This document shows positions 1 through 64,000 of a stretch of 64,000 nt of DNA, piece by piece. Below the pieces are notes generated by a model that had not been told where the DNA came from, searched no databases, and saw only the letters and a program-made list of their open reading frames with translations. The DNA comes from Actinomyces johnsonii (lineage in GTDB: Bacteria; Actinomycetota; Actinomycetes; Actinomycetales; Actinomycetaceae). Location of the stretch: assembly GCF_006546835.1 (NCBI RefSeq), contig NZ_VICB01000013.1, positions 124,001 through 188,000 on the forward strand. Reading direction: 5' to 3'. The translations under genes and the position numbers were made by a program. Numbering within the stretch: position 1 is the stretch's first letter; each line of letters begins with the position of its first letter.

Positions 1-16
1 CGCGGGCGCGGAGTAT

Positions 17-736
17 TCAGCGGCCGCGCATCGCGCGACGATCCGGGCGCATCCGGTTGGGGTCGACGTAGTTGGGGATCGGCAAGTTCCTGCCGGCCAT
101 CGAGGTCAGTCGCTTGGAGACCTGGGTGATCTCGGCGTCGGTCAGTGACGTGGGCTTGGTCGGCAGCCGGCGCAGCGTCTTGGACAGGTCGGTCAAGCGC
201 ACCTGCCCCGCGTCAGTGCCCACCTGAAGCGTATGGATGGGAACCGTCGACAGTAGCCGGTGGACCTTGCGCTCCTCCTCCGCCAGCATGCGGCGGGTAC
301 GGGTGCTCGGCCCCTCGGCGATGAGCACGACCCCGGGGCGTCCCACCATTCTCCACACGAGGTCCTGGTTCTTGGTGAAGGCCACGGGCTCGGGCTCGAC
401 GTACCAACCGCGGCCGATTTGGTCGAGAACGGCCTTGGTCGCTCCCGGCATCCCCTCGATCTGGGCGTAGGAGGCGCGGCGCACCGTCAGGGACAGGATG
501 ATCATGCTGACCATGAGCGCCATGAGGATGCTCAAGAACAGCCAGTACCACAGCGACATTCCGCTGGCGAAGGATATGGCCACGCCCAGGGCGAGGCATG
601 CGGCGGACGCGGCCAGCATCGCCCACCCGATCCACGGGTAGCTGCGCCGCGAGATCGTGTAGGAGTCCTTGATGTTCTGAAGGTACTGGGCCAGCCGTCG
701 CTTCTTCTTCGGCTGGGGGGACTGAGCACTACTCAC
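17..736 (-). CDS. DUF4191 family membrane protein
   Basis: This 239-residue protein has a basic N-terminus (PKKKRR near residue 9), two hydrophobic segments at about 34-58 and 61-84, and a soluble C-terminal domain of about 150 residues rich in R and K. It matches the actinobacterial DUF4191 family, whose members commonly follow lipA; no biochemical function is known to me. The reading frame stays open far upstream into lipA, so the start is a choice. The GTG at 736 gives a compact protein beginning VSSAQ and leaves a 110-nt gap after lipA; no strong ribosome binding site supports it. It is probably co-transcribed with lipA. Confidence 0.8.
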   Translation of the reverse strand: MSSAQSPQPKKKRRLAQYLQNIKDSYTISRRSYPWIGWAMLAASAACLALGVAISFASGMSLWYWLFLSILMALMVSMIILSLTVRRASYAQIEGMPGATKAVLDQIGRGWYVEPEPVAFTKNQDLVWRMVGRPGVVLIAEGPSTRTRRMLAEEERKVHRLLSTVPIHTLQVGTDAGQVRLTDLSKTLRRLPTKPTSLTDAEITQVSKRLTSMAGRNLPIPNYVDPNRMRPDRRAMRGR

Positions 737-846
737 GGGCACACAATAGACGACGTTGGTGCGCTGGCACACACAGTCCCGCCGTCGGCGTGGCAGTGCG
801 CGCACGCACCGAAGAACCGGGCTCCTGAAGGCGAGAAGGTCCGCAT

Positions 847-1878
847 TCAGCAGGCGGCCGCGAGGTGGGGATGGGTTCCCAACAGAGTCGACGCCTCCTG
901 ACGAGCCGTGGCAGGCTCGGCGAGCTGAGCCAGACGCTCGGGGATCTGCCAACCGCGCTTGACCATGGCCCGCCCCCACAGCATCCCGGCCCGGTAGGAG
1001 GAGCGCACCATCGGGCCGCTCATGACGGCCGCGAAACCGATCTCCTCGGCCAACCGGCTCAGCTCCACGAACTCCTGGGGCTTGACCCAGCGATCAACCG
1101 GGTGGTGCAGCTTGGAGGGGCGCAGGTACTGCGTGATGGTCAGGATGTCGCAGCGGGCCTCCACCAGCGCCGCCATGGCCGCCTCGATCTCGTCGCGGGT
1201 CTCGCCCATGCCCAGGATGAGGTTGGATTTTGTGACCAGTCCCGCCTCCGAGGCGGCGGTGATGACCTCGAGGCTGCCCTCGTAGGAGAAGGCCGGTCGG
1301 ATGCGCTTGAAGATGCGGGGGACGGTCTCCAGGTTGTGGCCAAGCACCTCGGGGCGCGAGGAGAACACGTCCTTCAGCGCGTCGGGGTCGCCCCGGAAGT
1401 CGGGGATGAGCAGTTCGACCCCGGTGCCCGGGGAGAGCTCGTGCACCTGGCGGGCGGTCTCCGCGTAGAGCCAGGCCCCGCCGTCGGGGCGGTCATCTCG
1501 AGCCACGCCGGTGACGGTTGCGTAGCGCAGGTCCATCTCCTTGATGGACACCGCCACGCGCCTGGGCTCATCGACGTCGTACTCGGTGGGGCGACCAGTG
1601 GCGATGTCGCAGAAGTCGCAGCGACGTGTGCACATCTCGCCGCCCACCAGGAAGGTGGCCTCACGGTCGTTCCAGCACTCGTAGATGTTGGGGCAGTTGG
1701 CCTCGGCGCACACCGTGTGCAGGCTCTTCTCCCGCACCAGGCCGCGGACCTCCTGGTAGGTGTCGGAGACGACGGCGCGAGTACGCAGCCAGTCGGGCTT
1801 GGACTCGATGGGCGTGCGGGCATTGCGCGCCTCGACCCGCAGGAGCTTGCGCCCCTCGGGGGCAACGGTGGTGCTCAC
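847..1878 (-). CDS. lipA: lipoyl synthase
   Basis: Radical-SAM enzyme that inserts two sulfurs into octanoyl groups bound to E2 or GcvH proteins, completing lipoate. Both iron-sulfur clusters are visible: the auxiliary cluster C57, C62, C68 (CX4CX5C within [12 protein letters not shown]) and the radical-SAM cluster C83, C87, C90 (CX3CX2C within CTRRCDFC). The C-terminal RSSY motif that ligates the auxiliary cluster is present. The length of 343 residues is normal. It lies downstream of lipB on the same strand with a 93-nt gap, so the two steps of lipoate synthesis are paired. Its products are needed by the lipoylated E2 encoded at 9-10.8 kb. Confidence 0.97.
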
Positions 1879-1971
1879 TTCAACCTCTCCTCGCCGACGA
1901 CGATTCCACGGGGAGTCTAGTACGCTTCCGCGAATTCATAGGACCTCAGGCCTAGGAGCGAGCGTCCGTTG

Positions 1972-2682
1972 TCACGTGGCATCTGCCACCAACGGCGCCA
2001 GATGCGCCTCCAAGGCGGCCACCAGTGCGTCCGCAGGAGCTTTGGTGGCCAGATGGTGGCCGGTCTCGGCACTCAAGGAGGTCACCCCGGCGTCGTCGAT
2101 CCCGCAGGGGATGATCCTCTCCAGGGAGAAGGCCTCCAGGTCCGGGTCGACGTTGAGGCCGATCCCGTGCATGGTTGCGCCCCGGGCGACCCTGACTCCC
2201 AGGGCGCAGATCTTGCGTTCGGTGCGACGGCACCGGTCGGGGACTGTCGCGTTGGCGGGATCTGCCGGGTCAGCGGGCACCCAGACCCCGGAGCGCCCCT
2301 CGACTCGGATCGTCTCCAAGCCGTAGAGGGCGCACAGCTCGATGACGGCGGCCTCCAACGCGCGCACGTAACGGATGACGTCGAGCGGCGGGGCCAGGCG
2401 CAGAATCGGGTAGACGGTCAGCTGACCGGGCCCATGCCAGGTGGTCTTCCCTCCGCGGTCCACATCGACCACCGGGACGCGTCCGGGTCCGACGACGTCG
2501 CCGTCTGGCCGTTCCCACGTGTGGGTGCGCCTGCCGACCGTGTAGACCGGTTCATGCTCCATGAGCAGCAGCGTGCTGGGTCGCCTACCCGCCACGACCT
2601 CGGCGTGGACCGTCCTCTGCAGCTGCAGGCCCTCATGGAAGGGGATGAGTCGGGATCCGAGTCCCACGTCCTGACGCAGCAC
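1972..2682 (-). CDS. lipB: lipoyl(octanoyl) transferase
   Basis: Transfers octanoate from acyl carrier protein to lipoyl-domain lysines, the first step of lipoate assembly. Family signatures seen are [13 protein letters not shown] at 76-88, the active-site lysine K157 in [10 protein letters not shown], the GIGLNV segment at 173-178, and the acyl-accepting cysteine C193 in IPCGI. The length of 236 residues is typical. A short insertion around 135-150 ([15 protein letters not shown]) precedes the lysine motif. The gene reads toward lipA and is divergent from the kinase-like gene starting at 2767, leaving an 84-nt shared promoter region. Confidence 0.96.
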
Positions 2683-2723
2683 GGGGACAGCCTACGTGAC
2701 CACAACCGGCACCCGGATCCGAG

Positions 2724-2732
2724 TTATCCACA
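2724..2732 (+). promoter_or_regulatory. perfect DnaA box
   Basis: TTATCCACA lies in the 84-nt divergent spacer between lipB and the kinase-like gene. It is an exact match to the strong DnaA-box consensus. A single box can occur by chance, so a role in DnaA binding or transcription here is inference. Confidence 0.4.
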
Positions 2733-2766
2733 GGCCGACTGCACGGTCTGGTCATCTGACGGCGGC

Positions 2767-4530
2767 ATGGCGACCATGGAATGCATGAGCCCAACGATGC
2801 GCCCCCGCCCCGGCGGCCAACCGGCCGACGGTGATGCCGACGGTGCCTGCAACGGCCGGTCGGTACTCCGCGCTGTACTTCGGCGTCGGGGCGCGCGTGG
2901 GCCCCGCGCCTCCGGAATCCCGGTCTCCGATGCCGAGCCGGGCATCCCGGACTCGGCGCTCGGCGCACTGTCCCGACAGGGATACACCGTCGGCGAGGTG
3001 ATGGGGCGCTCTACCGCTGTCAGCGCGCCTCGTCGTGGGCTGGATGCGCAGGGCCGTCATGTCGTCATCCGGGTCGTCGATCTGCCTCGCGGGCGCGGCG
3101 GAGCGGCAGTCCTACGACGGTTGGCCGATCTGCGCGTGCTGCGCCACCCCGGCCTGGTCACAGTGCGGGAGGTGGTGCCCCTGCCCGAGCAGCGGGCGGG
3201 CGTCATCATGGAACTTGTCGAGGGGGCCGGGCTTGACGTGGTGCTGGGCGCGAGGGGAAGACTCAACATCTCCCATCTGGCCACTCTCCTGGACGTCCTG
3301 GGATCGGCGCTGGCCTACCTCCACGAGCACGGAGCCGCCCACGGGGACGTCTCCGCGGGCAACGTCCTGGTGACCACCGATGGGCGTCCGGTCCTCATCG
3401 ACATGCTGGGTTCCGCGATGGAGATGGGAACGCAGGACTGCGCCGCCCCCGAACGGCTCGCGGGCGGGCCGGCGTCGGCGGCCTCTGACGTCTACGCCCT
3501 TGCGCGTCTCCTGACCGAGTGCGCAGGACAGGGCGGGACCGGGACGAGGAGGCTGGCCGGTTTCCTGACCGACGCCCTCGCCGAGGACCCGGCCGACCGT
3601 CCCAAGGCCCGCGACTTGGCCGCCCGCGCACCGGAACTGGGCCCGGCATCGCCCATCGAGCTGCCCGATGGCGCCCGCCTCGCCGCCGGTTGCCTGCGGG
3701 CGGCCGCCCGTACGCCGACACGCACAGTCGGTTCCAGGCTCAGGACGGGGAAGGGACTCGGGCCGAGGTTGAGGGCCGGTTCCCGGGACGACTCCGACAG
3801 GCGCGAAGCGCAGGGCCGGGGCGGCATGAGCCGCATCGGGCGAGGTCCTGCGGCCATACGCTGGGGGAGAGGGCGACGCCCGGAGCCCGGTCGCGTCCGG
3901 GCCTGGGGGCTCGCGGCGGCACTGCTCGTCGCCGTCTGCCTGGCGGCTTGGGGACCGGCGCGAGGGCTGGCGTCCTTCAGGCCCGCTTGGGCCCTGGGCT
4001 CCGCTCCGGCCTCGACGACAAGCGCTGGGTTGAGCGCGCCGGTCGAATCGACTGCCGGCTCCTCAACGGGGCCGTCGTCCACCGCGTCTGCGAGCGGGCC
4101 TCCGTCGTCCTCGGCTTCGCAGACGGCCGAGGACGACGGAGCCGACGTGGTGAGCATCGTCGTCGCGCTGTCCGCGGCCCGAGACCGCGCACTCATGGCC
4201 GCGGACGCCGACGCCCTGGCGGCCACGACGGTACCGGGCTCTCCCGCGGCAGAGACCGACACGCGGATTCTGACCGATCTGATCGACTCGGGCGAGAGCG
4301 TCGGAGGCCTGCAGACCTCCGTCAGCCAGATGATCGACACGGAGCTGCCCGGGGACGCGGCCGCACTCTGGCCCGGCGCTCGAGCGGTTCGGGTCACGCT
4401 GTCCCAGAGCGCCTCGACGCGTTCGGGCGCATCCGGAACTCGAACGGTTCCCGCCCTGGCGTCCCGCCAAGTCGTCCTCATCCTCGTCCCAGGGCCATGG
4501 CGCGTCGCCGACGTCCGTGCCGTGGAATGA
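2767..4530 (+). CDS. membrane-anchored protein kinase-like protein, probably degenerate
   Basis: This 587-residue protein has a kinase-like fold at about 74-290. It keeps HGDVSAGN at 192-199 (equivalent of HRDLKPxN), an aspartate at 212 in IDMLGS where DFG is expected, APE at 227-229 and DVYALA at 241-246. The VAIK lysine is replaced by R102 (VVIRVVD), and the expected glycine-rich loop is not recognisable. A single membrane helix at about 380-397 is followed by an S/T/A-rich linker and a small extracytoplasmic domain to the end, an arrangement like PknB-type kinases. It could be a pseudokinase or a highly divergent active kinase. Starts at 2767, 2776 or 2785 are all possible. It is convergent with the oxidoreductase gene. 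Confidence 0.7.
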   Translation: MATMECMSPTMRPRPGGQPADGDADGACNGRSVLRAVLRRRGARGPRASGIPVSDAEPGIPDSALGALSRQGYTVGEVMGRSTAVSAPRRGLDAQGRHVVIRVVDLPRGRGGAAVLRRLADLRVLRHPGLVTVREVVPLPEQRAGVIMELVEGAGLDVVLGARGRLNISHLATLLDVLGSALAYLHEHGAAHGDVSAGNVLVTTDGRPVLIDMLGSAMEMGTQDCAAPERLAGGPASAASDVYALARLLTECAGQGGTGTRRLAGFLTDALAEDPADRPKARDLAARAPELGPASPIELPDGARLAAGCLRAAARTPTRTVGSRLRTGKGLGPRLRAGSRDDSDRREAQGRGGMSRIGRGPAAIRWGRGRRPEPGRVRAWGLAAALLVAVCLAAWGPARGLASFRPAWALGSAPASTTSAGLSAPVESTAGSSTGPSSTASASGPPSSSASQTAEDDGADVVSIVVALSAARDRALMAADADALAATTVPGSPAAETDTRILTDLIDSGESVGGLQTSVSQMIDTELPGDAAALWPGARAVRVTLSQSASTRSGASGTRTVPALASRQVVLILVPGPWRVADVRAVE

Positions 4531-4570
4531 ACTCCTGCGCGCCTCGAAACCGGGATGAAGCCGGGCCGGC

Positions 4571-4590
4571 GCGCCTCCTTCGCGGAGCGC
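4571..4590. terminator. weak stem-loop between convergent genes
   Basis: GCGCCTCC - TTCGC - GGAGCGC forms a 7-bp stem with one bulged C, in the 60-nt gap between the stop of the kinase-like gene and the stop of the oxidoreductase. No T-tract is present. A bidirectional terminator is plausible but unproven. Confidence 0.35.
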
Positions 4591-6858
4591 TCAGTACGGC
4601 TCGGTGTGGATGGAGTCGTAGCCGGCGCGTTCGAGGAGTCCTCGGGTATCGGCGACCATAGCGGCTGAGCCGCAGAGGTAGACCTCCGTGCTGCGAGGAT
4701 CGAGCCCGGAGCTGCCGGCAAGTCCGGGAAGCGCGTCGGTGACCCGTCCGTGGAACGCCCGGGGCGCCTCCTCACGGCTCAGGCAGCGCAGTACCCGCCC
4801 GGGCATGGGGGAGTCGATCACCGTTGTCAGATCCTCTTCCCGGTTGCGGCAGCCGAAGAGCAGCGTGTCGTGCTCGAGTCCAGGAGCCTGGGCGAACATG
4901 GCCAGCATGGGGGCGATCCCGGTACCGGTGGCGATGAACAGTCGGTGCCTATCGGAGTCTGCGAGTCCGAACCCTCCCAGGGGTAGCTCGACCACCGTTG
5001 TGGCGCCCTCGTCGGCATTCTCGATGAACTGCGATCCTCGTCCGCCGGTCCGAGTCGAGATGAGCAGACGGAGCCGATGGTCATCGAGCCCCGCGATCGA
5101 GTAGTCGCGCCACGCGTTATCGCCCACGTGCAGGCGGGCGAACTGCCCCGGCGCCCAATGCTCGATCTGTCCGTCCACATGGAGCGTCACGTCCCAGACA
5201 CTCAGGGTAAGACGGCGCTTGGAGACCAGGACGGCGTGGTACTTGCCCTCCGGTAGTGCGCGGGTACCTTGTGGATCCGGGGATGCGGGGGCTTCCCGCA
5301 AAGCGGAGGTGATGGTGGAGTAGCCGCGTGGTCCGAGCACCTGGCAGGCCGCCGCGAGTCCGCCCATCATGGCGCCCATGATTCCTGTGCTCCCGGCGTC
5401 CTGCCCGGACAGGAACAGTCTCGGGATCGCTGTGCGCGGGCCCAACGGGTCGGACCTGTATCGCAGTGGAGTGGCGGGCGGTCCGTAGAAGGCGCCGGCA
5501 GGGTGGGCGGTGTAGTGCGCGTAGGTGAGGGGGGTGGAGACCTCCAGGTAGTCCACCAGATCGCTCAGACCCGGTGCTGCACTCTCCGCCAGATCGAGCA
5601 TGCCGCGGGCGACGCGCTCCTTGAGAGCGGAGTAGTCGGGACCGCGGTCCCCCTTCGGCAGGTCGGCCCATTGCCGGAATGAGTCGGCGTCGCAGAAGGA
5701 GATGATCTCGGCGGTGTGCGGGGACTCACCGGACTTTACTGAGGGGAAGGAGACGAAGATGTCATGGGGACGGCCCTCCAACAGGCAGACGGAGTGCTCC
5801 TGGGCGCGCTCGTGGTCGAGGTCCTGGTTGACCCAAATGTTGCCGCCGTCGAGGCCAATACTGCGAGGGTCGTCGCGCAGGCGCAGGAAGACGGTCACGG
5901 CAGACGTGCCGGTGCCCAGATTAGTCAGGGTGCGGCGCGCCGGCCCGGTGAGACGACCGATGTCACCGGATGTGGGAAGGAGGCGGTTGAAGGTGTTGGA
6001 GGCGCCGACGGCGGAGACGATGACTGGCGCGCGGTAAACGCGTTCTCGTGACAGAGGGCCGCGGTGGTCCATCACCCGGACCCCGGAGGCCTCGCCGTCG
6101 TCAAGGAGTATCTCCGTGACCTCCTGAGCGACGCGGACGGCTCCTCCGGCCTGTTCGATCCCCTTCTCGAAGGTGCGTGCGATCCGGGCGCTGCCACCCT
6201 GGGGGAACCATCCGCCCTCGAGATAGTGGGAGACGACCATCGCGTGCACGGCGAAGGCTGAACGGGACGGCGGCAGCCCATAGTCACCCCACTGACTGGC
6301 CAGGATGGCCTTGAGCTCGGGGGAGCGGAAGTGGGAGTCGAGGTACGCCTTCGTCGTACCGGTGGCCGTTCGTCCTCCCATGCGCTGGACGAGTCTGAGC
6401 AGTGATGCCATCGGGCGGGGAACCATCCCCTGAACGAAGCCCATCGTGGTCCACGCAGTCGTGCGCCGGACAGCCTTGAAGTAGCGGTGGATGGCTCTGG
6501 CCTCCTGGGGGAAGGCGGCGACCAGCTCGCGCTCGTAGCGATCCGGATCGCTGCTGACGCTCAGGTCGAGGTCCGGGTAGACGAACCTGTCGTAGGCGTC
6601 CGGCATACGGTTCCACTCCAGCTCGCCTCCGGAGAGATAGTCGAAGTAGGCGCGAGCCCGGCTTCCGGGGCCGACCTGTCCGATGTAGTGCACTCCCACG
6701 TCCCAGGAGGCCCCGTCGCGCCGGAAGGTATGGGTGAGTCCTCCCGGTTCCGTGTGCCGCTCCAGGACGAGAACCCGCTTGCCAGCGGCGCGTGCCAGCA
6801 GACCAGCAGTCGTCAGCCCGCCGATACCTGAGCCGATCACGATGACGTCATAGGACAT
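4591..6858 (-). CDS. phytoene desaturase-like FAD oxidoreductase fused to ferredoxin-NADP reductase module
   Basis: This 755-residue protein has two enzymes in one chain. Residues 1 to about 520 resemble the phytoene dehydrogenase / carotenoid isomerase / retinol saturase family: dinucleotide-binding GSGIGG at 9-14, ERHTEPGG at about 34-41, and a C-terminal FAD contact region (FLSGQDAGSTGIMGA). Residues 538-755 resemble ferredoxin-NADP+ reductases: flavin motif RDYS at 584-587, nucleotide-binding GTGIAP at 645-650, and CGSAAM at 729-734. The module could pass electrons from NAD(P)H to the desaturase-like domain. The substrate is unknown and no other carotenoid genes are nearby. A divergent TetR gene and paired repeats in the 87-nt spacer suggest regulation by a small molecule. 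Confidence 0.85.
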   Translation of the reverse strand: MSYDVIVIGSGIGGLTTAGLLARAAGKRVLVLERHTEPGGLTHTFRRDGASWDVGVHYIGQVGPGSRARAYFDYLSGGELEWNRMPDAYDRFVYPDLDLSVSSDPDRYERELVAAFPQEARAIHRYFKAVRRTTAWTTMGFVQGMVPRPMASLLRLVQRMGGRTATGTTKAYLDSHFRSPELKAILASQWGDYGLPPSRSAFAVHAMVVSHYLEGGWFPQGGSARIARTFEKGIEQAGGAVRVAQEVTEILLDDGEASGVRVMDHRGPLSRERVYRAPVIVSAVGASNTFNRLLPTSGDIGRLTGPARRTLTNLGTGTSAVTVFLRLRDDPRSIGLDGGNIWVNQDLDHERAQEHSVCLLEGRPHDIFVSFPSVKSGESPHTAEIISFCDADSFRQWADLPKGDRGPDYSALKERVARGMLDLAESAAPGLSDLVDYLEVSTPLTYAHYTAHPAGAFYGPPATPLRYRSDPLGPRTAIPRLFLSGQDAGSTGIMGAMMGGLAAACQVLGPRGYSTITSALREAPASPDPQGTRALPEGKYHAVLVSKRRLTLSVWDVTLHVDGQIEHWAPGQFARLHVGDNAWRDYSIAGLDDHRLRLLISTRTGGRGSQFIENADEGATTVVELPLGGFGLADSDRHRLFIATGTGIAPMLAMFAQAPGLEHDTLLFGCRNREEDLTTVIDSPMPGRVLRCLSREEAPRAFHGRVTDALPGLAGSSGLDPRSTEVYLCGSAAMVADTRGLLERAGYDSIHTEPY

Positions 6859-6876
6859 GGTTACCCCTTCATCTGG

Positions 6877-6922
6877 CTAGACAGTGTCAAGTCAGCATAG
6901 CAGTCGACTGGACAGTGTCTAG
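6877..6922. promoter_or_regulatory. paired operator-like repeats for the TetR regulator
   Basis: The divergent spacer holds two copies of GACAGTGTC (6880-6888 and 6911-6919), itself an odd-centred palindrome (GACA-G-TGTC). Each is flanked by CTA or TAG on its outer side: CTAGACAGTGTC at 6877-6888 and GACAGTGTCTAG at 6911-6922. The centres are 31 bp apart, about three helical turns. A minus-strand promoter fits with -35 TAGACA (complement of 6917-6922), a 16-nt spacer and -10 TATGCT (complement of 6895-6900), so the distal copy would cover its -35. Binding by the adjacent TetR protein is inference. Confidence 0.6.
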
Positions 6923-6945
6923 TTAGGCGGTTCTACACTCTTGCC

Positions 6946-7587
6946 ATGACCTCTGAATCAGGAGCCTCGTCCGAGCGCAGCGGTAGCCGGGATCTGCGCG
7001 CCGAGCTGCTGCGAACCAGTCGGAAGCTCCTGGACGAGTCGGGGCCCAGCGCACTGAGCATGCGGGAGGTGGCGCGTCGCGCCGGGTGCACGCACCAGGC
7101 CCCCTATCACTACTTCGCCAACCGGGAGGCCATCCTGGCGGCACTGGTGCGCGAGGGCTTCGATGAGCTCGCGGACCGGCTCGCCTCGGCTCGCGAGAGA
7201 CTCGAAGGTGCGGATCGCCGGGCGGTCCTGACGGCCTCGGGAAATGCCTATGTCGAGTTCGCCCTGCGTCATCCCGGGGTCTTCCGAGTGATGTTCCGGC
7301 CCGATGTGTGCGATCCGGAGCGCTTCCCGGAAGTGGTGCAGGCCAGTGAGCGCGCACGCGATGAGCTGGCCCGCTTGGCGAGACATGTGGCCGGCGAGGA
7401 AACGTCTCTCGAGATCGAGGTGCTCTTCTGGTCCGGCGTGCACGGCCTGGCCTCGCTGCTGCTCGACGGCCCACTGGTGGGCGCGTTCGGCTCGGTCCAG
7501 GAGCGCCTCGAGTTCGCCCGTGGGGTTGTTGGTCTGAGTGAGGTTCCTGTTGCTGGAGGCCTCCATGAAAGCGGGGAATCGGCATAG
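6946..7587 (+). CDS. TetR family transcriptional regulator
   Basis: This 213-residue protein has an N-terminal TetR DNA-binding domain (about 17-65), with the helix-turn-helix at 39-58 (MREVARRAGCTHQAPYHYF) and the family's YxYF-like recognition-helix end. The C-terminal part contains FRVMFRPDV and an all-helical ligand-binding region like the WHG-type TetR domain. It is divergent from the FAD/FNR fusion gene, the usual position of a local repressor. The ATG lies only about 9 nt after a poor -10 candidate, so the transcript may have a very short leader. The ligand is unknown. Confidence 0.9.
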   Translation: MTSESGASSERSGSRDLRAELLRTSRKLLDESGPSALSMREVARRAGCTHQAPYHYFANREAILAALVREGFDELADRLASARERLEGADRRAVLTASGNAYVEFALRHPGVFRVMFRPDVCDPERFPEVVQASERARDELARLARHVAGEETSLEIEVLFWSGVHGLASLLLDGPLVGAFGSVQERLEFARGVVGLSEVPVAGGLHESGESA

Positions 7588-7657
7588 CGGAGGGTGCGCA
7601 GTAGAAGCGGAATGCCGTTCCTGCTGTCCTGACCGATTGTCTTCGCCCGAAGTGGCT

Positions 7658-7700
7658 AGCAACATAAGTTGACAAAATGGTCCTGTCAACTTATGTTGCT
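7658..7700. promoter_or_regulatory. perfect 17-bp inverted repeat overlapping a consensus promoter
   Basis: AGCAACATAAGTTGACA (7658-7674) is repeated exactly in reverse complement at 7684-7700, with a 9-nt spacer. Inside it lie a perfect -35 TTGACA (7669-7674), a 17-nt spacer and -10 TATGTT (7692-7697). A regulator bound here would cover the whole core promoter. The next gene encodes a small HTH protein, so autorepression is the simplest reading. Confidence 0.8.
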
Positions 7701-7703
7701 TAT

Positions 7704-7946
7704 ATGGACGCGCTTACCGCAGCCACTGAGGCTGCTGACATCACTCGCCCCGAGGACGGGCTACGAGCCGTGGCGGCTCTGCGGCGACTGACGGACACTC
7801 TTGAGCTTGCGCAGGTCGAGGCTGCTCTGCGCTCGGGCATGGGATGGAGCGAGATCGCCTCCTGTCTTGGGGTCTCTCGTCAGGCGGTCCACAAGAAGTA
7901 CGCCAAGCGGGTTCAGCCCGGTCTGGCTCCAACCAGGAGGAGATGA
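7704..7946 (+). CDS. small helix-turn-helix DNA-binding protein
   Basis: This 80-residue protein has a helical N-terminal half and a helix-turn-helix at about 46-67 (MGWSEIASCLGVSRQAVHKKY) of the kind found in sigma-region-4-like and small phage-type regulators, followed by a basic tail. An in-frame start exists upstream at 7677, but it lies within the -35/-10 spacer. The ATG at 7704 sits 7 nt after the -10, so transcription would start at or next to the start codon and give a leaderless mRNA. It is followed 2 nt after its stop by the Clp-N protein. In Actinobacteria such HTH genes are often next to stand-alone Clp N-domain genes. Confidence 0.8.
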   Translation: MDALTAATEAADITRPEDGLRAVAALRRLTDTLELAQVEAALRSGMGWSEIASCLGVSRQAVHKKYAKRVQPGLAPTRRR

Positions 7947-7948
7947 CG

Positions 7949-8923
7949 ATGCCCGCCGTTGACCACTACCTGACTTGGCTCAGCGCCATGCACGCGGAAG
8001 CCGCGCGCCTGCATCATCGAGAGATCGAGCCGGAGCACATGCTCCTCGGCCTCCTGGCCCAGGGCGGGACGGCTGCGGCCGTCTTGGCCACCCAGGGCGT
8101 GACCCTCACGCGAGCGCGTGCCGCCATCGACGAGATGGCTGATACAGATCTTGCGCGCGTGGGCATCAGCCTTTCCGACGCCCTCAGACCTTCGCCGATC
8201 GCAGCCGAAGAGCTGACTACGAAGGAGGGAGGGGAGATTCCCCTCTCGGACGCCGCCGCCGAGTTCATCAACAACAAGGGGGCTTCGTTCAACACCAGCG
8301 CTCAGGCCCTGCAAGCCCTCATCTCCTCATCCGCAGCCTCGCTCCAGTCCCCGGCTGTCAGACTTCTTGCCCACTGCGGTGTCGATATCGACTACCTGCG
8401 CACTGAGCTCAGTGAGATAGCGGTCGACAGGGAATCGGCCCTGGGACGCTACCGGATGACTGATGAGTACCGTAGGTACGGTTTGGACCGGGAGTTGAGC
8501 CAGGAACGCTTCATCTCAACGCCGGTGGCTCGTCTGACCGCCCTACTCAGTGACCCGGACCGGCTCACGTGGTGGGCTCTGCCCCGACAACAACTGACCG
8601 AGGTTCTTTCCGACGGCGCCGTGCAGAGGGTGGAGGGGCGCCGTCGAACCGGCTTCCTGAGGTGGCGGCTGGAGACGTCCGTGGACATAAGGGTTACCTG
8701 GTCGTGCACCGTCGTCTCAGGGCGTCGCGATGGTGAGGTGGCCTTCGTGAAGGACCTGCACCTGATCGAGGCTCCGGGCGGCACTCGTGTCCGCCTGGTT
8801 CTGGCGCATCGCACGTGGGGTCCGCTGGGGGCGCTGCTCTACCCGATCTTCTGGCGGGGGACTCGTCTGGGGGTGGAGAACACGCTCACCGGTATCGCGC
8901 GGGCTGCGGCGGAGGATTCGTGA
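7949..8923 (+). CDS. Clp N-domain protein without ATPase, with SRPBCC-like C-terminus
   Basis: This 324-residue protein has two Clp N-terminal repeats: the first at about 1-65 (HAEAARLHHREIEPEHMLLG), the second at about 98-155 (LSDAAAEFINNKG...LAHCGVDIDYLR). No Walker motifs follow, so it is not a Clp ATPase. Residues 190-324 look like an SRPBCC/START-type fold: predicted beta strands, conserved-looking W and G positions, and a terminal amphipathic helix. That fold call is inference. The ATG at 7949 is chosen because AGGAGG (7935-7940) lies 8 nt upstream; another ATG at 7943 overlaps the preceding stop. It is translationally coupled to the HTH gene, with which it probably forms a regulatory module. 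Confidence 0.75.
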   Translation: MPAVDHYLTWLSAMHAEAARLHHREIEPEHMLLGLLAQGGTAAAVLATQGVTLTRARAAIDEMADTDLARVGISLSDALRPSPIAAEELTTKEGGEIPLSDAAAEFINNKGASFNTSAQALQALISSSAASLQSPAVRLLAHCGVDIDYLRTELSEIAVDRESALGRYRMTDEYRRYGLDRELSQERFISTPVARLTALLSDPDRLTWWALPRQQLTEVLSDGAVQRVEGRRRTGFLRWRLETSVDIRVTWSCTVVSGRRDGEVAFVKDLHLIEAPGGTRVRLVLAHRTWGPLGALLYPIFWRGTRLGVENTLTGIARAAAEDS

Positions 8924-9002
8924 GCCGAGGGCCAAGACCGGGAACGGACCGGGGCGGTCGCCGCGAGCCCGAGCAGGGGACCTGATATGCCCGGCAAGAC
9001 GG

Positions 9003-9037
9003 GCGGGGCCCCGCACCGTGATGGTGCGGGGCCCCGC
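9003..9037. terminator. strong bidirectional stem-loop terminator
   Basis: GCGGGGCCCCGCACC (9003-9017) pairs perfectly with 9023-9037 across a 5-nt loop. It sits between the convergent Clp-N gene and the E2 gene. There is no T-tract, as is common in GC-rich Actinobacteria. Confidence 0.8.
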
Positions 9038-9062
9038 TGACGTTAGAGGGCCGAGCTCAGGC

Positions 9063-10763
9063 TCACAGGCCCAGCTCGCCGCCGAAGTCGCCCTCCTCGA
9101 GGCGCTTCTTGACCGTCATGAGGTAGCGGGCCGCGTCCGCACCGTCCACCAGTCGGTGGTCGTAGGACAGAGCCAGGTAGCACACCGAGCGGATGGCGAT
9201 GACCTCGCCGCCATCGGCGTCCTTGATGACCCGGGGCTGGCGCTGGATGGCACCCAGACCCAGGATAGCGACCTCCGGCTGGTTGATGATCGGGGTGTCG
9301 AACAGGGCGCCACCGCTGCCGGTGTTGGTGATCGTGAAGGTCGAGCCGCTGAGCTCATCGGGGTTGACCTTGTTGTCCCGGGTGCGGGCGGCCAGGTCGT
9401 TGATGCGCTTGGCCAGCCCGGGGATGTTGAGGTCGCCGGCATTCTTGACCACGGGCACGAGCAGGCCGCGCGGTGTATCCACCGCGATGCCCACGTGCTC
9501 GACGTCGTGGTAGGTGACGTTCTTGCCCTCGATGGATGCGTTGATCTTCGGGTGGGCCTTGAGGGCCTCCGTGGCGGCCTGGACGAAGAAGGGCAGGAAG
9601 GTCAGCTTGGTGCCGTTCTTGGCCAGGAAGTCGTTCTTCGCGCGGGCGCGCAGTGCCGCAACGCGAGTGACATCCACCTCGACGACGGTGGTCAGCTGAG
9701 CAGAGGTCTGCAGCGAGTCGATCATGCGCTCGGCGATGACCTGGCGCAGGCGGCTCATCTTCTCCGTGCTGCCGCGCAGGGTCGTGTCCACCTCGGGCTT
9801 GGCCGAGGCAGGCTTGGCCGCGGCCGCGGGGGCGGGTGCCTGGGCGGCAGCAGCGGCTGCTGCGCGGGCCTCCTCGACGGCCTTGGCAGCGGCCTCCACG
9901 TCCTGCTTGCGGATACGGCCGCCCACGCCGGTGCCGGTGACGGTGGACAGGTCCACGCCCTTGTCCCTGGCGAGCTTGCGAACGATCGGCGTGACGTAGG
10001 AGCCCGTGGCGCCCGAGCTCACCGGTGCGGCGGGCGCGGGTGCTGCGGCCATGGCGGGAGTAGGAGCAGACGGTGCTGCTGCGGGGACCGCCGCCGGCGC
10101 GGCGGCAGGAGCGGGGGCCTCCGGCGTGGCCACCGGGGCGGGTGCTGCTGCCGGGGCCGCCGACGGGGAGCCGATGATGGCCAGGACGGTGCCGACCTCC
10201 ACGGTCTCGTCCTCGGGGACGCGGATCTCCAGCAGGACCCCGGATGCGGGGGAGGGGACCTCGGTGTCCACCTTGTCGGTGGCGACCTCCAGCAGGGGCT
10301 CGTCGGCCTCGACGGCGTCGCCCACGGCCTTGAGCCAGGAGGAGACCGTCCCCTCGGTGACGGACTCACCCAGAGCGGGCATCTTCACCTCGGTGCCCTC
10401 TGTGGAGCCGGTCGACGGTGCGGCGGCCGGCGGCGCTGCCGGAGCCGGTGCCGGCTCGGCGGCAGGAGCGGGCTCCGGTGCAGCGGGCGCCTCGGCGGGT
10501 GTAGCCGGTGAGGCGCCCGCTTCGGAGGGATCGCCGATGATGGCCAGGACGGTGCCGACCTCCACGGTCTCGTCCTCGGGGACGCGGATCTCCAGCAGGA
10601 CCCCGGATGCGGGGGAGGGGACCTCGGTGTCCACCTTGTCGGTGGCGACCTCCAGCAGGGGCTCGTCGGCCTCGACGGCGTCGCCCACGGCCTTGAGCCA
10701 GGAGGAGACCGTCCCCTCGGTGACGGACTCACCCAGAGCGGGCATCTTCACGGACTCTGACAT
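9063..10763 (-). CDS. sucB: dihydrolipoamide acyltransferase (E2) with two lipoyl domains
   Basis: E2 core of a 2-oxo acid dehydrogenase complex; actinobacterial proteins of this type are named SucB but in several species serve pyruvate dehydrogenase. Domains in order: lipoyl 1 (1-77, lysine K43 in TDKVDTE), Ala/Pro linker, lipoyl 2 (about 122-198, K164), Ala/Pro linker, E3/E1-binding domain ([17 protein letters not shown]), Ala-rich linker, catalytic domain ending with [14 protein letters not shown], which holds the catalytic His and Asp. The two lipoyl domains are identical in DNA over 219 bp. lpdA lies 30 nt upstream in the same operon. Lipoylation would need lipA and lipB. Which oxo acid is used cannot be decided here because no E1 gene is present. 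Confidence 0.93.
10170..10388. repeat. 219-bp direct repeat, copy A (lipoyl domain 2)
   Basis: Identical base for base to 10533-10751, offset 363 bp. It encodes the second lipoyl domain of the E2 protein. Absence of even synonymous differences points to recent duplication or ongoing gene conversion. Confidence 0.95.
10533..10751. repeat. 219-bp direct repeat, copy B (lipoyl domain 1)
   Basis: Identical to 10170-10388; encodes the first lipoyl domain. The flanking Ala/Pro linkers differ between copies, so identity stops at the domain borders. Confidence 0.95.
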
Positions 10764-10793
10764 TGCTGTCTTCCTTACTCTCGTCTAGCTGGA

Positions 10794-12167
10794 TCAGCCG
10801 TGGTTGTGCAGCGGCTTGCCGGCGAGGGCCATGGCGGCCTCGCCGAGGGTCTCGTTCTGGGTGGGGTGGGCGTGGACCAGGGAGGCGACGTCGTCGGCGT
10901 CGGCCTCCCAGGACACCATGAGCTGGCCCTCTCCGACCTGCTCCCCCATGCGGGCGCCGATGGCGTGGAAGCCCACGATGGGGCCGTCCTTGAGGGAGAC
11001 GAGTTTGACGAAGCCCTGGGTCCCCAGGATCTGGCTCTTGGCGTTGCCGGCCACGTTGAACTCGGCGGTGGTGATGTTGTCCTTGCCGTGGATCTCAGCG
11101 GCCTTCGCCTCGGACAGTCCCACCGAGGCGATCTCGGGCTCGCAGAAGGTGACCTTGGGGACCAGGACGTCGTCGACCGGGGTCGGGTCCAGGCCCGCGA
11201 TCTTCTCCGCCACGACGATGCCCTGGGCGAAGCCGCGGTGGGCGAGTTGGACGCCGGGGACGATGTCGCCCACGGCCCACACGCCGGGGACGTTGGTGCG
11301 GCCGTACTCGTCGGCCAGGACGAAGCCGCGGTCCATGGCGACCCCGACCTCCTCGTATCCCAGGTTAGCCGTGGCCGGTCCGCGGCCCACGGCGATGAGC
11401 AGGACCTCGGCCTCGTGGGTCTGGCCGTCCTGGGTGCGTACGGTCACGCCGCCGTCGTGGCGCTCGACCGATTCGAACATCGTGTTGGTGCGGAAGGTGA
11501 TCTTGCGCTTGCGGAAGGCGCGCTCGAGCTGCTTGGAGATCGCCTCGTCCTCGTTGGGGACCAGGTGAGCGAGCCCCTCGATGATGGTGACCCGGCTGCC
11601 CATGGAGGCCCACGCCGAGGCGAACTCCACCCCGATGACGCCCCCGCCCAGGATCACTGCGGAGGCGGGGACGTGGTCCATCTCCAGCGCCTCCTCAGAG
11701 GTGATGACGCCTCCGGTGATCTCCTGCCCGATGGTCTTGGAGTAGGAGCCGGAGGCGAGGACCACGTTGCGGCCGGTGATGCGACGGCCGTCAACCTCGA
11801 CGGCGTCCGCGGCCACCAGGCGCCCCCAGCCCTGGATCAGGTCGATGCCCCGCGAGGAGACCAGGCCCTCAAGGCCCTTGTGCATCCGCGAGACGATGCC
11901 GTTCTTGTAGTTCTGGACGCCCGGCATGTCAACGCCCTCGAAGGCCGCCCTGATGCCGACCGTGGCGGCCTCGCGCACGGCGTCGGCGGTCTCGGCGGCA
12001 TGCAGCAGGGCCTTGGTGGGCACGCAGCCGCGGTGAAGGCAGGTGCCCCCCAGCTTGTCGGCCTCGATGAGGGCGACCTTGAGGCCCAACTGGGCGCCTC
12101 GCAGGGCAGCGGCGTAGCCCCCTGATCCCGCGCCCAGAATGACCATGTCGTAGACGGTCTCTGTCAC
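10794..12167 (-). CDS. lpdA: dihydrolipoyl dehydrogenase (E3)
   Basis: Flavoprotein that reoxidises dihydrolipoamide on E2 with NAD+. Seen in the 457 residues: FAD-binding GAGSGG at 12-17, redox disulfide C43-C48 in GGTCLHRGCVPTK, NAD-binding GGGVIGVEFAS, second FAD motif VWAVGDIV, and the C-terminal dimer-interface pair in HAHPTQNE, whose His-Glu completes the partner's active site. The start is GTG at 12167 with AAGGAG 7 nt upstream. It is the first gene of an lpdA-E2 operon. A DosR-like palindrome lies about 105-125 bp upstream. Confidence 0.97.
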   Translation of the reverse strand: MTETVYDMVILGAGSGGYAAALRGAQLGLKVALIEADKLGGTCLHRGCVPTKALLHAAETADAVREAATVGIRAAFEGVDMPGVQNYKNGIVSRMHKGLEGLVSSRGIDLIQGWGRLVAADAVEVDGRRITGRNVVLASGSYSKTIGQEITGGVITSEEALEMDHVPASAVILGGGVIGVEFASAWASMGSRVTIIEGLAHLVPNEDEAISKQLERAFRKRKITFRTNTMFESVERHDGGVTVRTQDGQTHEAEVLLIAVGRGPATANLGYEEVGVAMDRGFVLADEYGRTNVPGVWAVGDIVPGVQLAHRGFAQGIVVAEKIAGLDPTPVDDVLVPKVTFCEPEIASVGLSEAKAAEIHGKDNITTAEFNVAGNAKSQILGTQGFVKLVSLKDGPIVGFHAIGARMGEQVGEGQLMVSWEADADDVASLVHAHPTQNETLGEAAMALAGKPLHNHG

Positions 12168-12271
12168 GAACTCACTCCTTGTTGATTGGTCACGACGCCC
12201 TCATGGGGCGGCTCGGCACGGGGTCATTGTTTCACCTGAAGAGGGCGTGCAGGAGTCAGAGGGATTGCTGT

Positions 12272-12291
12272 TTAGGGACTAGAGTCCTGAA
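12272..12291. promoter_or_regulatory. DosR/DevR-like palindrome upstream of lpdA
   Basis: The core GGGACTAGAGTCCT, flanked by TTA and GAA, matches the known mycobacterial DosR box (core GGGACTWWAGTCCC, flanks TTS and SAA) at about 17 of 20 positions. Similar sites precede pflB at 21720 and 21784. No TANNNT -10 element stands at activator distance on the lpdA strand, so repression is as likely as activation. Confidence 0.55.
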
Positions 12292-12322
12292 AACGCAGTG
12301 ATACCCATCACCATGTGTGGGT

Positions 12323-12385
12323 CGTGTCTGCAACGAGCCCCGCCGTTGACCGCGACCGTGACCGCGCTGACTCGTTGCAGACACG
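12323..12385. repeat. 15-bp perfect inverted repeat with 33-nt loop
   Basis: CGTGTCTGCAACGAG (12323-12337) pairs exactly with 12371-12385. It lies 16 nt after the pepA stop and about 155 bp upstream of lpdA. As RNA from pepA it could act as a terminator, although no T-tract follows. It could also be an operator. Confidence 0.6.
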
Positions 12386-12401
12386 CAAGAGGCTCAAGAA
12401 C

Positions 12402-14351
12402 TCAAGAAAGGATGCTGACCTCGGCGGATAGTGAACGGAGCAGCTCCACCAGTGTGGAGACTCCCATCCCGGTGCCTCCGGTGGGCGTCAGCCCCCAGGG
12501 CGAGGAGTCGTTGTAGGCGGGCCCGGCGATGTCGAGGTGCGCCCATGGCCGACGTCCGACGAACTCGCGCAGGAACAGCCCGGCCGAGAGCATCCCTCCG
12601 GCGCGGGAACCGACCTTGGTATTGCGCAGATCGGCGAAGGGCGAGTCCAGGGTCGCACGCAGGTGCGCTGGCAGCGGCATCGGCCAGAAGGACTCTCCCG
12701 CCCGCTGGGCCGCGGCGACGACCTCCTCGCGAAGGTCCGGTGTTCCCATGACGGCGGCTACATGGTCTCCCAGTGCCACGATCTGAGCACCGGTGAGAGT
12801 GGCCACGTCTAGGACGGCGTCGGGCTCCTCCGTGACGGCCCTGGCTAGGGCGTCGGCCATGACCAACCGGCCCTCGGCGTCGGTGTTCGTCACCTCCACG
12901 GTCGTGCCGTCGAACATCGTGATGATGTCGCTGGGGCGCTGGGCGTCGGCGCCAGGCATATTCTCGGCGAGCGCCAGCCAGGCGGTCACGCGGATCGGCA
13001 GAGCCAGGCGAGCGGCCGTGATGACGGCGCCCAGCACGGTGGCGGCGCCCGCCATGTCGGACTTCATCTCGGGCATGGAGGCGGCCGGTTTGAGGGACAG
13101 GCCCCCGGAGTCGAAGGTGATTCCCTTGCCGATGAGTGCGACGTGCTTGGGGCGGGGGGCGTCATTGTCTCCTTCGGTCTCCGAGAGCGTCTGGTTCGCA
13201 GCGCCCTCGCCGGACTGCGGGGGCGCCCACTCCAGGCGGACCAGTCGCGCCGGGTGCACCGAGCCCTGCGCCACACCGAGGATCCCGCCGAATCCCTGCT
13301 CGATCAGTGCTGGGGCGTCCCAGACCTCGACGTTGATCCCGGCCCCCTGCCCGGCCTCGCGGGCCCTGTCGGCGAAGACCTCCGGGGTCAGGCGGTTGGG
13401 CGGTTCGTTGACGAGGTCTCGGGTCAGCGCGGTGGCCTCGGCCAGTGCTAGGGCGCCGGTCAGAGCCGCCTGCCCCTCGGGCGTGTCCGAAAGAGGTGAG
13501 ACGATGGAGATGTTCTTCAACGGGGCGGCCTGTTTGGAGGAGGGCTCCCGCCCCGGGCGGTTCCCGTTCTCCGTCGCCTTCCAGGAGTAGGCGCCCAGTG
13601 CGGCTCCGTGAGCGACGGCGGCGAGCTGCGCCTCCGAGAGAGCGGGCAGCGCCAGGACCGCGGAGCCGGTTCCGACCAGTTCCCTGGTGGCGCGTCCGGC
13701 GGCACGGCGCAGCAGACCCGTCTGGTCGTGCCCCAGAGCGGCTTCGTCGTCGGTGGTGACGGCCAGGGGGTCGGTGTCGGCCCAGCCCGTTCCGACGCCG
13801 ACGACGAGGATCGTTGCCGGACCGTGGTACTTCGTGGTGCTCACCGACGATGCCGGCAGGCGCACTACGGAGTCCTGGGCGCCGGAGAAGCCCAGTGAGG
13901 GCAGCAGGGCGGCGAGCGTGTCGATGTCCAGGTCCTCCAGGGCGCTGCTGGAGGGAGGCTCAAGGCCCTCCAGAAGGATCTCGGGCGTCTCTGCCCCATC
14001 TCTGCCCGGTGCTGCGGCCAGGACAAGCACGTCGGCCGTCGGCTCAGCGCCGGAGGAGGCTCCGGTGTCCTCGTCGGCGTCCTCATCGGTGTCCGCGTCG
14101 GCATCCGTGTCTTGATCGCCATCGGCGTCCTTGGCGCCGTCCGCCTTCTGATCGGCCTCCTGCTCCACGTCCGAGGAACCGGTCTCCGGCGCCTCGGCCC
14201 GGTCCTGTGCGTCGGCGGGGTCGGACTCCTCGGCGGACCGGGCCTCATCGACCGTGTCGACCTCGGCCTGATTGCTGAGGTCGGTATCCTTGCGGTCATC
14301 GTCCACCGAGGCGTGTGCGTTCAGGGAATTGGTCAACTTAATGGTGCTCAC
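12402..14351 (-). CDS. pepA: leucyl aminopeptidase (M17)
   Basis: Cytosolic metallo-aminopeptidase removing N-terminal residues from peptides. The C-terminal half carries M17 hallmarks: metal and active-site lysine segment GKGITFDSGGLSLKP, SDMAGAA, the signature NTDAEGRL, and the GGTGMGV end. The N-terminal half contains an unusual acidic stretch (repeated D, A, E and T, within about residues 15-105), making the protein 649 residues against roughly 500 for the family. GTG at 14351 is chosen because a -10 TACTAT (complement of 14359-14364) ends 7 nt before it, suggesting a leaderless mRNA; an upstream ATG at 14420 would add 23 residues. Divergent from the membrane protein gene at 14439. Confidence 0.92.
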   Translation of the reverse strand: MSTIKLTNSLNAHASVDDDRKDTDLSNQAEVDTVDEARSAEESDPADAQDRAEAPETGSSDVEQEADQKADGAKDADGDQDTDADADTDEDADEDTGASSGAEPTADVLVLAAAPGRDGAETPEILLEGLEPPSSSALEDLDIDTLAALLPSLGFSGAQDSVVRLPASSVSTTKYHGPATILVVGVGTGWADTDPLAVTTDDEAALGHDQTGLLRRAAGRATRELVGTGSAVLALPALSEAQLAAVAHGAALGAYSWKATENGNRPGREPSSKQAAPLKNISIVSPLSDTPEGQAALTGALALAEATALTRDLVNEPPNRLTPEVFADRAREAGQGAGINVEVWDAPALIEQGFGGILGVAQGSVHPARLVRLEWAPPQSGEGAANQTLSETEGDNDAPRPKHVALIGKGITFDSGGLSLKPAASMPEMKSDMAGAATVLGAVITAARLALPIRVTAWLALAENMPGADAQRPSDIITMFDGTTVEVTNTDAEGRLVMADALARAVTEEPDAVLDVATLTGAQIVALGDHVAAVMGTPDLREEVVAAAQRAGESFWPMPLPAHLRATLDSPFADLRNTKVGSRAGGMLSAGLFLREFVGRRPWAHLDIAGPAYNDSSPWGLTPTGGTGMGVSTLVELLRSLSAEVSILS

Positions 14352-14438
14352 GTTGTGAATAGTAACGTTCTGGCATTGGTTAGAGGCTGAGTTGGCGCCG
14401 CGCGTGCCGGAGGTCATCACGTGGAAAGGTCGTTCCTC

Positions 14439-15047
14439 ATGGACGAGCGCTCATCGGTACGCCCGGTTCAGGACACCCGCCGCCCCGCCTACGGATGGGG
14501 GCGCATCCTGGTCGGCGTCTTCGCCGTCTTCGGTGCGATAGTCCTCATTCCCTCCATGATCTCGCTGGTGCGGAATCCCACCGAGGCGCCGGCTGTGTGG
14601 GCTTTCAATCTGCTGGGAGGTGGGTTGTACATCCTCCTGGCCGTGTGCGTGGCCCACAATGGGCGACGGATGCGCAACATCGGCTGGATGTGCTTGGGAG
14701 CGCTGGCCACGATGGCGGTGCTCATCGGTGTCCTGACCATGACCGAGGCCCCTTCGACGACTGCGGACCTTAGCGCGTCGGTGTGGGCGCACTGGGGTGG
14801 CTCCAGGTGGTACCTCCCGGCGATCCTGCCGGTCGTGGCCGCCGCATGGATGTGGATGTCCGATCCTCGGCGCATCGTGGCCAACGCCGAACGCATCACA
14901 GAGCTGTCCGACACCCTCACCGAGAGTTTCACCGAGAAGGCCCGAGCAGTCCAGGAGAGCCGCGCTCTCAAGAGCTCCCGGACCAGTGAGGCAGCATCCC
15001 CGCAAACGCCCGCGAACGGGACCGTCCCGCCCGGCGGGAAGCAGTGA
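14439..15047 (+). CDS. hypothetical four-helix membrane protein
   Basis: I do not recognise this 202-residue protein. It has four hydrophobic segments: about 21-44 (WGRILVGVFAVFGAIVLIPS), 53-72, 83-101, and 127-142 (YLPAILPVVAAAWMWM). The C-terminal tail of about 60 residues is polar and probably cytoplasmic. The ATG at 14439 is preceded by GGAAAGG at 14423-14429. It is divergent from pepA and convergent with the CLC gene, so it is probably transcribed alone. Confidence 0.7.
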   Translation: MDERSSVRPVQDTRRPAYGWGRILVGVFAVFGAIVLIPSMISLVRNPTEAPAVWAFNLLGGGLYILLAVCVAHNGRRMRNIGWMCLGALATMAVLIGVLTMTEAPSTTADLSASVWAHWGGSRWYLPAILPVVAAAWMWMSDPRRIVANAERITELSDTLTESFTEKARAVQESRALKSSRTSEAASPQTPANGTVPPGGKQ

Positions 15048-15074
15048 ACCGACGAGGCATCCGGCGCCTCGGTT
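15047..15074. terminator. imperfect stem-loop between convergent genes
   Basis: AACCGACGAGGC pairs with GCCTCGGTT with a 3-nt bulge, immediately after the membrane-protein stop and before the CLC stop. It is a plausible bidirectional terminator. Confidence 0.4.
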
Positions 15075-15089
15075 GAGGGCGGGTGTGCG

Positions 15090-17060
15090 TCACCGGCGCC
15101 TGGAGCGGCGTGAGCTGCGCGAGCTGATCCGGCTGATTCTGCTGATCCTGCGCCGGGGGACGGGGCGGGAACGCCACCTGTCCTGCAGACGCGAGCCCAA
15201 TGAGGTGTACGTCGCCGCTGCGGCGCGAGCCCGGGCCTGGACCTCGTAGATCCGCTCGACGACGATCCGCTGGCATACCCAACCCACCAGCTGCTCGCCG
15301 CTAGAGTCCGACGCCCGGTTGCTCACCACAGGCAGCCCCTCCAGATCGGTTCGGGTCAGGGCCTCGAGCACATCGGTGGCCTCCGCCTCGCGATTCAGTC
15401 GGTCGGGGATCAGGGGCAGGTCCGCCACCGTCGGTACGGGTCGGGAGTCGTCGTCGGCCTGGTCGGCCTGGTCGGCCCCGTCGGGCTTGCCGTTCAGGAG
15501 CGCTCCGGCCAGTTGCGCGGCTGTCACGCATCCGAGCAGCTCCAAGGCCTCCCCGGTTGTCGTCCTGATCACGGGTAGGACCGAGGCGCTGTGCCGGCTC
15601 ATGAGAGCGGCGGCCTCACGCACCGTCATCGTGTCCTCCACTACGGCAGGCGGTTCCACCATGAGCTTCGAGGCGTGGGTGCGCCCCAGAAGAGTGGTAG
15701 TCATCGGATCCTCGACGTCCTCACCGCGACGGCGCAGCTCTTCGGTGAACAATGTGCCGCGCGACAGGAAGCGGCTGGTGAAGGTGGCCAGCACTGTGGT
15801 CAGCATGAGAGGCAGCAGCAGCGCGTGCTGGCCGGTCATCTCGATGATGAGCAGCACCGCCGTCATCGGGGCGCGAGCCGCGCCGGCGAAAACCGCGCCC
15901 ATTCCGAGCACCCCGAAGACCCCTGCCGCCGGGGCGTAGCTGGGCGCCACCAGGGTGCCGAAGGCCGCACCGAGCGTTCCGCCGATGAACAGGGACGGGG
16001 CGAACACTCCGCCGACGAATCCCATCCCCAGCGTCAACGAGGTCGCCAGCATCTTGCCCACGCACAGCACCAGTAGCAGGGACAGGGCGTAGCGGCCTGC
16101 CAGCGCCCGGTTGAGCGTCGCTGAGGACTCCCCGTACATCTCGGGCAGGATCAGCAGGACGGCGCCGACGGCCAGGCCGCCGATACCGGGGCGCGCCCAG
16201 ATCGGGATTCCCAGTCGTTGCCAGGCGCGGGTCAGGGCATCGAGCACGATGAAGCGTAGGCGCATGAAACCGATGCCGGCGCCTCCGCCCGCCACTCCCA
16301 GGAGGGCGACCCACCCCAGCTGGGCGTCCCCGGACAGGTCCAGGTAGGGCAGGGACAGTGACAGAGTCGTTCCCAGAAGATGGTGCGACAGGACTGTCGA
16401 GGCCACGCAGGACAGGACGATGACGATGAAGGCGTCGGCGCTGAAGCCCATGAGGACCACCTCCAGGGCGAAGAAGGCGCCCGCCAGCGGGGCATTGAAA
16501 GCCGCGGCGATCCCGGCGGCGGTGCCGGCGGCCGCCAGGTAGCGCACCGGGAGCTTCGGCAGGTGCAGCCCCCGTCCGATGATGTTCGCCGTGGACGCGC
16601 CCAGCTCCGCGATCGGCCCCTCCGGTCCCACAGAGCCTCCTCCGCCGATCGTCAGAGCCGACGACGTCGTCATCGCCAGGGCCGCGAGCGGCGCCATCGT
16701 GCCGTCCCCGTGGCGCGTTGACCAGATGACCCCGGCCACCCCATGACCGGTGGGGGTGCGGCCCAGCCGCGACATGAGCGGACCGACGATGATCCCCGAG
16801 AGCACGGGTGCCACTAGGACGAACCAGGTGCCGAGCGCCGCCAGCGATCCGACCGAGGGTCCCATCGATACGGTGTAGTCGTCGGCCCCGCTCAGCAGCC
16901 GGGACCAGGCATCGATCCCTAGCCGGAACAGGACCGCCCCCAGACCCGAGGCCAGCCCCACCAGCACCGCCAGGGTGTAGAGCCCGAGGCGATGATGACG
17001 GAAGAGGCTGCCCGCGCGCCTTGACAGGGGCTGGGACAGCCTCTTCCAGGCATGATCCAT
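15090..17060 (-). CDS. CLC-type chloride channel/transporter with CBS domains
   Basis: A 656-residue membrane protein of the CLC family. Selectivity-filter motifs are visible: GGGGSVGPEGP, whose glutamate corresponds to the gating or proton-coupling glutamate, GKMLATSLTLG, and GGVFAPSLFIGG. About ten hydrophobic helices span residues 20-430. Two CBS-type repeats follow (about 465-530 and 550-620; MVEPPAVVEDTMTVREAAALM starts the first). The protein ends in an Arg/Ser tail with RIS repeats. The ATG at 17060 overlaps the stop of the peptidase gene by 1 nt (TGATG), so the two genes are translationally coupled. An upstream in-frame start exists but lies within the peptidase gene. Confidence 0.92.
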   Translation of the reverse strand: MDHAWKRLSQPLSRRAGSLFRHHRLGLYTLAVLVGLASGLGAVLFRLGIDAWSRLLSGADDYTVSMGPSVGSLAALGTWFVLVAPVLSGIIVGPLMSRLGRTPTGHGVAGVIWSTRHGDGTMAPLAALAMTTSSALTIGGGGSVGPEGPIAELGASTANIIGRGLHLPKLPVRYLAAAGTAAGIAAAFNAPLAGAFFALEVVLMGFSADAFIVIVLSCVASTVLSHHLLGTTLSLSLPYLDLSGDAQLGWVALLGVAGGGAGIGFMRLRFIVLDALTRAWQRLGIPIWARPGIGGLAVGAVLLILPEMYGESSATLNRALAGRYALSLLLVLCVGKMLATSLTLGMGFVGGVFAPSLFIGGTLGAAFGTLVAPSYAPAAGVFGVLGMGAVFAGAARAPMTAVLLIIEMTGQHALLLPLMLTTVLATFTSRFLSRGTLFTEELRRRGEDVEDPMTTTLLGRTHASKLMVEPPAVVEDTMTVREAAALMSRHSASVLPVIRTTTGEALELLGCVTAAQLAGALLNGKPDGADQADQADDDSRPVPTVADLPLIPDRLNREAEATDVLEALTRTDLEGLPVVSNRASDSSGEQLVGWVCQRIVVERIYEVQARARAAAATYTSLGSRLQDRWRSRPVPRRRISRISRISSRSSRRSRRR

Positions 17061-19087
17061 CAGCGCAGGTTCTCCACTTTGACCATGAAGGTGTCCTCCT
17101 CGCCGCGCCGCTCGGCCTCGGGGCAGGAACCACCGATGTTCCACACCTGGCGGTAGAAGCTCAGCTCGGCCTCATAACGGCGCCGGATGTTCGCGGCCAG
17201 GCGGAAGCCATGGCCCTCGCCCTGGAAGACCTCCAGGGCCACCGGAGCTCCTGCCGCCTTGAGGGCCTCGTACATCGCGGTGGCCTGCTCTGCCGGGACG
17301 ATCGGGTCCTCCGAGCCCTGGATGAGCAGCAGCGGGACGCCGATGTCCTCGATGTGGTTGATGGGGCTGCGCTCGTCCAGGACCGGATCGTTGATGTCCT
17401 GGGTCCCCATGAGCTGGCCGATGTAGTGCGACTCGAACTTGTGGGTCGTGCGCACCAGCCTCTTGAGGTCGGTCACCCCGAAGCAGGAACTGGCCGCCGT
17501 GAACACCGAGGAGCGGGTGATGGCCGACAGTACCGTGAAGCCCCCGGCCGACCCACCGCGGATCGCGATGCGGCGCGGATCCACGAGCCCGGCGTCCACC
17601 AGGTGCTGGGCGCCGCTGACGCAGTCGTCGACGTCGTAGATGCCCCACTTGCCCTCCAGGGCTTTGCGGTAGCCGGTGCCGTAGCCCATGGAGCCGCGGT
17701 AGTTGACGTCGAGGTAGGCGAAGCCCCGACTGGTCCAGTATTGGATGCGCAGGTCGTAGCCGGGCACGGCCGTCGCCGTCGGGCCGCCGTGGACATTGAC
17801 GATGAGGGGTGGCAGCTCGCCCTCGCTTCCCACATGGGAGGCCGACGTCGGCGGGTAGTAGAAGCCGTGAGCGCTCGCGCCGTCGCTCGTGGGCCAGGAG
17901 ACCGGGTCGGGGAAGGAGACTCCGATGTCCTCGGGCTCGAACTCGCCCGAGCCGCGCAACACTTGCACCGTGCCGTTCTTGACCTCCACGATGCTCGGCA
18001 TCGCCATCTCGTTGGAGGCCAGCATGACGACGCGACCGGCGCTGGAGGCCACGTTGCCGATCGGCTGCCAGCCCACATTCCACTCCTCGAGCTCGCCGTT
18101 GGCGAGCCTGATGGTCCCCAGGTGCGACACCGCGTCCCGGGCCCAGGAAGTGATGATGTGCTCGGCGTCGAGCACGTCGAAGGAATGCGGACCCAGCTGC
18201 CAGGCGGGGTTGGTGAAGGTGGCCTCGGCTGGGTGCAGCGGTCGGGTTCGCAGGTTCTCCGGCCAGCCCGGGCGGTTGGTGCCCCGCACCGGGAAGCCTT
18301 CGGTGCGGTAGAGGTTCCAGAAGCCCGAGGCGTTCGACCCGTGAACCAGCTCGCACTCCTCGGTCCAGCGCGGCTCGGAAACCGAGTGCCCGTCCCCGCC
18401 GTCCACCAGAGCTCGCTCCCCGATCGACCCGTCCGGGCCCAGGTCACCCACGTGCAGGGAGGCGTTGTCCCACGGCATCCCCGGGTGGTCCCAGGTGATC
18501 CAGGCCAGGTGCTCGCCGTCGGGGGACAGCGTTGGGGCGACGACGAAGTCCGTCCCCGACACCAGCGTGCGCACGCGCGAGTCGTCGCGGGCCGCCGAAC
18601 CGTCCAGAGGAATCGCCACCAGGGTGTTGACGGCCTCGCCCTCGCCACGGTGGTCCTCGCGGACGGCGTAGACCAGGCCCCTGCCCGTGTCGATCTCCAG
18701 GTCGCCGTGACGCACGTCCCCGTAGATCGTCAGCGGGACCAGACCGCGCAGGCGATGGGCCACGTCATACCGGTACAGGCGCCCGTCCCCGGCGTGGGAG
18801 ACCACGATGATCCCCCCGTCGACCGCATAGGCCTTCCCGCCGTACTCGTGCACCCGGGTGCGCACGTCGACCAGCTCGTCGGCTGGTGTCAGTGGAAGCA
18901 CCTCACCGGTCTGCCCGTCGCCATCACGGCGCAGCAGGACATTGCGCCCGGCCTGCGAGGCGCGCTGCTCCACCCAGTAGGTGTCGCCGCCATCGACGCG
19001 GACCTGCGAGAGCAGGACCGTACGGGTCGTGATCGTGCCTGGAGTGATGGGCGAGGGCCAGGTGCCGAAAGGGGCTGTGGTGCTCAT
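17060..19087 (-). CDS. S9 family prolyl oligopeptidase-like peptidase
   Basis: A 675-residue serine peptidase with an N-terminal beta-propeller region and a C-terminal alpha/beta hydrolase domain from about 420. The catalytic triad is visible: nucleophile in RGGSAGGF, aspartate in QGSEDPIVP, histidine in GEGHGF. No signal peptide is seen, so it is probably cytoplasmic. It resembles the S9C-type acyl-peptide hydrolases found in Actinobacteria. AGGAGG lies just upstream of the ATG. It heads a two-gene unit with the CLC gene and is divergent from dxs. Confidence 0.93.
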   Translation of the reverse strand: MSTTAPFGTWPSPITPGTITTRTVLLSQVRVDGGDTYWVEQRASQAGRNVLLRRDGDGQTGEVLPLTPADELVDVRTRVHEYGGKAYAVDGGIIVVSHAGDGRLYRYDVAHRLRGLVPLTIYGDVRHGDLEIDTGRGLVYAVREDHRGEGEAVNTLVAIPLDGSAARDDSRVRTLVSGTDFVVAPTLSPDGEHLAWITWDHPGMPWDNASLHVGDLGPDGSIGERALVDGGDGHSVSEPRWTEECELVHGSNASGFWNLYRTEGFPVRGTNRPGWPENLRTRPLHPAEATFTNPAWQLGPHSFDVLDAEHIITSWARDAVSHLGTIRLANGELEEWNVGWQPIGNVASSAGRVVMLASNEMAMPSIVEVKNGTVQVLRGSGEFEPEDIGVSFPDPVSWPTSDGASAHGFYYPPTSASHVGSEGELPPLIVNVHGGPTATAVPGYDLRIQYWTSRGFAYLDVNYRGSMGYGTGYRKALEGKWGIYDVDDCVSGAQHLVDAGLVDPRRIAIRGGSAGGFTVLSAITRSSVFTAASSCFGVTDLKRLVRTTHKFESHYIGQLMGTQDINDPVLDERSPINHIEDIGVPLLLIQGSEDPIVPAEQATAMYEALKAAGAPVALEVFQGEGHGFRLAANIRRRYEAELSFYRQVWNIGGSCPEAERRGEEDTFMVKVENLR

Positions 19088-19448
19088 GGTTCCTCCTGGA
19101 GGGCTGTCCTGAGGGCGTTCGGGCGTTCGGGAGCGACGCCGTGGACCGGCGGGCGCGAACGGTTCCGACGGTCAGGGGATACAGTACGTGCTTATCCGTG
19201 ACCAGCGTGACACGTGACCGTGAGCGGGCCGGGGCGGCCCTATGCTGAGGATCGCTTCCGGGGCGCCCTGGACTGCCCGAGACCGCCGTAAGGCGGCGAT
19301 CTCGGGGAGGCATCTCCGCCGGTACAACGGCTACTCTTTCCCAGGTGCCGCGCCGGCGCCCTCGCCAACCTGGTCGTCAACGACGCAGCGCCAGCGCCGC
19401 ACGGACGACCCGCCATCATCACCTTCACCTTCGACAAGGAGGCGCACC
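19088..19448. other. 361-bp divergent intergenic region with dxs leader
   Basis: This holds the promoters for the S9 peptidase (minus strand) and dxs (plus strand). The only clear structure is a GTAA-capped hairpin at 19276-19306. An open frame continues upstream of dxs through this region, but AAGGAGG at 19436-19442 marks the real start at 19449. I see no known riboswitch. Confidence 0.6.
19276..19306 (+). promoter_or_regulatory. hairpin in the dxs 5' leader
   Basis: CCCGAGA-CCGCC pairs with GGCGG-TCTCGGG around a GTAA loop (GNRA type), with a 3-nt CGA bulge on the 3' side: 12 bp in total. It lies about 145 nt before the dxs start codon. It could be a terminator or attenuator, or structure in the leader. 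Confidence 0.45.
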
Positions 19449-21530
19449 GTGCCAGCAGCTGAGCATACTGGTCGGCCCGCCGAACAGGCCGGCGGAGCGC
19501 TCCTGCCCTCTGTGCGAAAGCCCGCTGACCTCAATCGGTTCACTAGCGACGAGCTGGTGGCGCTCGCCGCGGAGATCCGCCGCCACCTCGTCGCCTCCGT
19601 CGCCCGCACCGGCGGTCATCTGGGTCCCAACCTCGGCGTCGTCGAGCTGACGATCGCCCTGCATCGGACCTTCCGCTCGCCACGGGACACCATCGTCTTC
19701 GACACCGGTCACCAGGCCTATGTCCACAAGCTGCTCACCGGTCGGCAGGACTTCTCCCACCTGCGTGAACGCGGCGGGCTGTCCGGCTACCCTTCACGGG
19801 CCGAGTCCGTCCACGACGTCGTGGAGAACTCTCACGCCTCCACCTCGCTGTCCTGGGCCGACGGCATCGCCCGCGCCAACCACCTCCAGGGGCTCCAGGA
19901 TCGCCATGTGGTGGCCGTCATCGGTGACGGCGCCATGACCGGGGGAATGGCCTGGGAAGCTCTGGACAACATCGCCGACTCCTCCGACCGGCACCTGGTC
20001 ATCGTCGTCAACGACAACGGCCGCTCCTACGCCCCCACCATCGGGGGACTGGCTCACCACCTCGACGCGCTGCGCACCAATCCCGGCTACGAGCGCGTCC
20101 TGTCCGGAGTCAAGCGCACACTCCTGTCCCAGGGGGCGCCTGGTCGAGCTGCCTTCGACGCCCTGCACGGCCTCAAGCGGGGGCTCAAGGACGTCCTGGT
20201 CCCCTCGGCCTTCTTCGAGGACTTGGGCATCAAGTACACCGGACCGGTCGACGGTCATGACATCACCGCCATCGAGTTCGCCCTGACCCGGGCCCGCCAG
20301 TACGCCGAGCCGGTCATCGTCCACGTCATCACCGAGAAGGGGCGCGGATACACCCCGGCCGAGGAGCACGTTCCCGACCGCTTCCACGCCGTGGGCCGAA
20401 TCCACCCCGAGACCGGGCTGCCGGTCGTGGCCGAACGCTTCGGGTGGACCTCCGTCTTCGCCGAGGAGATCGTCTCCCTGGCGCGCGGCGACGAGCGGAT
20501 CGTCGGGGTCACCGCGGCGATGCAGGCCCCGGTGGGCCTCCAGCCCCTGGCCGACGCCATGCCTGAGCGTGTCATCGACGTCGGCATCGCCGAGCAGCAC
20601 GCGCTCACCTTCTCCGCCGGGCTCGCCTTCGCCGGGATGCACCCGGTGGTGGCCCTCTACGCCACCTTCCTCAACCGGGCCTTCGACCAGGTCCTCATGG
20701 ACGTCGCCCTGCACCGCGCGGGCGTGACGATTGTGCTGGACCGAGCCGGTATCACCGGCACGGACGGAGCCAGTCATAACGGTATGTGGGACATGGCGCT
20801 GCTGGCTCACGTACCGGGCCTCCACCTGGCGGCTCCCCGAGACGAGGCGACGCTGCGCGAGGGGCTGCGCCTGGCCGTGAGCGTCAACGACGCCCCCACC
20901 GTCGTGCGCTACCCCAAGGGCGCCCTGCCCGAGCCCCTGCCGATCCTACGCCGTCTCGGGCTGGAGCATGTTGAGAAGAGCCCGTATCACGCAGGCGCCG
21001 AGGTGGATGCCCCGGCGGGGGAGTCGGTGGGAGAGGTCTCCGCCTTCGACGTCGTCGACGTGCTGCTGGAGAACCTGGGCCCCTCCGAAGCCCCCCGGAT
21101 CCTGCTGGTGGGCGTGGGCGTCATGGCCGCCGAGGCCTGCCGGGCCGCTCGTATCCTCCAGCAGGAGGGCCGGAGCGTCACCGCCGTACACCCGCACTGG
21201 GTCATTCCGGCCCCGCGTCCCCTCGTGCGGGCCGCCGCCGAGGCCGACGTTGTCGTGGTGGTCGAGGACGGACTGGTCGACGGAGGTATCGGATCCCAGT
21301 TGCGCGACGCCGTCGAGGAGTACCGGGCCTGCCAGTCCACCAAGATCGGTTCGACGGGATCGCCGGTCTTCCGCCGCATCGGGATTCCGCGCCGTTTCAT
21401 CGACACCGCCACCCGGGCGCAGCTGCTGGAGGAGTTCGGTATGCGGGCCGCTGATGTCGCCAGTGCTGCCGGCACCGCGGCCGACGGCGTCGCAGGTGCC
21501 CCCGGCGGTCGGGACCTTGGGGCCGAATGA
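19449..21530 (+). CDS. dxs: 1-deoxy-D-xylulose-5-phosphate synthase
   Basis: Thiamine-diphosphate enzyme condensing pyruvate and glyceraldehyde 3-phosphate, the entry to MEP isoprenoid synthesis. The 693 residues show GGHLGPNLGVVELT at 55-68, FDTGHQAYVHK, the ThDP motif GDGAMTGG (159-166) with its NDN partner at 188-190, GPVDGHD, the pyrimidine-domain EQHALTFSAG, and the C-terminal VVEDGLVDGGIGS. GTG at 19449 is chosen because AAGGAGG precedes it by 6 nt. The C-terminal end (about residues 665-693) is longer than in most Dxs proteins and rich in Ala and Gly. Confidence 0.96.
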   Translation: MPAAEHTGRPAEQAGGALLPSVRKPADLNRFTSDELVALAAEIRRHLVASVARTGGHLGPNLGVVELTIALHRTFRSPRDTIVFDTGHQAYVHKLLTGRQDFSHLRERGGLSGYPSRAESVHDVVENSHASTSLSWADGIARANHLQGLQDRHVVAVIGDGAMTGGMAWEALDNIADSSDRHLVIVVNDNGRSYAPTIGGLAHHLDALRTNPGYERVLSGVKRTLLSQGAPGRAAFDALHGLKRGLKDVLVPSAFFEDLGIKYTGPVDGHDITAIEFALTRARQYAEPVIVHVITEKGRGYTPAEEHVPDRFHAVGRIHPETGLPVVAERFGWTSVFAEEIVSLARGDERIVGVTAAMQAPVGLQPLADAMPERVIDVGIAEQHALTFSAGLAFAGMHPVVALYATFLNRAFDQVLMDVALHRAGVTIVLDRAGITGTDGASHNGMWDMALLAHVPGLHLAAPRDEATLREGLRLAVSVNDAPTVVRYPKGALPEPLPILRRLGLEHVEKSPYHAGAEVDAPAGESVGEVSAFDVVDVLLENLGPSEAPRILLVGVGVMAAEACRAARILQQEGRSVTAVHPHWVIPAPRPLVRAAAEADVVVVVEDGLVDGGIGSQLRDAVEEYRACQSTKIGSTGSPVFRRIGIPRRFIDTATRAQLLEEFGMRAADVASAAGTAADGVAGAPGGRDLGAE

Positions 21531-21534
21531 GGAC

Positions 21535-21562
21535 TCCGAGGTGGTGTTCGGCACCTCCCGGA
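21535..21562 (+). terminator. stem-loop after dxs
   Basis: TCCG-AGGTG pairs with CACCT-CC-CGGA around an 8-nt loop with a 2-nt bulge, starting 5 nt after the dxs stop. It is a probable terminator separating dxs from the pfl operon. Confidence 0.4.
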
Positions 21563-21719
21563 ACGCCCATCCGTGGTGGCGCCATCGATGAAGATTGGGA
21601 CGCCCGTCCTAATTGACTCGGCAGTCCCGGAATCTGGAGGCGCGCCCGGAATCGCTGGACATCGTCGGAGGAAGAGCGGCATTGTCGTCAGGTGACGAAC
21701 GTCTTTCTGAACGGCAAAT

Positions 21720-21739
21720 TTAGGGACTTATGTCCCGGA
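21720..21739. promoter_or_regulatory. DosR/DevR-like box 1 upstream of pflB
   Basis: GGGACTTATGTCCC flanked by TTA and GGA is a perfect GGGAC-N4-GTCCC palindrome, matching about 17 of 20 positions of the mycobacterial DosR box. Its centre lies 64 bp (about six helical turns) upstream of box 2. Confidence 0.6.
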
Positions 21740-21783
21740 TCGAATCGACGCCGATTGGCCTGTGAGTCATCACACCGGTGCTT

Positions 21784-21826
21784 CTTGGGACTAGTGGCCC
21801 ACAAGACCCTTTCAGGGTTCTAGTCT
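21784..21826 (+). promoter_or_regulatory. DosR-like box 2 and -10 element of the pflB promoter
   Basis: GGGACTAGTGGCCC (21787-21800) is the same palindrome with one mismatch. A TANNNT -10 candidate, TAGTCT, lies at 21821-21826, placing the box centre near -39. That is the position expected for an activator overlapping the -35 region, and no TTGACA-like -35 is present. Promoter assignment is inference. Confidence 0.5.
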
Positions 21827-21916
21827 GATACCGACGGCGCGCCGATGTGCCGCCTCGCCTCACAAGGGCGATCGCAACCGGGTGGCCCTCCGGTCACCCA
21901 CACGAGGAGGGCACGG

Positions 21917-24031
21917 ATGACCACTGAGGTCACAACATCTGCCACCACGGTGAGCGGCAATGACGCCTGGGAGGGCTTCGTTACCGGACCGTGGACCGAG
22001 GACATTGACGTCCGCGACTTCATCCAGCGCAACTACACCCCCTACGACGGTGACGCCTCGTTCCTCGCCGGCGCCACGGACAAGACCCTGCGCCTGTGGG
22101 ACACCCTGGAGAAGGACTACCTCTCCGAGGAGCGCAAGGTCCGTATCCTCGACGTCGACACCCACACTCCTGCCGACATCGACGCATTCCCCGCCGGCTA
22201 CATCAGCGAGGACGACGACGTCATCGTTGGCCTGCAGACGGATTCCCCGCTGCGTCGCGCCATGATGCCTAACGGCGGCTGGCGCATGGTGGAGACCGCC
22301 ATCAAGGAGGCGGGCAAGGAGGTCGACCCCGAGGTCAAGAAGATCTTCACCCGCTACCGCAAGACCCATAACGACGCGGTCTTCGACATCTACACCCCGC
22401 GCATCCGTGCGGCGCGCTCGAGCCACATCATCACCGGCCTGCCCGACGCCTACGGCCGCGGCCGCATCATCGGCGACTATCGCCGTGTGGCACTCTACGG
22501 CGTCGACTTCCTCATCGAGGAGAAGCAGAAGGCCAAGGACTCCGTGGCCGACAAGCCCTTCTCCGAGCACTGGGCCCGCTACCGCGAGGAGCACTCCGAG
22601 CAGATCAAGGCGCTCAAGAAGCTCAAGATCATGGCCGCCTCCTACGGCTACGACATCTCCGGCCCGGCCAAGAACGCCCATGAGGCCGTCCAGTGGACCT
22701 ACTTCGCCTACCTGGCCTCCGTGAAGTCCCAGGACGGCGCCGCCATGAGCATCGGCCGTCTCTCGGGCTTCCTGGACATCTACTTCGAGCGGGACCTGCG
22801 CAATGGCGTCATCGACGAGTCCCGCGCCCAGGAGCTCATCGACAACATCGTCATGAAGCTGCGCATCACGCGCTTCCTGCGCACCATCGACTACGACCAG
22901 ATCTTCTCCGGCGACCCCTACTGGGCCACCTGGTCCGACGCCGGCTTCGGTGAGGACGGTCGAGCCCTGGTCACCAAGACCTCCTTCCGCCTGCTGCAGA
23001 CCCTGCGCAACCTCGGCCCCGCCCCGGAGCCCAACATCACGATCTTCTGGGACGAGAACCTGCCGCAGGGCTACAAGGACTTCTGCGCCCTGATCTCGAT
23101 CACGACCTCGTCCATCCAGTACGAGGCCGATGAGCAGATCCGTGACCACTGGGGCGACGACGCCGCGATCGCCTGCTGCGTGTCCCCGATGCGGGTGGGC
23201 AAGCAGATGCAGTTCTTCGGCGCCCGTGTCAACTCCGCCAAGGCCCTGCTCTACGCCATCAACGGCGGTCGCGATGAGATGACCGGTAAACAGGTCGTCA
23301 CCGGCCTGCCCGGTATCGAGGGCGATGGGCCCCTCGACTTCGACGAGGTGTGGGACAAGTACGAGAAGATGCTGGACTGGGTGGTGGCGACCTACGTCGA
23401 GGCCCTCAACATCATCCACTACTGCCATGACCGCTACGCCTACGAGTCCATCGAGATGGCGCTGCACGACTCCGAGATCGTGCGCACCATGGGCTGCGGC
23501 ATCGCCGGCCTGTCGATCGTGGCCGACTCCCTGGCCGCCATCAAGTACGCCAAGGTCACCCCGGTGCGCGACGAAACCGGCCTGGTGATCGACTACGTCA
23601 CCGAGGGCGACTTCCCGATCTACGGCAACGACGACGACCGCGCCGACGACATCGCCGCCACAGTGGTCCACACGATCATGTCGAAGATCAAGGCCCAGCC
23701 CTTCTACCGCGACGCCATCCCGACCCAGTCGGTGCTGACCATCACCTCCAACGTCGTCTACGGCAAGGCCACCGGCTCCTTCCCCTCGGGCCATCAGAAG
23801 GGCACCCCCTTCTCGCCCGGCGCCAACCCGGAGAACGGGATGGACACCCACGGCATGGTCGCCTCGATGCTCAGTGTCGGCAAGCTCGACTACAACGACG
23901 CCCTCGACGGGATCTCACTGACCAACACGATCACCCCGCAGGGGCTGGGCCGCACGCTCGATGAGCGCGTCGCCAACCTCGTGGGCATTCTCGATGCCGG
24001 TTTCGTCCCCGACGACTGCGCCGAGATCTGA
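21917..24031 (+). CDS. pflB: pyruvate formate-lyase catalytic subunit lacking the glycyl-radical domain
   Basis: Converts pyruvate and CoA to acetyl-CoA and formate without oxygen. The 704 residues align by eye with E. coli PFL (759 residues) from the N-terminus to about residue 700. The catalytic cysteine pair is C420-C421 in IACCVSPMRVGKQ, and the C-terminal region includes NVVYGKATG and GMVASMLSVGKL. The chain then ends at PDDCAEI, just before the segment that in E. coli carries RVSGYAV, so no radical glycine is present. That segment is supplied by the next gene, 76 nt downstream. The ATG at 21917 follows GAGGAGG. Two DosR-like boxes lie upstream. Confidence 0.93.
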   Translation: MTTEVTTSATTVSGNDAWEGFVTGPWTEDIDVRDFIQRNYTPYDGDASFLAGATDKTLRLWDTLEKDYLSEERKVRILDVDTHTPADIDAFPAGYISEDDDVIVGLQTDSPLRRAMMPNGGWRMVETAIKEAGKEVDPEVKKIFTRYRKTHNDAVFDIYTPRIRAARSSHIITGLPDAYGRGRIIGDYRRVALYGVDFLIEEKQKAKDSVADKPFSEHWARYREEHSEQIKALKKLKIMAASYGYDISGPAKNAHEAVQWTYFAYLASVKSQDGAAMSIGRLSGFLDIYFERDLRNGVIDESRAQELIDNIVMKLRITRFLRTIDYDQIFSGDPYWATWSDAGFGEDGRALVTKTSFRLLQTLRNLGPAPEPNITIFWDENLPQGYKDFCALISITTSSIQYEADEQIRDHWGDDAAIACCVSPMRVGKQMQFFGARVNSAKALLYAINGGRDEMTGKQVVTGLPGIEGDGPLDFDEVWDKYEKMLDWVVATYVEALNIIHYCHDRYAYESIEMALHDSEIVRTMGCGIAGLSIVADSLAAIKYAKVTPVRDETGLVIDYVTEGDFPIYGNDDDRADDIAATVVHTIMSKIKAQPFYRDAIPTQSVLTITSNVVYGKATGSFPSGHQKGTPFSPGANPENGMDTHGMVASMLSVGKLDYNDALDGISLTNTITPQGLGRTLDERVANLVGILDAGFVPDDCAEI

Positions 24032-24107
24032 ACCAGTCGTCTCCACGGCTGATCTCCGCGGCAATTTTTCTTCACTCATCCGCAACACCACTTAGAAAGG
24101 GGCCACC

Positions 24108-24353
24108 ATGGCCACATACGAAGAGCGCCTCGCCTCCATGAAGGCGCAGCGTCAGGACAACGGCGGCGTCAAGGGCCTGTACCACGCCAACATCAATGTC
24201 CTGGACCGCAACACCCTCGAGGACGCGATGGAGCACCCGGAGAACTACCCGAACCTCACGGTCCGCGTCTCCGGCTACGCCGTCAACTTCGTCAAGCTGA
24301 CGCGCGAGCAGCAGCTCGACGTGCTCCACCGCACCTTCCACGCCCAGGCCTGA
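24108..24353 (+). CDS. stand-alone glycyl-radical subunit of pyruvate formate-lyase (GrcA-like)
   Basis: This 81-residue protein corresponds to the missing C-terminus of PFL. From about residue 19 onward it follows the E. coli PFL tail: [20 protein letters not shown], then RVSGYAV at 53-59 with radical glycine G56, then [18 protein letters not shown]. Residues 1-18 have no counterpart at the split point. It has its own ribosome binding site (AGAAAGG) and ATG, so it is a separate gene and not a frameshift product. It resembles GrcA/YfiD, which in E. coli rescues oxygen-cleaved PFL, but here it appears to be the only source of the radical domain. pflA follows 23 nt downstream. Confidence 0.9.
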
Positions 24354-24376
24354 GCCCTGGAGCACGGCGAGCGGTC

Positions 24377-25252
24377 ATGACGCAGACCACGACGACCGTG
24401 CGCGACGGCGGTCGGGACCAGGACTTCCTGGCTCCGGCCGCCCGTTTGCGCGGGGCGGGTATCGGCGGGCTCGAAGAGCTGACAGATCTTCAGCGCTCGG
24501 AGCGGCTGGCCCGGATGCGAGCCGGCGAACTGGGCTCGATCCACTCCTGGGAGCTCGTCACCGCAGTGGATGGTCCCGGCACCCGGATGACGATCTTCCT
24601 CAACGGATGCCCCCTGCGGTGCCTGTACTGCCACAACCCCGACACCTTCCTCATGAAGGACGGAGAGCCGGTCGAGGCCACGGAGCTTCTCCGACGCATG
24701 CGCCGTTATCGGGGAGTATTCCGCGCGTCCAAGGGCGGAATCACGCTGTCGGGGGGCGAGGTGCTCATGCAACCCGCCTTCGCGGGCAGGCTTCTGGCCG
24801 GCGCCAAGAAGATGGGCATCCATACCTGCATCGACACCTCCGGGTTCCTGGGGGCCAATGCCAGCGATGAGATGCTCGACAACATCGACCTCGTTCTGCT
24901 CGACGTCAAGAGCGGCGATGAGGAGACCTATAAGAAGGTGACGGGACGCTCCTTGGCGCCGACGATCACTTTCGGCGGCCGCCTGGCGGCCAAAGGGATC
25001 GAGATCTGGGCCCGGTTCGTCCTGGTTCCGGACCTTACGGATGACCCCGAGAACGTCCACAACGTGGCCCGCATTATCGAGCGCTGGGGCTCGGTCAGCC
25101 GTGTTGAGGTGCTGCCCTTCCACCAGATGGGCACCGACAAGTGGGACGCCCTGGGATTGACGTACCAACTGCGTGACACCAGACCTCCGGAGCCCGAACT
25201 CGTGGAGTCCACGCGCGCGATTTTCCGTTCCTACGGTTTCGAGGTTCACTGA
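24377..25252 (+). CDS. pflA: pyruvate formate-lyase activating enzyme
   Basis: Radical-SAM activase that abstracts hydrogen from the PFL glycine. The cluster cysteines are C78, C82 and C85 in NGCPLRCLYCHNP (CX3CX2C). Also seen are GGITLSGGEVLMQP, which contacts SAM, and VLLDVKSGDEETYKKVTG, typical of PflA. The length is 291 residues, with an N-terminal extension of about 50 residues relative to E. coli PflA (246). It is the third gene of the pflB - radical subunit - pflA operon. Its substrate here would be the separate 81-residue subunit, probably docked on PflB. Confidence 0.95.
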   Translation: MTQTTTTVRDGGRDQDFLAPAARLRGAGIGGLEELTDLQRSERLARMRAGELGSIHSWELVTAVDGPGTRMTIFLNGCPLRCLYCHNPDTFLMKDGEPVEATELLRRMRRYRGVFRASKGGITLSGGEVLMQPAFAGRLLAGAKKMGIHTCIDTSGFLGANASDEMLDNIDLVLLDVKSGDEETYKKVTGRSLAPTITFGGRLAAKGIEIWARFVLVPDLTDDPENVHNVARIIERWGSVSRVEVLPFHQMGTDKWDALGLTYQLRDTRPPEPELVESTRAIFRSYGFEVH

Positions 25253-25274
25253 GGCTCTTTGGAGCCCCGCTGGT

Positions 25275-26627
25275 TTAGTCCACCAGTGCAGCTGCGATGC
25301 TGGGAGCGGCCTGCTCGACCTGCCATGGCCTGGCGCCCATGGCAGTCAGGCGATCGCCGATCTCCTGAGTGCTGACGCTGCTGGTGCGCCCGGCCTCGAT
25401 CTCCTCACCGAGGTCCCAGGCCAGGCGGCGCTGGCTGCAGGGCGCCAGGAGAAGCTCCTGGGGGACGCGGATGTCCTCGGAACGGAGCCTGACGGCGCTG
25501 CGTACTCGGATGAGCCGATCGGCTGCTTCTGCGTGGTGGCGCTGCCAGGTGCGCGGGTGGGGGAGCTCGTCGGGACCCATGGGGGCCCGAGTGGGGGGAA
25601 GCTCGTCGTCGGGCAGCTCCAGGGCGCGTTCGATGGCTCGCCACCAGCGCTCTTGGTTCTGGCGCGCCTGGCGGGAGGAGAACTCCTTGAGGGCTGTCAT
25701 CTTACGCCGTGACCGGGGGCGGGCGACGGCGGCGGCGATAAGGGCCTGGTGGGACAGAACCTTGGAGGGCGTCCGGTCGAGCTCGGCGGCCAGCTCCTCC
25801 CGTGATGTCCACAGCTCGCGCAGGACGGCGAGTGAGCGGGGGGAGCGCACGGCGCTTCCGGCTCGCGGAGTCTTGCGCCACGGGTCTAGTTTGGCGGGCT
25901 TGGCCGGCCTGGTTCGCACGTACTCGAACTCCTGCGCGGCCCACTGATCCTTCCCGGCCGCCTCGAGCTCGGCGGCCAGGGCGCGTTTGAGATCGATGAG
26001 CAGCTCGACGTCGAGAGCCGCATAGATGAGCCAGGAGGCGGGCAGAGGCCGGGTGGACCAGTCGGCTGCCGCATGGTCCTTGGCCAGACGTAGCCCCAGG
26101 GTCTCCTCGATCACGGCGCCGAGGCCGACGTGCTGGCGCCCCAGGAGGCGGGCAGCCAGCTCGGTATCGAACAGGGAGACCGCTGTCAGACCGAGGGCCG
26201 CCAGGCAGGGGATGTCCTGATCGGCGGCGTGGAGGATCCACTCGGGGCCGTCGAGAGCGGCGGCCAGCTCGGTCAGCGGGCCGCAGGTGACCGGGTCGAT
26301 GAGGAAGGTTCCGGCGCCGTCGCGCCGGAGCTGGACGAGGTAGGCATCCTGTCCGTAACGGAAGCCCGAGGCCCGTTCGGCGTCGACGGCTACGGGGCCC
26401 TGTCCGCCGGCAAGGCGATGGGCGACTTTCCTCAGGTCCTCGGGAGAGTTGGTGATCTCCGGCAGCCCGTCCTTGGGACGCGGGTAGTCGACGATGGCGT
26501 GGGGTTCGATGGGATGATCCGTCGTCCCGGGGGGTACGGCTGGGCGGGGCACGGCCGAGGAAGCAGATGGGCGGGGCACGGCCGAGGAGCCAGCTGGGCG
26601 GGAGGCGCCGGTTATGCGGGTCGTCAC
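25275..26627 (-). CDS. rnd: ribonuclease D-like 3'-5' exoribonuclease
   Basis: RNase D family nuclease acting on tRNA and other small RNA 3' ends. The DEDDy exonuclease motifs are present: ExoI VDAERASGFRY, ExoII HAADQDIPCL, ExoIII YAALDVELL. HRDC-type helical regions follow (about 230-310 and after 355). The first 45 residues are Pro/Ala/Ser-rich and contain a 27-bp tandem DNA repeat. The start is GTG at 26627, overlapping the DUF3000 stop by 3 nt, so the two genes form an operon. Convergent with pflA, with only a small GGCTC-TTTG-GAGCC stem-loop between them. Confidence 0.9.
   Translation of the reverse strand: MTTRITGASRPAGSSAVPRPSASSAVPRPAVPPGTTDHPIEPHAIVDYPRPKDGLPEITNSPEDLRKVAHRLAGGQGPVAVDAERASGFRYGQDAYLVQLRRDGAGTFLIDPVTCGPLTELAAALDGPEWILHAADQDIPCLAALGLTAVSLFDTELAARLLGRQHVGLGAVIEETLGLRLAKDHAAADWSTRPLPASWLIYAALDVELLIDLKRALAAELEAAGKDQWAAQEFEYVRTRPAKPAKLDPWRKTPRAGSAVRSPRSLAVLRELWTSREELAAELDRTPSKVLSHQALIAAAVARPRSRRKMTALKEFSSRQARQNQERWWRAIERALELPDDELPPTRAPMGPDELPHPRTWQRHHAEAADRLIRVRSAVRLRSEDIRVPQELLLAPCSQRRLAWDLGEEIEAGRTSSVSTQEIGDRLTAMGARPWQVEQAAPSIAAALVD
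26541..26605. repeat. 27-bp tandem repeat in the 5' end of rnd
   Basis: A 27-bp unit beginning TGGGCGGGGCACGGCCGAGG starts at 26541 and again at 26568, with a partial third copy at 26595. It encodes the repeated residues SSAVPRP near the N-terminus of the RNase D protein. Confidence 0.8.
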
Positions 26628-27220
26628 CTGGCGACTCCGGCGAGGGTGAGGGGATGGACGGCGGCCGGCTCATGGCCGGAGGCGACCAGGAGGAGCTCGT
26701 GCCAGGCGGTCAGGTGGGGGCCGAGCTGTGCGGTCGTGGGAGACCAGGAGGCCCGGATCTCGGCGTGCGCGCAGGAGTCTGTGAGGGTCAGGCCGCCGAA
26801 GGTTTCCGACAGGACTCTGGTGACGGTTCCCACCAGTGCCCGGTAGCCGGCGCGGGAGTCCTCAAGGCCGTCGGTGAGCCAGCTCCAGGCTGCGGACTCG
26901 AAGACGGGATCCATACCGACCTCGTCGTCGATGCGGGCGCGTGCTTGGATCACGATGCGGAAGTCTCCGTCCCAGGCGTCTTGGCCGTTGGGATCGTACA
27001 GAACGACGAAGCGTCCGGTGGCGATGGGGGTGGCGCCCACGGTTTCCACGGTCTCGGCACTCAGCGCGGCGGAGTAGGGGGCGAGCTTCTTGGGCGCGGG
27101 AACCTCCTCCATGAGGAGCCCGCGCGGGCGGGGCGCGTCGCGAAGGGACAGGAGCGCTTCCTCGAATCGTTCGGGAATGGCACCTGCCTCGTTCTGGCGC
27201 GGCCTACCATTGACAGTCAC
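26624..27220 (-). CDS. DUF3000 family protein
   Basis: A soluble 198-residue protein with the features of actinobacterial DUF3000: an N-terminal helix (IPERFEEALLSLRDA), LAPYSAALSAE, GRFVVLYDPNGQDAWDG, and a helical C-terminus with WSWLTDGLE. No function is known to me. Genes of this family commonly precede rnd and lie near dxs in Actinobacteria; here the pfl operon stands between dxs and this pair. The start is GTG at 27220. A TAGCGT element 7 nt upstream would suit a leaderless transcript. Confidence 0.8.
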   Translation of the reverse strand: MTVNGRPRQNEAGAIPERFEEALLSLRDAPRPRGLLMEEVPAPKKLAPYSAALSAETVETVGATPIATGRFVVLYDPNGQDAWDGDFRIVIQARARIDDEVGMDPVFESAAWSWLTDGLEDSRAGYRALVGTVTRVLSETFGGLTLTDSCAHAEIRASWSPTTAQLGPHLTAWHELLLVASGHEPAAVHPLTLAGVAR

Positions 27221-27382
27221 GGTTGATACGCTAATGCGCTACCGCGCTGGGCAGATGAAGCCACGCCGCTGGGAGGGTTGCATTGTGTCAACGAGATACC
27301 TGCCTTTCTGAAAGAACGTGCGTCTGTTGGGTTTCGGTACGGCGGCGGGCGGCGTGTCCTCCGCAGCGTCCGCTGGAGCTTG

Positions 27383-29170
27383 TCAGCGCCGGGCGATGAG
27401 TGTTTGTCCGGGACAAAGGATCGGCGGGACGGCGTCGACCGAGTTCCAGGATAGGAGCACCGTCGTCGCCGCAGGGGCGGGACGATCCTGGTCGGAGAGG
27501 TTCGTCGCCACGACGATGTCCTCGTAGGTCACGGTGAGGACGTCGTCGGTCTCGTCGACCTGCGGCCAGGCAGTGCGCTGAGACCAGGCCAGCTTGCGGC
27601 GCAGGGCGATCAGCTCCTGGTACCACGCCAGCATGCGGGCGTGCTCGGCCTCGTCCAGCTCCTCCCAGCGCAGGCGCGAGGCCTCGACGGTACCGGGCTC
27701 CTGGGGATCCGGGATCTCGTCGGCGTCCCAGCCGAATCCGGCGAACTCCCTGACGCGTCCCTCGCTGACGCTTCGGGCCAGGTCCTCCTCCTCGTGGTCG
27801 GTGAAGAACTGGAAGGGGGTGCGCGTTCCCCACTCCTCGCCCATGAAGAGCATTGGCGTATAGGGCGATAGGAGCACCAGGGCGGCGGTGGCCGCCAAGG
27901 TGGCGTCGTTGAGGCTGGTCGAGGGGCGATCCCCGACGGCGCGGTTGCCGACCTGGTCGTGGTCGGAGCCGAAGACCACGAACTTGCGGGGGTCGGTGTT
28001 CTTGGGTACGGGCGCCCCCCAGTTCCTCTCCCGGAAGGTGGACCAGGTGCCGTTATGGAGGAAGGCCCGTCCGTAGGCCTTGGCCCAGGCCCCGGCCTCG
28101 GCGAAGTCGCCGTAGTAGCCCTGGGTCTCTCCGGTGAGCCGGGCGTGTAGGGCGTGGTGAACGTCGTCGGCCCATTGGGCGGTCATGCCCAGGCTCGGTA
28201 TCTTGGCGGGGGGTTGCTCACCGGTGGGGGTGATGACGCCGACGTCGTTGAGGTCGGCCTCCGCCACCAGGCTCAGGGGGCGGCCGATCTCGGCGGACAG
28301 TGCGGCCACGGCGTCGGAGAGCTCGGCCAGGATGTGCGTCTGGGGTGGGTCGGCGGCTGCGGCGTCGTCCTTGATCTCGTGGATGGCATCCAGCCTCAGG
28401 GCGTCGATGTGGAAGTCCCGCAGCCAGCGCAGGGCCGAGTCGATGACGAAGGCCCGCACCTGTTTGCTGCCGTCGTGGTCGTAGTTGACGGCCTCGCCCC
28501 AGGGCGTGTGGTGGGCGCGGGTAAAGTAGGGGCCGAAAACGCCGAGATAGTTGCCCGACGGGCCCAGGTGGTTGTAGACGACGTCGAGGCACACGCCGAT
28601 ACCGGCATTGTGGGCGGCGTCGACGAAGCGGGCCAGGGCGTCGGGGCCGCCGTATGCCTCGTGGACGGCCCACAGGCCCACCCCGTCGTACCCCCAGCCG
28701 GCCTTGCCCGGGAAGGCCGCCAGCGGCATGAGCTCGACGATGTCGACACCCAGATCGGCCAGGTGGCCCAGACGGGTGATGGCGGCATCCAGGGTGCCCT
28801 CGGGGGTGAAGGTGCCCACGTGAAGCTCGTAGATGACCGAGCCGCGCAGGTCCTTGCCCGCCCAACTCTGGTCGGTCCACTGCCAGGCGTCCGGGTCCAC
28901 GGTGCGCGAGGGGCCGTGGACTCCGTCGGGCTGCAGAGCGCTGCGAGGGTCGGGGCGATTCGGCGAGCCGTCGACGCGGAAGGCGTAGTCGGTGCCCGGC
29001 TCCAGGTCGAGGGGGGCGGTCCACCAGCCGCCCGGGGCGGGGATCATGTCGACCAGGCGGTCCTGGCCCGGCAGGTGCAGCTCGACGGTCTGCGCCGCGG
29101 GGGCCCACACGGGCACCCGCGGTCCCACGGGAAGGGCGGGGGAGGTCCAGGTTCGGGGCGTCGGGCTCAT
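27383..29170 (-). CDS. treZ: malto-oligosyltrehalose trehalohydrolase
   Basis: GH13 enzyme releasing trehalose from maltooligosyl-trehalose. The 595 residues start with a carbohydrate-binding-type beta domain (VWAPAAQTVELHL), followed by the (beta/alpha)8 barrel. The catalytic nucleophile lies in DALRLDAIHEI, the acid/base glutamate in LVAEADLND, and the third carboxylate in VFGSDHDQVGNR. The ATG overlaps the treY stop by 4 nt. It is the last gene of the treX(glgX)-treY-treZ series, which turns alpha-glucan into trehalose without UDP-glucose. Confidence 0.96.
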   Translation of the reverse strand: MSPTPRTWTSPALPVGPRVPVWAPAAQTVELHLPGQDRLVDMIPAPGGWWTAPLDLEPGTDYAFRVDGSPNRPDPRSALQPDGVHGPSRTVDPDAWQWTDQSWAGKDLRGSVIYELHVGTFTPEGTLDAAITRLGHLADLGVDIVELMPLAAFPGKAGWGYDGVGLWAVHEAYGGPDALARFVDAAHNAGIGVCLDVVYNHLGPSGNYLGVFGPYFTRAHHTPWGEAVNYDHDGSKQVRAFVIDSALRWLRDFHIDALRLDAIHEIKDDAAAADPPQTHILAELSDAVAALSAEIGRPLSLVAEADLNDVGVITPTGEQPPAKIPSLGMTAQWADDVHHALHARLTGETQGYYGDFAEAGAWAKAYGRAFLHNGTWSTFRERNWGAPVPKNTDPRKFVVFGSDHDQVGNRAVGDRPSTSLNDATLAATAALVLLSPYTPMLFMGEEWGTRTPFQFFTDHEEEDLARSVSEGRVREFAGFGWDADEIPDPQEPGTVEASRLRWEELDEAEHARMLAWYQELIALRRKLAWSQRTAWPQVDETDDVLTVTYEDIVVATNLSDQDRPAPAATTVLLSWNSVDAVPPILCPGQTLIARR

Positions 29171-31821
29171 GGGGCGGCCTCCTCAGCGGGCTGGACTAAC
29201 GGGGCGGACTCGGTCGGGGAGATCTGAGAGGCGACCTTGGCCAGGACGACCACCGGTGCGTCTGCGACCACGTCGGCCAGGGGCTGGTTGCCGCCCTCCA
29301 CGGTCCCGCCGTGCAGGACATCCTCCCAGGTCCCCTCCGGAAGGACGACGCTCTCCTCGCGCCACCCGCCCAGCTGCTCGAGGCGCTTAGACAGGCGCCT
29401 GACGACGACGATGACGTCGGGGACCTCGTCGAGCAGGCGGGCGTAGGCGAAGGCGAAGGATGTGGTGACCGGGATCGCCCGGTAGCCCGACCGGGGCCCG
29501 ACGAAGGTATCGGGTCTCGAGGCGCGCAGGCGCGCCAGACGGGAGGTGAGGAGAAGCTTGTCCTCGTCGAGGTTGCGGGGGGTGGCACCGGAGTCGAGGC
29601 GCTCCAGGAGACTGACGAGGCCGCCGGGTCCTGCGTAGTCGACTGTGCGACGGTTGTCGGGGTCCACCAGAGAGGTGCGGGTGGTCTCGCTGCCCTGGTA
29701 GATGTCGCTGACCCCCATCCAGGTCAGGGCGAGCGCCTTGTTGGCCAGGATGGCGGTGCGCACGGCCTTGGCCGTCAGAGTCGCGAAGGCCTCGAGCTCG
29801 CGGGAGACCTCCTCATTCGTGAGCAGGTGCGTGGCGTAGTCGGTCAGGGCCTGCTCACGGGGCAGGTCCGGGGCGGTCCAGGTGGTCCAGATCTTCTGTT
29901 CCCGGGAGGCCTTGATGAGGTAGGCGCTCAGACGCTCGGGGTCCATGGGGTCGGCGCTCTCGGGCGCCCAGGTGCCCCACAGCGTCTGCCACAGCAGGTT
30001 CTCGCTGCGTCCGTCGAGGTCCAGAGGACGTTCCTGGGCGGTCATGGCGCGCAGGCGATGGACGAGGTCGCTCCACTCATCGGCGTAGGAGGCCAGCACG
30101 TCCAGGCGTGCGCGCACGTCCTCGCCGCGCTTAGTGTCGTGGGTGGTGGAGGTGACCATCGTGTCGGGCCAGATGTTCTGGACCCGGTCGGCCCAGGCAT
30201 GGGCCTCATCGGCACTCAGCGCGAAGCCGGCCGGGTTGCCCCCGACCTCGGTGAGGCTGGTCAGATGGGTCCAGCGGTAGAAGGCCGTGTCCTCCACGCC
30301 CTTGGCAGTCACGGCTCCGCACACCTGCTGGAAGCGGATGACGGCTTCGGCGCGCTCCGGGGACTCCGACAGGCCCTCGGACCCGACTGGCTCGCCCAGG
30401 AGGATGGCGACTACCAGGTCGAGGGTCTCGCCCTGGTCCGGCTCGAGGCGCTGACGGGCGCGCTCGGCATCGGCGTGCAGGACGGCGGCGGTCTCTGGGC
30501 CGGGCGGCGTTCCCGGGACGACGTAGACCCGGTACTGGTCGGCGGCCACCAGCAGCTCGACGACACAGGCCCTCAGATCGCGCAGCGTGTGGTCGCGCAG
30601 ACGCACGTCCTGGGACGTCAGGGAGTCCAGAATACGGGCCAGACGGTCGACCTCCGCGGCCAGCGACCCGGCGATCACCTCGCGCTTGGCCTCCTCGACG
30701 ATGCGGTCGTAGTCCACCGGTGCATCGCCGGTGAGCTCCTGCATGAGCGCACCTAGCCGGGCGGCACCGGCGGGATCCACCTGAAGCTGGTCGATCCTCC
30801 AGGCGGCGTCGTAACCGGTGGTCCCGGCCACCGGCCAGGAGGTGGGCAGGGACTCGCTGGGGGCGAGGATTTTCTCCGCCGCAATCCACGACCCCCCGGT
30901 GGCCTCGGCCAGCTGGGCGAGGTAGCCGCCGGGGTCGGCCAGACCATCGGGATGGTCCACTCGCAGGGCGCCGATGACCCCTGCCTCCATGAGTTCCAGG
31001 ATGAGGCCATGGCTGCCTGCGAAGACGTCGGGGTTCTCGACCCGGATCGCGGCCAGCGTGCCGACGTCGAAGAAACGTCGGTAGTTGATCTCCTCGTCGC
31101 CGACCTTCCAGTAGGCCAGCCGGTAGTGCTGGCGCTCAACGAGCACGTGCATCGGCAGGGCCTCGGTGCCCTGGGCGACTGGGAAGGCATGGTCGTAGTA
31201 GCGCAGCACCCACTGCTCGCCCAGCTCCTCCTGGCCGGGCACCACCACCTGTTCCAGGGTGAGCTCTTCGTCGGCCAGGACGGCGCCGATGCGCCTGCCC
31301 AGGATCGGCATGAGGATGGGTTCATCCAGGGAGAGATCGAACCAGGCTGCGTAGGGGGAGTCCGGACCCTCGCGCAGCACCGACCACAGGGGCAGGTTGT
31401 GCCAGCCGGGAGTGGGCACCGCCATGTGGTTGGGAACGATGTCTACCACGATGCCCATCCCGCGGGCACCGGCCGCAGCGGCCAGGGACTCCAGTCGGGC
31501 GCGTCCGCCCATGACGGAGCTGATCCGGCGATGGTCGACGACGTCGTAGCCGTGGGTGGAGCCCGGTGCGGCCGCCAGGACAGGGGAGAGGTAGAGGTCG
31601 GTAACCCCGAGGTCGGACAGGTAAGGGACCAATTCCTCGACGTCGGCGAAGGTGAGATCCGCTCCCAGCTGGAGACGATAGGTGGTCACCGGGGTACGGT
31701 GCTCAGGGGCCGGCACGTGCCCCGACCAGGGGGCGTAGGCGGGGGTTTCCGCCGAGTCCACGGAAACCGCCGAAGCGGCCCTATCCGTTGAATCCACTGC
31801 TGCGTCCACTGCGTCGGTCAT
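29167..31821 (-). CDS. treY: maltooligosyl trehalose synthase
   Basis: GH13 enzyme that isomerises the reducing-end alpha-1,4 bond of maltodextrins to the alpha,alpha-1,1 bond. The 884 residues show TTYRLQLGADLTFADVE, DIVPNHMA, the nucleophile region LRVDHPDGLADP, the acid/base glutamate in WIAAEKILAPSE, and the third carboxylate in TSTTHDTKRGEDVRAR. The chosen ATG at 31821 gives a protein starting MTDAVDAAVD; the frame is open further upstream into the end of glgX. Its product is the substrate of treZ immediately downstream. Confidence 0.96.
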   Translation of the reverse strand: MTDAVDAAVDSTDRAASAVSVDSAETPAYAPWSGHVPAPEHRTPVTTYRLQLGADLTFADVEELVPYLSDLGVTDLYLSPVLAAAPGSTHGYDVVDHRRISSVMGGRARLESLAAAAGARGMGIVVDIVPNHMAVPTPGWHNLPLWSVLREGPDSPYAAWFDLSLDEPILMPILGRRIGAVLADEELTLEQVVVPGQEELGEQWVLRYYDHAFPVAQGTEALPMHVLVERQHYRLAYWKVGDEEINYRRFFDVGTLAAIRVENPDVFAGSHGLILELMEAGVIGALRVDHPDGLADPGGYLAQLAEATGGSWIAAEKILAPSESLPTSWPVAGTTGYDAAWRIDQLQVDPAGAARLGALMQELTGDAPVDYDRIVEEAKREVIAGSLAAEVDRLARILDSLTSQDVRLRDHTLRDLRACVVELLVAADQYRVYVVPGTPPGPETAAVLHADAERARQRLEPDQGETLDLVVAILLGEPVGSEGLSESPERAEAVIRFQQVCGAVTAKGVEDTAFYRWTHLTSLTEVGGNPAGFALSADEAHAWADRVQNIWPDTMVTSTTHDTKRGEDVRARLDVLASYADEWSDLVHRLRAMTAQERPLDLDGRSENLLWQTLWGTWAPESADPMDPERLSAYLIKASREQKIWTTWTAPDLPREQALTDYATHLLTNEEVSRELEAFATLTAKAVRTAILANKALALTWMGVSDIYQGSETTRTSLVDPDNRRTVDYAGPGGLVSLLERLDSGATPRNLDEDKLLLTSRLARLRASRPDTFVGPRSGYRAIPVTTSFAFAYARLLDEVPDVIVVVRRLSKRLEQLGGWREESVVLPEGTWEDVLHGGTVEGGNQPLADVVADAPVVVLAKVASQISPTESAPLVQPAEEAAP

Positions 31822-31894
31822 CTGACTTCCTGAGTTCGTCTGGTGCACCCCGTGCGGTGCGTTGTCGTCCGGCCGTATCGGTTTGCGCCGACCC

Positions 31895-34102
<2,208 letters not shown>

Positions 34103-34300
34103 AGGGACAACCCTGCCACGACTGAGGTGTGAAGGCAGGCGTGTGGGAGAAAGACATGTCACGTCGCTGTGCCGCGCGCCGATGAGCCCGCCCGTGTCCC
34201 TCCACCTCCTCGCCCGTCTCCCCTCGGGGCCTTCCTATTTCGCTCACAGATGTCTCCTTGGGCGTGAGACACCTCATGGAGATCCGATGACGGGATGGTT

Positions 34301-34329
34301 TTGCCTCCGGGGGATACCTCTGCTAACTT
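34301..34329 (+). promoter_or_regulatory. candidate promoter of the tRNA pair
   Basis: A -35 TTGCCT (34301-34306), 17-nt spacer and -10 TAACTT (34324-34329, TANNNT type) lie 27 nt upstream of the tRNA-Gly gene. The match is moderate. Confidence 0.4.
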
Positions 34330-34356
34330 TCTTCCCGCACCCCACAAGGGTGTGAC

Positions 34357-34429
34357 GCGGATGTGGCTCAGTTGGTAGAGCATCACCTTGCCAAGGTGAG
34401 GGTCGCGGGTTCGAGTCCCGTCATCCGCT
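34357..34429 (+). tRNA. tRNA-Gly (anticodon GCC)
   Basis: The 73-nt gene folds as a cloverleaf: acceptor arms GCGGATG and CATCCGC, D-loop GGCTCAGTTGGTAGAGC, anticodon stem CACCT/AGGTG with loop TTGCCAA (anticodon GCC at 34390-34392), and T-arm GCGGGTTCGAGTCCCGT. The 3' CCA is not encoded. Confidence 0.97.
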
Positions 34430-34430
34430 C

Positions 34431-34502
34431 GGGCGATTGGCGCAGCGGGAGCGCGCTTCCCTGACACGGAAGAGGTCACTGGTTCGATCCCAGTATCGCC
34501 CA
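34431..34502 (+). tRNA. tRNA-Val (anticodon GAC)
   Basis: The 72-nt gene starts 1 nt after tRNA-Gly. Acceptor arms are GGGCGAT and ATCGCCC with discriminator A; anticodon stem CTTCC/GGAAG with loop CTGACAC (anticodon GAC at 34463-34465); T-arm ACTGGTTCGATCCCAGT. The 3' CCA is not encoded. The two tRNAs must be cut from one transcript. Confidence 0.97.
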
Positions 34503-34807
34503 CCGGAACTGAATGTTCGACCGAGCCCGGAGCGCCCGCTCCGGGCTTATTTCGTATCCCGGGCGACGGGCGTCGTCGTGGGGCTCCCCTGGTGGTGTGC
34601 ATCACCGGGAAGTCGAGTGCCCGCCGTCCCGTCGGGACGGCATCTGCCCGGATTCCGCCCGGATTCCGGCCGGATCCGCGACGCCGCTCCGCAGTGGCCG
34701 GGGCCGACTGCGTATCTGGATCACGACCTCGCCGCGACGGCCGGGAACGGGGTGTCCCAGCGTGCTCTACCATCTGGGGAGGAGTTGGTCCCTGCGGCAA
34801 GAAACGG
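34503..34807. other. 305-bp intergenic region after the tRNAs
   Basis: It contains the tRNA terminator at 34524-34547 and then about 255 bp in which I see no gene or clear promoter motif. Open frames here are extensions of the ATP-grasp frame without ribosome binding sites. Confidence 0.6.
34524..34553 (+). terminator. rho-independent terminator of the tRNA operon
   Basis: AGCCCGGAGC pairs perfectly with GCTCCGGGCT across a GCCC loop, followed by TATTTC. Confidence 0.8.
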
Positions 34808-36055
34808 ATGGTCATGACGGAACGCTTCAGGCACCTGTTGCCCGTGGTCCTCGGCGGTGACATCGGCGCCTACGCTCTGGCGCGGCAGCTTCACGAGGTC
34901 ACCGGCACGTCGGTGACGCTCGTGGCCTCGGATCCGATCGTGGCGATCTCCGAGTCGACCTACATCACCGTTGTCCACCAGGAGGCTGGGGCTCCACCGG
35001 AGCGGACGATCGAGCTCCTGCAGCGGTTGGTCCAGGGACGAGAGCCCCGCAGCGCCGTGCTCATGGCCAACACCGACGCCGCGGCCGCCATGATCTCCAC
35101 TCACCGCAGTGAGCTCGAGCCCACCTATGTCCTGCCATTCCCGGACATCGACGTACTCGATGCCGTCAGCGACAAAGCCTCCTTCTCCCGGCTGTGCGCC
35201 GAGGTGGGGGTGCTCACGCCCCGGGAGGTCGTCGTCGACCTGGCCGACCCCGACTGCGAGCCCCCGGCTTCGGCCTCCGAACTCGGCCTGGAGTTCCCAC
35301 TCGTGGCCAAGGCCGCCATCGGCGCCGACTACGACCGCATCTCCTTCCCCGGCAAGCGCAAGATCTGGTTCATCGACGACGCCGCCGAGCTGGCTGGCAT
35401 GTGGAAGAGCCTCAAGCAGGCCGGCTACCGCTCCACCTTCCTGGTCCAGGAGTGCATCCCCGGCGACGACACCGCCATGCGCTCGGTGACCGCCTACATG
35501 GACTCCACCGGCGAGCTGCGCCTCATCGGCTCGGCGCGTGTGCTCCTGCAGGATCATGCGCCCACCATGATCGGCAACCCGGTCGCCATGATCACCGAGG
35601 CCTTCCCGGACCTGTGGGACGCCACGCGCCGCCTGCTGAGCCACGCCGGCTACCGGGGGTTCGCCAACCTCGACATCAAGGTGGACCCCCGCGACGGGCG
35701 CGAGCTCTTCTTCGAAGTCAACCCCCGCATCGGCCGCAACTCCTTCTACCTGACCGCCGCCGGGGCCAACCCCATGGCCGTTATGCTCAAGGACCTGGTT
35801 CTGGATCAGCGCGACGAGCCCATCGAGGTCACCCGGCAGGTCCTCTACTCCCTGGTTCCCGACGGCGTCATCGCGCGCTACGTGTCCGACGAGGCGCTGC
35901 GCCGCAAGGCCAGGAACCTGGGGCGAGGCATCGATCCGCTGCGCGATCCGGCCGAGCGCTCGCTGCGTCGGCGCGTAACGATCGAGCTCCAGCGCCTCAA
36001 CCACTACCGCAAGTTCGCCCGCAACTATCCGCAACGAGTCGACAGGTCCCGCTGA
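34808..36055 (+). CDS. ATP-grasp ligase, candidate peptidoglycan bridge amino-acid ligase
   Basis: This 415-residue protein has an ATP-grasp fold: N-terminal PVVLGGDIGAYALARQL, central lysine-containing strands (FPLVAKAAIGADYD and FLVQECIPGDD), and the metal-binding end LFFEVNPRIGRNSFY, in which E and N are typical metal ligands. Size and layout resemble D-aspartate ligases (Asl type) that add D-Asp to the Lys side chain of peptidoglycan precursors. That role is inference, supported by the FemAB-like gene beginning directly after its stop. The enzyme might add D-Asp or D-Glu, residues known in Actinomyces cross-bridges. A second ATG at 34814 is equally possible. Confidence 0.75.
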   Translation: MVMTERFRHLLPVVLGGDIGAYALARQLHEVTGTSVTLVASDPIVAISESTYITVVHQEAGAPPERTIELLQRLVQGREPRSAVLMANTDAAAAMISTHRSELEPTYVLPFPDIDVLDAVSDKASFSRLCAEVGVLTPREVVVDLADPDCEPPASASELGLEFPLVAKAAIGADYDRISFPGKRKIWFIDDAAELAGMWKSLKQAGYRSTFLVQECIPGDDTAMRSVTAYMDSTGELRLIGSARVLLQDHAPTMIGNPVAMITEAFPDLWDATRRLLSHAGYRGFANLDIKVDPRDGRELFFEVNPRIGRNSFYLTAAGANPMAVMLKDLVLDQRDEPIEVTRQVLYSLVPDGVIARYVSDEALRRKARNLGRGIDPLRDPAERSLRRRVTIELQRLNHYRKFARNYPQRVDRSR

Positions 36056-37387
36056 ATGCCCGAGAACGAGAACATGCCCGACAGCACCACCCCCGACGCC
36101 ACGCCCGACACTGCCGCGAAGACCCCCGAGCCCCCTCAGAACGCCGCCGGCACCACTCCTGAGACTGCCACCGGCAAGCCCGGGAAGAGCCAGCGGGCTG
36201 AGAAGCCTGAGAAGGCTGAGAAGACCGAAAAGCCTGAGAACACCGAGAACAACACTGACAAGGTCGAGACTCCTCAGAAGACCGAGAAGGTCGAGAAGGC
36301 TGACAAGCCCCGGGCCTCCCGGCCCACGCACCCCGAGCCGGTGCACTCCACCTCGGACCGCTCCGAGACCCTGCGCCGGGTCGACGGGCGCGAGATGCGC
36401 CTGGCCGTGGGCAATAGCCCCTTCCCGGTCGAGCAGACCGAGGCTTGGGAGCGCTTCGAGGAGGCCATGGGACGTCCTCTGTGGGGGCGCTACCTGTACG
36501 AGGACGAGGGCAAGCCAGTGGCCGCCATCGCCCTGTACCGCTACGAGGTGGGTGGCCAAGCCTTCCTATGGGCCAAGCACGGCCCGGTCTGGCTCAAGGA
36601 GCAGTCGCCCGAGCGCGAGGCGCACCTGCGCCGCCTGCTGCGCTCGGTGGTCAAGGAGCGCGACCGCTCCGTGCGCTTCGTGCGCATGCATGCCCGCTAC
36701 CGCGACACCGACCTGCGAGAGCTGCTGTCCACCATCACCTACGACCGCACCTACGTCATCGACCTGGTGCCCAAGACACCGGAGAAGATGGCCGCCGTCA
36801 TGCCCAAGGACGGACGGCGGGCGGTCAAGCGCGCCGAGCGCGTGGCCCGGGAGGCCGGCTGCACCATTAGTGATGAGACCGGCCTGAGCCGCGCGGAGTT
36901 CGACAAGGTCTACGAGGTCCTGCGAGAGACCGCCAAACGAGACGGCTTCAAGCCCCACGACGCCGAGGTCTACTGGACCATGCTGACGGCCCTGGGGGAG
37001 AAGAACGCCCGCCTGTTCGTTCTGCGCAAGGACGGCGTGCCCCACGCCTGGGACCTCATCCTCACCTCGGGCAAGGACTCCGTGGCCTACTACGGCGCCT
37101 CCTCCAACGAGTCGCGCACCTTCCGCGGGGCCGAGGCCCTGGACTGGTGGGCCGCCTGCACCCTGGCGCAGGAGGGCTACCGCGGCCTGGACCTCATGGG
37201 GGCCGGCTCCACCCGTGTCCCCTCGCTCTACACGGTGGGGCAGTACAAGAAGCGCTACGCCCAGCACGTCACTGAGGTCGACGGTGCCTGGGACGTCCCG
37301 GTCTCCCGGTTCATCTACTCCGGAATGTCCGCCGCCAAGCGCCTGCGTGACGCACTGCGCGCGCGGCGTGGCTCACGGGAGGACTGA
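36056..37387 (+). CDS. FemAB-like aminoacyltransferase with charged N-terminal tail
   Basis: The C-terminal 330 residues have the FemABX / lipid II bridge aminoacyltransferase fold: PFPVEQTEAWERFEEAMGRP at the start, KPVAAIALYRY, then KDGRRAVKRAERVAREAGC, VYEVLRETAKRDGF, AWDLILTSGKDSVAYYGAS, and LDLMGAGSTRVPSLYTVGQY. Such enzymes use aminoacyl-tRNA to extend peptidoglycan side bridges. The first 105 residues are low-complexity, rich in K, E, T and P with repeated EK and TEK units, and probably disordered. The ATG directly abuts the stop of the ATP-grasp gene; another ATG at 36074 is possible. Confidence 0.85.
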   Translation: MPENENMPDSTTPDATPDTAAKTPEPPQNAAGTTPETATGKPGKSQRAEKPEKAEKTEKPENTENNTDKVETPQKTEKVEKADKPRASRPTHPEPVHSTSDRSETLRRVDGREMRLAVGNSPFPVEQTEAWERFEEAMGRPLWGRYLYEDEGKPVAAIALYRYEVGGQAFLWAKHGPVWLKEQSPEREAHLRRLLRSVVKERDRSVRFVRMHARYRDTDLRELLSTITYDRTYVIDLVPKTPEKMAAVMPKDGRRAVKRAERVAREAGCTISDETGLSRAEFDKVYEVLRETAKRDGFKPHDAEVYWTMLTALGEKNARLFVLRKDGVPHAWDLILTSGKDSVAYYGASSNESRTFRGAEALDWWAACTLAQEGYRGLDLMGAGSTRVPSLYTVGQYKKRYAQHVTEVDGAWDVPVSRFIYSGMSAAKRLRDALRARRGSRED

Positions 37388-37471
37388 GTCCGCGCGCCCA
37401 CGACGTAGACTCGCGGCCGAACCGGGGTGCACCAGTACAGCGCCCCACACCGATGCAGAGGAGACGAGCCC

Positions 37472-39526
37472 GTGTCAGACAAGCCCACGATCGACATCAC
37501 CCTCGACGGCGCGCCGCGCACCATCGAGGCGGGCACCACGGGAACGCTCCTGCTGCAGGATGCCATCAAATCCGATGGCGTCGTTGCGATGCGCGTCAAC
37601 GGCGAGCCCTGGGACTTGGACCGCCAGCTTCTGGCGGGCGCCGTCGTCGAGCCCATCGCCCTGTCCAGCGAGGATGGCCTGAACATCCTGCGCCACAGCG
37701 CCACCCACGTCATGGCCCAGGCCGTCCAGGAGATGTTCCCGCAGGTCAATCTCGGCATCGGCCCGTTCATCACCGACGGCTTCTACTACGACTTCGGAGC
37801 TATCGACGCCGTCACCCCCGAGATGCTGCGCGAGATCGAGAAGCGCATGAAGCGGATCGTCAAGGAGGGGCAGCGCTTCGTGCGCCGCGACATCACCGAG
37901 GCCGAGGGGCGCGAGGAGCTGGCGGACCAGCCCTACAAGCTCGAGCTCATCACCACCAAGGGCGCGGGCGCCGAGGGCGCCTCGGTCGAGGTCGGTGCCG
38001 GGGGGCTGACCATGTACGACAACGTCCGGCGCGACGGGAGCGTCGCCTGGACGGACCTGTGCCGTGGCCCCCACCTGCCCTCGACCCGTCTGATCGGGCA
38101 GGGCTTCGCACTGACCAAGTCCTCATCGGCCTACTGGAAGGGCGACCAGTCCGGCGACTCCCTCCAGCGCATCTACGGCACCGCCTGGGCCAGCAAGGAC
38201 GACCTCAAGGCCTATCAGACCCGTCTGACCGAGGCCGCCAGGCGCGACCACCGCAAGCTCGGCGCTGAGCTCGACCTCTACTCCTTTCCCGAGGAGATCG
38301 GCCCCGGCCTGGTGGTCTTCCACCCCAAGGGCGCCATGCTGCGTCACCAGATCGAGCAGTACGTCGTCGATCGCCACATGGATTACGGCTTCGACTTCGT
38401 CCACACCCCCGAGATCTCCAAGGGAGGGCTCTTCCACACCTCGGGTCACCTGCCCTACTACGCCGACACCATGTTCCCGCCGATGCTCGCCGACGAGGAG
38501 CGCGACGGACAGGGCAACATCACGAAGGCGGGCCAGGAGTACTACCTCAAGGCCATGAACTGCCCGATGCACAACCTCATCTTCCGCTCCCGGGGCCGCT
38601 CCTACCGCGAGCTGCCGCTGCGCTTCTTCGAGATGGGGCACGACTATCGCTACGAGAAGTCCGGCGTCGTCCACGGGCTAACCCGCATGCGCGGCTTCAC
38701 CCAGGACGACTCGCACACCTACTGCACCCCTGAGCAGGCCGGTGAGGAGATCCGCGCCCAGATCGACTTCTTCCTGTCCATCCTCAAGGCCTTCGGACTG
38801 ACCGATTTCTACCTCGAGCTGTCCACCCGCGACGAGGACGGCGCCAAGAAGGACAAGTTCATCGGCTCCGACGCCGACTGGGCCGCCGCCACGCAGGCCC
38901 TTCAGGACGCCTGCGACGCCTCCGGGCTCGAAGTCGTCCCCGACCCCGGCGGCGCCGCCTTCTACGGCCCCAAGGTCTCGGTGCAGGTCAAGGACGCGAT
39001 CGGCCGGACCTGGCAGATGTCCACCATCCAGTACGACTTCAACCAGCCCGAGCGCTTCGACCTGGAGTACACGGCCGCCGACGGCACCCACCAGCGCCCC
39101 ATCATGATCCACTCGGCCAAATTGGGCAGCGTGGAGCGCTTCATCGGGGTGCTCACCGAACACTACGCGGGCGCCTTCCCCGCCTGGCTCTCCCCGGTGC
39201 AGGTCCGCCTCATCCCCGTGGCCGAGGCCTTTGACGCCTACGTCGACGACGTCGCCGCTCAGCTGCGCGCCCGGGGAGTGCGCGTCGAGGTGGACCACTC
39301 CGATGACCGCTTCGGCAAGAAAATCCGCAACGCCTCCAAGGACAAGATCCCCTTCACCCTCATCGCCGGTGGGGAGGACGCCGAAGCCGGTGCCGTCTCC
39401 TTCCGGTTCCGCGACGGCGAGCAGACCAACGGCGTGCCCGTCAAGGAGGCCGTGGCGCATATCGTCGGCGTCATCGATGCCCGTATCAACGACTCGGCGG
39501 GGGAGAAGCTGCACAGTGACAGGTGA
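37472..39526 (+). CDS. thrS: threonine-tRNA ligase
   Basis: Class II synthetase charging tRNA-Thr. The 684 residues have an N-terminal TGS domain ([16 protein letters not shown]), the editing domain with HSATHVMAQ, and the catalytic core with [13 protein letters not shown] (zinc cysteine), [33 protein letters not shown] and the C-terminal anticodon-binding domain. GTG at 37472 is chosen because AGAGGAGA lies 7 nt upstream; an open frame extends to 37427. The HIT-family gene starts inside its last codons. Confidence 0.98.
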
Positions 39527-40118
39527 GACGACTGACGACGCGACTGTCGGAAATAATGTTCAGGCCGAAGCGCCCTTCTACCACGAGGGCGCTCCGCAGG
39601 CCTTCCAGCGCCTGTGGACCCCGCACCGCATGGTCTACATCGGAGGCCAGAACAAGCCCTCGGACGACACCCCCGCCCAGTGCCCCTTCTGTACGGGACC
39701 GGAACGCGGCGACGAGGAGTCGCTCATCGTCCACCGGGGGCGGACCGGCTACGTCATCATGAACCTCTACCCCTACAACACCGGCCACCTGCTGGTGTGC
39801 TCCTACCGGCACATCTCCGACTGGACCGAGGCCACCGTGGCCGAAAGGGAGGAGATCGGCGAGCTGACCGCCACGGCCATGAGCGTCGTACGCTCGGTGA
39901 GTCGCCCCCACGGCTTCAACCTGGGCATGAACCAGGGCGAGGTGGCCGGCGCGGGGATCGCCGCGCACCTCCACCAGCACATCGTGCCGCGCTGGAAGGG
40001 AGACGCCAACTTCATGCCCATCATTGGGCGGAGCAAACCCGTGCCCCAGCTGCTCGGCGAGCAGCGGGACATGCTCGCCTCCGCCTGGGCCATCCATGTT
40101 CAGGAGCCTGGGGACTGA
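39516..40118 (+). CDS. HIT-domain protein (AP4A phosphorylase-like)
   Basis: A 200-residue histidine-triad nucleotide hydrolase or phosphorylase. The triad [10 protein letters not shown] is at 151-160 and a metal-binding CPFC pair at 56-59. Position between thrS and pgsA matches mycobacterial Rv2613c, characterised as a diadenosine tetraphosphate phosphorylase, so removal of Ap4A made by aminoacyl-tRNA synthetases is a reasonable inference. The start is GTG at 39516, overlapping the thrS stop by 11 nt and preceded by GGGGGAGAAG. Confidence 0.88.
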
Positions 40119-40228
40119 TCCCCCTGGCCCGCTTCGACGAGCACCGTCATGCTGAGCGCATCAGTGCCCGTCCCAGCGCGTCTCAACGATCGTCTTCCTG
40201 ACTCCGTCACCCGAGATCTAAGGACCCC

Positions 40229-40864
40229 ATGCTCGGCAACCACGGCCGCGGTTTGACCAAGGCCCTGTTCACCCGCCCCGCGCTGGCGCTCGGCCGGCTC
40301 GGGGTGACTCCCAACATGCTCACCGTCACCGGGACGGTCCTGTCGGTGACGGCGGCGGTCACCCTGCTGCCCCGAGGACACTTCGTGACCGGGCCGCTCG
40401 TCCTGCTCGTGGTACTGGCGGCGGACTCCTTCGACGGCATCCTGGCCCGCGCCACCGGTGAGAGCTCGGTCTTCGGTGCCTTCCTCGACTCCACCATGGA
40501 CCGTCTGGCCGACGGCGCCGTCCTGGGCTCCCTGGCGGCCTGGGCCGCACTGACCATGCCGGCCGGCACGCTTCGCGCCGTTACGGTGGTCGCCGCTCTG
40601 GCGGCGATCGTCCTGGGCGCCACCGTCCCCTACGTCCGGGCGCGGGCCGAGTCCATCGGAGCCACCGCCAAGGTGGGGATCGCCGAGCGCACCGACCGGC
40701 TCCTTGTGGCCCTCGGCGCCACCTTCATCGTGGGACTGGGAGCGCCGCAGTGGTTACTCGCCGTCGCACTCGTCTACGTGGCGATCGCCTCCTTCATCAC
40801 CGTGGTTCAGCGCGTATGGACCGTCTACCAGCAGACACTACTCAGGGCGGGAGAGCCCGCATGA
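40229..40864 (+). CDS. pgsA: CDP-alcohol phosphatidyltransferase (phosphatidylinositol phosphate synthase)
   Basis: Integral membrane enzyme joining CDP-diacylglycerol to an alcohol, in this context inositol phosphate. The family signature D-x2-D-G-x2-A-R-x8-G-x3-D-x3-D is complete: D66, D69, G70, A73, R74, G83, D87, D91. The 211 residues contain about six hydrophobic segments. Position before the acyltransferase and pimA genes, as in mycobacteria, supports the PI-synthesis role over phosphatidylglycerol synthesis. The ribosome binding site AAGGA precedes the ATG. The stop overlaps the next start (ATGA). Confidence 0.93.
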   Translation: MLGNHGRGLTKALFTRPALALGRLGVTPNMLTVTGTVLSVTAAVTLLPRGHFVTGPLVLLVVLAADSFDGILARATGESSVFGAFLDSTMDRLADGAVLGSLAAWAALTMPAGTLRAVTVVAALAAIVLGATVPYVRARAESIGATAKVGIAERTDRLLVALGATFIVGLGAPQWLLAVALVYVAIASFITVVQRVWTVYQQTLLRAGEPA

Positions 40865-41847
40865 GGATGCGCCTGCCCACGGTTTCCGACGCCTACCGCC
40901 TGGCCTGGCGCGGTACGCGCCGCCTGCCCGCATCCTTGGGATACGGTCTGGCGCACACGGTCGCAGACGCCCTGTGGGCCTGGCACCGCCTCCGGCGCAC
41001 CACCACCGGCGTCGGACAACTCGAGCGCAATCTGTCCCGCATCCTTCCCCCGGGAACGCCGCCGCGCTCGCTCCACCGGATGTCACGCGCGGGGATGCGC
41101 TCATACATGCGCTACTTCTACGAGGCCTTCGCACTGCCCGGAATGACGCAGGACCAGGTACTCGCCCGCGTGCGTGCCGACGTCGACCCTCAGCTCTATG
41201 ACGATGTGCGCGCCGGCAGCATCGTCATGGCGCTGCCGCACATGGGCAATTGGGACCTCGTCGGCGCCTGGGCCTGCCGCGAGCTCGCCACCGTCCTGAC
41301 CGTCGCCGAGCGCCTCGAGCCCGACGACCTCTTCGACCAGTTCGTCGCCTTCCGGGAGGGACTGGGCATGCGGATCATCGGCCAGGCCCACGGGGAGAAG
41401 GTCTTCGACCGTCTCCTTGAGACTGCGGGCCAAGGCCACTACGTCATCGCCCTGCTGGCCGATCGGGACCTGTCATCAGCCGGAATCACCGCGCAGCTAG
41501 GCGGGGCCACCGCCCGAGTGGCGGCCGGGCCCGCGGCGATCGCACAGCGCCTGGACCTCCCCCTGTACGCCGTGTCGATCCACTACGAGCCCCTGTCGGG
41601 CGAGCGCCGTCGTCGGGCGGCCTCGCCGTGGGGACTCGTCCTGACCGCCCGCCCTGTCCCGGCACCGCAGGGGCCGGAGGGACGCGAGCGGGTCGTGGCG
41701 CACACCCGCGCCTGGGTCGCCGAGCTGGGACCGTCGATCGCCGAGCACGCGGAGGACTGGCACATGCTTCAACCCGTCTTCGATGCGGACCTGGACCAGG
41801 ACCGCCTTGCCCGCAGCCACGCCCGCGAGCAGCAGGAGCACCCATGA
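40861..41847 (+). CDS. phosphatidylinositol mannoside acyltransferase
   Basis: A 328-residue member of the LpxL/HtrB-like acyltransferase family, which includes mycobacterial PatA (Rv2611c). The catalytic HX4D motif is HMGNWD at 127-132. It would acylate the mannose of PIM lipids on the inner face of the membrane. It overlaps pgsA upstream and pimA downstream by ATGA junctions, so the three genes are translationally coupled. No long membrane helix is evident; a hydrophobic or amphipathic N-terminus probably associates with the membrane. Confidence 0.92.
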   Translation: MRMRLPTVSDAYRLAWRGTRRLPASLGYGLAHTVADALWAWHRLRRTTTGVGQLERNLSRILPPGTPPRSLHRMSRAGMRSYMRYFYEAFALPGMTQDQVLARVRADVDPQLYDDVRAGSIVMALPHMGNWDLVGAWACRELATVLTVAERLEPDDLFDQFVAFREGLGMRIIGQAHGEKVFDRLLETAGQGHYVIALLADRDLSSAGITAQLGGATARVAAGPAAIAQRLDLPLYAVSIHYEPLSGERRRRAASPWGLVLTARPVPAPQGPEGRERVVAHTRAWVAELGPSIAEHAEDWHMLQPVFDADLDQDRLARSHAREQQEHP

Positions 41848-43025
41848 GGATCGGCATCGTCTGCCCCTATTCCCTCGACGCTCACGGAGGCGTCCAAGTC
41901 CATGTCATGGACCTGGCCGGTGAGCTCTTCCGGCGAGGGCACGAAGTCCAAGTCCTGGCGCCCGCCTCTCAGGACACCGACCTGCCGGACTGGGTGACCA
42001 GCGCCGGGGACTCCATAGCCATCCCCTACAACGGCTCGGTGGCGCGACTCAACTTCGGTGCACTCGTCGCTAGGCGGGCCAGGCGCTGGCTGGAGGCCGG
42101 TGACTTCGATATCCTCCATATCCACGAGCCCATCACACCCAGTGTCGGAATGCTGACCCTCCAGGCCGCCGGCGGCCCGATCGTGGGCACCTTCCACGCA
42201 GCCATGGACCGCTCGCTTGCCCGCGAGCTGCTGAGCCCGGCGACGGTGCCTCTCATGGAGAAACTCTCCGCCCGCATCGCCGTCTCGGAGGAGGCCCGAC
42301 GCACCCTCATCCAGTACCACGGCGGCGACGCCGTCGTCATCCCCAATGGGGTCAATGTCTCCCCTTTCTCCAACGCGCCCAAGGACGACCCCCGGTTCCT
42401 GGGAACGGACGATGCTCCCACCATCTCCTTCCTGGGACGCCTTGACGAGCCCCGAAAGGGGCTGCGGGTCCTGGCTGACGCCATCCCCACGGTGCTGACA
42501 TCCGTTCCGGGCGCCCGCTTCCTCATCGCCGGCCGCGGGCAGGCCCAGGAGATTCGCGACGAGCTCGCCCGCTTCGGCGACTCAGTGGTTTTCCTGGGGG
42601 GAGTCAGCGATCAGGACAAGGCCGCCATGCTGGCCTCGGCCACCTGCTACGTGGCCCCGCAGACCGGCGGGGAGTCCTTCGGCATCGTCCTGGTGGAGGC
42701 CATGGCCGCGGGCACCCGGGTCATCGCCTCCGACCTCAAGGCATTCTCAGACGTACTCGCCGAAGGCCGCTACGGGGCACTGTTCCGCAACGAGGACGGG
42801 GAGGACCTGGCCCGGGTCATCATCGATACCCTGCAGGACACCCCGGCCGCTCAGGCCCGTCAGGAGGCGGCCTCCCAGGCCGTCGGGCGATACGACTGGT
42901 CCACGGTTACCGACCAGGTCCTCGACGTCTACGACATGGCCCTGTCCACCGCCCACACCCGGGTGGCGCCGGCGCCCGGTTCACGTACGATGCTGGGCCG
43001 ACTGCGCGACGCCCTGGACGACTAG
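41844..43025 (+). CDS. pimA: phosphatidylinositol alpha-mannosyltransferase
   Basis: GT4 (GT-B fold) glycosyltransferase adding the first mannose from GDP-mannose to phosphatidylinositol. The 393 residues show the N-terminal GGVQVHV at 15-21, HIHEPITPS, GTFHA, VIPNGV, FLGRLDEPRKGL, and the donor-binding EX7E motif in GGESFGIVLVEAMA. The context with pgsA and the PatA-like gene fixes the role. The ATG overlaps the previous stop. Confidence 0.95.
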   Translation: MRIGIVCPYSLDAHGGVQVHVMDLAGELFRRGHEVQVLAPASQDTDLPDWVTSAGDSIAIPYNGSVARLNFGALVARRARRWLEAGDFDILHIHEPITPSVGMLTLQAAGGPIVGTFHAAMDRSLARELLSPATVPLMEKLSARIAVSEEARRTLIQYHGGDAVVIPNGVNVSPFSNAPKDDPRFLGTDDAPTISFLGRLDEPRKGLRVLADAIPTVLTSVPGARFLIAGRGQAQEIRDELARFGDSVVFLGGVSDQDKAAMLASATCYVAPQTGGESFGIVLVEAMAAGTRVIASDLKAFSDVLAEGRYGALFRNEDGEDLARVIIDTLQDTPAAQARQEAASQAVGRYDWSTVTDQVLDVYDMALSTAHTRVAPAPGSRTMLGRLRDALDD

Positions 43026-43108
43026 CATCCGCGGCGAGCGCGGGATCGTGCGACGGACGAACGATGACGACCGGCGAAGACCATCTCAGGAGTGATGAAG
43101 GACCGACA

Positions 43109-43846
43109 ATGACAGCCATGACAGAAGCGATCGGCCTGCCCGCAGGTACGACTGCGGCCCTCGCGGCGCAGTCCTCCACGACGCCTGCCGCAACGGTGCC
43201 GGTATGGAGCGTCGTCGTGTTGCTCGTCGGACTGGCCGTAGTCATCGGATGGGCCCTGTACGTCAGGGCGGTGAGAGTGGACCGACTGCACCGTCAGGTC
43301 CTGGGTTCACGGGCGACTCTGGAGGCTCAGCTCGTCCACCGGGCCGAGGCTGCAGCGGACCTGGCCACCACCCGTGCCCTGGACCCGGCCTCCAGCCTGC
43401 TATTAGCACAGGCCGCCCGCGAGGCGCTGGACGCCGAGGGTCCCATCGTCGACGACGGCCTGGACCCCTCTCCGCGCCTCGACGCTGCGCCCGTCAACGG
43501 CGCTGCCGGCGGCGTCACGCCGACCACCCGCAGTCGGGCCCTCATCGAGTCCGACCTCAGCCGGGTCCTGCGCACGGTGGTCTGCGAGTCCGCCCGCCGA
43601 GATCTCACCGAGGACCCGTTGAGCGCGCCCGCGCTCGGCCGACTCGACCGGGCCTGCTCCCGCCTGGTCCTGGCACGCAGGTTCCACAATACCCATGTCA
43701 GCGAGGCCCAGGCATTACGGGGCAGACTGCTCGTCCGAGTGTGTCATCTGGCCGGGCGCGCCCCCATGCCCCAGACCTTCGACGCCGACGACGACACCAC
43801 CCCCGAGGTGCAGCCGGCCCACGACGACCAGGCGCAATCGAGGTGA
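43109..43846 (+). CDS. LemA-like membrane-anchored protein
   Basis: A 245-residue protein with an N-terminal membrane helix (VVVLLVGLAVVIGWALYV, about 32-50) followed by a helical bundle similar to LemA: RVDRLHRQVLGSRATLEAQLVHRAEA near the start and LARRFHNTHVSEAQ plus a short PMPQTFD at the end, matching LemA's ARRFYN and terminal regions in form. A central polar insertion (about 110-150) is present. Function of LemA proteins is unclear. GAAGGA lies before the ATG at 43109; an upstream ATG at 43064 is less well supported. The PrsW-like protease gene follows after 4 nt. Confidence 0.7.
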   Translation: MTAMTEAIGLPAGTTAALAAQSSTTPAATVPVWSVVVLLVGLAVVIGWALYVRAVRVDRLHRQVLGSRATLEAQLVHRAEAAADLATTRALDPASSLLLAQAAREALDAEGPIVDDGLDPSPRLDAAPVNGAAGGVTPTTRSRALIESDLSRVLRTVVCESARRDLTEDPLSAPALGRLDRACSRLVLARRFHNTHVSEAQALRGRLLVRVCHLAGRAPMPQTFDADDDTTPEVQPAHDDQAQSR

Positions 43847-43850
43847 ACTG

Positions 43851-45134
43851 ATGAGTACGACTCCCAGCCCCTGGGCACCCCGCCCCGGATACCATCGCTC
43901 AAACGGACTGCCCCAGCCCTCCACGGCTCCCAGCGCGCTTCCCGGGACGGGACAGCGCTACCAGGTCCACCGGGAGAGCGCGCCCTTCGCTCCGGAGGGA
44001 CAAGCCGGTCCGCAGGCCGTGCCGGCCTGGACCCGCCCAGGTCCGCACTCCGCGAGAAGAACGGGCGAGTTCATCGCACGTCTGGTTCTCGCACTATTCG
44101 GCGCCGTCCTCATGATCGGCGTCATCTGGATCGCCTCTCAGTCGGCCTCGGACTCCTCCGTGCTGTCCACGGCGATTCTCCTGGCGCTCGTCCCCCTGGG
44201 GCTCGTGCTCGTCGTCGTGTTCTGGATCGACCGCTGGGAGCCCGAGCCGCTTCCCACTCTTATCGTCGCCTTCCTATGGGGGGCCGGTGTGGCCACCGCC
44301 ATCTCCATGCTGGTCAACACCACGGTGCTCTACGCCGCGGCCGAGTCGACGCTCAGCCTGGAGGGGGCCTTCCAGATCTCGGCCGTGGTCTCGGCGCCGC
44401 TCATCGAGGAGACCACTAAGGGGCTCGGCGTCCTCATCATCTTCCTCATCTGGAGACGTACCTTCAACGGGGCCGTCGACGGGCTCGTCTACGCCTCCGT
44501 CATCGCTGCGGGCTTCGCCTTCGCCGAGAACATCGGCTACTTCATCAGGTTCTGGGACTCCATCACCAGCATCTTCATCGTCAGGGGTTTGTTCTCGCCC
44601 TTCGCGCACGTGACCTTCACCGCCTGCACGGGGTTGGCCATCGGCATGTCCGCAAGGCGCCGTTCGCCGGCGGCCTGGGTCTGGATGACCCCGATCGGCC
44701 TGGTCTGCGCGATCACCCTCCACGCCATCTGGAACGGAGTCATCGCAGCCAGCGGAAACCCCTTCGCGATGTTCATCCTGGTGAGCCTTCCGATCTTCAT
44801 CGTCTGCATGGGGATCGTGGCGTGGCTGCGCTGGGCCGAACGCATGACCATGCGCAACAGGCTCGACGACTACGCCCGCGCAGGCTGGTTCGCACCGGCC
44901 GAGGTCCAGATGCTCACCACAGGCGGAGGACGGAAGGCGGGCAAGCGCTGGGCCAGCACCCGGGGGCCGCAGGCGGCATACGCGATGAGGGTCTTCCAGA
45001 AGAGCTCCGCAGAGCTCGCACAGCTGCGTCAGCAGGCCGTGGACGGCCACGCCCAAGGCGATTTCTCCATCAGGGAGACCGAGCTGCTCGACCGCATCAC
45101 CTCGGCGCGCCGCACCTTCATCGGCGCCGAGTAG
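43851..45134 (+). CDS. PrsW family intramembrane metalloprotease
   Basis: A 427-residue membrane protein with about eight hydrophobic segments between residues 65 and 330. It carries the PrsW/CPBP-type motifs APLIEETTKGLG (EE pair), GFAFAENIGYF (E, N) and histidines HVTFT and LHAIWNG, the usual metal or catalytic positions. In Bacillus, PrsW cleaves an anti-sigma factor; the substrate here is unknown. N-terminal residues 1-60 are Pro-rich and the C-terminus (about 335-427) is polar. It sits 4 nt after the LemA-like gene. Confidence 0.88.
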   Translation: MSTTPSPWAPRPGYHRSNGLPQPSTAPSALPGTGQRYQVHRESAPFAPEGQAGPQAVPAWTRPGPHSARRTGEFIARLVLALFGAVLMIGVIWIASQSASDSSVLSTAILLALVPLGLVLVVVFWIDRWEPEPLPTLIVAFLWGAGVATAISMLVNTTVLYAAAESTLSLEGAFQISAVVSAPLIEETTKGLGVLIIFLIWRRTFNGAVDGLVYASVIAAGFAFAENIGYFIRFWDSITSIFIVRGLFSPFAHVTFTACTGLAIGMSARRRSPAAWVWMTPIGLVCAITLHAIWNGVIAASGNPFAMFILVSLPIFIVCMGIVAWLRWAERMTMRNRLDDYARAGWFAPAEVQMLTTGGGRKAGKRWASTRGPQAAYAMRVFQKSSAELAQLRQQAVDGHAQGDFSIRETELLDRITSARRTFIGAE

Positions 45135-45149
45135 GAGTCGTGAAGGCGC

Positions 45150-45198
45150 CCGCAGACAGCCCGGGTCTCACAGCACGAGCGTCTCGGGCCGCCTGCGG
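45150..45198 (+). terminator. candidate stem-loop between the PrsW gene and pdxS
   Basis: CCGCAG-aca-GCCCG pairs with CGGGC-cgc-CTGCGG, with a symmetrical 3x3 internal loop and a 21-nt apical loop. It lies just after the protease stop and before the pdxS start. No T-tract. Confidence 0.35.
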
Positions 45199-45294
45199 AC
45201 CGAGGAGTAGCATGCGCAGTGTCAGCATCTTTTCACGGAGCCGTCGGCCCCGCCCCGGCGCGGATGACGACGGCCCACGAACCGAGGACCACGA

Positions 45295-46197
45295 TTGAGC
45301 ACAGAGCAGACCACCCCCAGCACTGGCACCCTCACCGTCAAGCGCGGCATGGCGGACATGCTCAAAGGCGGCGTCATCATGGACGTCGTCACCCCCGAGC
45401 AGGCCCGGATCGCCCAGGACGCGGGAGCGGTCGCCGTCATGGCCCTCGAGCGCGTCCCCGCCGACATCCGCGCCCAGGGAGGCGTGGCCCGCATGAGCGA
45501 CCCCGACCTCATCACGGGCATCATCGAGGCGGTCTCCATCCCGGTCATGGCCAAGGCCCGTATCGGCCACTTCGTGGAGGCCCAGGTGCTCGAGAGCCTT
45601 GGCGTGGACTACATCGACGAGTCCGAGGTCCTCACCCCCGCCGACTACGCCCACCACATCGACAAGCAGTCCTTCACCGTCCCCTTCGTCTGCGGGGCCA
45701 CCAACCTGGGCGAGGCGCTGCGACGCATCACCGAGGGCGCGGCCATGATCCGCTCCAAGGGGGAGGCCGGCACCGGGGACGTCTCCAACGCCGTGACCCA
45801 CATGCGCACGATCCGCGACGAAATCCGTCGCCTGACCTCATTGCCCCAGGACGAGCTCTACATGGCCGCCAAGGAACTGGCCGCCCCCTACGAGCTCGTC
45901 GCCGAGGTCGCCCGCACCGGGCACCTGCCCGTCGTCCTGTTCACCGCCGGTGGCATCGCCACCCCGGCCGACGCCGCCATGATGATGCAGATGGGCGCCG
46001 AGGGCGTGTTCGTGGGCTCGGGCATCTTCAAGTCCGGAGATCCCGCCAAGCGCGCCGCCGCCATCGTGCGCGCCACCGCCCAGTTCGACGCCCCCGACGT
46101 CATCGCCGAGGTCTCGCGCGGCCTGGGGGAGGCCATGGTCGGGATCAACGTCGACGAGCTGCCTGAACCCCACCGTCTGGCGGAACGCGGCTGGTGA
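45295..46197 (+). CDS. pdxS: pyridoxal 5'-phosphate synthase, lyase subunit
   Basis: Makes PLP from ribose 5-phosphate, glyceraldehyde 3-phosphate and ammonia. The (beta/alpha)8 barrel of 300 residues shows GGVIMDVV with D30, catalytic K87 in VMAKARIGH, the second lysine K155 in [11 protein letters not shown], and [15 protein letters not shown]. The start is TTG at 45295 with GAGGA upstream. It heads a tightly overlapped operon with a NUDIX gene and pdxT. Confidence 0.97.
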
Positions 46198-46940
46198 CTG
46201 GCGCACCGGGCAGTATCGATCGCGCCACCGATCGCCGCACCGAGCGCACTGACGGAGCGGGCACTCCTGCGATCCCCGGACGGCTGACCTCCGACGGCCG
46301 TCACCCGGTACTGGTTCCCGAGGACTGGGACCAGTACCTCAACGCCTCCGAGTGGAGTCTGGGAGGCGACGGCCTGCCCTTCAGGACGGCCGCGCGGGTC
46401 CTGGTCGTCACCCGGAAGGCGGACATGCTGCTTCTGGTAGGGCACGACGCCGCCGACCCAGGTCACACCTGGGTCTTCACTCCGGGAGGCGGGCTCCGAC
46501 CCGGCGAGGACCCGCGCGCCGGAGCCGTGCGCGAACTGGCCGAAGAGTCCGGGATCGACGTCGCTCCCTCAGATCTCGAGGGTCCCGTCGCCCACCGGGA
46601 GGCGGTCTTCCGCTTCGCCACCGTCACCTGCCGACAGGACGAGATCTTCTTCCTCCTGCGCCTGCCCGCCAGGTGCCCCGTCGACAGGGAGAGCTGGACC
46701 GACCTGGAGCGCGACGTCGTCGACTCCATCGCGTGGTGGAGCCCCCATGATTTGCGGGTCGCCCAGGAGTCGGGCCGAGAGATCTACCCGGTGCGCCTGC
46801 CCGCGCTCGCGGAGGAGCTGGCCGCCGGCTGGAGCGGCGAGCCGATCGACTTCACCGATCCGATGGACGCCGACATCCTGACCGAGCTCACCGTCTCCCG
46901 CCCAAACGTTCCGTCCCAACCCGCCCAAGGCTGCAGATGA
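46194..46940 (+). CDS. NUDIX hydrolase
   Basis: A 248-residue protein with a perfect NUDIX box at 99-121 (G-x5-E-x7-REL-x-EE-x-G-I, in [20 protein letters not shown]). The flanking regions add an N-terminal tail of about 40 residues and a C-terminal helix. The substrate cannot be told from sequence. It overlaps pdxS (GTGA) and pdxT (ATGA) and so is translated with the PLP synthase subunits; it might clear a damaged or phosphorylated metabolite connected with that pathway. Confidence 0.88.
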
Positions 46941-47674
46941 CTAGCCCGAACCGCTCCCACCGCCTGGCCCACACGATGGACGCGCGCCATCCACGGGCGC
47001 TCTTCCCCGCACCCGCGCCCGCCGACTCCCGCCCCACGATCGGTGTCCTGGCGCTCCAGGGCGACGTGCGCGAGCACTGTCTGGCCCTCGAGGCGGCGGG
47101 CGCGCGCCCCGTCGTCGTACGCCGCGCCGCCGACCTGGGCAGCACCCCCGGCGACCGGCTCGACGGCCTGGTGATCCCTGGTGGGGAGTCGACGACGATG
47201 AGCACTCTGCTGACCTCCTTCGCCATGCTTGAGCCCCTGCGCACGCTGATCGGTGCGGGTCTGCCCGCCTACGGATCGTGCGCCGGGATGATCATGCTGG
47301 CCGATCGGGTCGAGGGGGCGCAGGAGGGCCAGGCCTTCCTGGGCGGCATCGACATGACCGTGCGCCGCAATGCCTTCGGACGCCAGATCGACTCCTACGA
47401 AGAGGACCTCATCGCCCCGGCGCTGGGCGCGGGGCGGGACCAGCCCCTGCACGCCGTCTTCATCCGGGCCCCCTGGGTGGAGGAAGTGGGCCAAGGCGTC
47501 GAGATTCTCGCCACGACCCGCGCAGGACGAGCGGCTGGGGTCAGAGGTGTCGACGGCGGTAGGATCGTCGCGGTTCGTCAAGGTGCCCTGCTCGCCACGT
47601 CCTTCCACCCGGAGGTCGGAGGCGACCATCGGGTCCACGACGTCTTCGTCTCCATGGTGACGCGCCGGGTCTGA
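46937..47674 (+). CDS. pdxT: pyridoxal 5'-phosphate synthase, glutaminase subunit
   Basis: Class I glutamine amidotransferase that feeds ammonia to PdxS. Nucleophile C115 in GSCAGM, the GGES oxyanion region at 82-85, and the His-Glu pair in SFHPEV are present. The family's usual start ([13 protein letters not shown]) begins at residue 35, so there is an N-terminal extension of about 32 residues from the overlap-coupled ATG at 46937; a start further in is possible. Confidence 0.96.
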
Positions 47675-47719
47675 GTACCGCCTGGCTGCGCCCTCATCAT
47701 CGACTCCCAAGGAGCACAT

Positions 47720-48484
47720 ATGTCGGGTCACTCCAAGTGGGCCACCACCAAGCACAAGAAGGCCGCCATCGACGCCAAGCGCGGCAAGCTCTTCGCGCGC
47801 CTCATCAAGAACATTGAGGTCGCCGCCCGCACCGGCGGCGGTGACCCGACCGGCAACCCCACCCTGTTCGACGCCATCCAGAAGGCCAAGAAGAACTCCG
47901 TCCCGGCCGACAACATCACCCGCGCCGTCAAACGGGGCAGCGGTGAGGAGGCCGGCGGCGCCGACTGGCAGACCATCATGTACGAGGGCTACGGCCCCGG
48001 CGGCGTCGCCTTCCTTGTCGAGTGCCTCACGGACAACCGCAACCGGGCCGCCTCCGACGTGCGCGTGGCCTTTTCCCGCAACGGCGGCAACCTGGCCGAT
48101 CCCGGATCGGTGGCCTACAACTTCACCCGCAAGGGCGTCGTCGAGGTCGCCAAGGCCGACGGCGTGGATGAGGACTCCATTCTCATGGCCGTTCTGGACG
48201 CCGGAGCCGAGGAGGTCGAGGACATGGGGGAGTCCTTCGAGATCTACTCCGAGCCCGGTGACATCGTCGCCGTGCGCACCGCTCTGACGGACGCCGGCAT
48301 GGACTACGACTCCGCCGAAGTCCAGTTCGTCGCCGGCACCAAGGTTGAGGTCGACGTCGACGGCGCGCGCAAGGTCTTCCGCCTCATCGACGCGCTGGAG
48401 GACTCCGACGACGTCCAGAACGTCTACACCTCCGTGGACCTCAGCCCCGAGGTCGCCGCCGAATTCGCCACCGACGAGGACTGA
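47720..48484 (+). CDS. yebC: YebC/PmpR family regulatory protein
   Basis: A 254-residue cytoplasmic protein with the characteristic N-terminus [20 protein letters not shown] and the family's three-domain layout, including [20 protein letters not shown] and [17 protein letters not shown]. YebC proteins act as DNA-binding regulators or help translation of proline stretches. AAGGAG precedes the ATG. Position just before ruvC is widely conserved in bacteria. Confidence 0.96.
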
Positions 48485-48488
48485 GCCC

Positions 48489-49160
48489 CTGAGCACCACC
48501 GGCTCGCGGGCGCGATCGGCTCACGCCGTCGTCGCCCAGCAGCGGGTCCTGGGGATCGACCCCGGGCTCACCCGCTGCGGTCTGGGATGCGTCGACGTCG
48601 ATCCCCGTCGCCGGGCCCGCCTGGTGGAGGTCGGCGTCGTGCGCACCCCGCCCTCGCAGAGCCCCGAGCTGCGGCTGCTGGCCATCACCGAGGCCATCGA
48701 GGACTGGATCGCCCGCCTGGGGCCCTCGGTGGTCTCCATCGAACGGGTCTTCGCCCAGGACAATCTGCGCTCCGTCATTGGGGTCGCCCAGGTCATGGGC
48801 ACCGCCATGGCCGCCGCGGCGCGCGCGGGACTGGAGGTCGCCCAGCACACCCCCAGCGAGGCCAAGGCCGCCGTCACCGGTTCGGGAACTGCGGACAAGG
48901 CCCAGGTCCAGGCCATGGTCACCCGCATCCTCGGTCTCGACGCGCCGCCCCGGCCGGCCGATGCCGCCGACGCTCTCGCCCAGGCGATCTGCCACGGCTG
49001 GCGCGGTGGCGGAACGGGGACGGACGACGCCACCGAGATGGTCTCCGCAGGGGGAGCGGTGCGCGTCTCCGCACGCACTCCCGCTCAGCGTCAGTGGGCC
49101 GCCGCCCAGGCCGCCGCCCGTCGGACCGGTGCCGTCGACCCGCGGCGGATGCGGCGCTGA
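48489..49160 (+). CDS. ruvC: crossover junction endodeoxyribonuclease RuvC (probable CTG start)
   Basis: Holliday-junction resolvase. Catalytic acidic residues are visible: D24 in [12 protein letters not shown] in VSIERVFAQ, and the C-terminal [24 protein letters not shown] is typical. In frame, no ATG, GTG or TTG lies between the yebC stop and the first conserved motif. The CTG at 48489, 9 nt after GAGGA, would give a normal 223-residue protein starting STTGSRARS. The only upstream ATG (48345) would overlap yebC by 140 bp. Confidence 0.9.
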
Positions 49161-49190
49161 CGGCGTCGGCGACGAAGGGCTGCTAGGATA

Positions 49191-49204
49191 CGAACAGTTG
49201 TTCG
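49191..49204. promoter_or_regulatory. SOS box (LexA site) upstream of ruvAB
   Basis: CGAACAGTTGTTCG is a perfect palindrome matching the Gram-positive LexA consensus CGAAC-N4-GTTCG. It lies 72 nt before the ruvA start, next to a TAGGAT -10-like element, as expected for DNA-damage control of ruvAB. Confidence 0.85.
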
Positions 49205-49276
49205 AGTCACATCCCCGTATGTCTGAGTCCGCCCGGCTCCGGCCGACTCTCTGAGAACGTCCAGGAGAAGCTGCCC

Positions 49277-49933
49277 ATGATCGCCTCGCTGCGCGGCACT
49301 GTCCTTAGTGTCGGTCTGACCGGTGCCGTCATCGAGACCGGCGGTGTCGGCATGAGCATCCAGGCCACGCCCACGACGCTGTCCGGCCTCAGGGTCGGTG
49401 AGGAGACCCTCATTCACACCGACATGGTCGTCCGCGAAGACTCGCTGACGCTGTTCGGGTTCGCCGACGCCGACGAGCGCGACAGCTTCCGTACGCTCAT
49501 GAGCGCCAAAGGGGTGGGGGCCAAGCTGGCGCTGGCGATGTTGTCCGTCCACACCCCCAACTCGCTCAGACGCGCCATCGCCTCTCAGGACGTCGCGGCC
49601 CTCACCAGGGTTCCCGGGCTCGGGCCCAAGGGTGCCCAGCGCGTCATCCTGGACGTGGCGGACAGGCTCGGGCCCGTCACCGGAGACGACCACGATGCCC
49701 CGCCGCTCGGTCCGAGGGCCGCAGGCGACGAAGCCCTCGAGACCTCCGCCGACGATACTGCGCCCAATGCCGACGTCGTAGCGGCCCTGGTCCAGCTGGG
49801 CTGGAATGAGGCCGGCGCCCGCCAGGCCGTTGCCGCTGTCGAGGCGGACTACGCCGAGGCCGGCGAGAGCCCCGATACGGCCGTTCTGCTGCGGGCCTCC
49901 TTGAGATGGCTGGGAGGCGGGCACCGTGGCTGA
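49277..49933 (+). CDS. ruvA: Holliday junction branch migration protein RuvA
   Basis: The 218-residue junction-binding subunit. Domain I ([13 protein letters not shown]...), domain II with two helix-hairpin-helix motifs ([16 protein letters not shown] and [17 protein letters not shown]), an acidic linker (about 135-160), and the C-terminal RuvB-contact domain ([18 protein letters not shown]). AGGAGAAG precedes the ATG. Probably SOS-controlled by the box at 49191. It overlaps ruvB by 8 nt. Confidence 0.97.
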
Positions 49934-50966
49934 GATGGACGAGGACCGCGGGGGGCGCCTGGTCGGCGGCGGCGCCGATGCCACCGAGCGGGCCGCCGAG
50001 GCAGCCCTGCGGCCCAAGCGCTTGGAGGACTTCACCGGCCAGGAGGTGGTGCGCGGCCAGCTCTCGGTGGTCCTGCGCTCCGCCCTGGCTCGCGGTGTGA
50101 CGGCCGACCACGTTCTGCTCTCCGGACCCCCCGGGCTGGGAAAGACCACCCTGGCCATGATCATCGCCGCCGAGGTGGACGGTTCCCTGCGCCTGACCTC
50201 GGGACCCGCCATCCAGCACGCCGGTGACCTTGCCGCCATCCTGTCCTCCCTGGAGGAGGGGGACGTGCTGTTCATCGACGAGATCCACCGGCTGGCCCGC
50301 ACCGCCGAGGAGATGCTCTACCTGGCGATGGAGGATTTCCGTGTCGACATCGTCGTGGGCAAAGGGCCGGGAGCCACCTCCATCCCCCTGTCCCTGCCGC
50401 CCTTCACCGTCGTGGGCGCCACCACCCGGGCGGGCCTCCTGCCCGCTCCGTTGAGGGACCGTTTCGGATTCACCGGACACCTGGACTACTACGGGCCTGG
50501 CGAGCTCACCCGGATCCTCGCGCGCAGCGCGGGCCTGCTGGGGGTGAACCTGGATGCGGACGCCGCCAAGGAGCTGGCCTCGCGCTCGCGCGGCACGCCC
50601 CGTATTGCCAACCGGCTGCTGCGCCGGGTTCAGGACTGGGCGGAGGTTCACGGGCGGCCCGGCCACCTCGACCTGACGGCCGCCCGCGGCGCCCTGGATG
50701 TCTTCGAGGTGGACGCCCTGGGGCTGGACCGACTGGACCGCCAGGTGCTCGACGCCCTGTGCACCCGCTTCGGGGGCGGACCCGTAGGACTGACGACGCT
50801 GGCGGTCAGCGTGGGGGAGGAGCCGGAGACCGTCGAGACCGTGGCCGAGCCCTATCTGGTGCGCGAGGGTCTGGTAGTGCGCACCCCGCGGGGAAGGGCA
50901 GCCACTGCGGCGGCCTATACCCACCTGGGCCTCGAGCCTCCTACAGATGGAGCATTGTTCTTCTGA
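49926..50966 (+). CDS. ruvB: Holliday junction branch migration ATPase RuvB
   Basis: AAA+ motor of the RuvAB complex, 346 residues. Walker [10 protein letters not shown] at 67-75, Walker [11 protein letters not shown], sensor region [18 protein letters not shown] with the arginine finger, and the C-terminal winged-helix domain ([31 protein letters not shown]). GTG at 49926 is used; an ATG at 49935 is possible. Confidence 0.97.
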
Positions 50967-51140
50967 CTGGCCGCCGGGTACTGTCATCATTTCGTGACCG
51001 GTTGGTACCCAGTTGTGCCCGATCACTCGCCAGTGGTAGGTAACGCTCTTGCCTACGTGTCCTAGACTCGCCACCGCTGGCCTGTGTCAGTCGTGGGTCC
51101 GCATCAACCGAGACTGCCTAGTCGAAACGGAGAAGTCTCC

Positions 51141-51503
51141 ATGCCGCAGCATTTCCTCTGGATCCTACTCATCGGGATGCTCCTGATGATGTGGTTCGTC
51201 AGTCGTAGGCAGCGCACGATGCAGGAGGAGCAGCAGCGCCGCACCGAGAAGGGCCTGGTGCCCGGCAACTGGGTGCGCACCATCGGCGGCTTCTACGGCA
51301 CGGTCGTGGAGGTCGACGGCGACGTGGTCACCCTGGCCACGCCCTTGGGCGACGAGACCCTGTGGAGCAAGCGGGCCATCGCCGCCATCGAGGAGCCCCC
51401 CTTCGGCTCGGCCAGTGCTCAGGTGGAACCTGAGGACGACGACGCCGAGCAGGACGACGGTGCTCGCGAGTCCGAGCAGGACGCGGCCGAGCCGCATCCC
51501 TGA
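51141..51503 (+). CDS. yajC: preprotein translocase subunit YajC
   Basis: Small single-pass partner of SecDF. The 120 residues have a membrane helix at about 4-20 (HFLWILLIGMLLMMWFV), followed by RRQRTMQEEQ and the conserved cytoplasmic fold GNWVRTIGGFYGTVVEVDGD, then an acidic tail. GGAGAAG precedes the ATG. It lies 241 nt before secD, in the conserved yajC-secD-secF order. Confidence 0.95.
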   Translation: MPQHFLWILLIGMLLMMWFVSRRQRTMQEEQQRRTEKGLVPGNWVRTIGGFYGTVVEVDGDVVTLATPLGDETLWSKRAIAAIEEPPFGSASAQVEPEDDDAEQDDGARESEQDAAEPHP

Positions 51504-51744
51504 TATCTCGCCGGCCGGCGCAGGGCACCCGGATCGGCAAGTCGCGATCCGATGACCCGATGGCGCCGGCTCCACCGCGCGTCACGGTCCTTTACGGGCC
51601 TGGCTCAGCCGAGCGAGATCATCCTCCCGCGCTGAGTGCACCGGGTCCGGCCCGTACCACCGCGGTGCTCAGCAGCACAGATACACCCCCATCTTCGCCT
51701 TCGGGCCGCGCGCCCGAACACACCCCCACCCAGGAAGGGACCAC

Positions 51745-53847
51745 GTGTCCAGCAAGCAGCGAATGCGGCCCGGGCGCCGCCTCCTGATGTTCGTCCTCGT
51801 CATCATCATCGGTTTCGGCGCACTGGTGGTGGGAACCATGAGACACAAGGCGTCGCTGACGCCCGGGCTCGCCCTCGACCTCGAAGGCGGTACCCAGATC
51901 ATTCTGACGCCCACGACGTCGGACGGATCGGCGATCAGCGATAACGATGTCGAGCAGGCCATCGAGGTGATCCGTCAGCGCGTGGACGCCTCCGGCGTCT
52001 CCGAGGCCCAGATCTCCCGTCAGGGCGGGCAGAACATCGTGGTCTCGCTGCCCGGAAAGCCCAGCCAGGCAACCTTGGAGCTGGTGCGCACCTCCGCTGT
52101 CATGTACTTCCGGCCGGTCATCCGCATTCTGCCGGGCAGTGCACAGCAGGCGGCGAAGAACATCGCCAGCCAGAACCCCTCCGCCGCTGCAACACCCACC
52201 CCCGCGGATCAGCCCACCGCCCAGGCCCAACCCGACCCGAACGCCGGCCAGGAGGCCACCCAGCCAGCCGAGGACTCCGCAGACACCGAGGGCGGCTCGA
52301 GCGAGGGCGGGCAGGCGACTGGCCAGGAGGGGCAGGACGGCGCTGCCGCCCAAGAGCCTGCCGCCACCTCGCAACCCACCGCCCAGAGCACAGAGCAGCC
52401 CAAGACTCCGGAGGAGATCGCCAAGCGGCTGGCGGACGTCAACCAGGACGGCGTCATCTCCTCCGACCCGCTGCCCGCCACCTCCCAGGACAACTCCTCC
52501 GACTCCTGGATCACCGAGCAGCTCCTCTACGACGGTTACATGACCGACTGCTCCGACCCGAAGAACCTCACGGGTCAGACGCAGGACCCCAAGGTCGCCG
52601 TCATCTCCTGCTCCAAGGACGCCGGATCGCAGCAGCACGGCGCCTACATCCTGGGTCCCGCCGATATCACTGGCACCGAGCTCAAGAGCGCCAACTCCGG
52701 TCTGGAGACCGATTCGCGGGGACAGACCACTAACAAGTGGATCGTCTCACTGGCCTTCAACCCCGACGGCACCAAGAAGTTCTCCGAGCTGTCCAAGCGG
52801 CTGCTGGCCTACCGCGACCAGGCGACCGCCGCCGGCGCCCAGGGGGCTCAAGGCGCTCAGAACCAGGACAGCCAGGCCAAGGCCCAGTTCGCCATCGTTC
52901 TGGACGGTCTGACCATCATGGCCTCCGGCTTCAACTCGGACGTCCACTCGCCGATCACTGACGGCCGCGTCCAGATCACAGGCGGTTTCAACCAGAACCA
53001 GGCCAACACGCTGGCTAACCAGCTCTCCTTCGGCTCGCTACCACTGAGCTTCACGGTCCAGTCCGAGCAGCAGATCTCCGCCACTCTGGGTACCGAGCAG
53101 CTGCGCAACGGCCTGATCGCCGGACTGATCGGGTTCGGACTCATCATCCTCTACCTCGCCTGGCAGTACCGCGGCCTGGCGGTGGTGGCGGTGGCCTCGC
53201 TGGTGGTGGCCGCAGCGGGCACCTACCTGGTCATCGCGGCGCTGAGCGCCTCCATGGGCTACCGCCTGTCCCTGGCAGGCGTGGCCGGACTCATCATCTC
53301 CATCGGTATCACGGTCGACTCCTTCATCATCTACTTCGAGCGCGTCCGCGATGAGGTGCGTCAGGGACGGACCCTCAAGACGGCGATCGATGAGGGATGG
53401 AAGCACGCCAGACGCACGATCCTCGTCTCCGACGCCGTCAACCTCGTGGCCGCGGTCGTGCTCTACTTCCTCGCCGTCGGCGGAGTCCAGGGCTTCGCCT
53501 TCACCCTGGGAGTGACCACCTGCGTGGACCTGGCCATCATCATCCTCTTCACCCACCCGTTCATGGAGTGGATCGTCCGCTTCCGCTTCTTCGGCGAGGG
53601 GCACCGGCTTTCGGGACTCGATCCCGAGCACCTCGGGGCCACTTCCTCGTCCACCTACGGCAAGGGGCGCGAGGCCATCGCCGACCGCGTGGCGGGCTCC
53701 TTGGCGCGTCGCAAGGCCGAGGCCCGCAAGGCCGCCGAGAACCCGGAGAAAGCTGCGGACGACGCCGTCGATGAGACGGCCGAGCAGGAGGAGGGTGACG
53801 CGGTCGATGTCACGGCCGACAGCGGAAAGGATGGTGAGACGAAGTGA
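51745..53847 (+). CDS. secD: protein translocase subunit SecD
   Basis: Membrane component that helps pull secreted proteins across using the proton gradient. The 700 residues have TM1 at about 13-30, LTPGLALDLEGGTQI (family signature), a large periplasmic domain, and five C-terminal membrane helices including AGVAGLIISIGITVDSFIIYFER. A low-complexity Q/A/P/E-rich insert at about 143-220 enlarges the periplasmic domain. The start is GTG with AGGAAGGG upstream. It overlaps secF by 4 nt. Confidence 0.97.
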   Translation: MSSKQRMRPGRRLLMFVLVIIIGFGALVVGTMRHKASLTPGLALDLEGGTQIILTPTTSDGSAISDNDVEQAIEVIRQRVDASGVSEAQISRQGGQNIVVSLPGKPSQATLELVRTSAVMYFRPVIRILPGSAQQAAKNIASQNPSAAATPTPADQPTAQAQPDPNAGQEATQPAEDSADTEGGSSEGGQATGQEGQDGAAAQEPAATSQPTAQSTEQPKTPEEIAKRLADVNQDGVISSDPLPATSQDNSSDSWITEQLLYDGYMTDCSDPKNLTGQTQDPKVAVISCSKDAGSQQHGAYILGPADITGTELKSANSGLETDSRGQTTNKWIVSLAFNPDGTKKFSELSKRLLAYRDQATAAGAQGAQGAQNQDSQAKAQFAIVLDGLTIMASGFNSDVHSPITDGRVQITGGFNQNQANTLANQLSFGSLPLSFTVQSEQQISATLGTEQLRNGLIAGLIGFGLIILYLAWQYRGLAVVAVASLVVAAAGTYLVIAALSASMGYRLSLAGVAGLIISIGITVDSFIIYFERVRDEVRQGRTLKTAIDEGWKHARRTILVSDAVNLVAAVVLYFLAVGGVQGFAFTLGVTTCVDLAIIILFTHPFMEWIVRFRFFGEGHRLSGLDPEHLGATSSSTYGKGREAIADRVAGSLARRKAEARKAAENPEKAADDAVDETAEQEEGDAVDVTADSGKDGETK

Positions 53848-54947
53848 AGTCTCTCGCGACGCTCGGTAACGAGCTTTACTCGGCCAAGACGTCCATTCCC
53901 TTCGTCGGTAAACGCCGGATCTGGTACCTTATCGCCGTCGTCGTCATCGCGGGCTCGGCCGCACTCCTGGCCTTGGTGGGGCTCACGCCGGGAATCGATT
54001 TCAAAGGCGGTTCGGAGATTACCGTGACGGGTCTGTCCTCGCCCTCGGAGCGCCCCGCCAATGAGGTGCTGTCCAAGGAGGACATGACGGCCGGATCCTC
54101 GGTGACAACCATGGGCTCGTCCTCGGTGCGGGTCCAGACCAGCCAGCTGCGCAAGGAACGCCTCGACTCGCTGGCGGGCGAACTCGCCACCGCCTATAAG
54201 ACCGACGCCTCCAACGTGTCGGCCACGACCGTGGGGCCGACCTGGTCATCCGACGTCACCAAGAAGGCCGCCCGCGGCCTGGTCCTGTTCTTCATCTTCG
54301 TCGGTCTGCTCATCTGGGCATACTTCAGAACCTGGAAGATGGCCGTGGCGGCCCTGCTGGCCCTGTGCCACGACATCGTCGTCACAGTGGGCGTATACGC
54401 CCTGTCCGGTTTCGAGGTCACTCCGGCCACGATCATCGGTGTGCTGACGATCCTGGGGTACTCCCTCTACGACACGGTGGTGGTCTTCGACAAGATCCGT
54501 GAGAACACCGACGGCTTCGAGGCTCAGAGCCGATCCACCTATGCCGAGCTCGCGAACCTGGCGGTCAACCAGACCTTCATCCGCTCGATCAACACCTCTG
54601 TGGTCGGTGTGCTCCCGGTTGCCTCACTGCTGGTCGTCGGCGCCTTCATCCTGGGGGCAGGGACTCTGCGTGACATCGCCCTAACCCTGTTCATCGGCAT
54701 GATCGCCGGTACCCTGTCCTCGATCTTCCTGGCCACCCCGCTGCTGGTGGATCTGCGCTCGCGCGAGAAGGCCATCAAGGATCAGGCCGACAAGGTCGCA
54801 GCGGCGCGTCAGCAGCGCCGCGAGGAGGCGGGCGACGACGTCGAGGAACTGGCTAAGATCGATGCGGCCCCTGCCGCCTCGCCCGTCACCCCCGGCCACC
54901 ATCTCGGTGTGGCGGCTCAGCCCAAGAGGAAGAAGAAGCGCAGATGA
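53844..54947 (+). CDS. secF: protein translocase subunit SecF
   Basis: Partner of SecD, 367 residues with six membrane helices. Signatures: GIDFKGGSEITV after TM1, and TILGYSLYDTVVVFDKIREN. The C-terminal cytoplasmic tail is basic (KRKKKRR). The GTG start overlaps the secD stop (GTGA), and its own stop overlaps apt (ATGA). Confidence 0.97.
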   Translation: MKSLATLGNELYSAKTSIPFVGKRRIWYLIAVVVIAGSAALLALVGLTPGIDFKGGSEITVTGLSSPSERPANEVLSKEDMTAGSSVTTMGSSSVRVQTSQLRKERLDSLAGELATAYKTDASNVSATTVGPTWSSDVTKKAARGLVLFFIFVGLLIWAYFRTWKMAVAALLALCHDIVVTVGVYALSGFEVTPATIIGVLTILGYSLYDTVVVFDKIRENTDGFEAQSRSTYAELANLAVNQTFIRSINTSVVGVLPVASLLVVGAFILGAGTLRDIALTLFIGMIAGTLSSIFLATPLLVDLRSREKAIKDQADKVAAARQQRREEAGDDVEELAKIDAAPAASPVTPGHHLGVAAQPKRKKKRR

Positions 54948-55504
54948 CGACCACCTCCGCGGCGCACTCCGAGACGGTGTCCGAATCCCTGACCAGGCTG
55001 GTCGTGAGCCACTTGCGGGAGATCCCCGACTTCCCCGAGCCTGGGGTTCTCTTTCGGGACATCACCCCGTTGTTGGCGGACGGAGCGGCCTTCGCCGAGC
55101 TCGTCGATGGGCTCGCCGACCACTACCGCGGTCGGATCGACGCTGTAGCGGGGCTGGAGTCGCGCGGCTTCATCCTGGCGGCACCCCTCGCGGTCAGGCT
55201 CGGCATCGGGATGATCACCGTGCGCAAGGGCGGCAAGCTCCCCGGCCCGGTCATCGGTGTCGACTACGCCCTCGAGTACGGTACGGCCCGCATGGAACTG
55301 CGCCCCGAGACCGTCACCCGGGGATCACGCGTCTTGGTGATCGACGACGTCCTGGCTACCGGAGGGACGGCCGCGGCCTCCATCTCCCTCATCGAGCAGG
55401 CCGGCGCCACGGTGGAGGCCATCTGCATGCTCCTGGAGCTGGCCGACCTCGGTGGCCGGCGTCAGCTTCAGGAGCGCGAGGTTGACTCGATCGTCGTCTT
55501 CTGA
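54944..55504 (+). CDS. apt: adenine phosphoribosyltransferase
   Basis: Purine salvage enzyme making AMP from adenine and PRPP. The 186 residues carry FPEPGVLFRDITPLL, the GLESRGF loop and the PRPP motif VLVIDDVLATGGT. It is translationally coupled to secF and lies 70 nt before relA, the mycobacterial arrangement. Confidence 0.97.
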   Translation: MTTTSAAHSETVSESLTRLVVSHLREIPDFPEPGVLFRDITPLLADGAAFAELVDGLADHYRGRIDAVAGLESRGFILAAPLAVRLGIGMITVRKGGKLPGPVIGVDYALEYGTARMELRPETVTRGSRVLVIDDVLATGGTAAASISLIEQAGATVEAICMLLELADLGGRRQLQEREVDSIVVF

Positions 55505-55562
55505 AACAGCGACATCGCACGAATGTCGGTGACCGTGGCGGGCCTCGGGGCACGGGCCGCTA

Positions 55563-55574
55563 TATGATGCGTCA
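55563..55574 (+). promoter_or_regulatory. -10 element directly before relA
   Basis: TATGAT at 55563-55568 ends 6 nt before the relA ATG and no ribosome binding site is visible, suggesting a leaderless relA transcript. No good -35 is seen. Confidence 0.45.
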
Positions 55575-57902
<2,328 letters not shown>

Positions 57903-57911
57903 CACCCGGGT

Positions 57912-58547
57912 TCAGGCGCCTGTCCCGAGCACCGGTGGGGCGGCCGCTGAGTATGACGCGCCGGACATGACCGCCTCGATGATGTGCTGCGCCCGTGGAC
58001 GCCCCCGGCTGGCCGCCCCTTGGCAGTGGTTGAGTGTCAGCAGCAGTCGGACTCGGCTGACCCCGTGATCGCGGGCGGTCATGATGGCCTGGACGGCGGC
58101 CACCGGCGGCCCCAGGCGGGCGACGTCGACGGCTGCTCGCGCGATGGTGGCGCAGGGGACGCCGTTGATCACGGTGGTGTCGGAGCGGGGTAGCCTGCCC
58201 CGCCTGGTCACCAGGTAGGACATCCGGCTTCGGCGACCCCCGGGCAGACACACCTCCAAGGTGTCGGGGGGAGGTCCGCCGACATGCACCCACAGGGCGG
58301 TGCTCGCCAGGAGCACGCCCTTGCAGGGCAGAGCGGCGGTAATGGCCCGCAGGCGCCCCTCCTTGGAGCGAAGAAGATCGATCGGTTGCGGTCTTCCCAG
58401 AACGCAGACCAGCAGCCGGGAGTCCAGTCCCGCGCACCGCAGCACCTCCATGTCCTGGGGCGGAAGCGCGCCCAGGACGGGGGAGAGGGGACGGGCCGAC
58501 AGGTGGGCCACGGCGGCGTGACCCGGTACCGGAACGAAACGAGTCAT
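57912..58547 (-). CDS. AbiEi-like/DUF559-type protein, apparently shortened
   Basis: The 211 residues resemble the actinobacterial family with an AbiEi-like N-terminal half: a beta-rich segment with VLLASTALWVHVG, RRGRLPRSDTTVINGVPCATIARAAVDVARLGPPVAAV (similar to the T-x-P-x-R-T-A-x-D-x-A element), and LLTLNHCQGAASRGRPRAQHIIEAVMSG. In larger relatives a DUF559 endonuclease-like domain follows; here the chain stops soon after. It is either a fragment or a short family form. ATG at 58547 is chosen over 58616, which would begin within a DnaA-box region. It is convergent with relA, 9 nt apart. Confidence 0.55.
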   Translation of the reverse strand: MTRFVPVPGHAAVAHLSARPLSPVLGALPPQDMEVLRCAGLDSRLLVCVLGRPQPIDLLRSKEGRLRAITAALPCKGVLLASTALWVHVGGPPPDTLEVCLPGGRRSRMSYLVTRRGRLPRSDTTVINGVPCATIARAAVDVARLGPPVAAVQAIMTARDHGVSRVRLLLTLNHCQGAASRGRPRAQHIIEAVMSGASYSAAAPPVLGTGA

Positions 58548-58598
58548 ATTCCATCGTGGACGTCTCTTGGCCTCCGGCGCCACAGTGAACTGGCCGCC

Positions 58599-58607
58599 TG
58601 TGGATAA
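58599..58607 (-). promoter_or_regulatory. perfect DnaA box
   Basis: TGTGGATAA (complement TTATCCACA) lies in the divergent spacer between the AbiEi-like gene and the MerR regulator. It is an exact consensus match; significance is unknown. Confidence 0.4.
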
Positions 58608-58721
58608 CCTTGTCATGTGTGCGAGGAATTGCCGCCCCTCACGCGGCGAGAGGCATCAAGGTGGACGACACGCGCCAGGACACCTACCAGCGGAGCAGGC
58701 GCTGCTGAGGAAGGAGACACA

Positions 58722-59594
58722 GTGAAGGAATCTCAACAGCGTCATGACGGAGCCGGGAGGCGCGATATAGCAGCCGACACCGCGGTCGACGCCGTGTCCG
58801 ACGACGCGGACATCGCCATGACGGTCGGTGAGGTTTCAATGCTCCTGGGCATCAGCGTCAGGGCGCTGCACCACTGGGACGAGACCGGTCTGGTGCATCC
58901 ATCTCGACGCAGCGCCGCCGGCTACCGGCTCTACTGCGAGGCAGACATCATGCGCATCCAGCAGGTCCTCGTCTACCGGCAGACCGGCATGAACTTGGCC
59001 GACATCAAGACGGTCCTTGACGAGCCGGAGACGGATGCCATGACGCACCTGCGCCGTCAGCGTGAGCTGGTGCAAGGACAGATCTCCCACCTGCAGCAGA
59101 TGCTCAGCTCGATCGACATGGTGATGGAGATCCATCAGTCTGGAGCGAGGATCTCTGTAGCTGAGATGGCGGAGATCTGGGGGACCGACTGGGATCCTGT
59201 CTATGTTGAGGAGGCTCAGGCCCGGTGGGGTGACACTGAGGACTGGGCAGAGTCCTACCGGCGTAAGGCCCGGATGACGCGCGCCGACTGGGAACGGGCG
59301 CACGAGGAGACGGTAGCCCTGGAAACCGCGCTGGCCGAGGCGATGCGCAGCGGCGTCGAGCCGGGCAGCCCCGAGGCCAATGCCCTGGCGCGGTGGCATC
59401 GCAAGGACTTCAACCGGTGGTTCGAGGTCTCCATCTCCAAGCAGGTGCTCATCGCCCGCGGCTACGTGGCGGACGAACGCTTCGCCCGGTACTACGACAA
59501 ACGCGCGCCAGGGCTGGCGGCCTGGCTCAAGGACGTCATCGACGCCGGCGCCAGGTCTGAAGGAGTGGACCCCGCGACCGCCACCTGGGAGTAG
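58722..59594 (+). CDS. MerR family regulator with TipAS drug-sensing domain
   Basis: A 290-residue TipAL-type regulator. The MerR helix-turn-helix starts near residue 33 (MTVGEVSMLLGISVRALHHWDETGLVHPSRR), followed by wing GYRLYCEADIMRIQQVLVYRQTGM and a dimerisation coiled coil. The C-terminal 130 residues match the TipAS antibiotic-recognition domain: AEIWGTDWDPVYVEEAQARWGDTEDWAESY in form, RWHRKDFNRWFE, and GYVADERFARYYDKRAPGLAAWL. Such proteins bind diverse antibiotics and activate transcription. GTG at 58722 follows AAGGAGA. An ABC-F gene lies 2 kb downstream. Confidence 0.88.
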   Translation: MKESQQRHDGAGRRDIAADTAVDAVSDDADIAMTVGEVSMLLGISVRALHHWDETGLVHPSRRSAAGYRLYCEADIMRIQQVLVYRQTGMNLADIKTVLDEPETDAMTHLRRQRELVQGQISHLQQMLSSIDMVMEIHQSGARISVAEMAEIWGTDWDPVYVEEAQARWGDTEDWAESYRRKARMTRADWERAHEETVALETALAEAMRSGVEPGSPEANALARWHRKDFNRWFEVSISKQVLIARGYVADERFARYYDKRAPGLAAWLKDVIDAGARSEGVDPATATWE

Positions 59595-59630
59595 CAGATC
59601 TCCCAACGAGGGACGCCAGGACGAGACACG

Positions 59631-59673
59631 AGGCGGGGCCGACACCAGTGGGTGGTTGGTGTCGGCCCCGCCT
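59631..59673. terminator. strong bidirectional stem-loop terminator
   Basis: AGGCGGGGCCGACACCA (59631-59647) pairs perfectly with 59657-59673 across a 9-nt loop, between the convergent MerR and DUF349 genes. CTCTTTAGG follows on the plus strand. Confidence 0.85.
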
Positions 59674-59716
59674 CAGGCGCTCTTTAGGTCTCAGAACTGA
59701 GCCGAACGTGCTCGGG

Positions 59717-61381
59717 TCACGCCTTGGCCGAGCGCAGTACCTGCTCGAGCCAGGCCCGGCGGGCCGTCAACGCGGCCTCGGTCTCGGCGATCTTCTTGGC
59801 ATCGCCTGCAGCCCGGGCAGCAGCCAAATCCTTCTCCAGGCCCGCGATCGCGTCCTGGAGCTGGCCGGCAAGGCCCTCGGCACGGGCCTTGGTCTCGGGG
59901 TCGGTACGGCGCCATTCGGCGTTCTCCGCCTCGCGAATGGCGTCTTCGACGGCGCGCATGCGGCCCTCGATGCGACGCACGGCACCGCGGGGGACCCGCC
60001 CGGCCTCCTCCCAGGCGTCCTGGATGGGGCGCAGGGCCTTCTTGGCGGCCTTGACGTCCTTGATGGGCAGGAGCGCCTCGGCCTTGGCCACCAGCGCCTC
60101 CTTGACCTTGAGGTTCTCGGCGAACTCGGCGTCGACGGCCTCGTCCTTGGCGCGGCGGGCGTCGTAGAAGACCTGCTGAGCGGCCCGGAAGCGGGCCCAC
60201 AGGGCGTCATCCTCCTTGCGGGAGGCGCGGCCGGCCTTCTTCCACTCGGCCAGCAGGTCGCGGTACTTCGCGGAGGTACCGGCCCAGTCGGTGGAGTTCT
60301 GCATCTCCTCGGCGCGCTTGATGAGTGCCTCCTTGGCGGCCCGCACCTGCGCCTGCTTGGCGTCCAGCTCGCTGAAGAACTGGCGGCGGTGGCGGTCGAA
60401 GGTGGTGCGGGCGTGGGAGAAGCGCTTCCACAGCCCGTCCTCGGTGGGGCGGTCCAGGCGCGGGCCACGCCGCTGCGCAGCCTTCCAGGACTCGAGCAGC
60501 TCGCGCAGTTCGGCGCCGGAGTTCTTCCACTGCGTGCGGGCGGGGTCCTGCTCGGCGATGGTCTCGGCGCGCTCGACGATCGCAGTGCGCTCCTTGAGCG
60601 CCTGCTCCTTGGCGGCGGCGCGCTCGGCGGCCACGGCTTCGCGGCGCTCGGCGGCCACGGTCTTGAGCGCTGCGAAGCGGGCCCGCAGTCCCTCCAGGTC
60701 ACCCACGGCGGCCGGCTCGGTGAGAGACTCAGAGATGGAGGACAGGGTCGTGTCGATCTCGCGGACGCTGAGTTGGGGCAGCCGGGTGGCGAACAGGTCG
60801 ATGGTGGCCTTGAGGTCCAGGTAGCGGCGTACGTAGAAGGCCATGGCCTCGGCGATGGGAGCATCGGGGAACTGGCCGACCTCGCGTTCGGTCCCACCGT
60901 CCTGGACGTAGACCCGGCCCTCGCCGTCCACGCGCCCCCACTTGGCGGCATCCATAGCCTCCTGCGGGTCGACGGCGGGCTCTGCGGGCACTGCGGGAGC
61001 CACGGCCGGGGCAGGGACCTCGGCAGGAGTCGGTGTGGCGTCCCCCTGGGTGGCCTCTGCGGTCTCGGGCCTCTGAGTCTCCTCGGCAGGCTGCTCGGTC
61101 GGCGCGGGATCCTCGGGAGCCGAAGAGACCGACTCGTCAGAGACGGCCTGCGCGGACTCCTCGGTGGGCCGGTCCGAAGGCTCGCTGGGCTCGGACTCCT
61201 TCGGGGCGGCGACGTCGGCCGTGGCGTCGGCCGCTACGTCGGTGACGGGGGAGGAGACGGTGTCAGGCGCCGGCTCCGTCGGGGTGGGCGCTGCCGACTC
61301 GTCAAGGCCGGTCGGCTGGTCGGCCTGCTCAGCCTTGGGCTGGTCGTCAGGCCGGTTGTCGGGCTGGTTCCGCTCAGTCAC
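59717..61381 (-). CDS. DUF349 domain-containing protein
   Basis: A 554-residue soluble protein. The first 140 residues are low-complexity and rich in P, E, A and T. The rest is made of helical DUF349 repeats, each with W-x3-G and LW-x-RF elements: for example RTQWKNSGAELRELLESWK, DGLWKRFSHARTTFDRHR, WAGTSAKYRDLLAEWKKAG, ALWARFRAAQQVFYDARR. It ends in a coiled coil. Molecular function is not established to my knowledge. GTG at 61381 is chosen because AAGGAG lies 7 nt upstream; longer starts at 61396 and 61420 exist. Its place between relA and the metallo-hydrolase is conserved in Actinobacteria. Confidence 0.85.
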   Translation of the reverse strand: MTERNQPDNRPDDQPKAEQADQPTGLDESAAPTPTEPAPDTVSSPVTDVAADATADVAAPKESEPSEPSDRPTEESAQAVSDESVSSAPEDPAPTEQPAEETQRPETAEATQGDATPTPAEVPAPAVAPAVPAEPAVDPQEAMDAAKWGRVDGEGRVYVQDGGTEREVGQFPDAPIAEAMAFYVRRYLDLKATIDLFATRLPQLSVREIDTTLSSISESLTEPAAVGDLEGLRARFAALKTVAAERREAVAAERAAAKEQALKERTAIVERAETIAEQDPARTQWKNSGAELRELLESWKAAQRRGPRLDRPTEDGLWKRFSHARTTFDRHRRQFFSELDAKQAQVRAAKEALIKRAEEMQNSTDWAGTSAKYRDLLAEWKKAGRASRKEDDALWARFRAAQQVFYDARRAKDEAVDAEFAENLKVKEALVAKAEALLPIKDVKAAKKALRPIQDAWEEAGRVPRGAVRRIEGRMRAVEDAIREAENAEWRRTDPETKARAEGLAGQLQDAIAGLEKDLAAARAAGDAKKIAETEAALTARRAWLEQVLRSAKA

Positions 61382-61690
61382 GGGATGCTCCTTCATGGGT
61401 TGACGGGGAGGGAACGGCATGACCGCTCCGTTCCGTTCGCGCCCGGCCTTCAGACCGGGTGGTGGTGACGTGCCGTCGGAGGACGGCAGTGCCGAGAGTC
61501 TACGTTCCTGCGGGCGGCAACCACCATCCCCGGCCCCAATGATTTCAGTTGATTCGTTGACCGCAGATGTCCCTCACGAGCGGGCCGGTGTCGGTTCCCC
61601 AGGCCTCGTCGACGGCTGGCGCTATTAGCATGTGACCATGCTCGCGTGACTCGCCCCTGTGCCCCCACCGCCTCATGCCAAGGACGAGTC
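61382..61690. other. 309-bp divergent intergenic region before the ABC-F gene
   Basis: It holds the promoters for the DUF349 gene and the ABC-F gene. I see no convincing -35/-10 pair, and no clear attenuator or leader peptide. Short open frames here lack ribosome binding sites. Confidence 0.5.
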
Positions 61691-63304
61691 ATGCCTGCGA
61701 TCAGTTTCTCCCATGTCAGCTTCTCCTACACCTCCGCCCCTTTGCTAGAGAGCATCAACCTTACGGTCTCCGACGACGAACGCGTCTGCGTCGTCGGCCC
61801 CAACGGATCGGGGAAGTCCACGCTCCTGCGCCTGGCCACCGGTGAGCTGTCCCCTGACCACGGGGCTGTCAGCATTCCCGAGCATCATGGCCCGCCGGCG
61901 ACCGACTCGGCGGAGTCGACTGCAACGTCGATCGAGGGCTACCTCGACGCCGTCTGCGCTGAGACCCTGGACGCGCTTGATCGTTTCGAGCGCATGGGCG
62001 AGGCCATTGCCCAGGCCGGAGCTGAAGCCGGCTCCCTCGCTGAGGAATACGACTCGTTACTGACCCGGCTTGAGTCGCTCGACGCCTGGAACCTGCCGGC
62101 TCGACGGGCTGAGGCGCTCGCCGGGCTGGGACTGGGGCGCGTGGATACAGGCCGCCTTGTCTCCTCCCTGTCGCCGGGGCAACGGGGGAGGCTGGAGATC
62201 GCCGCTCTGCTTCTTTCAGCCGCTCAGGCGCTGGTGCTCGACGAGCCCACCAACCACCTGGATGCCGGTAGCAGTAGCTACCTGAGCGAGATGATGGCGT
62301 CATGGCCCGGACCGGTCCTGTTCTCCTCTCACGATCGTGCCTTCATCGACGAGGTGGCCACCGCCGTCGTCGACCTTGACACAGCGCCGTGGCAGGCACT
62401 CGCCACCGCCTCCGGGGGCAGCGGCCCCATGGGTGCCTACCGGTGCACGGGACGATACAGCGACTACCTCGTGGAGAAGGCGCACGCCAGGTCGTCCCAC
62501 CACAGTCTTCACCAGCGTCAGCAGGAGCAGCGGCGCAAGCTCGCGCGTCACCGTCGCGACTCCGAGATCGTTGGGCACAGCGGGGCAGCGCCCCGGACCG
62601 AGGCCCGCATAGCCCGGAAGTTCTACGCCGACCGCGCCCAGCGCGTCTCCACCCGGCGCCAGACGCAGGACGACCGCCGGCTGGAGGCGCTCGCCAGTAC
62701 CGAGGTGCGCAGGCCCCGCTCCTACGACCTGCAGCTGCGTCTGACTGAACCGGCGCCGCGAACAGGGATAGCGGTCTCGGCCCGGTCGGCTGCCGTACCC
62801 GGGCGCCTTGCACCGGTCACGGTCGACGTCATGGCAGGCGAGCACCTGCTGGTCACCGGCGCCAATGGGAGCGGCAAGTCCACGCTTCTGACCTGGATGG
62901 GTAGGCGGTCAGCACCCACGGAGGACTCCGTCGGCAGCCTCACGGTATCCGGTTCGGTGCTCTGGATACCCCAGCACCTGCCGAATCTCGGCGACCCTGG
63001 GGTGGATGAGAACGTGTGGACCAAGGGGATCGGGGACCGTGGCCGGGGAGCTCTGCACCCGCGCCTGTGGAACCGTCCCATCAGTGAGCTCTCCGACGGC
63101 AACCAGCGCCGCGTTCAGCTGGCCCTGGCCGCTGCTGCTGGGCCTGAGGTGCTTGTCGTCGACGAGCCCACGAACTACCTGGACCTGGACGCCCTCGAGA
63201 TGCTCGAGGCCGCTCTGAGGACATGGACGGGCACGCTCATCGTCGCCAGCCACGACCGCTGGCTCATTGAGCACTGGTGGGGGCGGCGGCTTCACCTTCG
63301 GTGA
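61691..63304 (+). CDS. ABC-F family ATP-binding protein
   Basis: A 537-residue protein with two ABC ATPase domains and no membrane segment. Domain 1: Walker A GPNGSGKST (K42), signature SLSPGQRGRLEIA, Walker B VLDEPTNHLD. Domain 2: Walker A GANGSGKST, signature ISELSDGNQRRVQLA, Walker B VVDEPTNYLD. The linker between domains (about 240-340) is helical and very basic, as in ribosome-binding ABC-F proteins that protect against macrolides, lincosamides or pleuromutilins, or assist translation. Both signature motifs differ from the usual LSGGQ. The ATG at 61691 follows AAGGACGAG. Neighbours suggest it is inserted in a conserved relA-DUF349-hydrolase block. Confidence 0.88.
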   Translation: MPAISFSHVSFSYTSAPLLESINLTVSDDERVCVVGPNGSGKSTLLRLATGELSPDHGAVSIPEHHGPPATDSAESTATSIEGYLDAVCAETLDALDRFERMGEAIAQAGAEAGSLAEEYDSLLTRLESLDAWNLPARRAEALAGLGLGRVDTGRLVSSLSPGQRGRLEIAALLLSAAQALVLDEPTNHLDAGSSSYLSEMMASWPGPVLFSSHDRAFIDEVATAVVDLDTAPWQALATASGGSGPMGAYRCTGRYSDYLVEKAHARSSHHSLHQRQQEQRRKLARHRRDSEIVGHSGAAPRTEARIARKFYADRAQRVSTRRQTQDDRRLEALASTEVRRPRSYDLQLRLTEPAPRTGIAVSARSAAVPGRLAPVTVDVMAGEHLLVTGANGSGKSTLLTWMGRRSAPTEDSVGSLTVSGSVLWIPQHLPNLGDPGVDENVWTKGIGDRGRGALHPRLWNRPISELSDGNQRRVQLALAAAAGPEVLVVDEPTNYLDLDALEMLEAALRTWTGTLIVASHDRWLIEHWWGRRLHLR

Positions 63305-63384
63305 GCCAGCCGGGTCCTGTGGACCTGAGCAGCTCTTTTACCCGTATTGACACTGTTCCCAGGCGGCCCAAGTAGGGTGGGGGC

Positions 63385-64000
63385 ATGATCTTGGAGCGCA
63401 CCATCGCACCCGTGTTCGCAGCCAACTGCTACGTGCTGGCCGCGGGCCCGGGTGAGCCCGCCCTCGTCGTCGATCCGGGAGCCGGTTCTGTCCGCGGAGC
63501 TCTGGCCCTTCTGCGATCCAACCGCCTCACCCTGGGCGCGATCCTGCTCACCCATGGTCACGCCGACCACGTGTGGGACACCCAGGCCCTCATTGAGGCC
63601 GCCCACAGCGAGGGGCTGCTCGCCAGCGACGACACCGTCGACGTGCCGGTCTACATTCCCGAGCCTGACCGGTACCGGCTCGAGGAGCCCGACATCACCA
63701 CCGGCATCAGCGCCAACGGCATGACCTTCACCGACATGGCCGGCACCCCGTGGAGGCAGCCGGCGGACATCCGCCTCTTCCCCGGAGACGGTTTCTCCCG
63801 CGCCGTCGAGCTCGTCTCCGGCATCGCCCTGCGGGCGGTCCCCGCACCGGGCCACTCGGAGGGCTCCACCCTGTTCTTCTTCGAGGCCCGCCTGGTCGAC
63901 AATGCCCTGCTCTACGAAGCCGAGGTCATCGAGGACGACCCCTGCGCCGCCGAGGAGCACGCCTACCTCATGGCCCTCGGTGGTGACGTCATCTTCAAGG
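63385..64000 (+). CDS. metallo-beta-lactamase-fold hydrolase (truncated by window end)
   Basis: The first 205 codons of a glyoxalase II-like enzyme. The binuclear zinc motif THGHADH is present, with another metal histidine in VPAPGHSEGSTLFFF. The N-terminus FAANCYVLAAGPGEPALVVDPG is typical. The rest lies beyond the window. In Actinobacteria a gene of this kind stands between relA and hisS, so hisS is the likely next gene. Confidence 0.9.
   Translation, partial: MILERTIAPVFAANCYVLAAGPGEPALVVDPGAGSVRGALALLRSNRLTLGAILLTHGHADHVWDTQALIEAAHSEGLLASDDTVDVPVYIPEPDRYRLEEPDITTGISANGMTFTDMAGTPWRQPADIRLFPGDGFSRAVELVSGIALRAVPAPGHSEGSTLFFFEARLVDNALLYEAEVIEDDPCAAEEHAYLMALGGDVIFK

What the first reader, a model, noticed from the sequence alone, without database searches (positions are those of the whole stretch)
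21917..25252. Naturally split pyruvate formate-lyase
Seen: the catalytic gene (704 residues, C420-C421) stops just before the region that holds the radical glycine in ordinary PFL. An 81-residue gene 76 nt downstream supplies exactly that region (RVSGYAV, G56) with its own ribosome binding site and about 18 extra N-terminal residues. The activase follows. Known: in E. coli a similar small protein (GrcA/YfiD) only repairs oxygen-damaged PFL. Inference: here the radical is always carried on a replaceable subunit, so oxygen damage could be repaired by swapping an 81-residue protein and not a 700-residue enzyme.
Basis: partly seen in the sequence, partly recalled or inferred. Interest (0 to 1): 0.75.

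Follow-up and report, generated by a model that had tools for sequence, protein, structure and literature searches.

The report
Two-piece pyruvate formate-lyase in Actinomyces
Actinomyces and related bacteria appear to build a central fermentation enzyme from two separate proteins, so that the oxygen-sensitive radical would sit on a small detachable piece; the split is real, widely conserved, and arose separately in another bacterial phylum.

Summary
A 704-residue pyruvate formate-lyase (PFL; C420-C421) stops near E. coli position 693-695; an 81-residue protein with its own ribosome-binding site supplies the rest (G56 = E. coli G734), and the activase follows. All 49 genus genomes searched carry the small protein. 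In the family, 156 of 213 genomes fall by E-value in the stand-alone class, 33 in the full-length class. I read 57 split loci, among them Trueperella, Schaalia, Rothia, Corynebacterium and Propionibacterium. No other canonical PFL or radical-glycine domain was found in this genome, and 0 of 61 catalytic frames carry the motif, so the small protein should be an obligate radical subunit. Database records call its relatives "GrcA2", a spare part. It resembles the C-terminus of sister single-chain PFLs (81-84%) more than E. coli GrcA (65%): gene fission, plus a new conserved N-terminal stretch predicted helical. Bacillota have a second split ("GrcA3") at another place; a common clade is rejected (p 2e-5). 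A PFL chain of that type is in the PDB (38la). Swapping the small subunit after oxygen damage remains untested.

The parts
21917..24031 (+). pfl catalytic subunit, 704 aa, without the radical-glycine region
   Evidence: TIGR01255 998 bits (cut-off 994) over profile 1-681/744, PF02901 662 bits; only canonical PFL found in the genome
23174..23179 (+). catalytic cysteines C420-C421 (= E. coli C418-C419)
   Evidence: sequence; alignment to 1h16; CCVSPM in 54 of 54 split catalytic chains left after dropping 7 partial or duplicate frames
24002..24028 (+). C-terminal tail of the catalytic chain (residues 696-704), absent from the nearest single-chain relatives, variable in length (5-15 residues after D[AS]G, 55 loci) and sequence
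24032..24107 (+). 76-nt spacer; length and frame vary between species (-4 to 129 nt; 15/19/22 of 56 in the three frames)
24094..24102 (+). Shine-Dalgarno sequence AGAAAGGGG of the small gene
   Evidence: purine-rich runs before the start in the split loci printed (seen by eye, not scored)
24108..24353 (+). small radical subunit, 81 aa (NCBI family name GrcA2)
   Evidence: NF008341 166.3 bits (cut-off 145), PF01228 profile 65-106, TIGR01255 profile 680-742
24108..24173 (+). added N-terminal extension with conserved stretch predicted helical (4-17; R7 and M11 in 57 of 57)
   Evidence: dN/dS 0.049 in 11 Actinomyces loci
24273..24275 (+). codon of G56, the radical glycine (= E. coli G734)
   Evidence: RVSGYAV in 57 of 57 small proteins; alignment to 1h16
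24377..25252 (+). PFL-activating enzyme (radical SAM), 291 aa with about 54 residues before the PFLA match
   Evidence: TIGR02493 298.7 bits (cut-off 231.75), residues 55-285; directly downstream of the small gene in 54 of 56 split loci with room to see it

Best explanation
This is an obligate two-subunit pyruvate formate-lyase. The large subunit holds pyruvate, CoA and the two catalytic cysteines. The small subunit docks into it and completes the barrel with the strand, glycine loop and C-terminal helix that single-chain PFLs carry at their own end. The activase from the same operon takes a hydrogen from G56 of the docked small subunit. The radical then passes to the cysteine pair C420/C421 of the large subunit, as in ordinary PFL. 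The pair arose by fission of a single-chain actinobacterial PFL of the Bifidobacterium/Sanguibacter type at the loop just before the radical domain. The small piece then gained a new N-terminal helix that probably guides docking or activation. Shown by sequence: split, complementarity, absence of the glycine motif in cis, conservation, gene order, relationship to own-clade PFL. Inferred: complex formation, radical placement, role of the helix. Not shown: exchange of the small subunit after oxygen damage.
For: Exact complementarity on one PFL model. No other PF01228 domain found in the own genome. 49 of 49 genus genomes; 156 of 213 family genomes in the stand-alone class by E-value. 57 split loci with RVSGYAV intact in 57; 0 of 61 catalytic frames (7 of them partial, broken or duplicate) contain RVSGYA; 54 of 54 of the rest keep CCVSPM. 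Activase directly downstream in 54 of 56. Added stretch under purifying selection, dN/dS 0.049 (11 Actinomyces loci) and 0.198 (57 loci) over 13 codons. The model of the small protein matches the YfiD NMR structure, 1.1 A over 45 columns, E 1e-3. In E. coli an engineered PFL cut after 695 plus a separate truncated YfiD is active, kcat 204 per s (PMC8683613 section 5 read), so this division of labour works chemically. Formate, at low concentrations, was detected in cultures of oral species including A. naeslundii and taken by the authors as confirming the PFL pathway (passages of PMC6493303); a named A. naeslundii record has the split genes at 99-100% identity.
Against: No biochemical evidence for this pair. 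In E. coli the same cut point assembles poorly: tPFL plus full YfiD gave 32-fold less radical than cPFL plus YfiD, and YfiD binding to tPFL was not detectable. The natural pair must therefore have solved assembly differently. The prediction of the catalytic chain is poor (mean pLDDT 59.6), and no model of the complex could be made. In 2 of 56 loci no activase was found downstream.
Confidence: 0.92

Rival explanations
1. Replaceable radical cartridge: the split is kept because an oxygen-cleaved small subunit is exchanged for a fresh one, sparing the 700-residue enzyme. This is an addition to the best explanation, not an alternative to it.
For: E. coli GrcA does this in trans for damaged PFL (passages). 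Independent fissions in two phyla gave detachable radical pieces of similar size, about 80 aa. Many carriers meet oxygen on mucosa, skin or teeth (general knowledge, not tested).
Against: Untested. After cleavage at G56 the fragment 1-55 would have to leave. No genome of the family shows a second match to the small protein at E <= 1e-10 (one match in each of the 189), so no extra spare copy. Many relatives keep a single chain.
Confidence: 0.4
2. The fission is neutral or serves assembly or regulation only: the two pieces are needed together but are not exchanged.
For: The cut lies just before the radical domain, at a short loop. The added stretch is conserved, as expected of a docking device. 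Single-chain sister PFLs do without the split.
Against: Conservation over many families, and a second independent occurrence, suggest some benefit.
Confidence: 0.45
3. Ordinary spare part: the small protein is a GrcA-like rescue factor (the database name) beside a normal PFL.
For: NF008341 GrcA2 match above cut-off; names given to relatives in NCBI records.
Against: No full PFL to rescue was found: the large chain has no glycine motif and the genome no other PF01228 domain. The small core is 81-84% identical to single-chain sister PFLs but 65% to E. coli GrcA. Grouping the small proteins with GrcA is disfavoured (p-AU 0.04, 57 columns).
Confidence: 0.04
4. Sequencing or assembly error, pseudogene, or a frameshift/read-through that yields one chain.
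For: None beyond the adjacency of the two frames.
Against: 57 loci; spacer -4 to 129 nt in all three frames, 15/19/22 of 56; a Shine-Dalgarno sequence; dN/dS well below 1.
Confidence: 0.01

Closest known systems
E. coli pyruvate formate-lyase PflB (PDB 1h16, 2pfl)
   Same: Same catalytic chain (58% identity over residues 17-696), same cysteine pair, same glycine loop, same kind of activase
   Different: One chain in E. coli; here cut at the equivalent of residues 693-696 with a new tail and a new N-terminal stretch
GrcA/YfiD spare part (PDB 6owr)
   Same: Stand-alone glycyl-radical domain of the same fold (1.1 A over 45 columns); the radical reaches PFL from a second protein
   Different: GrcA rescues a damaged full-length PFL; here no full-length PFL was found and the small protein is the only radical carrier. 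Sequence similarity is confined to residues 20-78, and the core is closer to actinobacterial PFL than to GrcA
Bacillota split PFL with GrcA3-type small protein (G1064; compare the Amygdalobacter catalytic chain, PDB 38la)
   Same: Catalytic chain without the radical glycine plus a small radical protein encoded downstream; activase on the same strand downstream in 10 of 12 loci read, within 450 nt in 9
   Different: Cut about 15-19 profile positions earlier (TIGR01255 662-666 against 681), so the NLVGxLDG segment rides on the small protein; independent origin. The partner of the Amygdalobacter chain was not seen
Engineered tPFL:truncYfiD (PMC8683613)
   Same: Practically the same cut (after 695) and the same division of parts
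   Different: Man-made, poorly activated; the natural pair has an added conserved stretch on the small chain and lacks the recognition element 696-733 on the large one

Membership tests
Pyruvate formate-lyase (TIGR01255 equivalog) | Whole-model match above the curated cut-off | tested here: met
   998.2 bits against 994.2, by the catalytic chain alone although it ends at 681/744
Pyruvate formate-lyase (TIGR01255 equivalog) | Adjacent cysteine pair | tested here: met
   C420-C421, invariant in alignment A2 of 39 split chains and CCVSPM in 54 of 54
Pyruvate formate-lyase (TIGR01255 equivalog) | Radical glycine in the C-terminal domain of the same chain | tested here: not met
   Absent from the chain; supplied by a second gene. 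It would be a PFL of two chains, not a single-chain PFL
Pyruvate formate-lyase (TIGR01255 equivalog) | Pyruvate + CoA to formate + acetyl-CoA | not testable with these tools
   Only indirect: formate in cultures of oral bacteria including A. naeslundii (passages)
GrcA2 (NF008341) | Match above curated cut-off | tested here: met
   166.3 bits against 145
GrcA spare part (TIGR04365, functional sense) | Rescues a PFL that has its own glycyl-radical domain | tested here: not met
   No such PFL found in the genome; score 84.4 against cut-off 170
Bacillota split PFL / GrcA3 (NF038360) | Match above cut-off and the same cut point | tested here: not met
   98.3 bits against 158; cut at a different place; common clade rejected

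The most novel reading that the evidence does not exclude
PFL has been cut into a catalytic chassis and an exchangeable radical cartridge at least twice in evolution, at two different points. The proteins now annotated GrcA2 and GrcA3 as spare parts are these obligate cartridges, and their renewal lets the bearers keep PFL running through oxygen exposure.
Probability: 0.4. Interest if true: 0.78.

Novelty: new variant of a known kind. Interest (0 to 1): 0.62.

Why it matters
The glycyl radical makes PFL one of the enzymes most easily destroyed by oxygen, and how facultative bacteria live with that is an old question. Naturally split PFLs separate radical carriage from catalysis, so that assembly, activation and replacement of the radical piece can be studied and engineered with native partners. 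They also suggest that the database name 'autonomous glycyl radical cofactor' hides two sets of obligate enzyme subunits, so that these organisms may be misread as having a truncated PFL plus a repair factor.

Tried and rejected
Sequencing error, pseudogene, read-through: rejected. Hidden full-length PFL: none found in the own genome. Origin from GrcA: disfavoured, although 57 columns are few. Re-fusion in the Sanguibacter/Cellulomonas group: left open. In the 121-row tree starred branches force two changes of state, but one clade of all split chains is not rejected in the 68- and 70-row sets (p-AU 0.487 and 0.519). The junction in that group, as printed, has the length of the Bifidobacterium one, which favours an ancestral single chain. 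An idea that an acidic tail pairs with a basic N-terminal stretch was dropped because some tails printed (L065, L066, L070) are basic.

Structure prediction of the catalytic chain was poor, so no geometry is claimed. A model of the two-chain complex was not possible with the tool.

Prior description: the phrase 'split pyruvate formate-lyase' is in 0 papers of the library and 'GrcA2' in 0. The listings (0 papers) show no title or abstract start on a naturally split PFL; of the listed papers I looked into four only (PMC8683613: passages and section 5; PMC12338860, PMC4177395, PMC6493303: passages). The library lacks most subscription journals and preprints. The passage of PMC4177395 says only that no PFL was found in Varibaculum cambriense.

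Rows dropped before counts: L132 and L133 (frame-broken), L148, L158, L161 (catalytic frame incomplete; small protein used), L101, L162, L164 (the same places as L129, L086, L088), L100 (other enzyme family), partial loci L102-L108 (left out of the trees, kept in the core-identity counts). Further near-duplicates were left out of the tree, and 51 of its 121 rows out of the set. The 156/33 division was read by me from the E-value table (a gap between 1e-34 and 9e-29); the table of places was cut at E 7e-37, so some of the 156 were not seen with coordinates.
Full report
WHAT IS THERE. Three genes on the + strand lie in one operon-like row. The first (21917-24031, 704 aa) is a pyruvate formate-lyase: TIGR01255 998.2 bits (cut-off 994.2), PF02901 661.9 bits. 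It carries the cysteine pair C420-C421 but ends where the radical-glycine part should begin. The second (24108-24353, 81 aa) has its own Shine-Dalgarno sequence and starts 76 nt further. It carries that part, with RVSGYAV and G56. The third (24377-25252) is the PFL activase (TIGR02493, 298.7 bits). On the single PFL model the large chain covers positions 1-681 and the small chain 680-742 of 744. By alignment with the E. coli structure sequence, large residue 696 = E. coli 693 and small residue 18 = 696, so G56 = G734 and C420/C421 = C418/C419.

NOT AN ERROR, AND NOTHING ELSE FOUND IN THE GENOME DOES THE JOB. The genome (3.35 Mb, 42 contigs, rated 100% complete) has two PF02901 hits. One is this gene. 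The other is a 199-residue frame at C18:161-760 belonging to the other glycyl-radical enzyme family (TIGR01774, profile 68-262 of 786). The domain PF01228 is found only at this locus, in two pieces: positions 1-65 at the end of the large chain and 64-106 in the small chain. All 49 genus genomes searched have the small protein at 78-100% identity. Eight of them also have a weak second match (43-46%), six in frames of 884-958 residues and two in frames of 314 and 125; the one of these eight read (L100) lies in another glycyl-radical enzyme, 26% identical to the window's PFL.

SPREAD. In the family, 189 of 213 genomes match at E <= 1e-10. The best E-values fall into two classes: 156 genomes at 1e-34 or better, aligned from residue 1-3 wherever the place is shown, and 33 at 6.6e-23 to 9.0e-29. 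The two of those 33 read at sequence level (L092, L093) are single-chain. Of 394 genomes drawn from the class, 45 match. Three align from residue 1-3 in short frames of their own (the window's genome, G678, G081). The others lie in frames of 467-1012 residues, except G346 (58 residues, aligned from residue 25, not examined). Of 297 genomes drawn from the order, 134 have PF01228. Of 31 genomes that I picked from these, 26 gave the small protein from residue 2-3, and all 26 were read as split at the locus. A scan of named genomes kept the best 80 loci of 585 or more. Twenty-three are split: Actinomyces naeslundii, oris and gaoshouyii, A. urinae, Trueperella, Schaalia, Rothia, Corynebacterium (xerosis, tuberculostearicum, phocae, wankanglinii, pollutisoli and others), Brachybacterium, Dermabacter, Propionibacterium acidifaciens and a Cellulomonadaceae MAG; in three (L148, L158, L161) the catalytic frame is incomplete. 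Fifty-seven are single-chain, among them Bifidobacterium, Gardnerella, Sanguibacter, Cellulomonas, Streptomyces and Demequina. That list is no census.

ANATOMY OF THE SPLIT. In 57 small proteins (57 distinct loci, 54 distinct sequences) RVSGYAV is intact in 57. RVSGYA is in 0 of 61 large frames (7 of these partial, broken or duplicate), and CCVSPM in 54 of the 54 others. The spacer runs from -4 to 129 nt (median 55, n = 56) and falls in all three frames (15, 19, 22), which excludes a conserved read-through or frameshift product. The activase follows directly in 54 of 56 loci with room to see it; L073 and L151 lack it. Against the nearest single-chain relatives two pieces are new: a tail of 5-15 variable residues on the large chain (55 loci), and an N-terminal stretch on the small chain. 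That stretch is predicted helical (residues 4-17; mean pLDDT of the model 69.6, about 53-65 in this part). It has R7 and M11 in 57 of 57, Y/F4 in 57, R/K15 in 57 and E6 in 54 of 57. Over 13 of its codons dN/dS is 0.049 among 11 Actinomyces loci (core 0.077) and 0.198 among 57 loci (core 0.116; dS there near saturation). It is therefore a selected part, not left-over sequence.

ORIGIN. The core of the window's small protein (57 residues) is on average 87.8% identical to other split small proteins (56), 83.5% to the C-terminus of the sister single-chain group (10; Sanguibacter, Cellulomonas citrea, Micropruina and others), 81.0% to Bifidobacteriaceae (21), 78.7% to the other single-chain PFLs (64, mostly actinobacterial), 61.4% to E. 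coli PflB and 64.9% to E. coli GrcA. The HAN signature occurs in 56 of 57, 10 of 10 and 21 of 21 of the first three groups, and in 0 of 64 other PFLs and 0 of 6 GrcA. Forcing the small proteins together with GrcA costs 61 log units (p-AU 0.040, only 57 columns); the clade of split, sister and Bifidobacteriaceae domains itself has support 76 only. The catalytic trees put all sampled split chains, the sister group and Bifidobacteriaceae in one clade of support 100. One clade of split chains alone is not rejected (p-AU 0.487 with 68 rows; 0.519 with 70 rows). Against this, the 121-row tree places the single-chain sister group among seven split rows with a branch of support 97, which would mean one fission and one re-fusion. 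The shared added stretch argues for one fission in either case (inference).

A SECOND, INDEPENDENT SPLIT. Two PDB chains, 38la (687 aa) and 38lb (739 aa), are PFLs in which the radical-glycine part is not detected. They are absent from the rows shown of a Foldseek search in a copy up to 2026-04-08, so they are probably later. The aligned 38la sequence is 99% identical to a natural 666-residue PFL of Amygdalobacter nucleatus; Breznakia, Traorella and Erysipelotrichaceae have PFLs of 667-670 residues. Of 398 genomes of the phylum of Intestinibacter (Bacillota), 120 have a relative at E <= 1e-150. All listed places lie in frames of 740 or more except G1064 (688) and two partial ones (550, 578). 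In G1064 an 81-residue protein of the GrcA3 family (160.8 bits, cut-off 158) starts 243 nt downstream and an activase follows. In the order of G1064, 113 of 146 genomes match this small protein; 19 matches in 18 genomes lie in stand-alone frames of 82-101 residues, and most others shown lie in frames above 740 (my count of a cut table). Twelve of these loci were read: none of the 12 upstream PFL frames has SGYA, and an activase lies on the same strand downstream in 10, within 450 nt in 9. Here the cut falls earlier (TIGR01255 large to 662/666, small 665-744), so the NLVGxLDG segment belongs to the small protein. In the tree of 52 rows the actinobacterial and Bacillota split chains lie apart; holding them together costs 605 log units (p-AU 2e-5). 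The seven Bacillota split rows did not form one clade there: G1064 sits with three proteins of 784-821 residues that also lack SGYA and were not examined, so the history inside Bacillota is open. The partner of the Amygdalobacter chain was not seen.

HOW IT MOST LIKELY WORKS. The large chain alone lacks a strand and the glycine loop of the PFL barrel (from the E. coli topology given in PMC8683613, passages). The small chain supplies them, is activated at G56 in the complex, and passes the radical to the cysteine pair. The chemistry is known to tolerate this: an E. coli PFL cut after 695 with a truncated separate YfiD turned over at 204 per s, and with full YfiD at 121 per s (section 5 read). 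That work also found that activation of the cut enzyme with YfiD was 32-fold lower and that binding to it was not detectable; PFL residues 696-733 act as a recognition element (passages). The natural pair has no such element on the large chain. The conserved stretch on the small chain is the best candidate for its replacement (inference). Formate, at low concentrations, in cultures of three oral species including A. naeslundii was read by its authors as confirming the PFL route (passages of PMC6493303).

WHAT REMAINS OPEN. Complex formation, the radical on G56 and the role of the added stretch are unmeasured. NCBI has given the small family a name, GrcA2. No paper on it showed in the searches named under Tried and rejected. 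At least one group has solved a Bacillota-type chain. I therefore rate the finding a new variant of a known kind, of good but not extreme interest.

Noticed in passing
L232/L272 (G1064:C12) and L260-L271: Second, independent split PFL in Bacillota with a GrcA3-type small protein and a different cut point.
   Followed up: yes
PDB 38la, 38lb: Two PFL chains in which the radical-glycine part is not detected; 38la matches Amygdalobacter nucleatus. The organism of 38lb, the titles and the release dates were not seen.
   Followed up: partly
L002 161-760 (own genome C18): 199-residue frame of a PFL2/glycerol-dehydratase-family enzyme, short of the whole enzyme, near a contig start; a frame on the other strand (924-1589) looks like a transposase (by eye, not searched).
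   Followed up: partly
window 24377-24540: The activase has about 54 residues before its PFLA match; not explained, the true start may lie further in.
   Followed up: no
P0174 and P0225: GrcA-like proteins listed from Vibrio phages (KIT04, PVA23).
   Followed up: no
L132 (G180), L133 (G270), L148, L161: PFL frames interrupted in draft genomes; set aside from the catalytic counts.
   Followed up: no
P0264, P0265, P0302: Proteins of 784-821 residues near the Bacillota split PFLs that lack the SGYA motif; their extra part was not examined.
   Followed up: no
genera g9 and g218: Single genera hold both E-value classes (split and single-chain PFL), which suggests exchange of the locus between lineages.
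   Followed up: no
G1347: One Bacillota genome has two stand-alone GrcA3-type small genes on different contigs.
   Followed up: no
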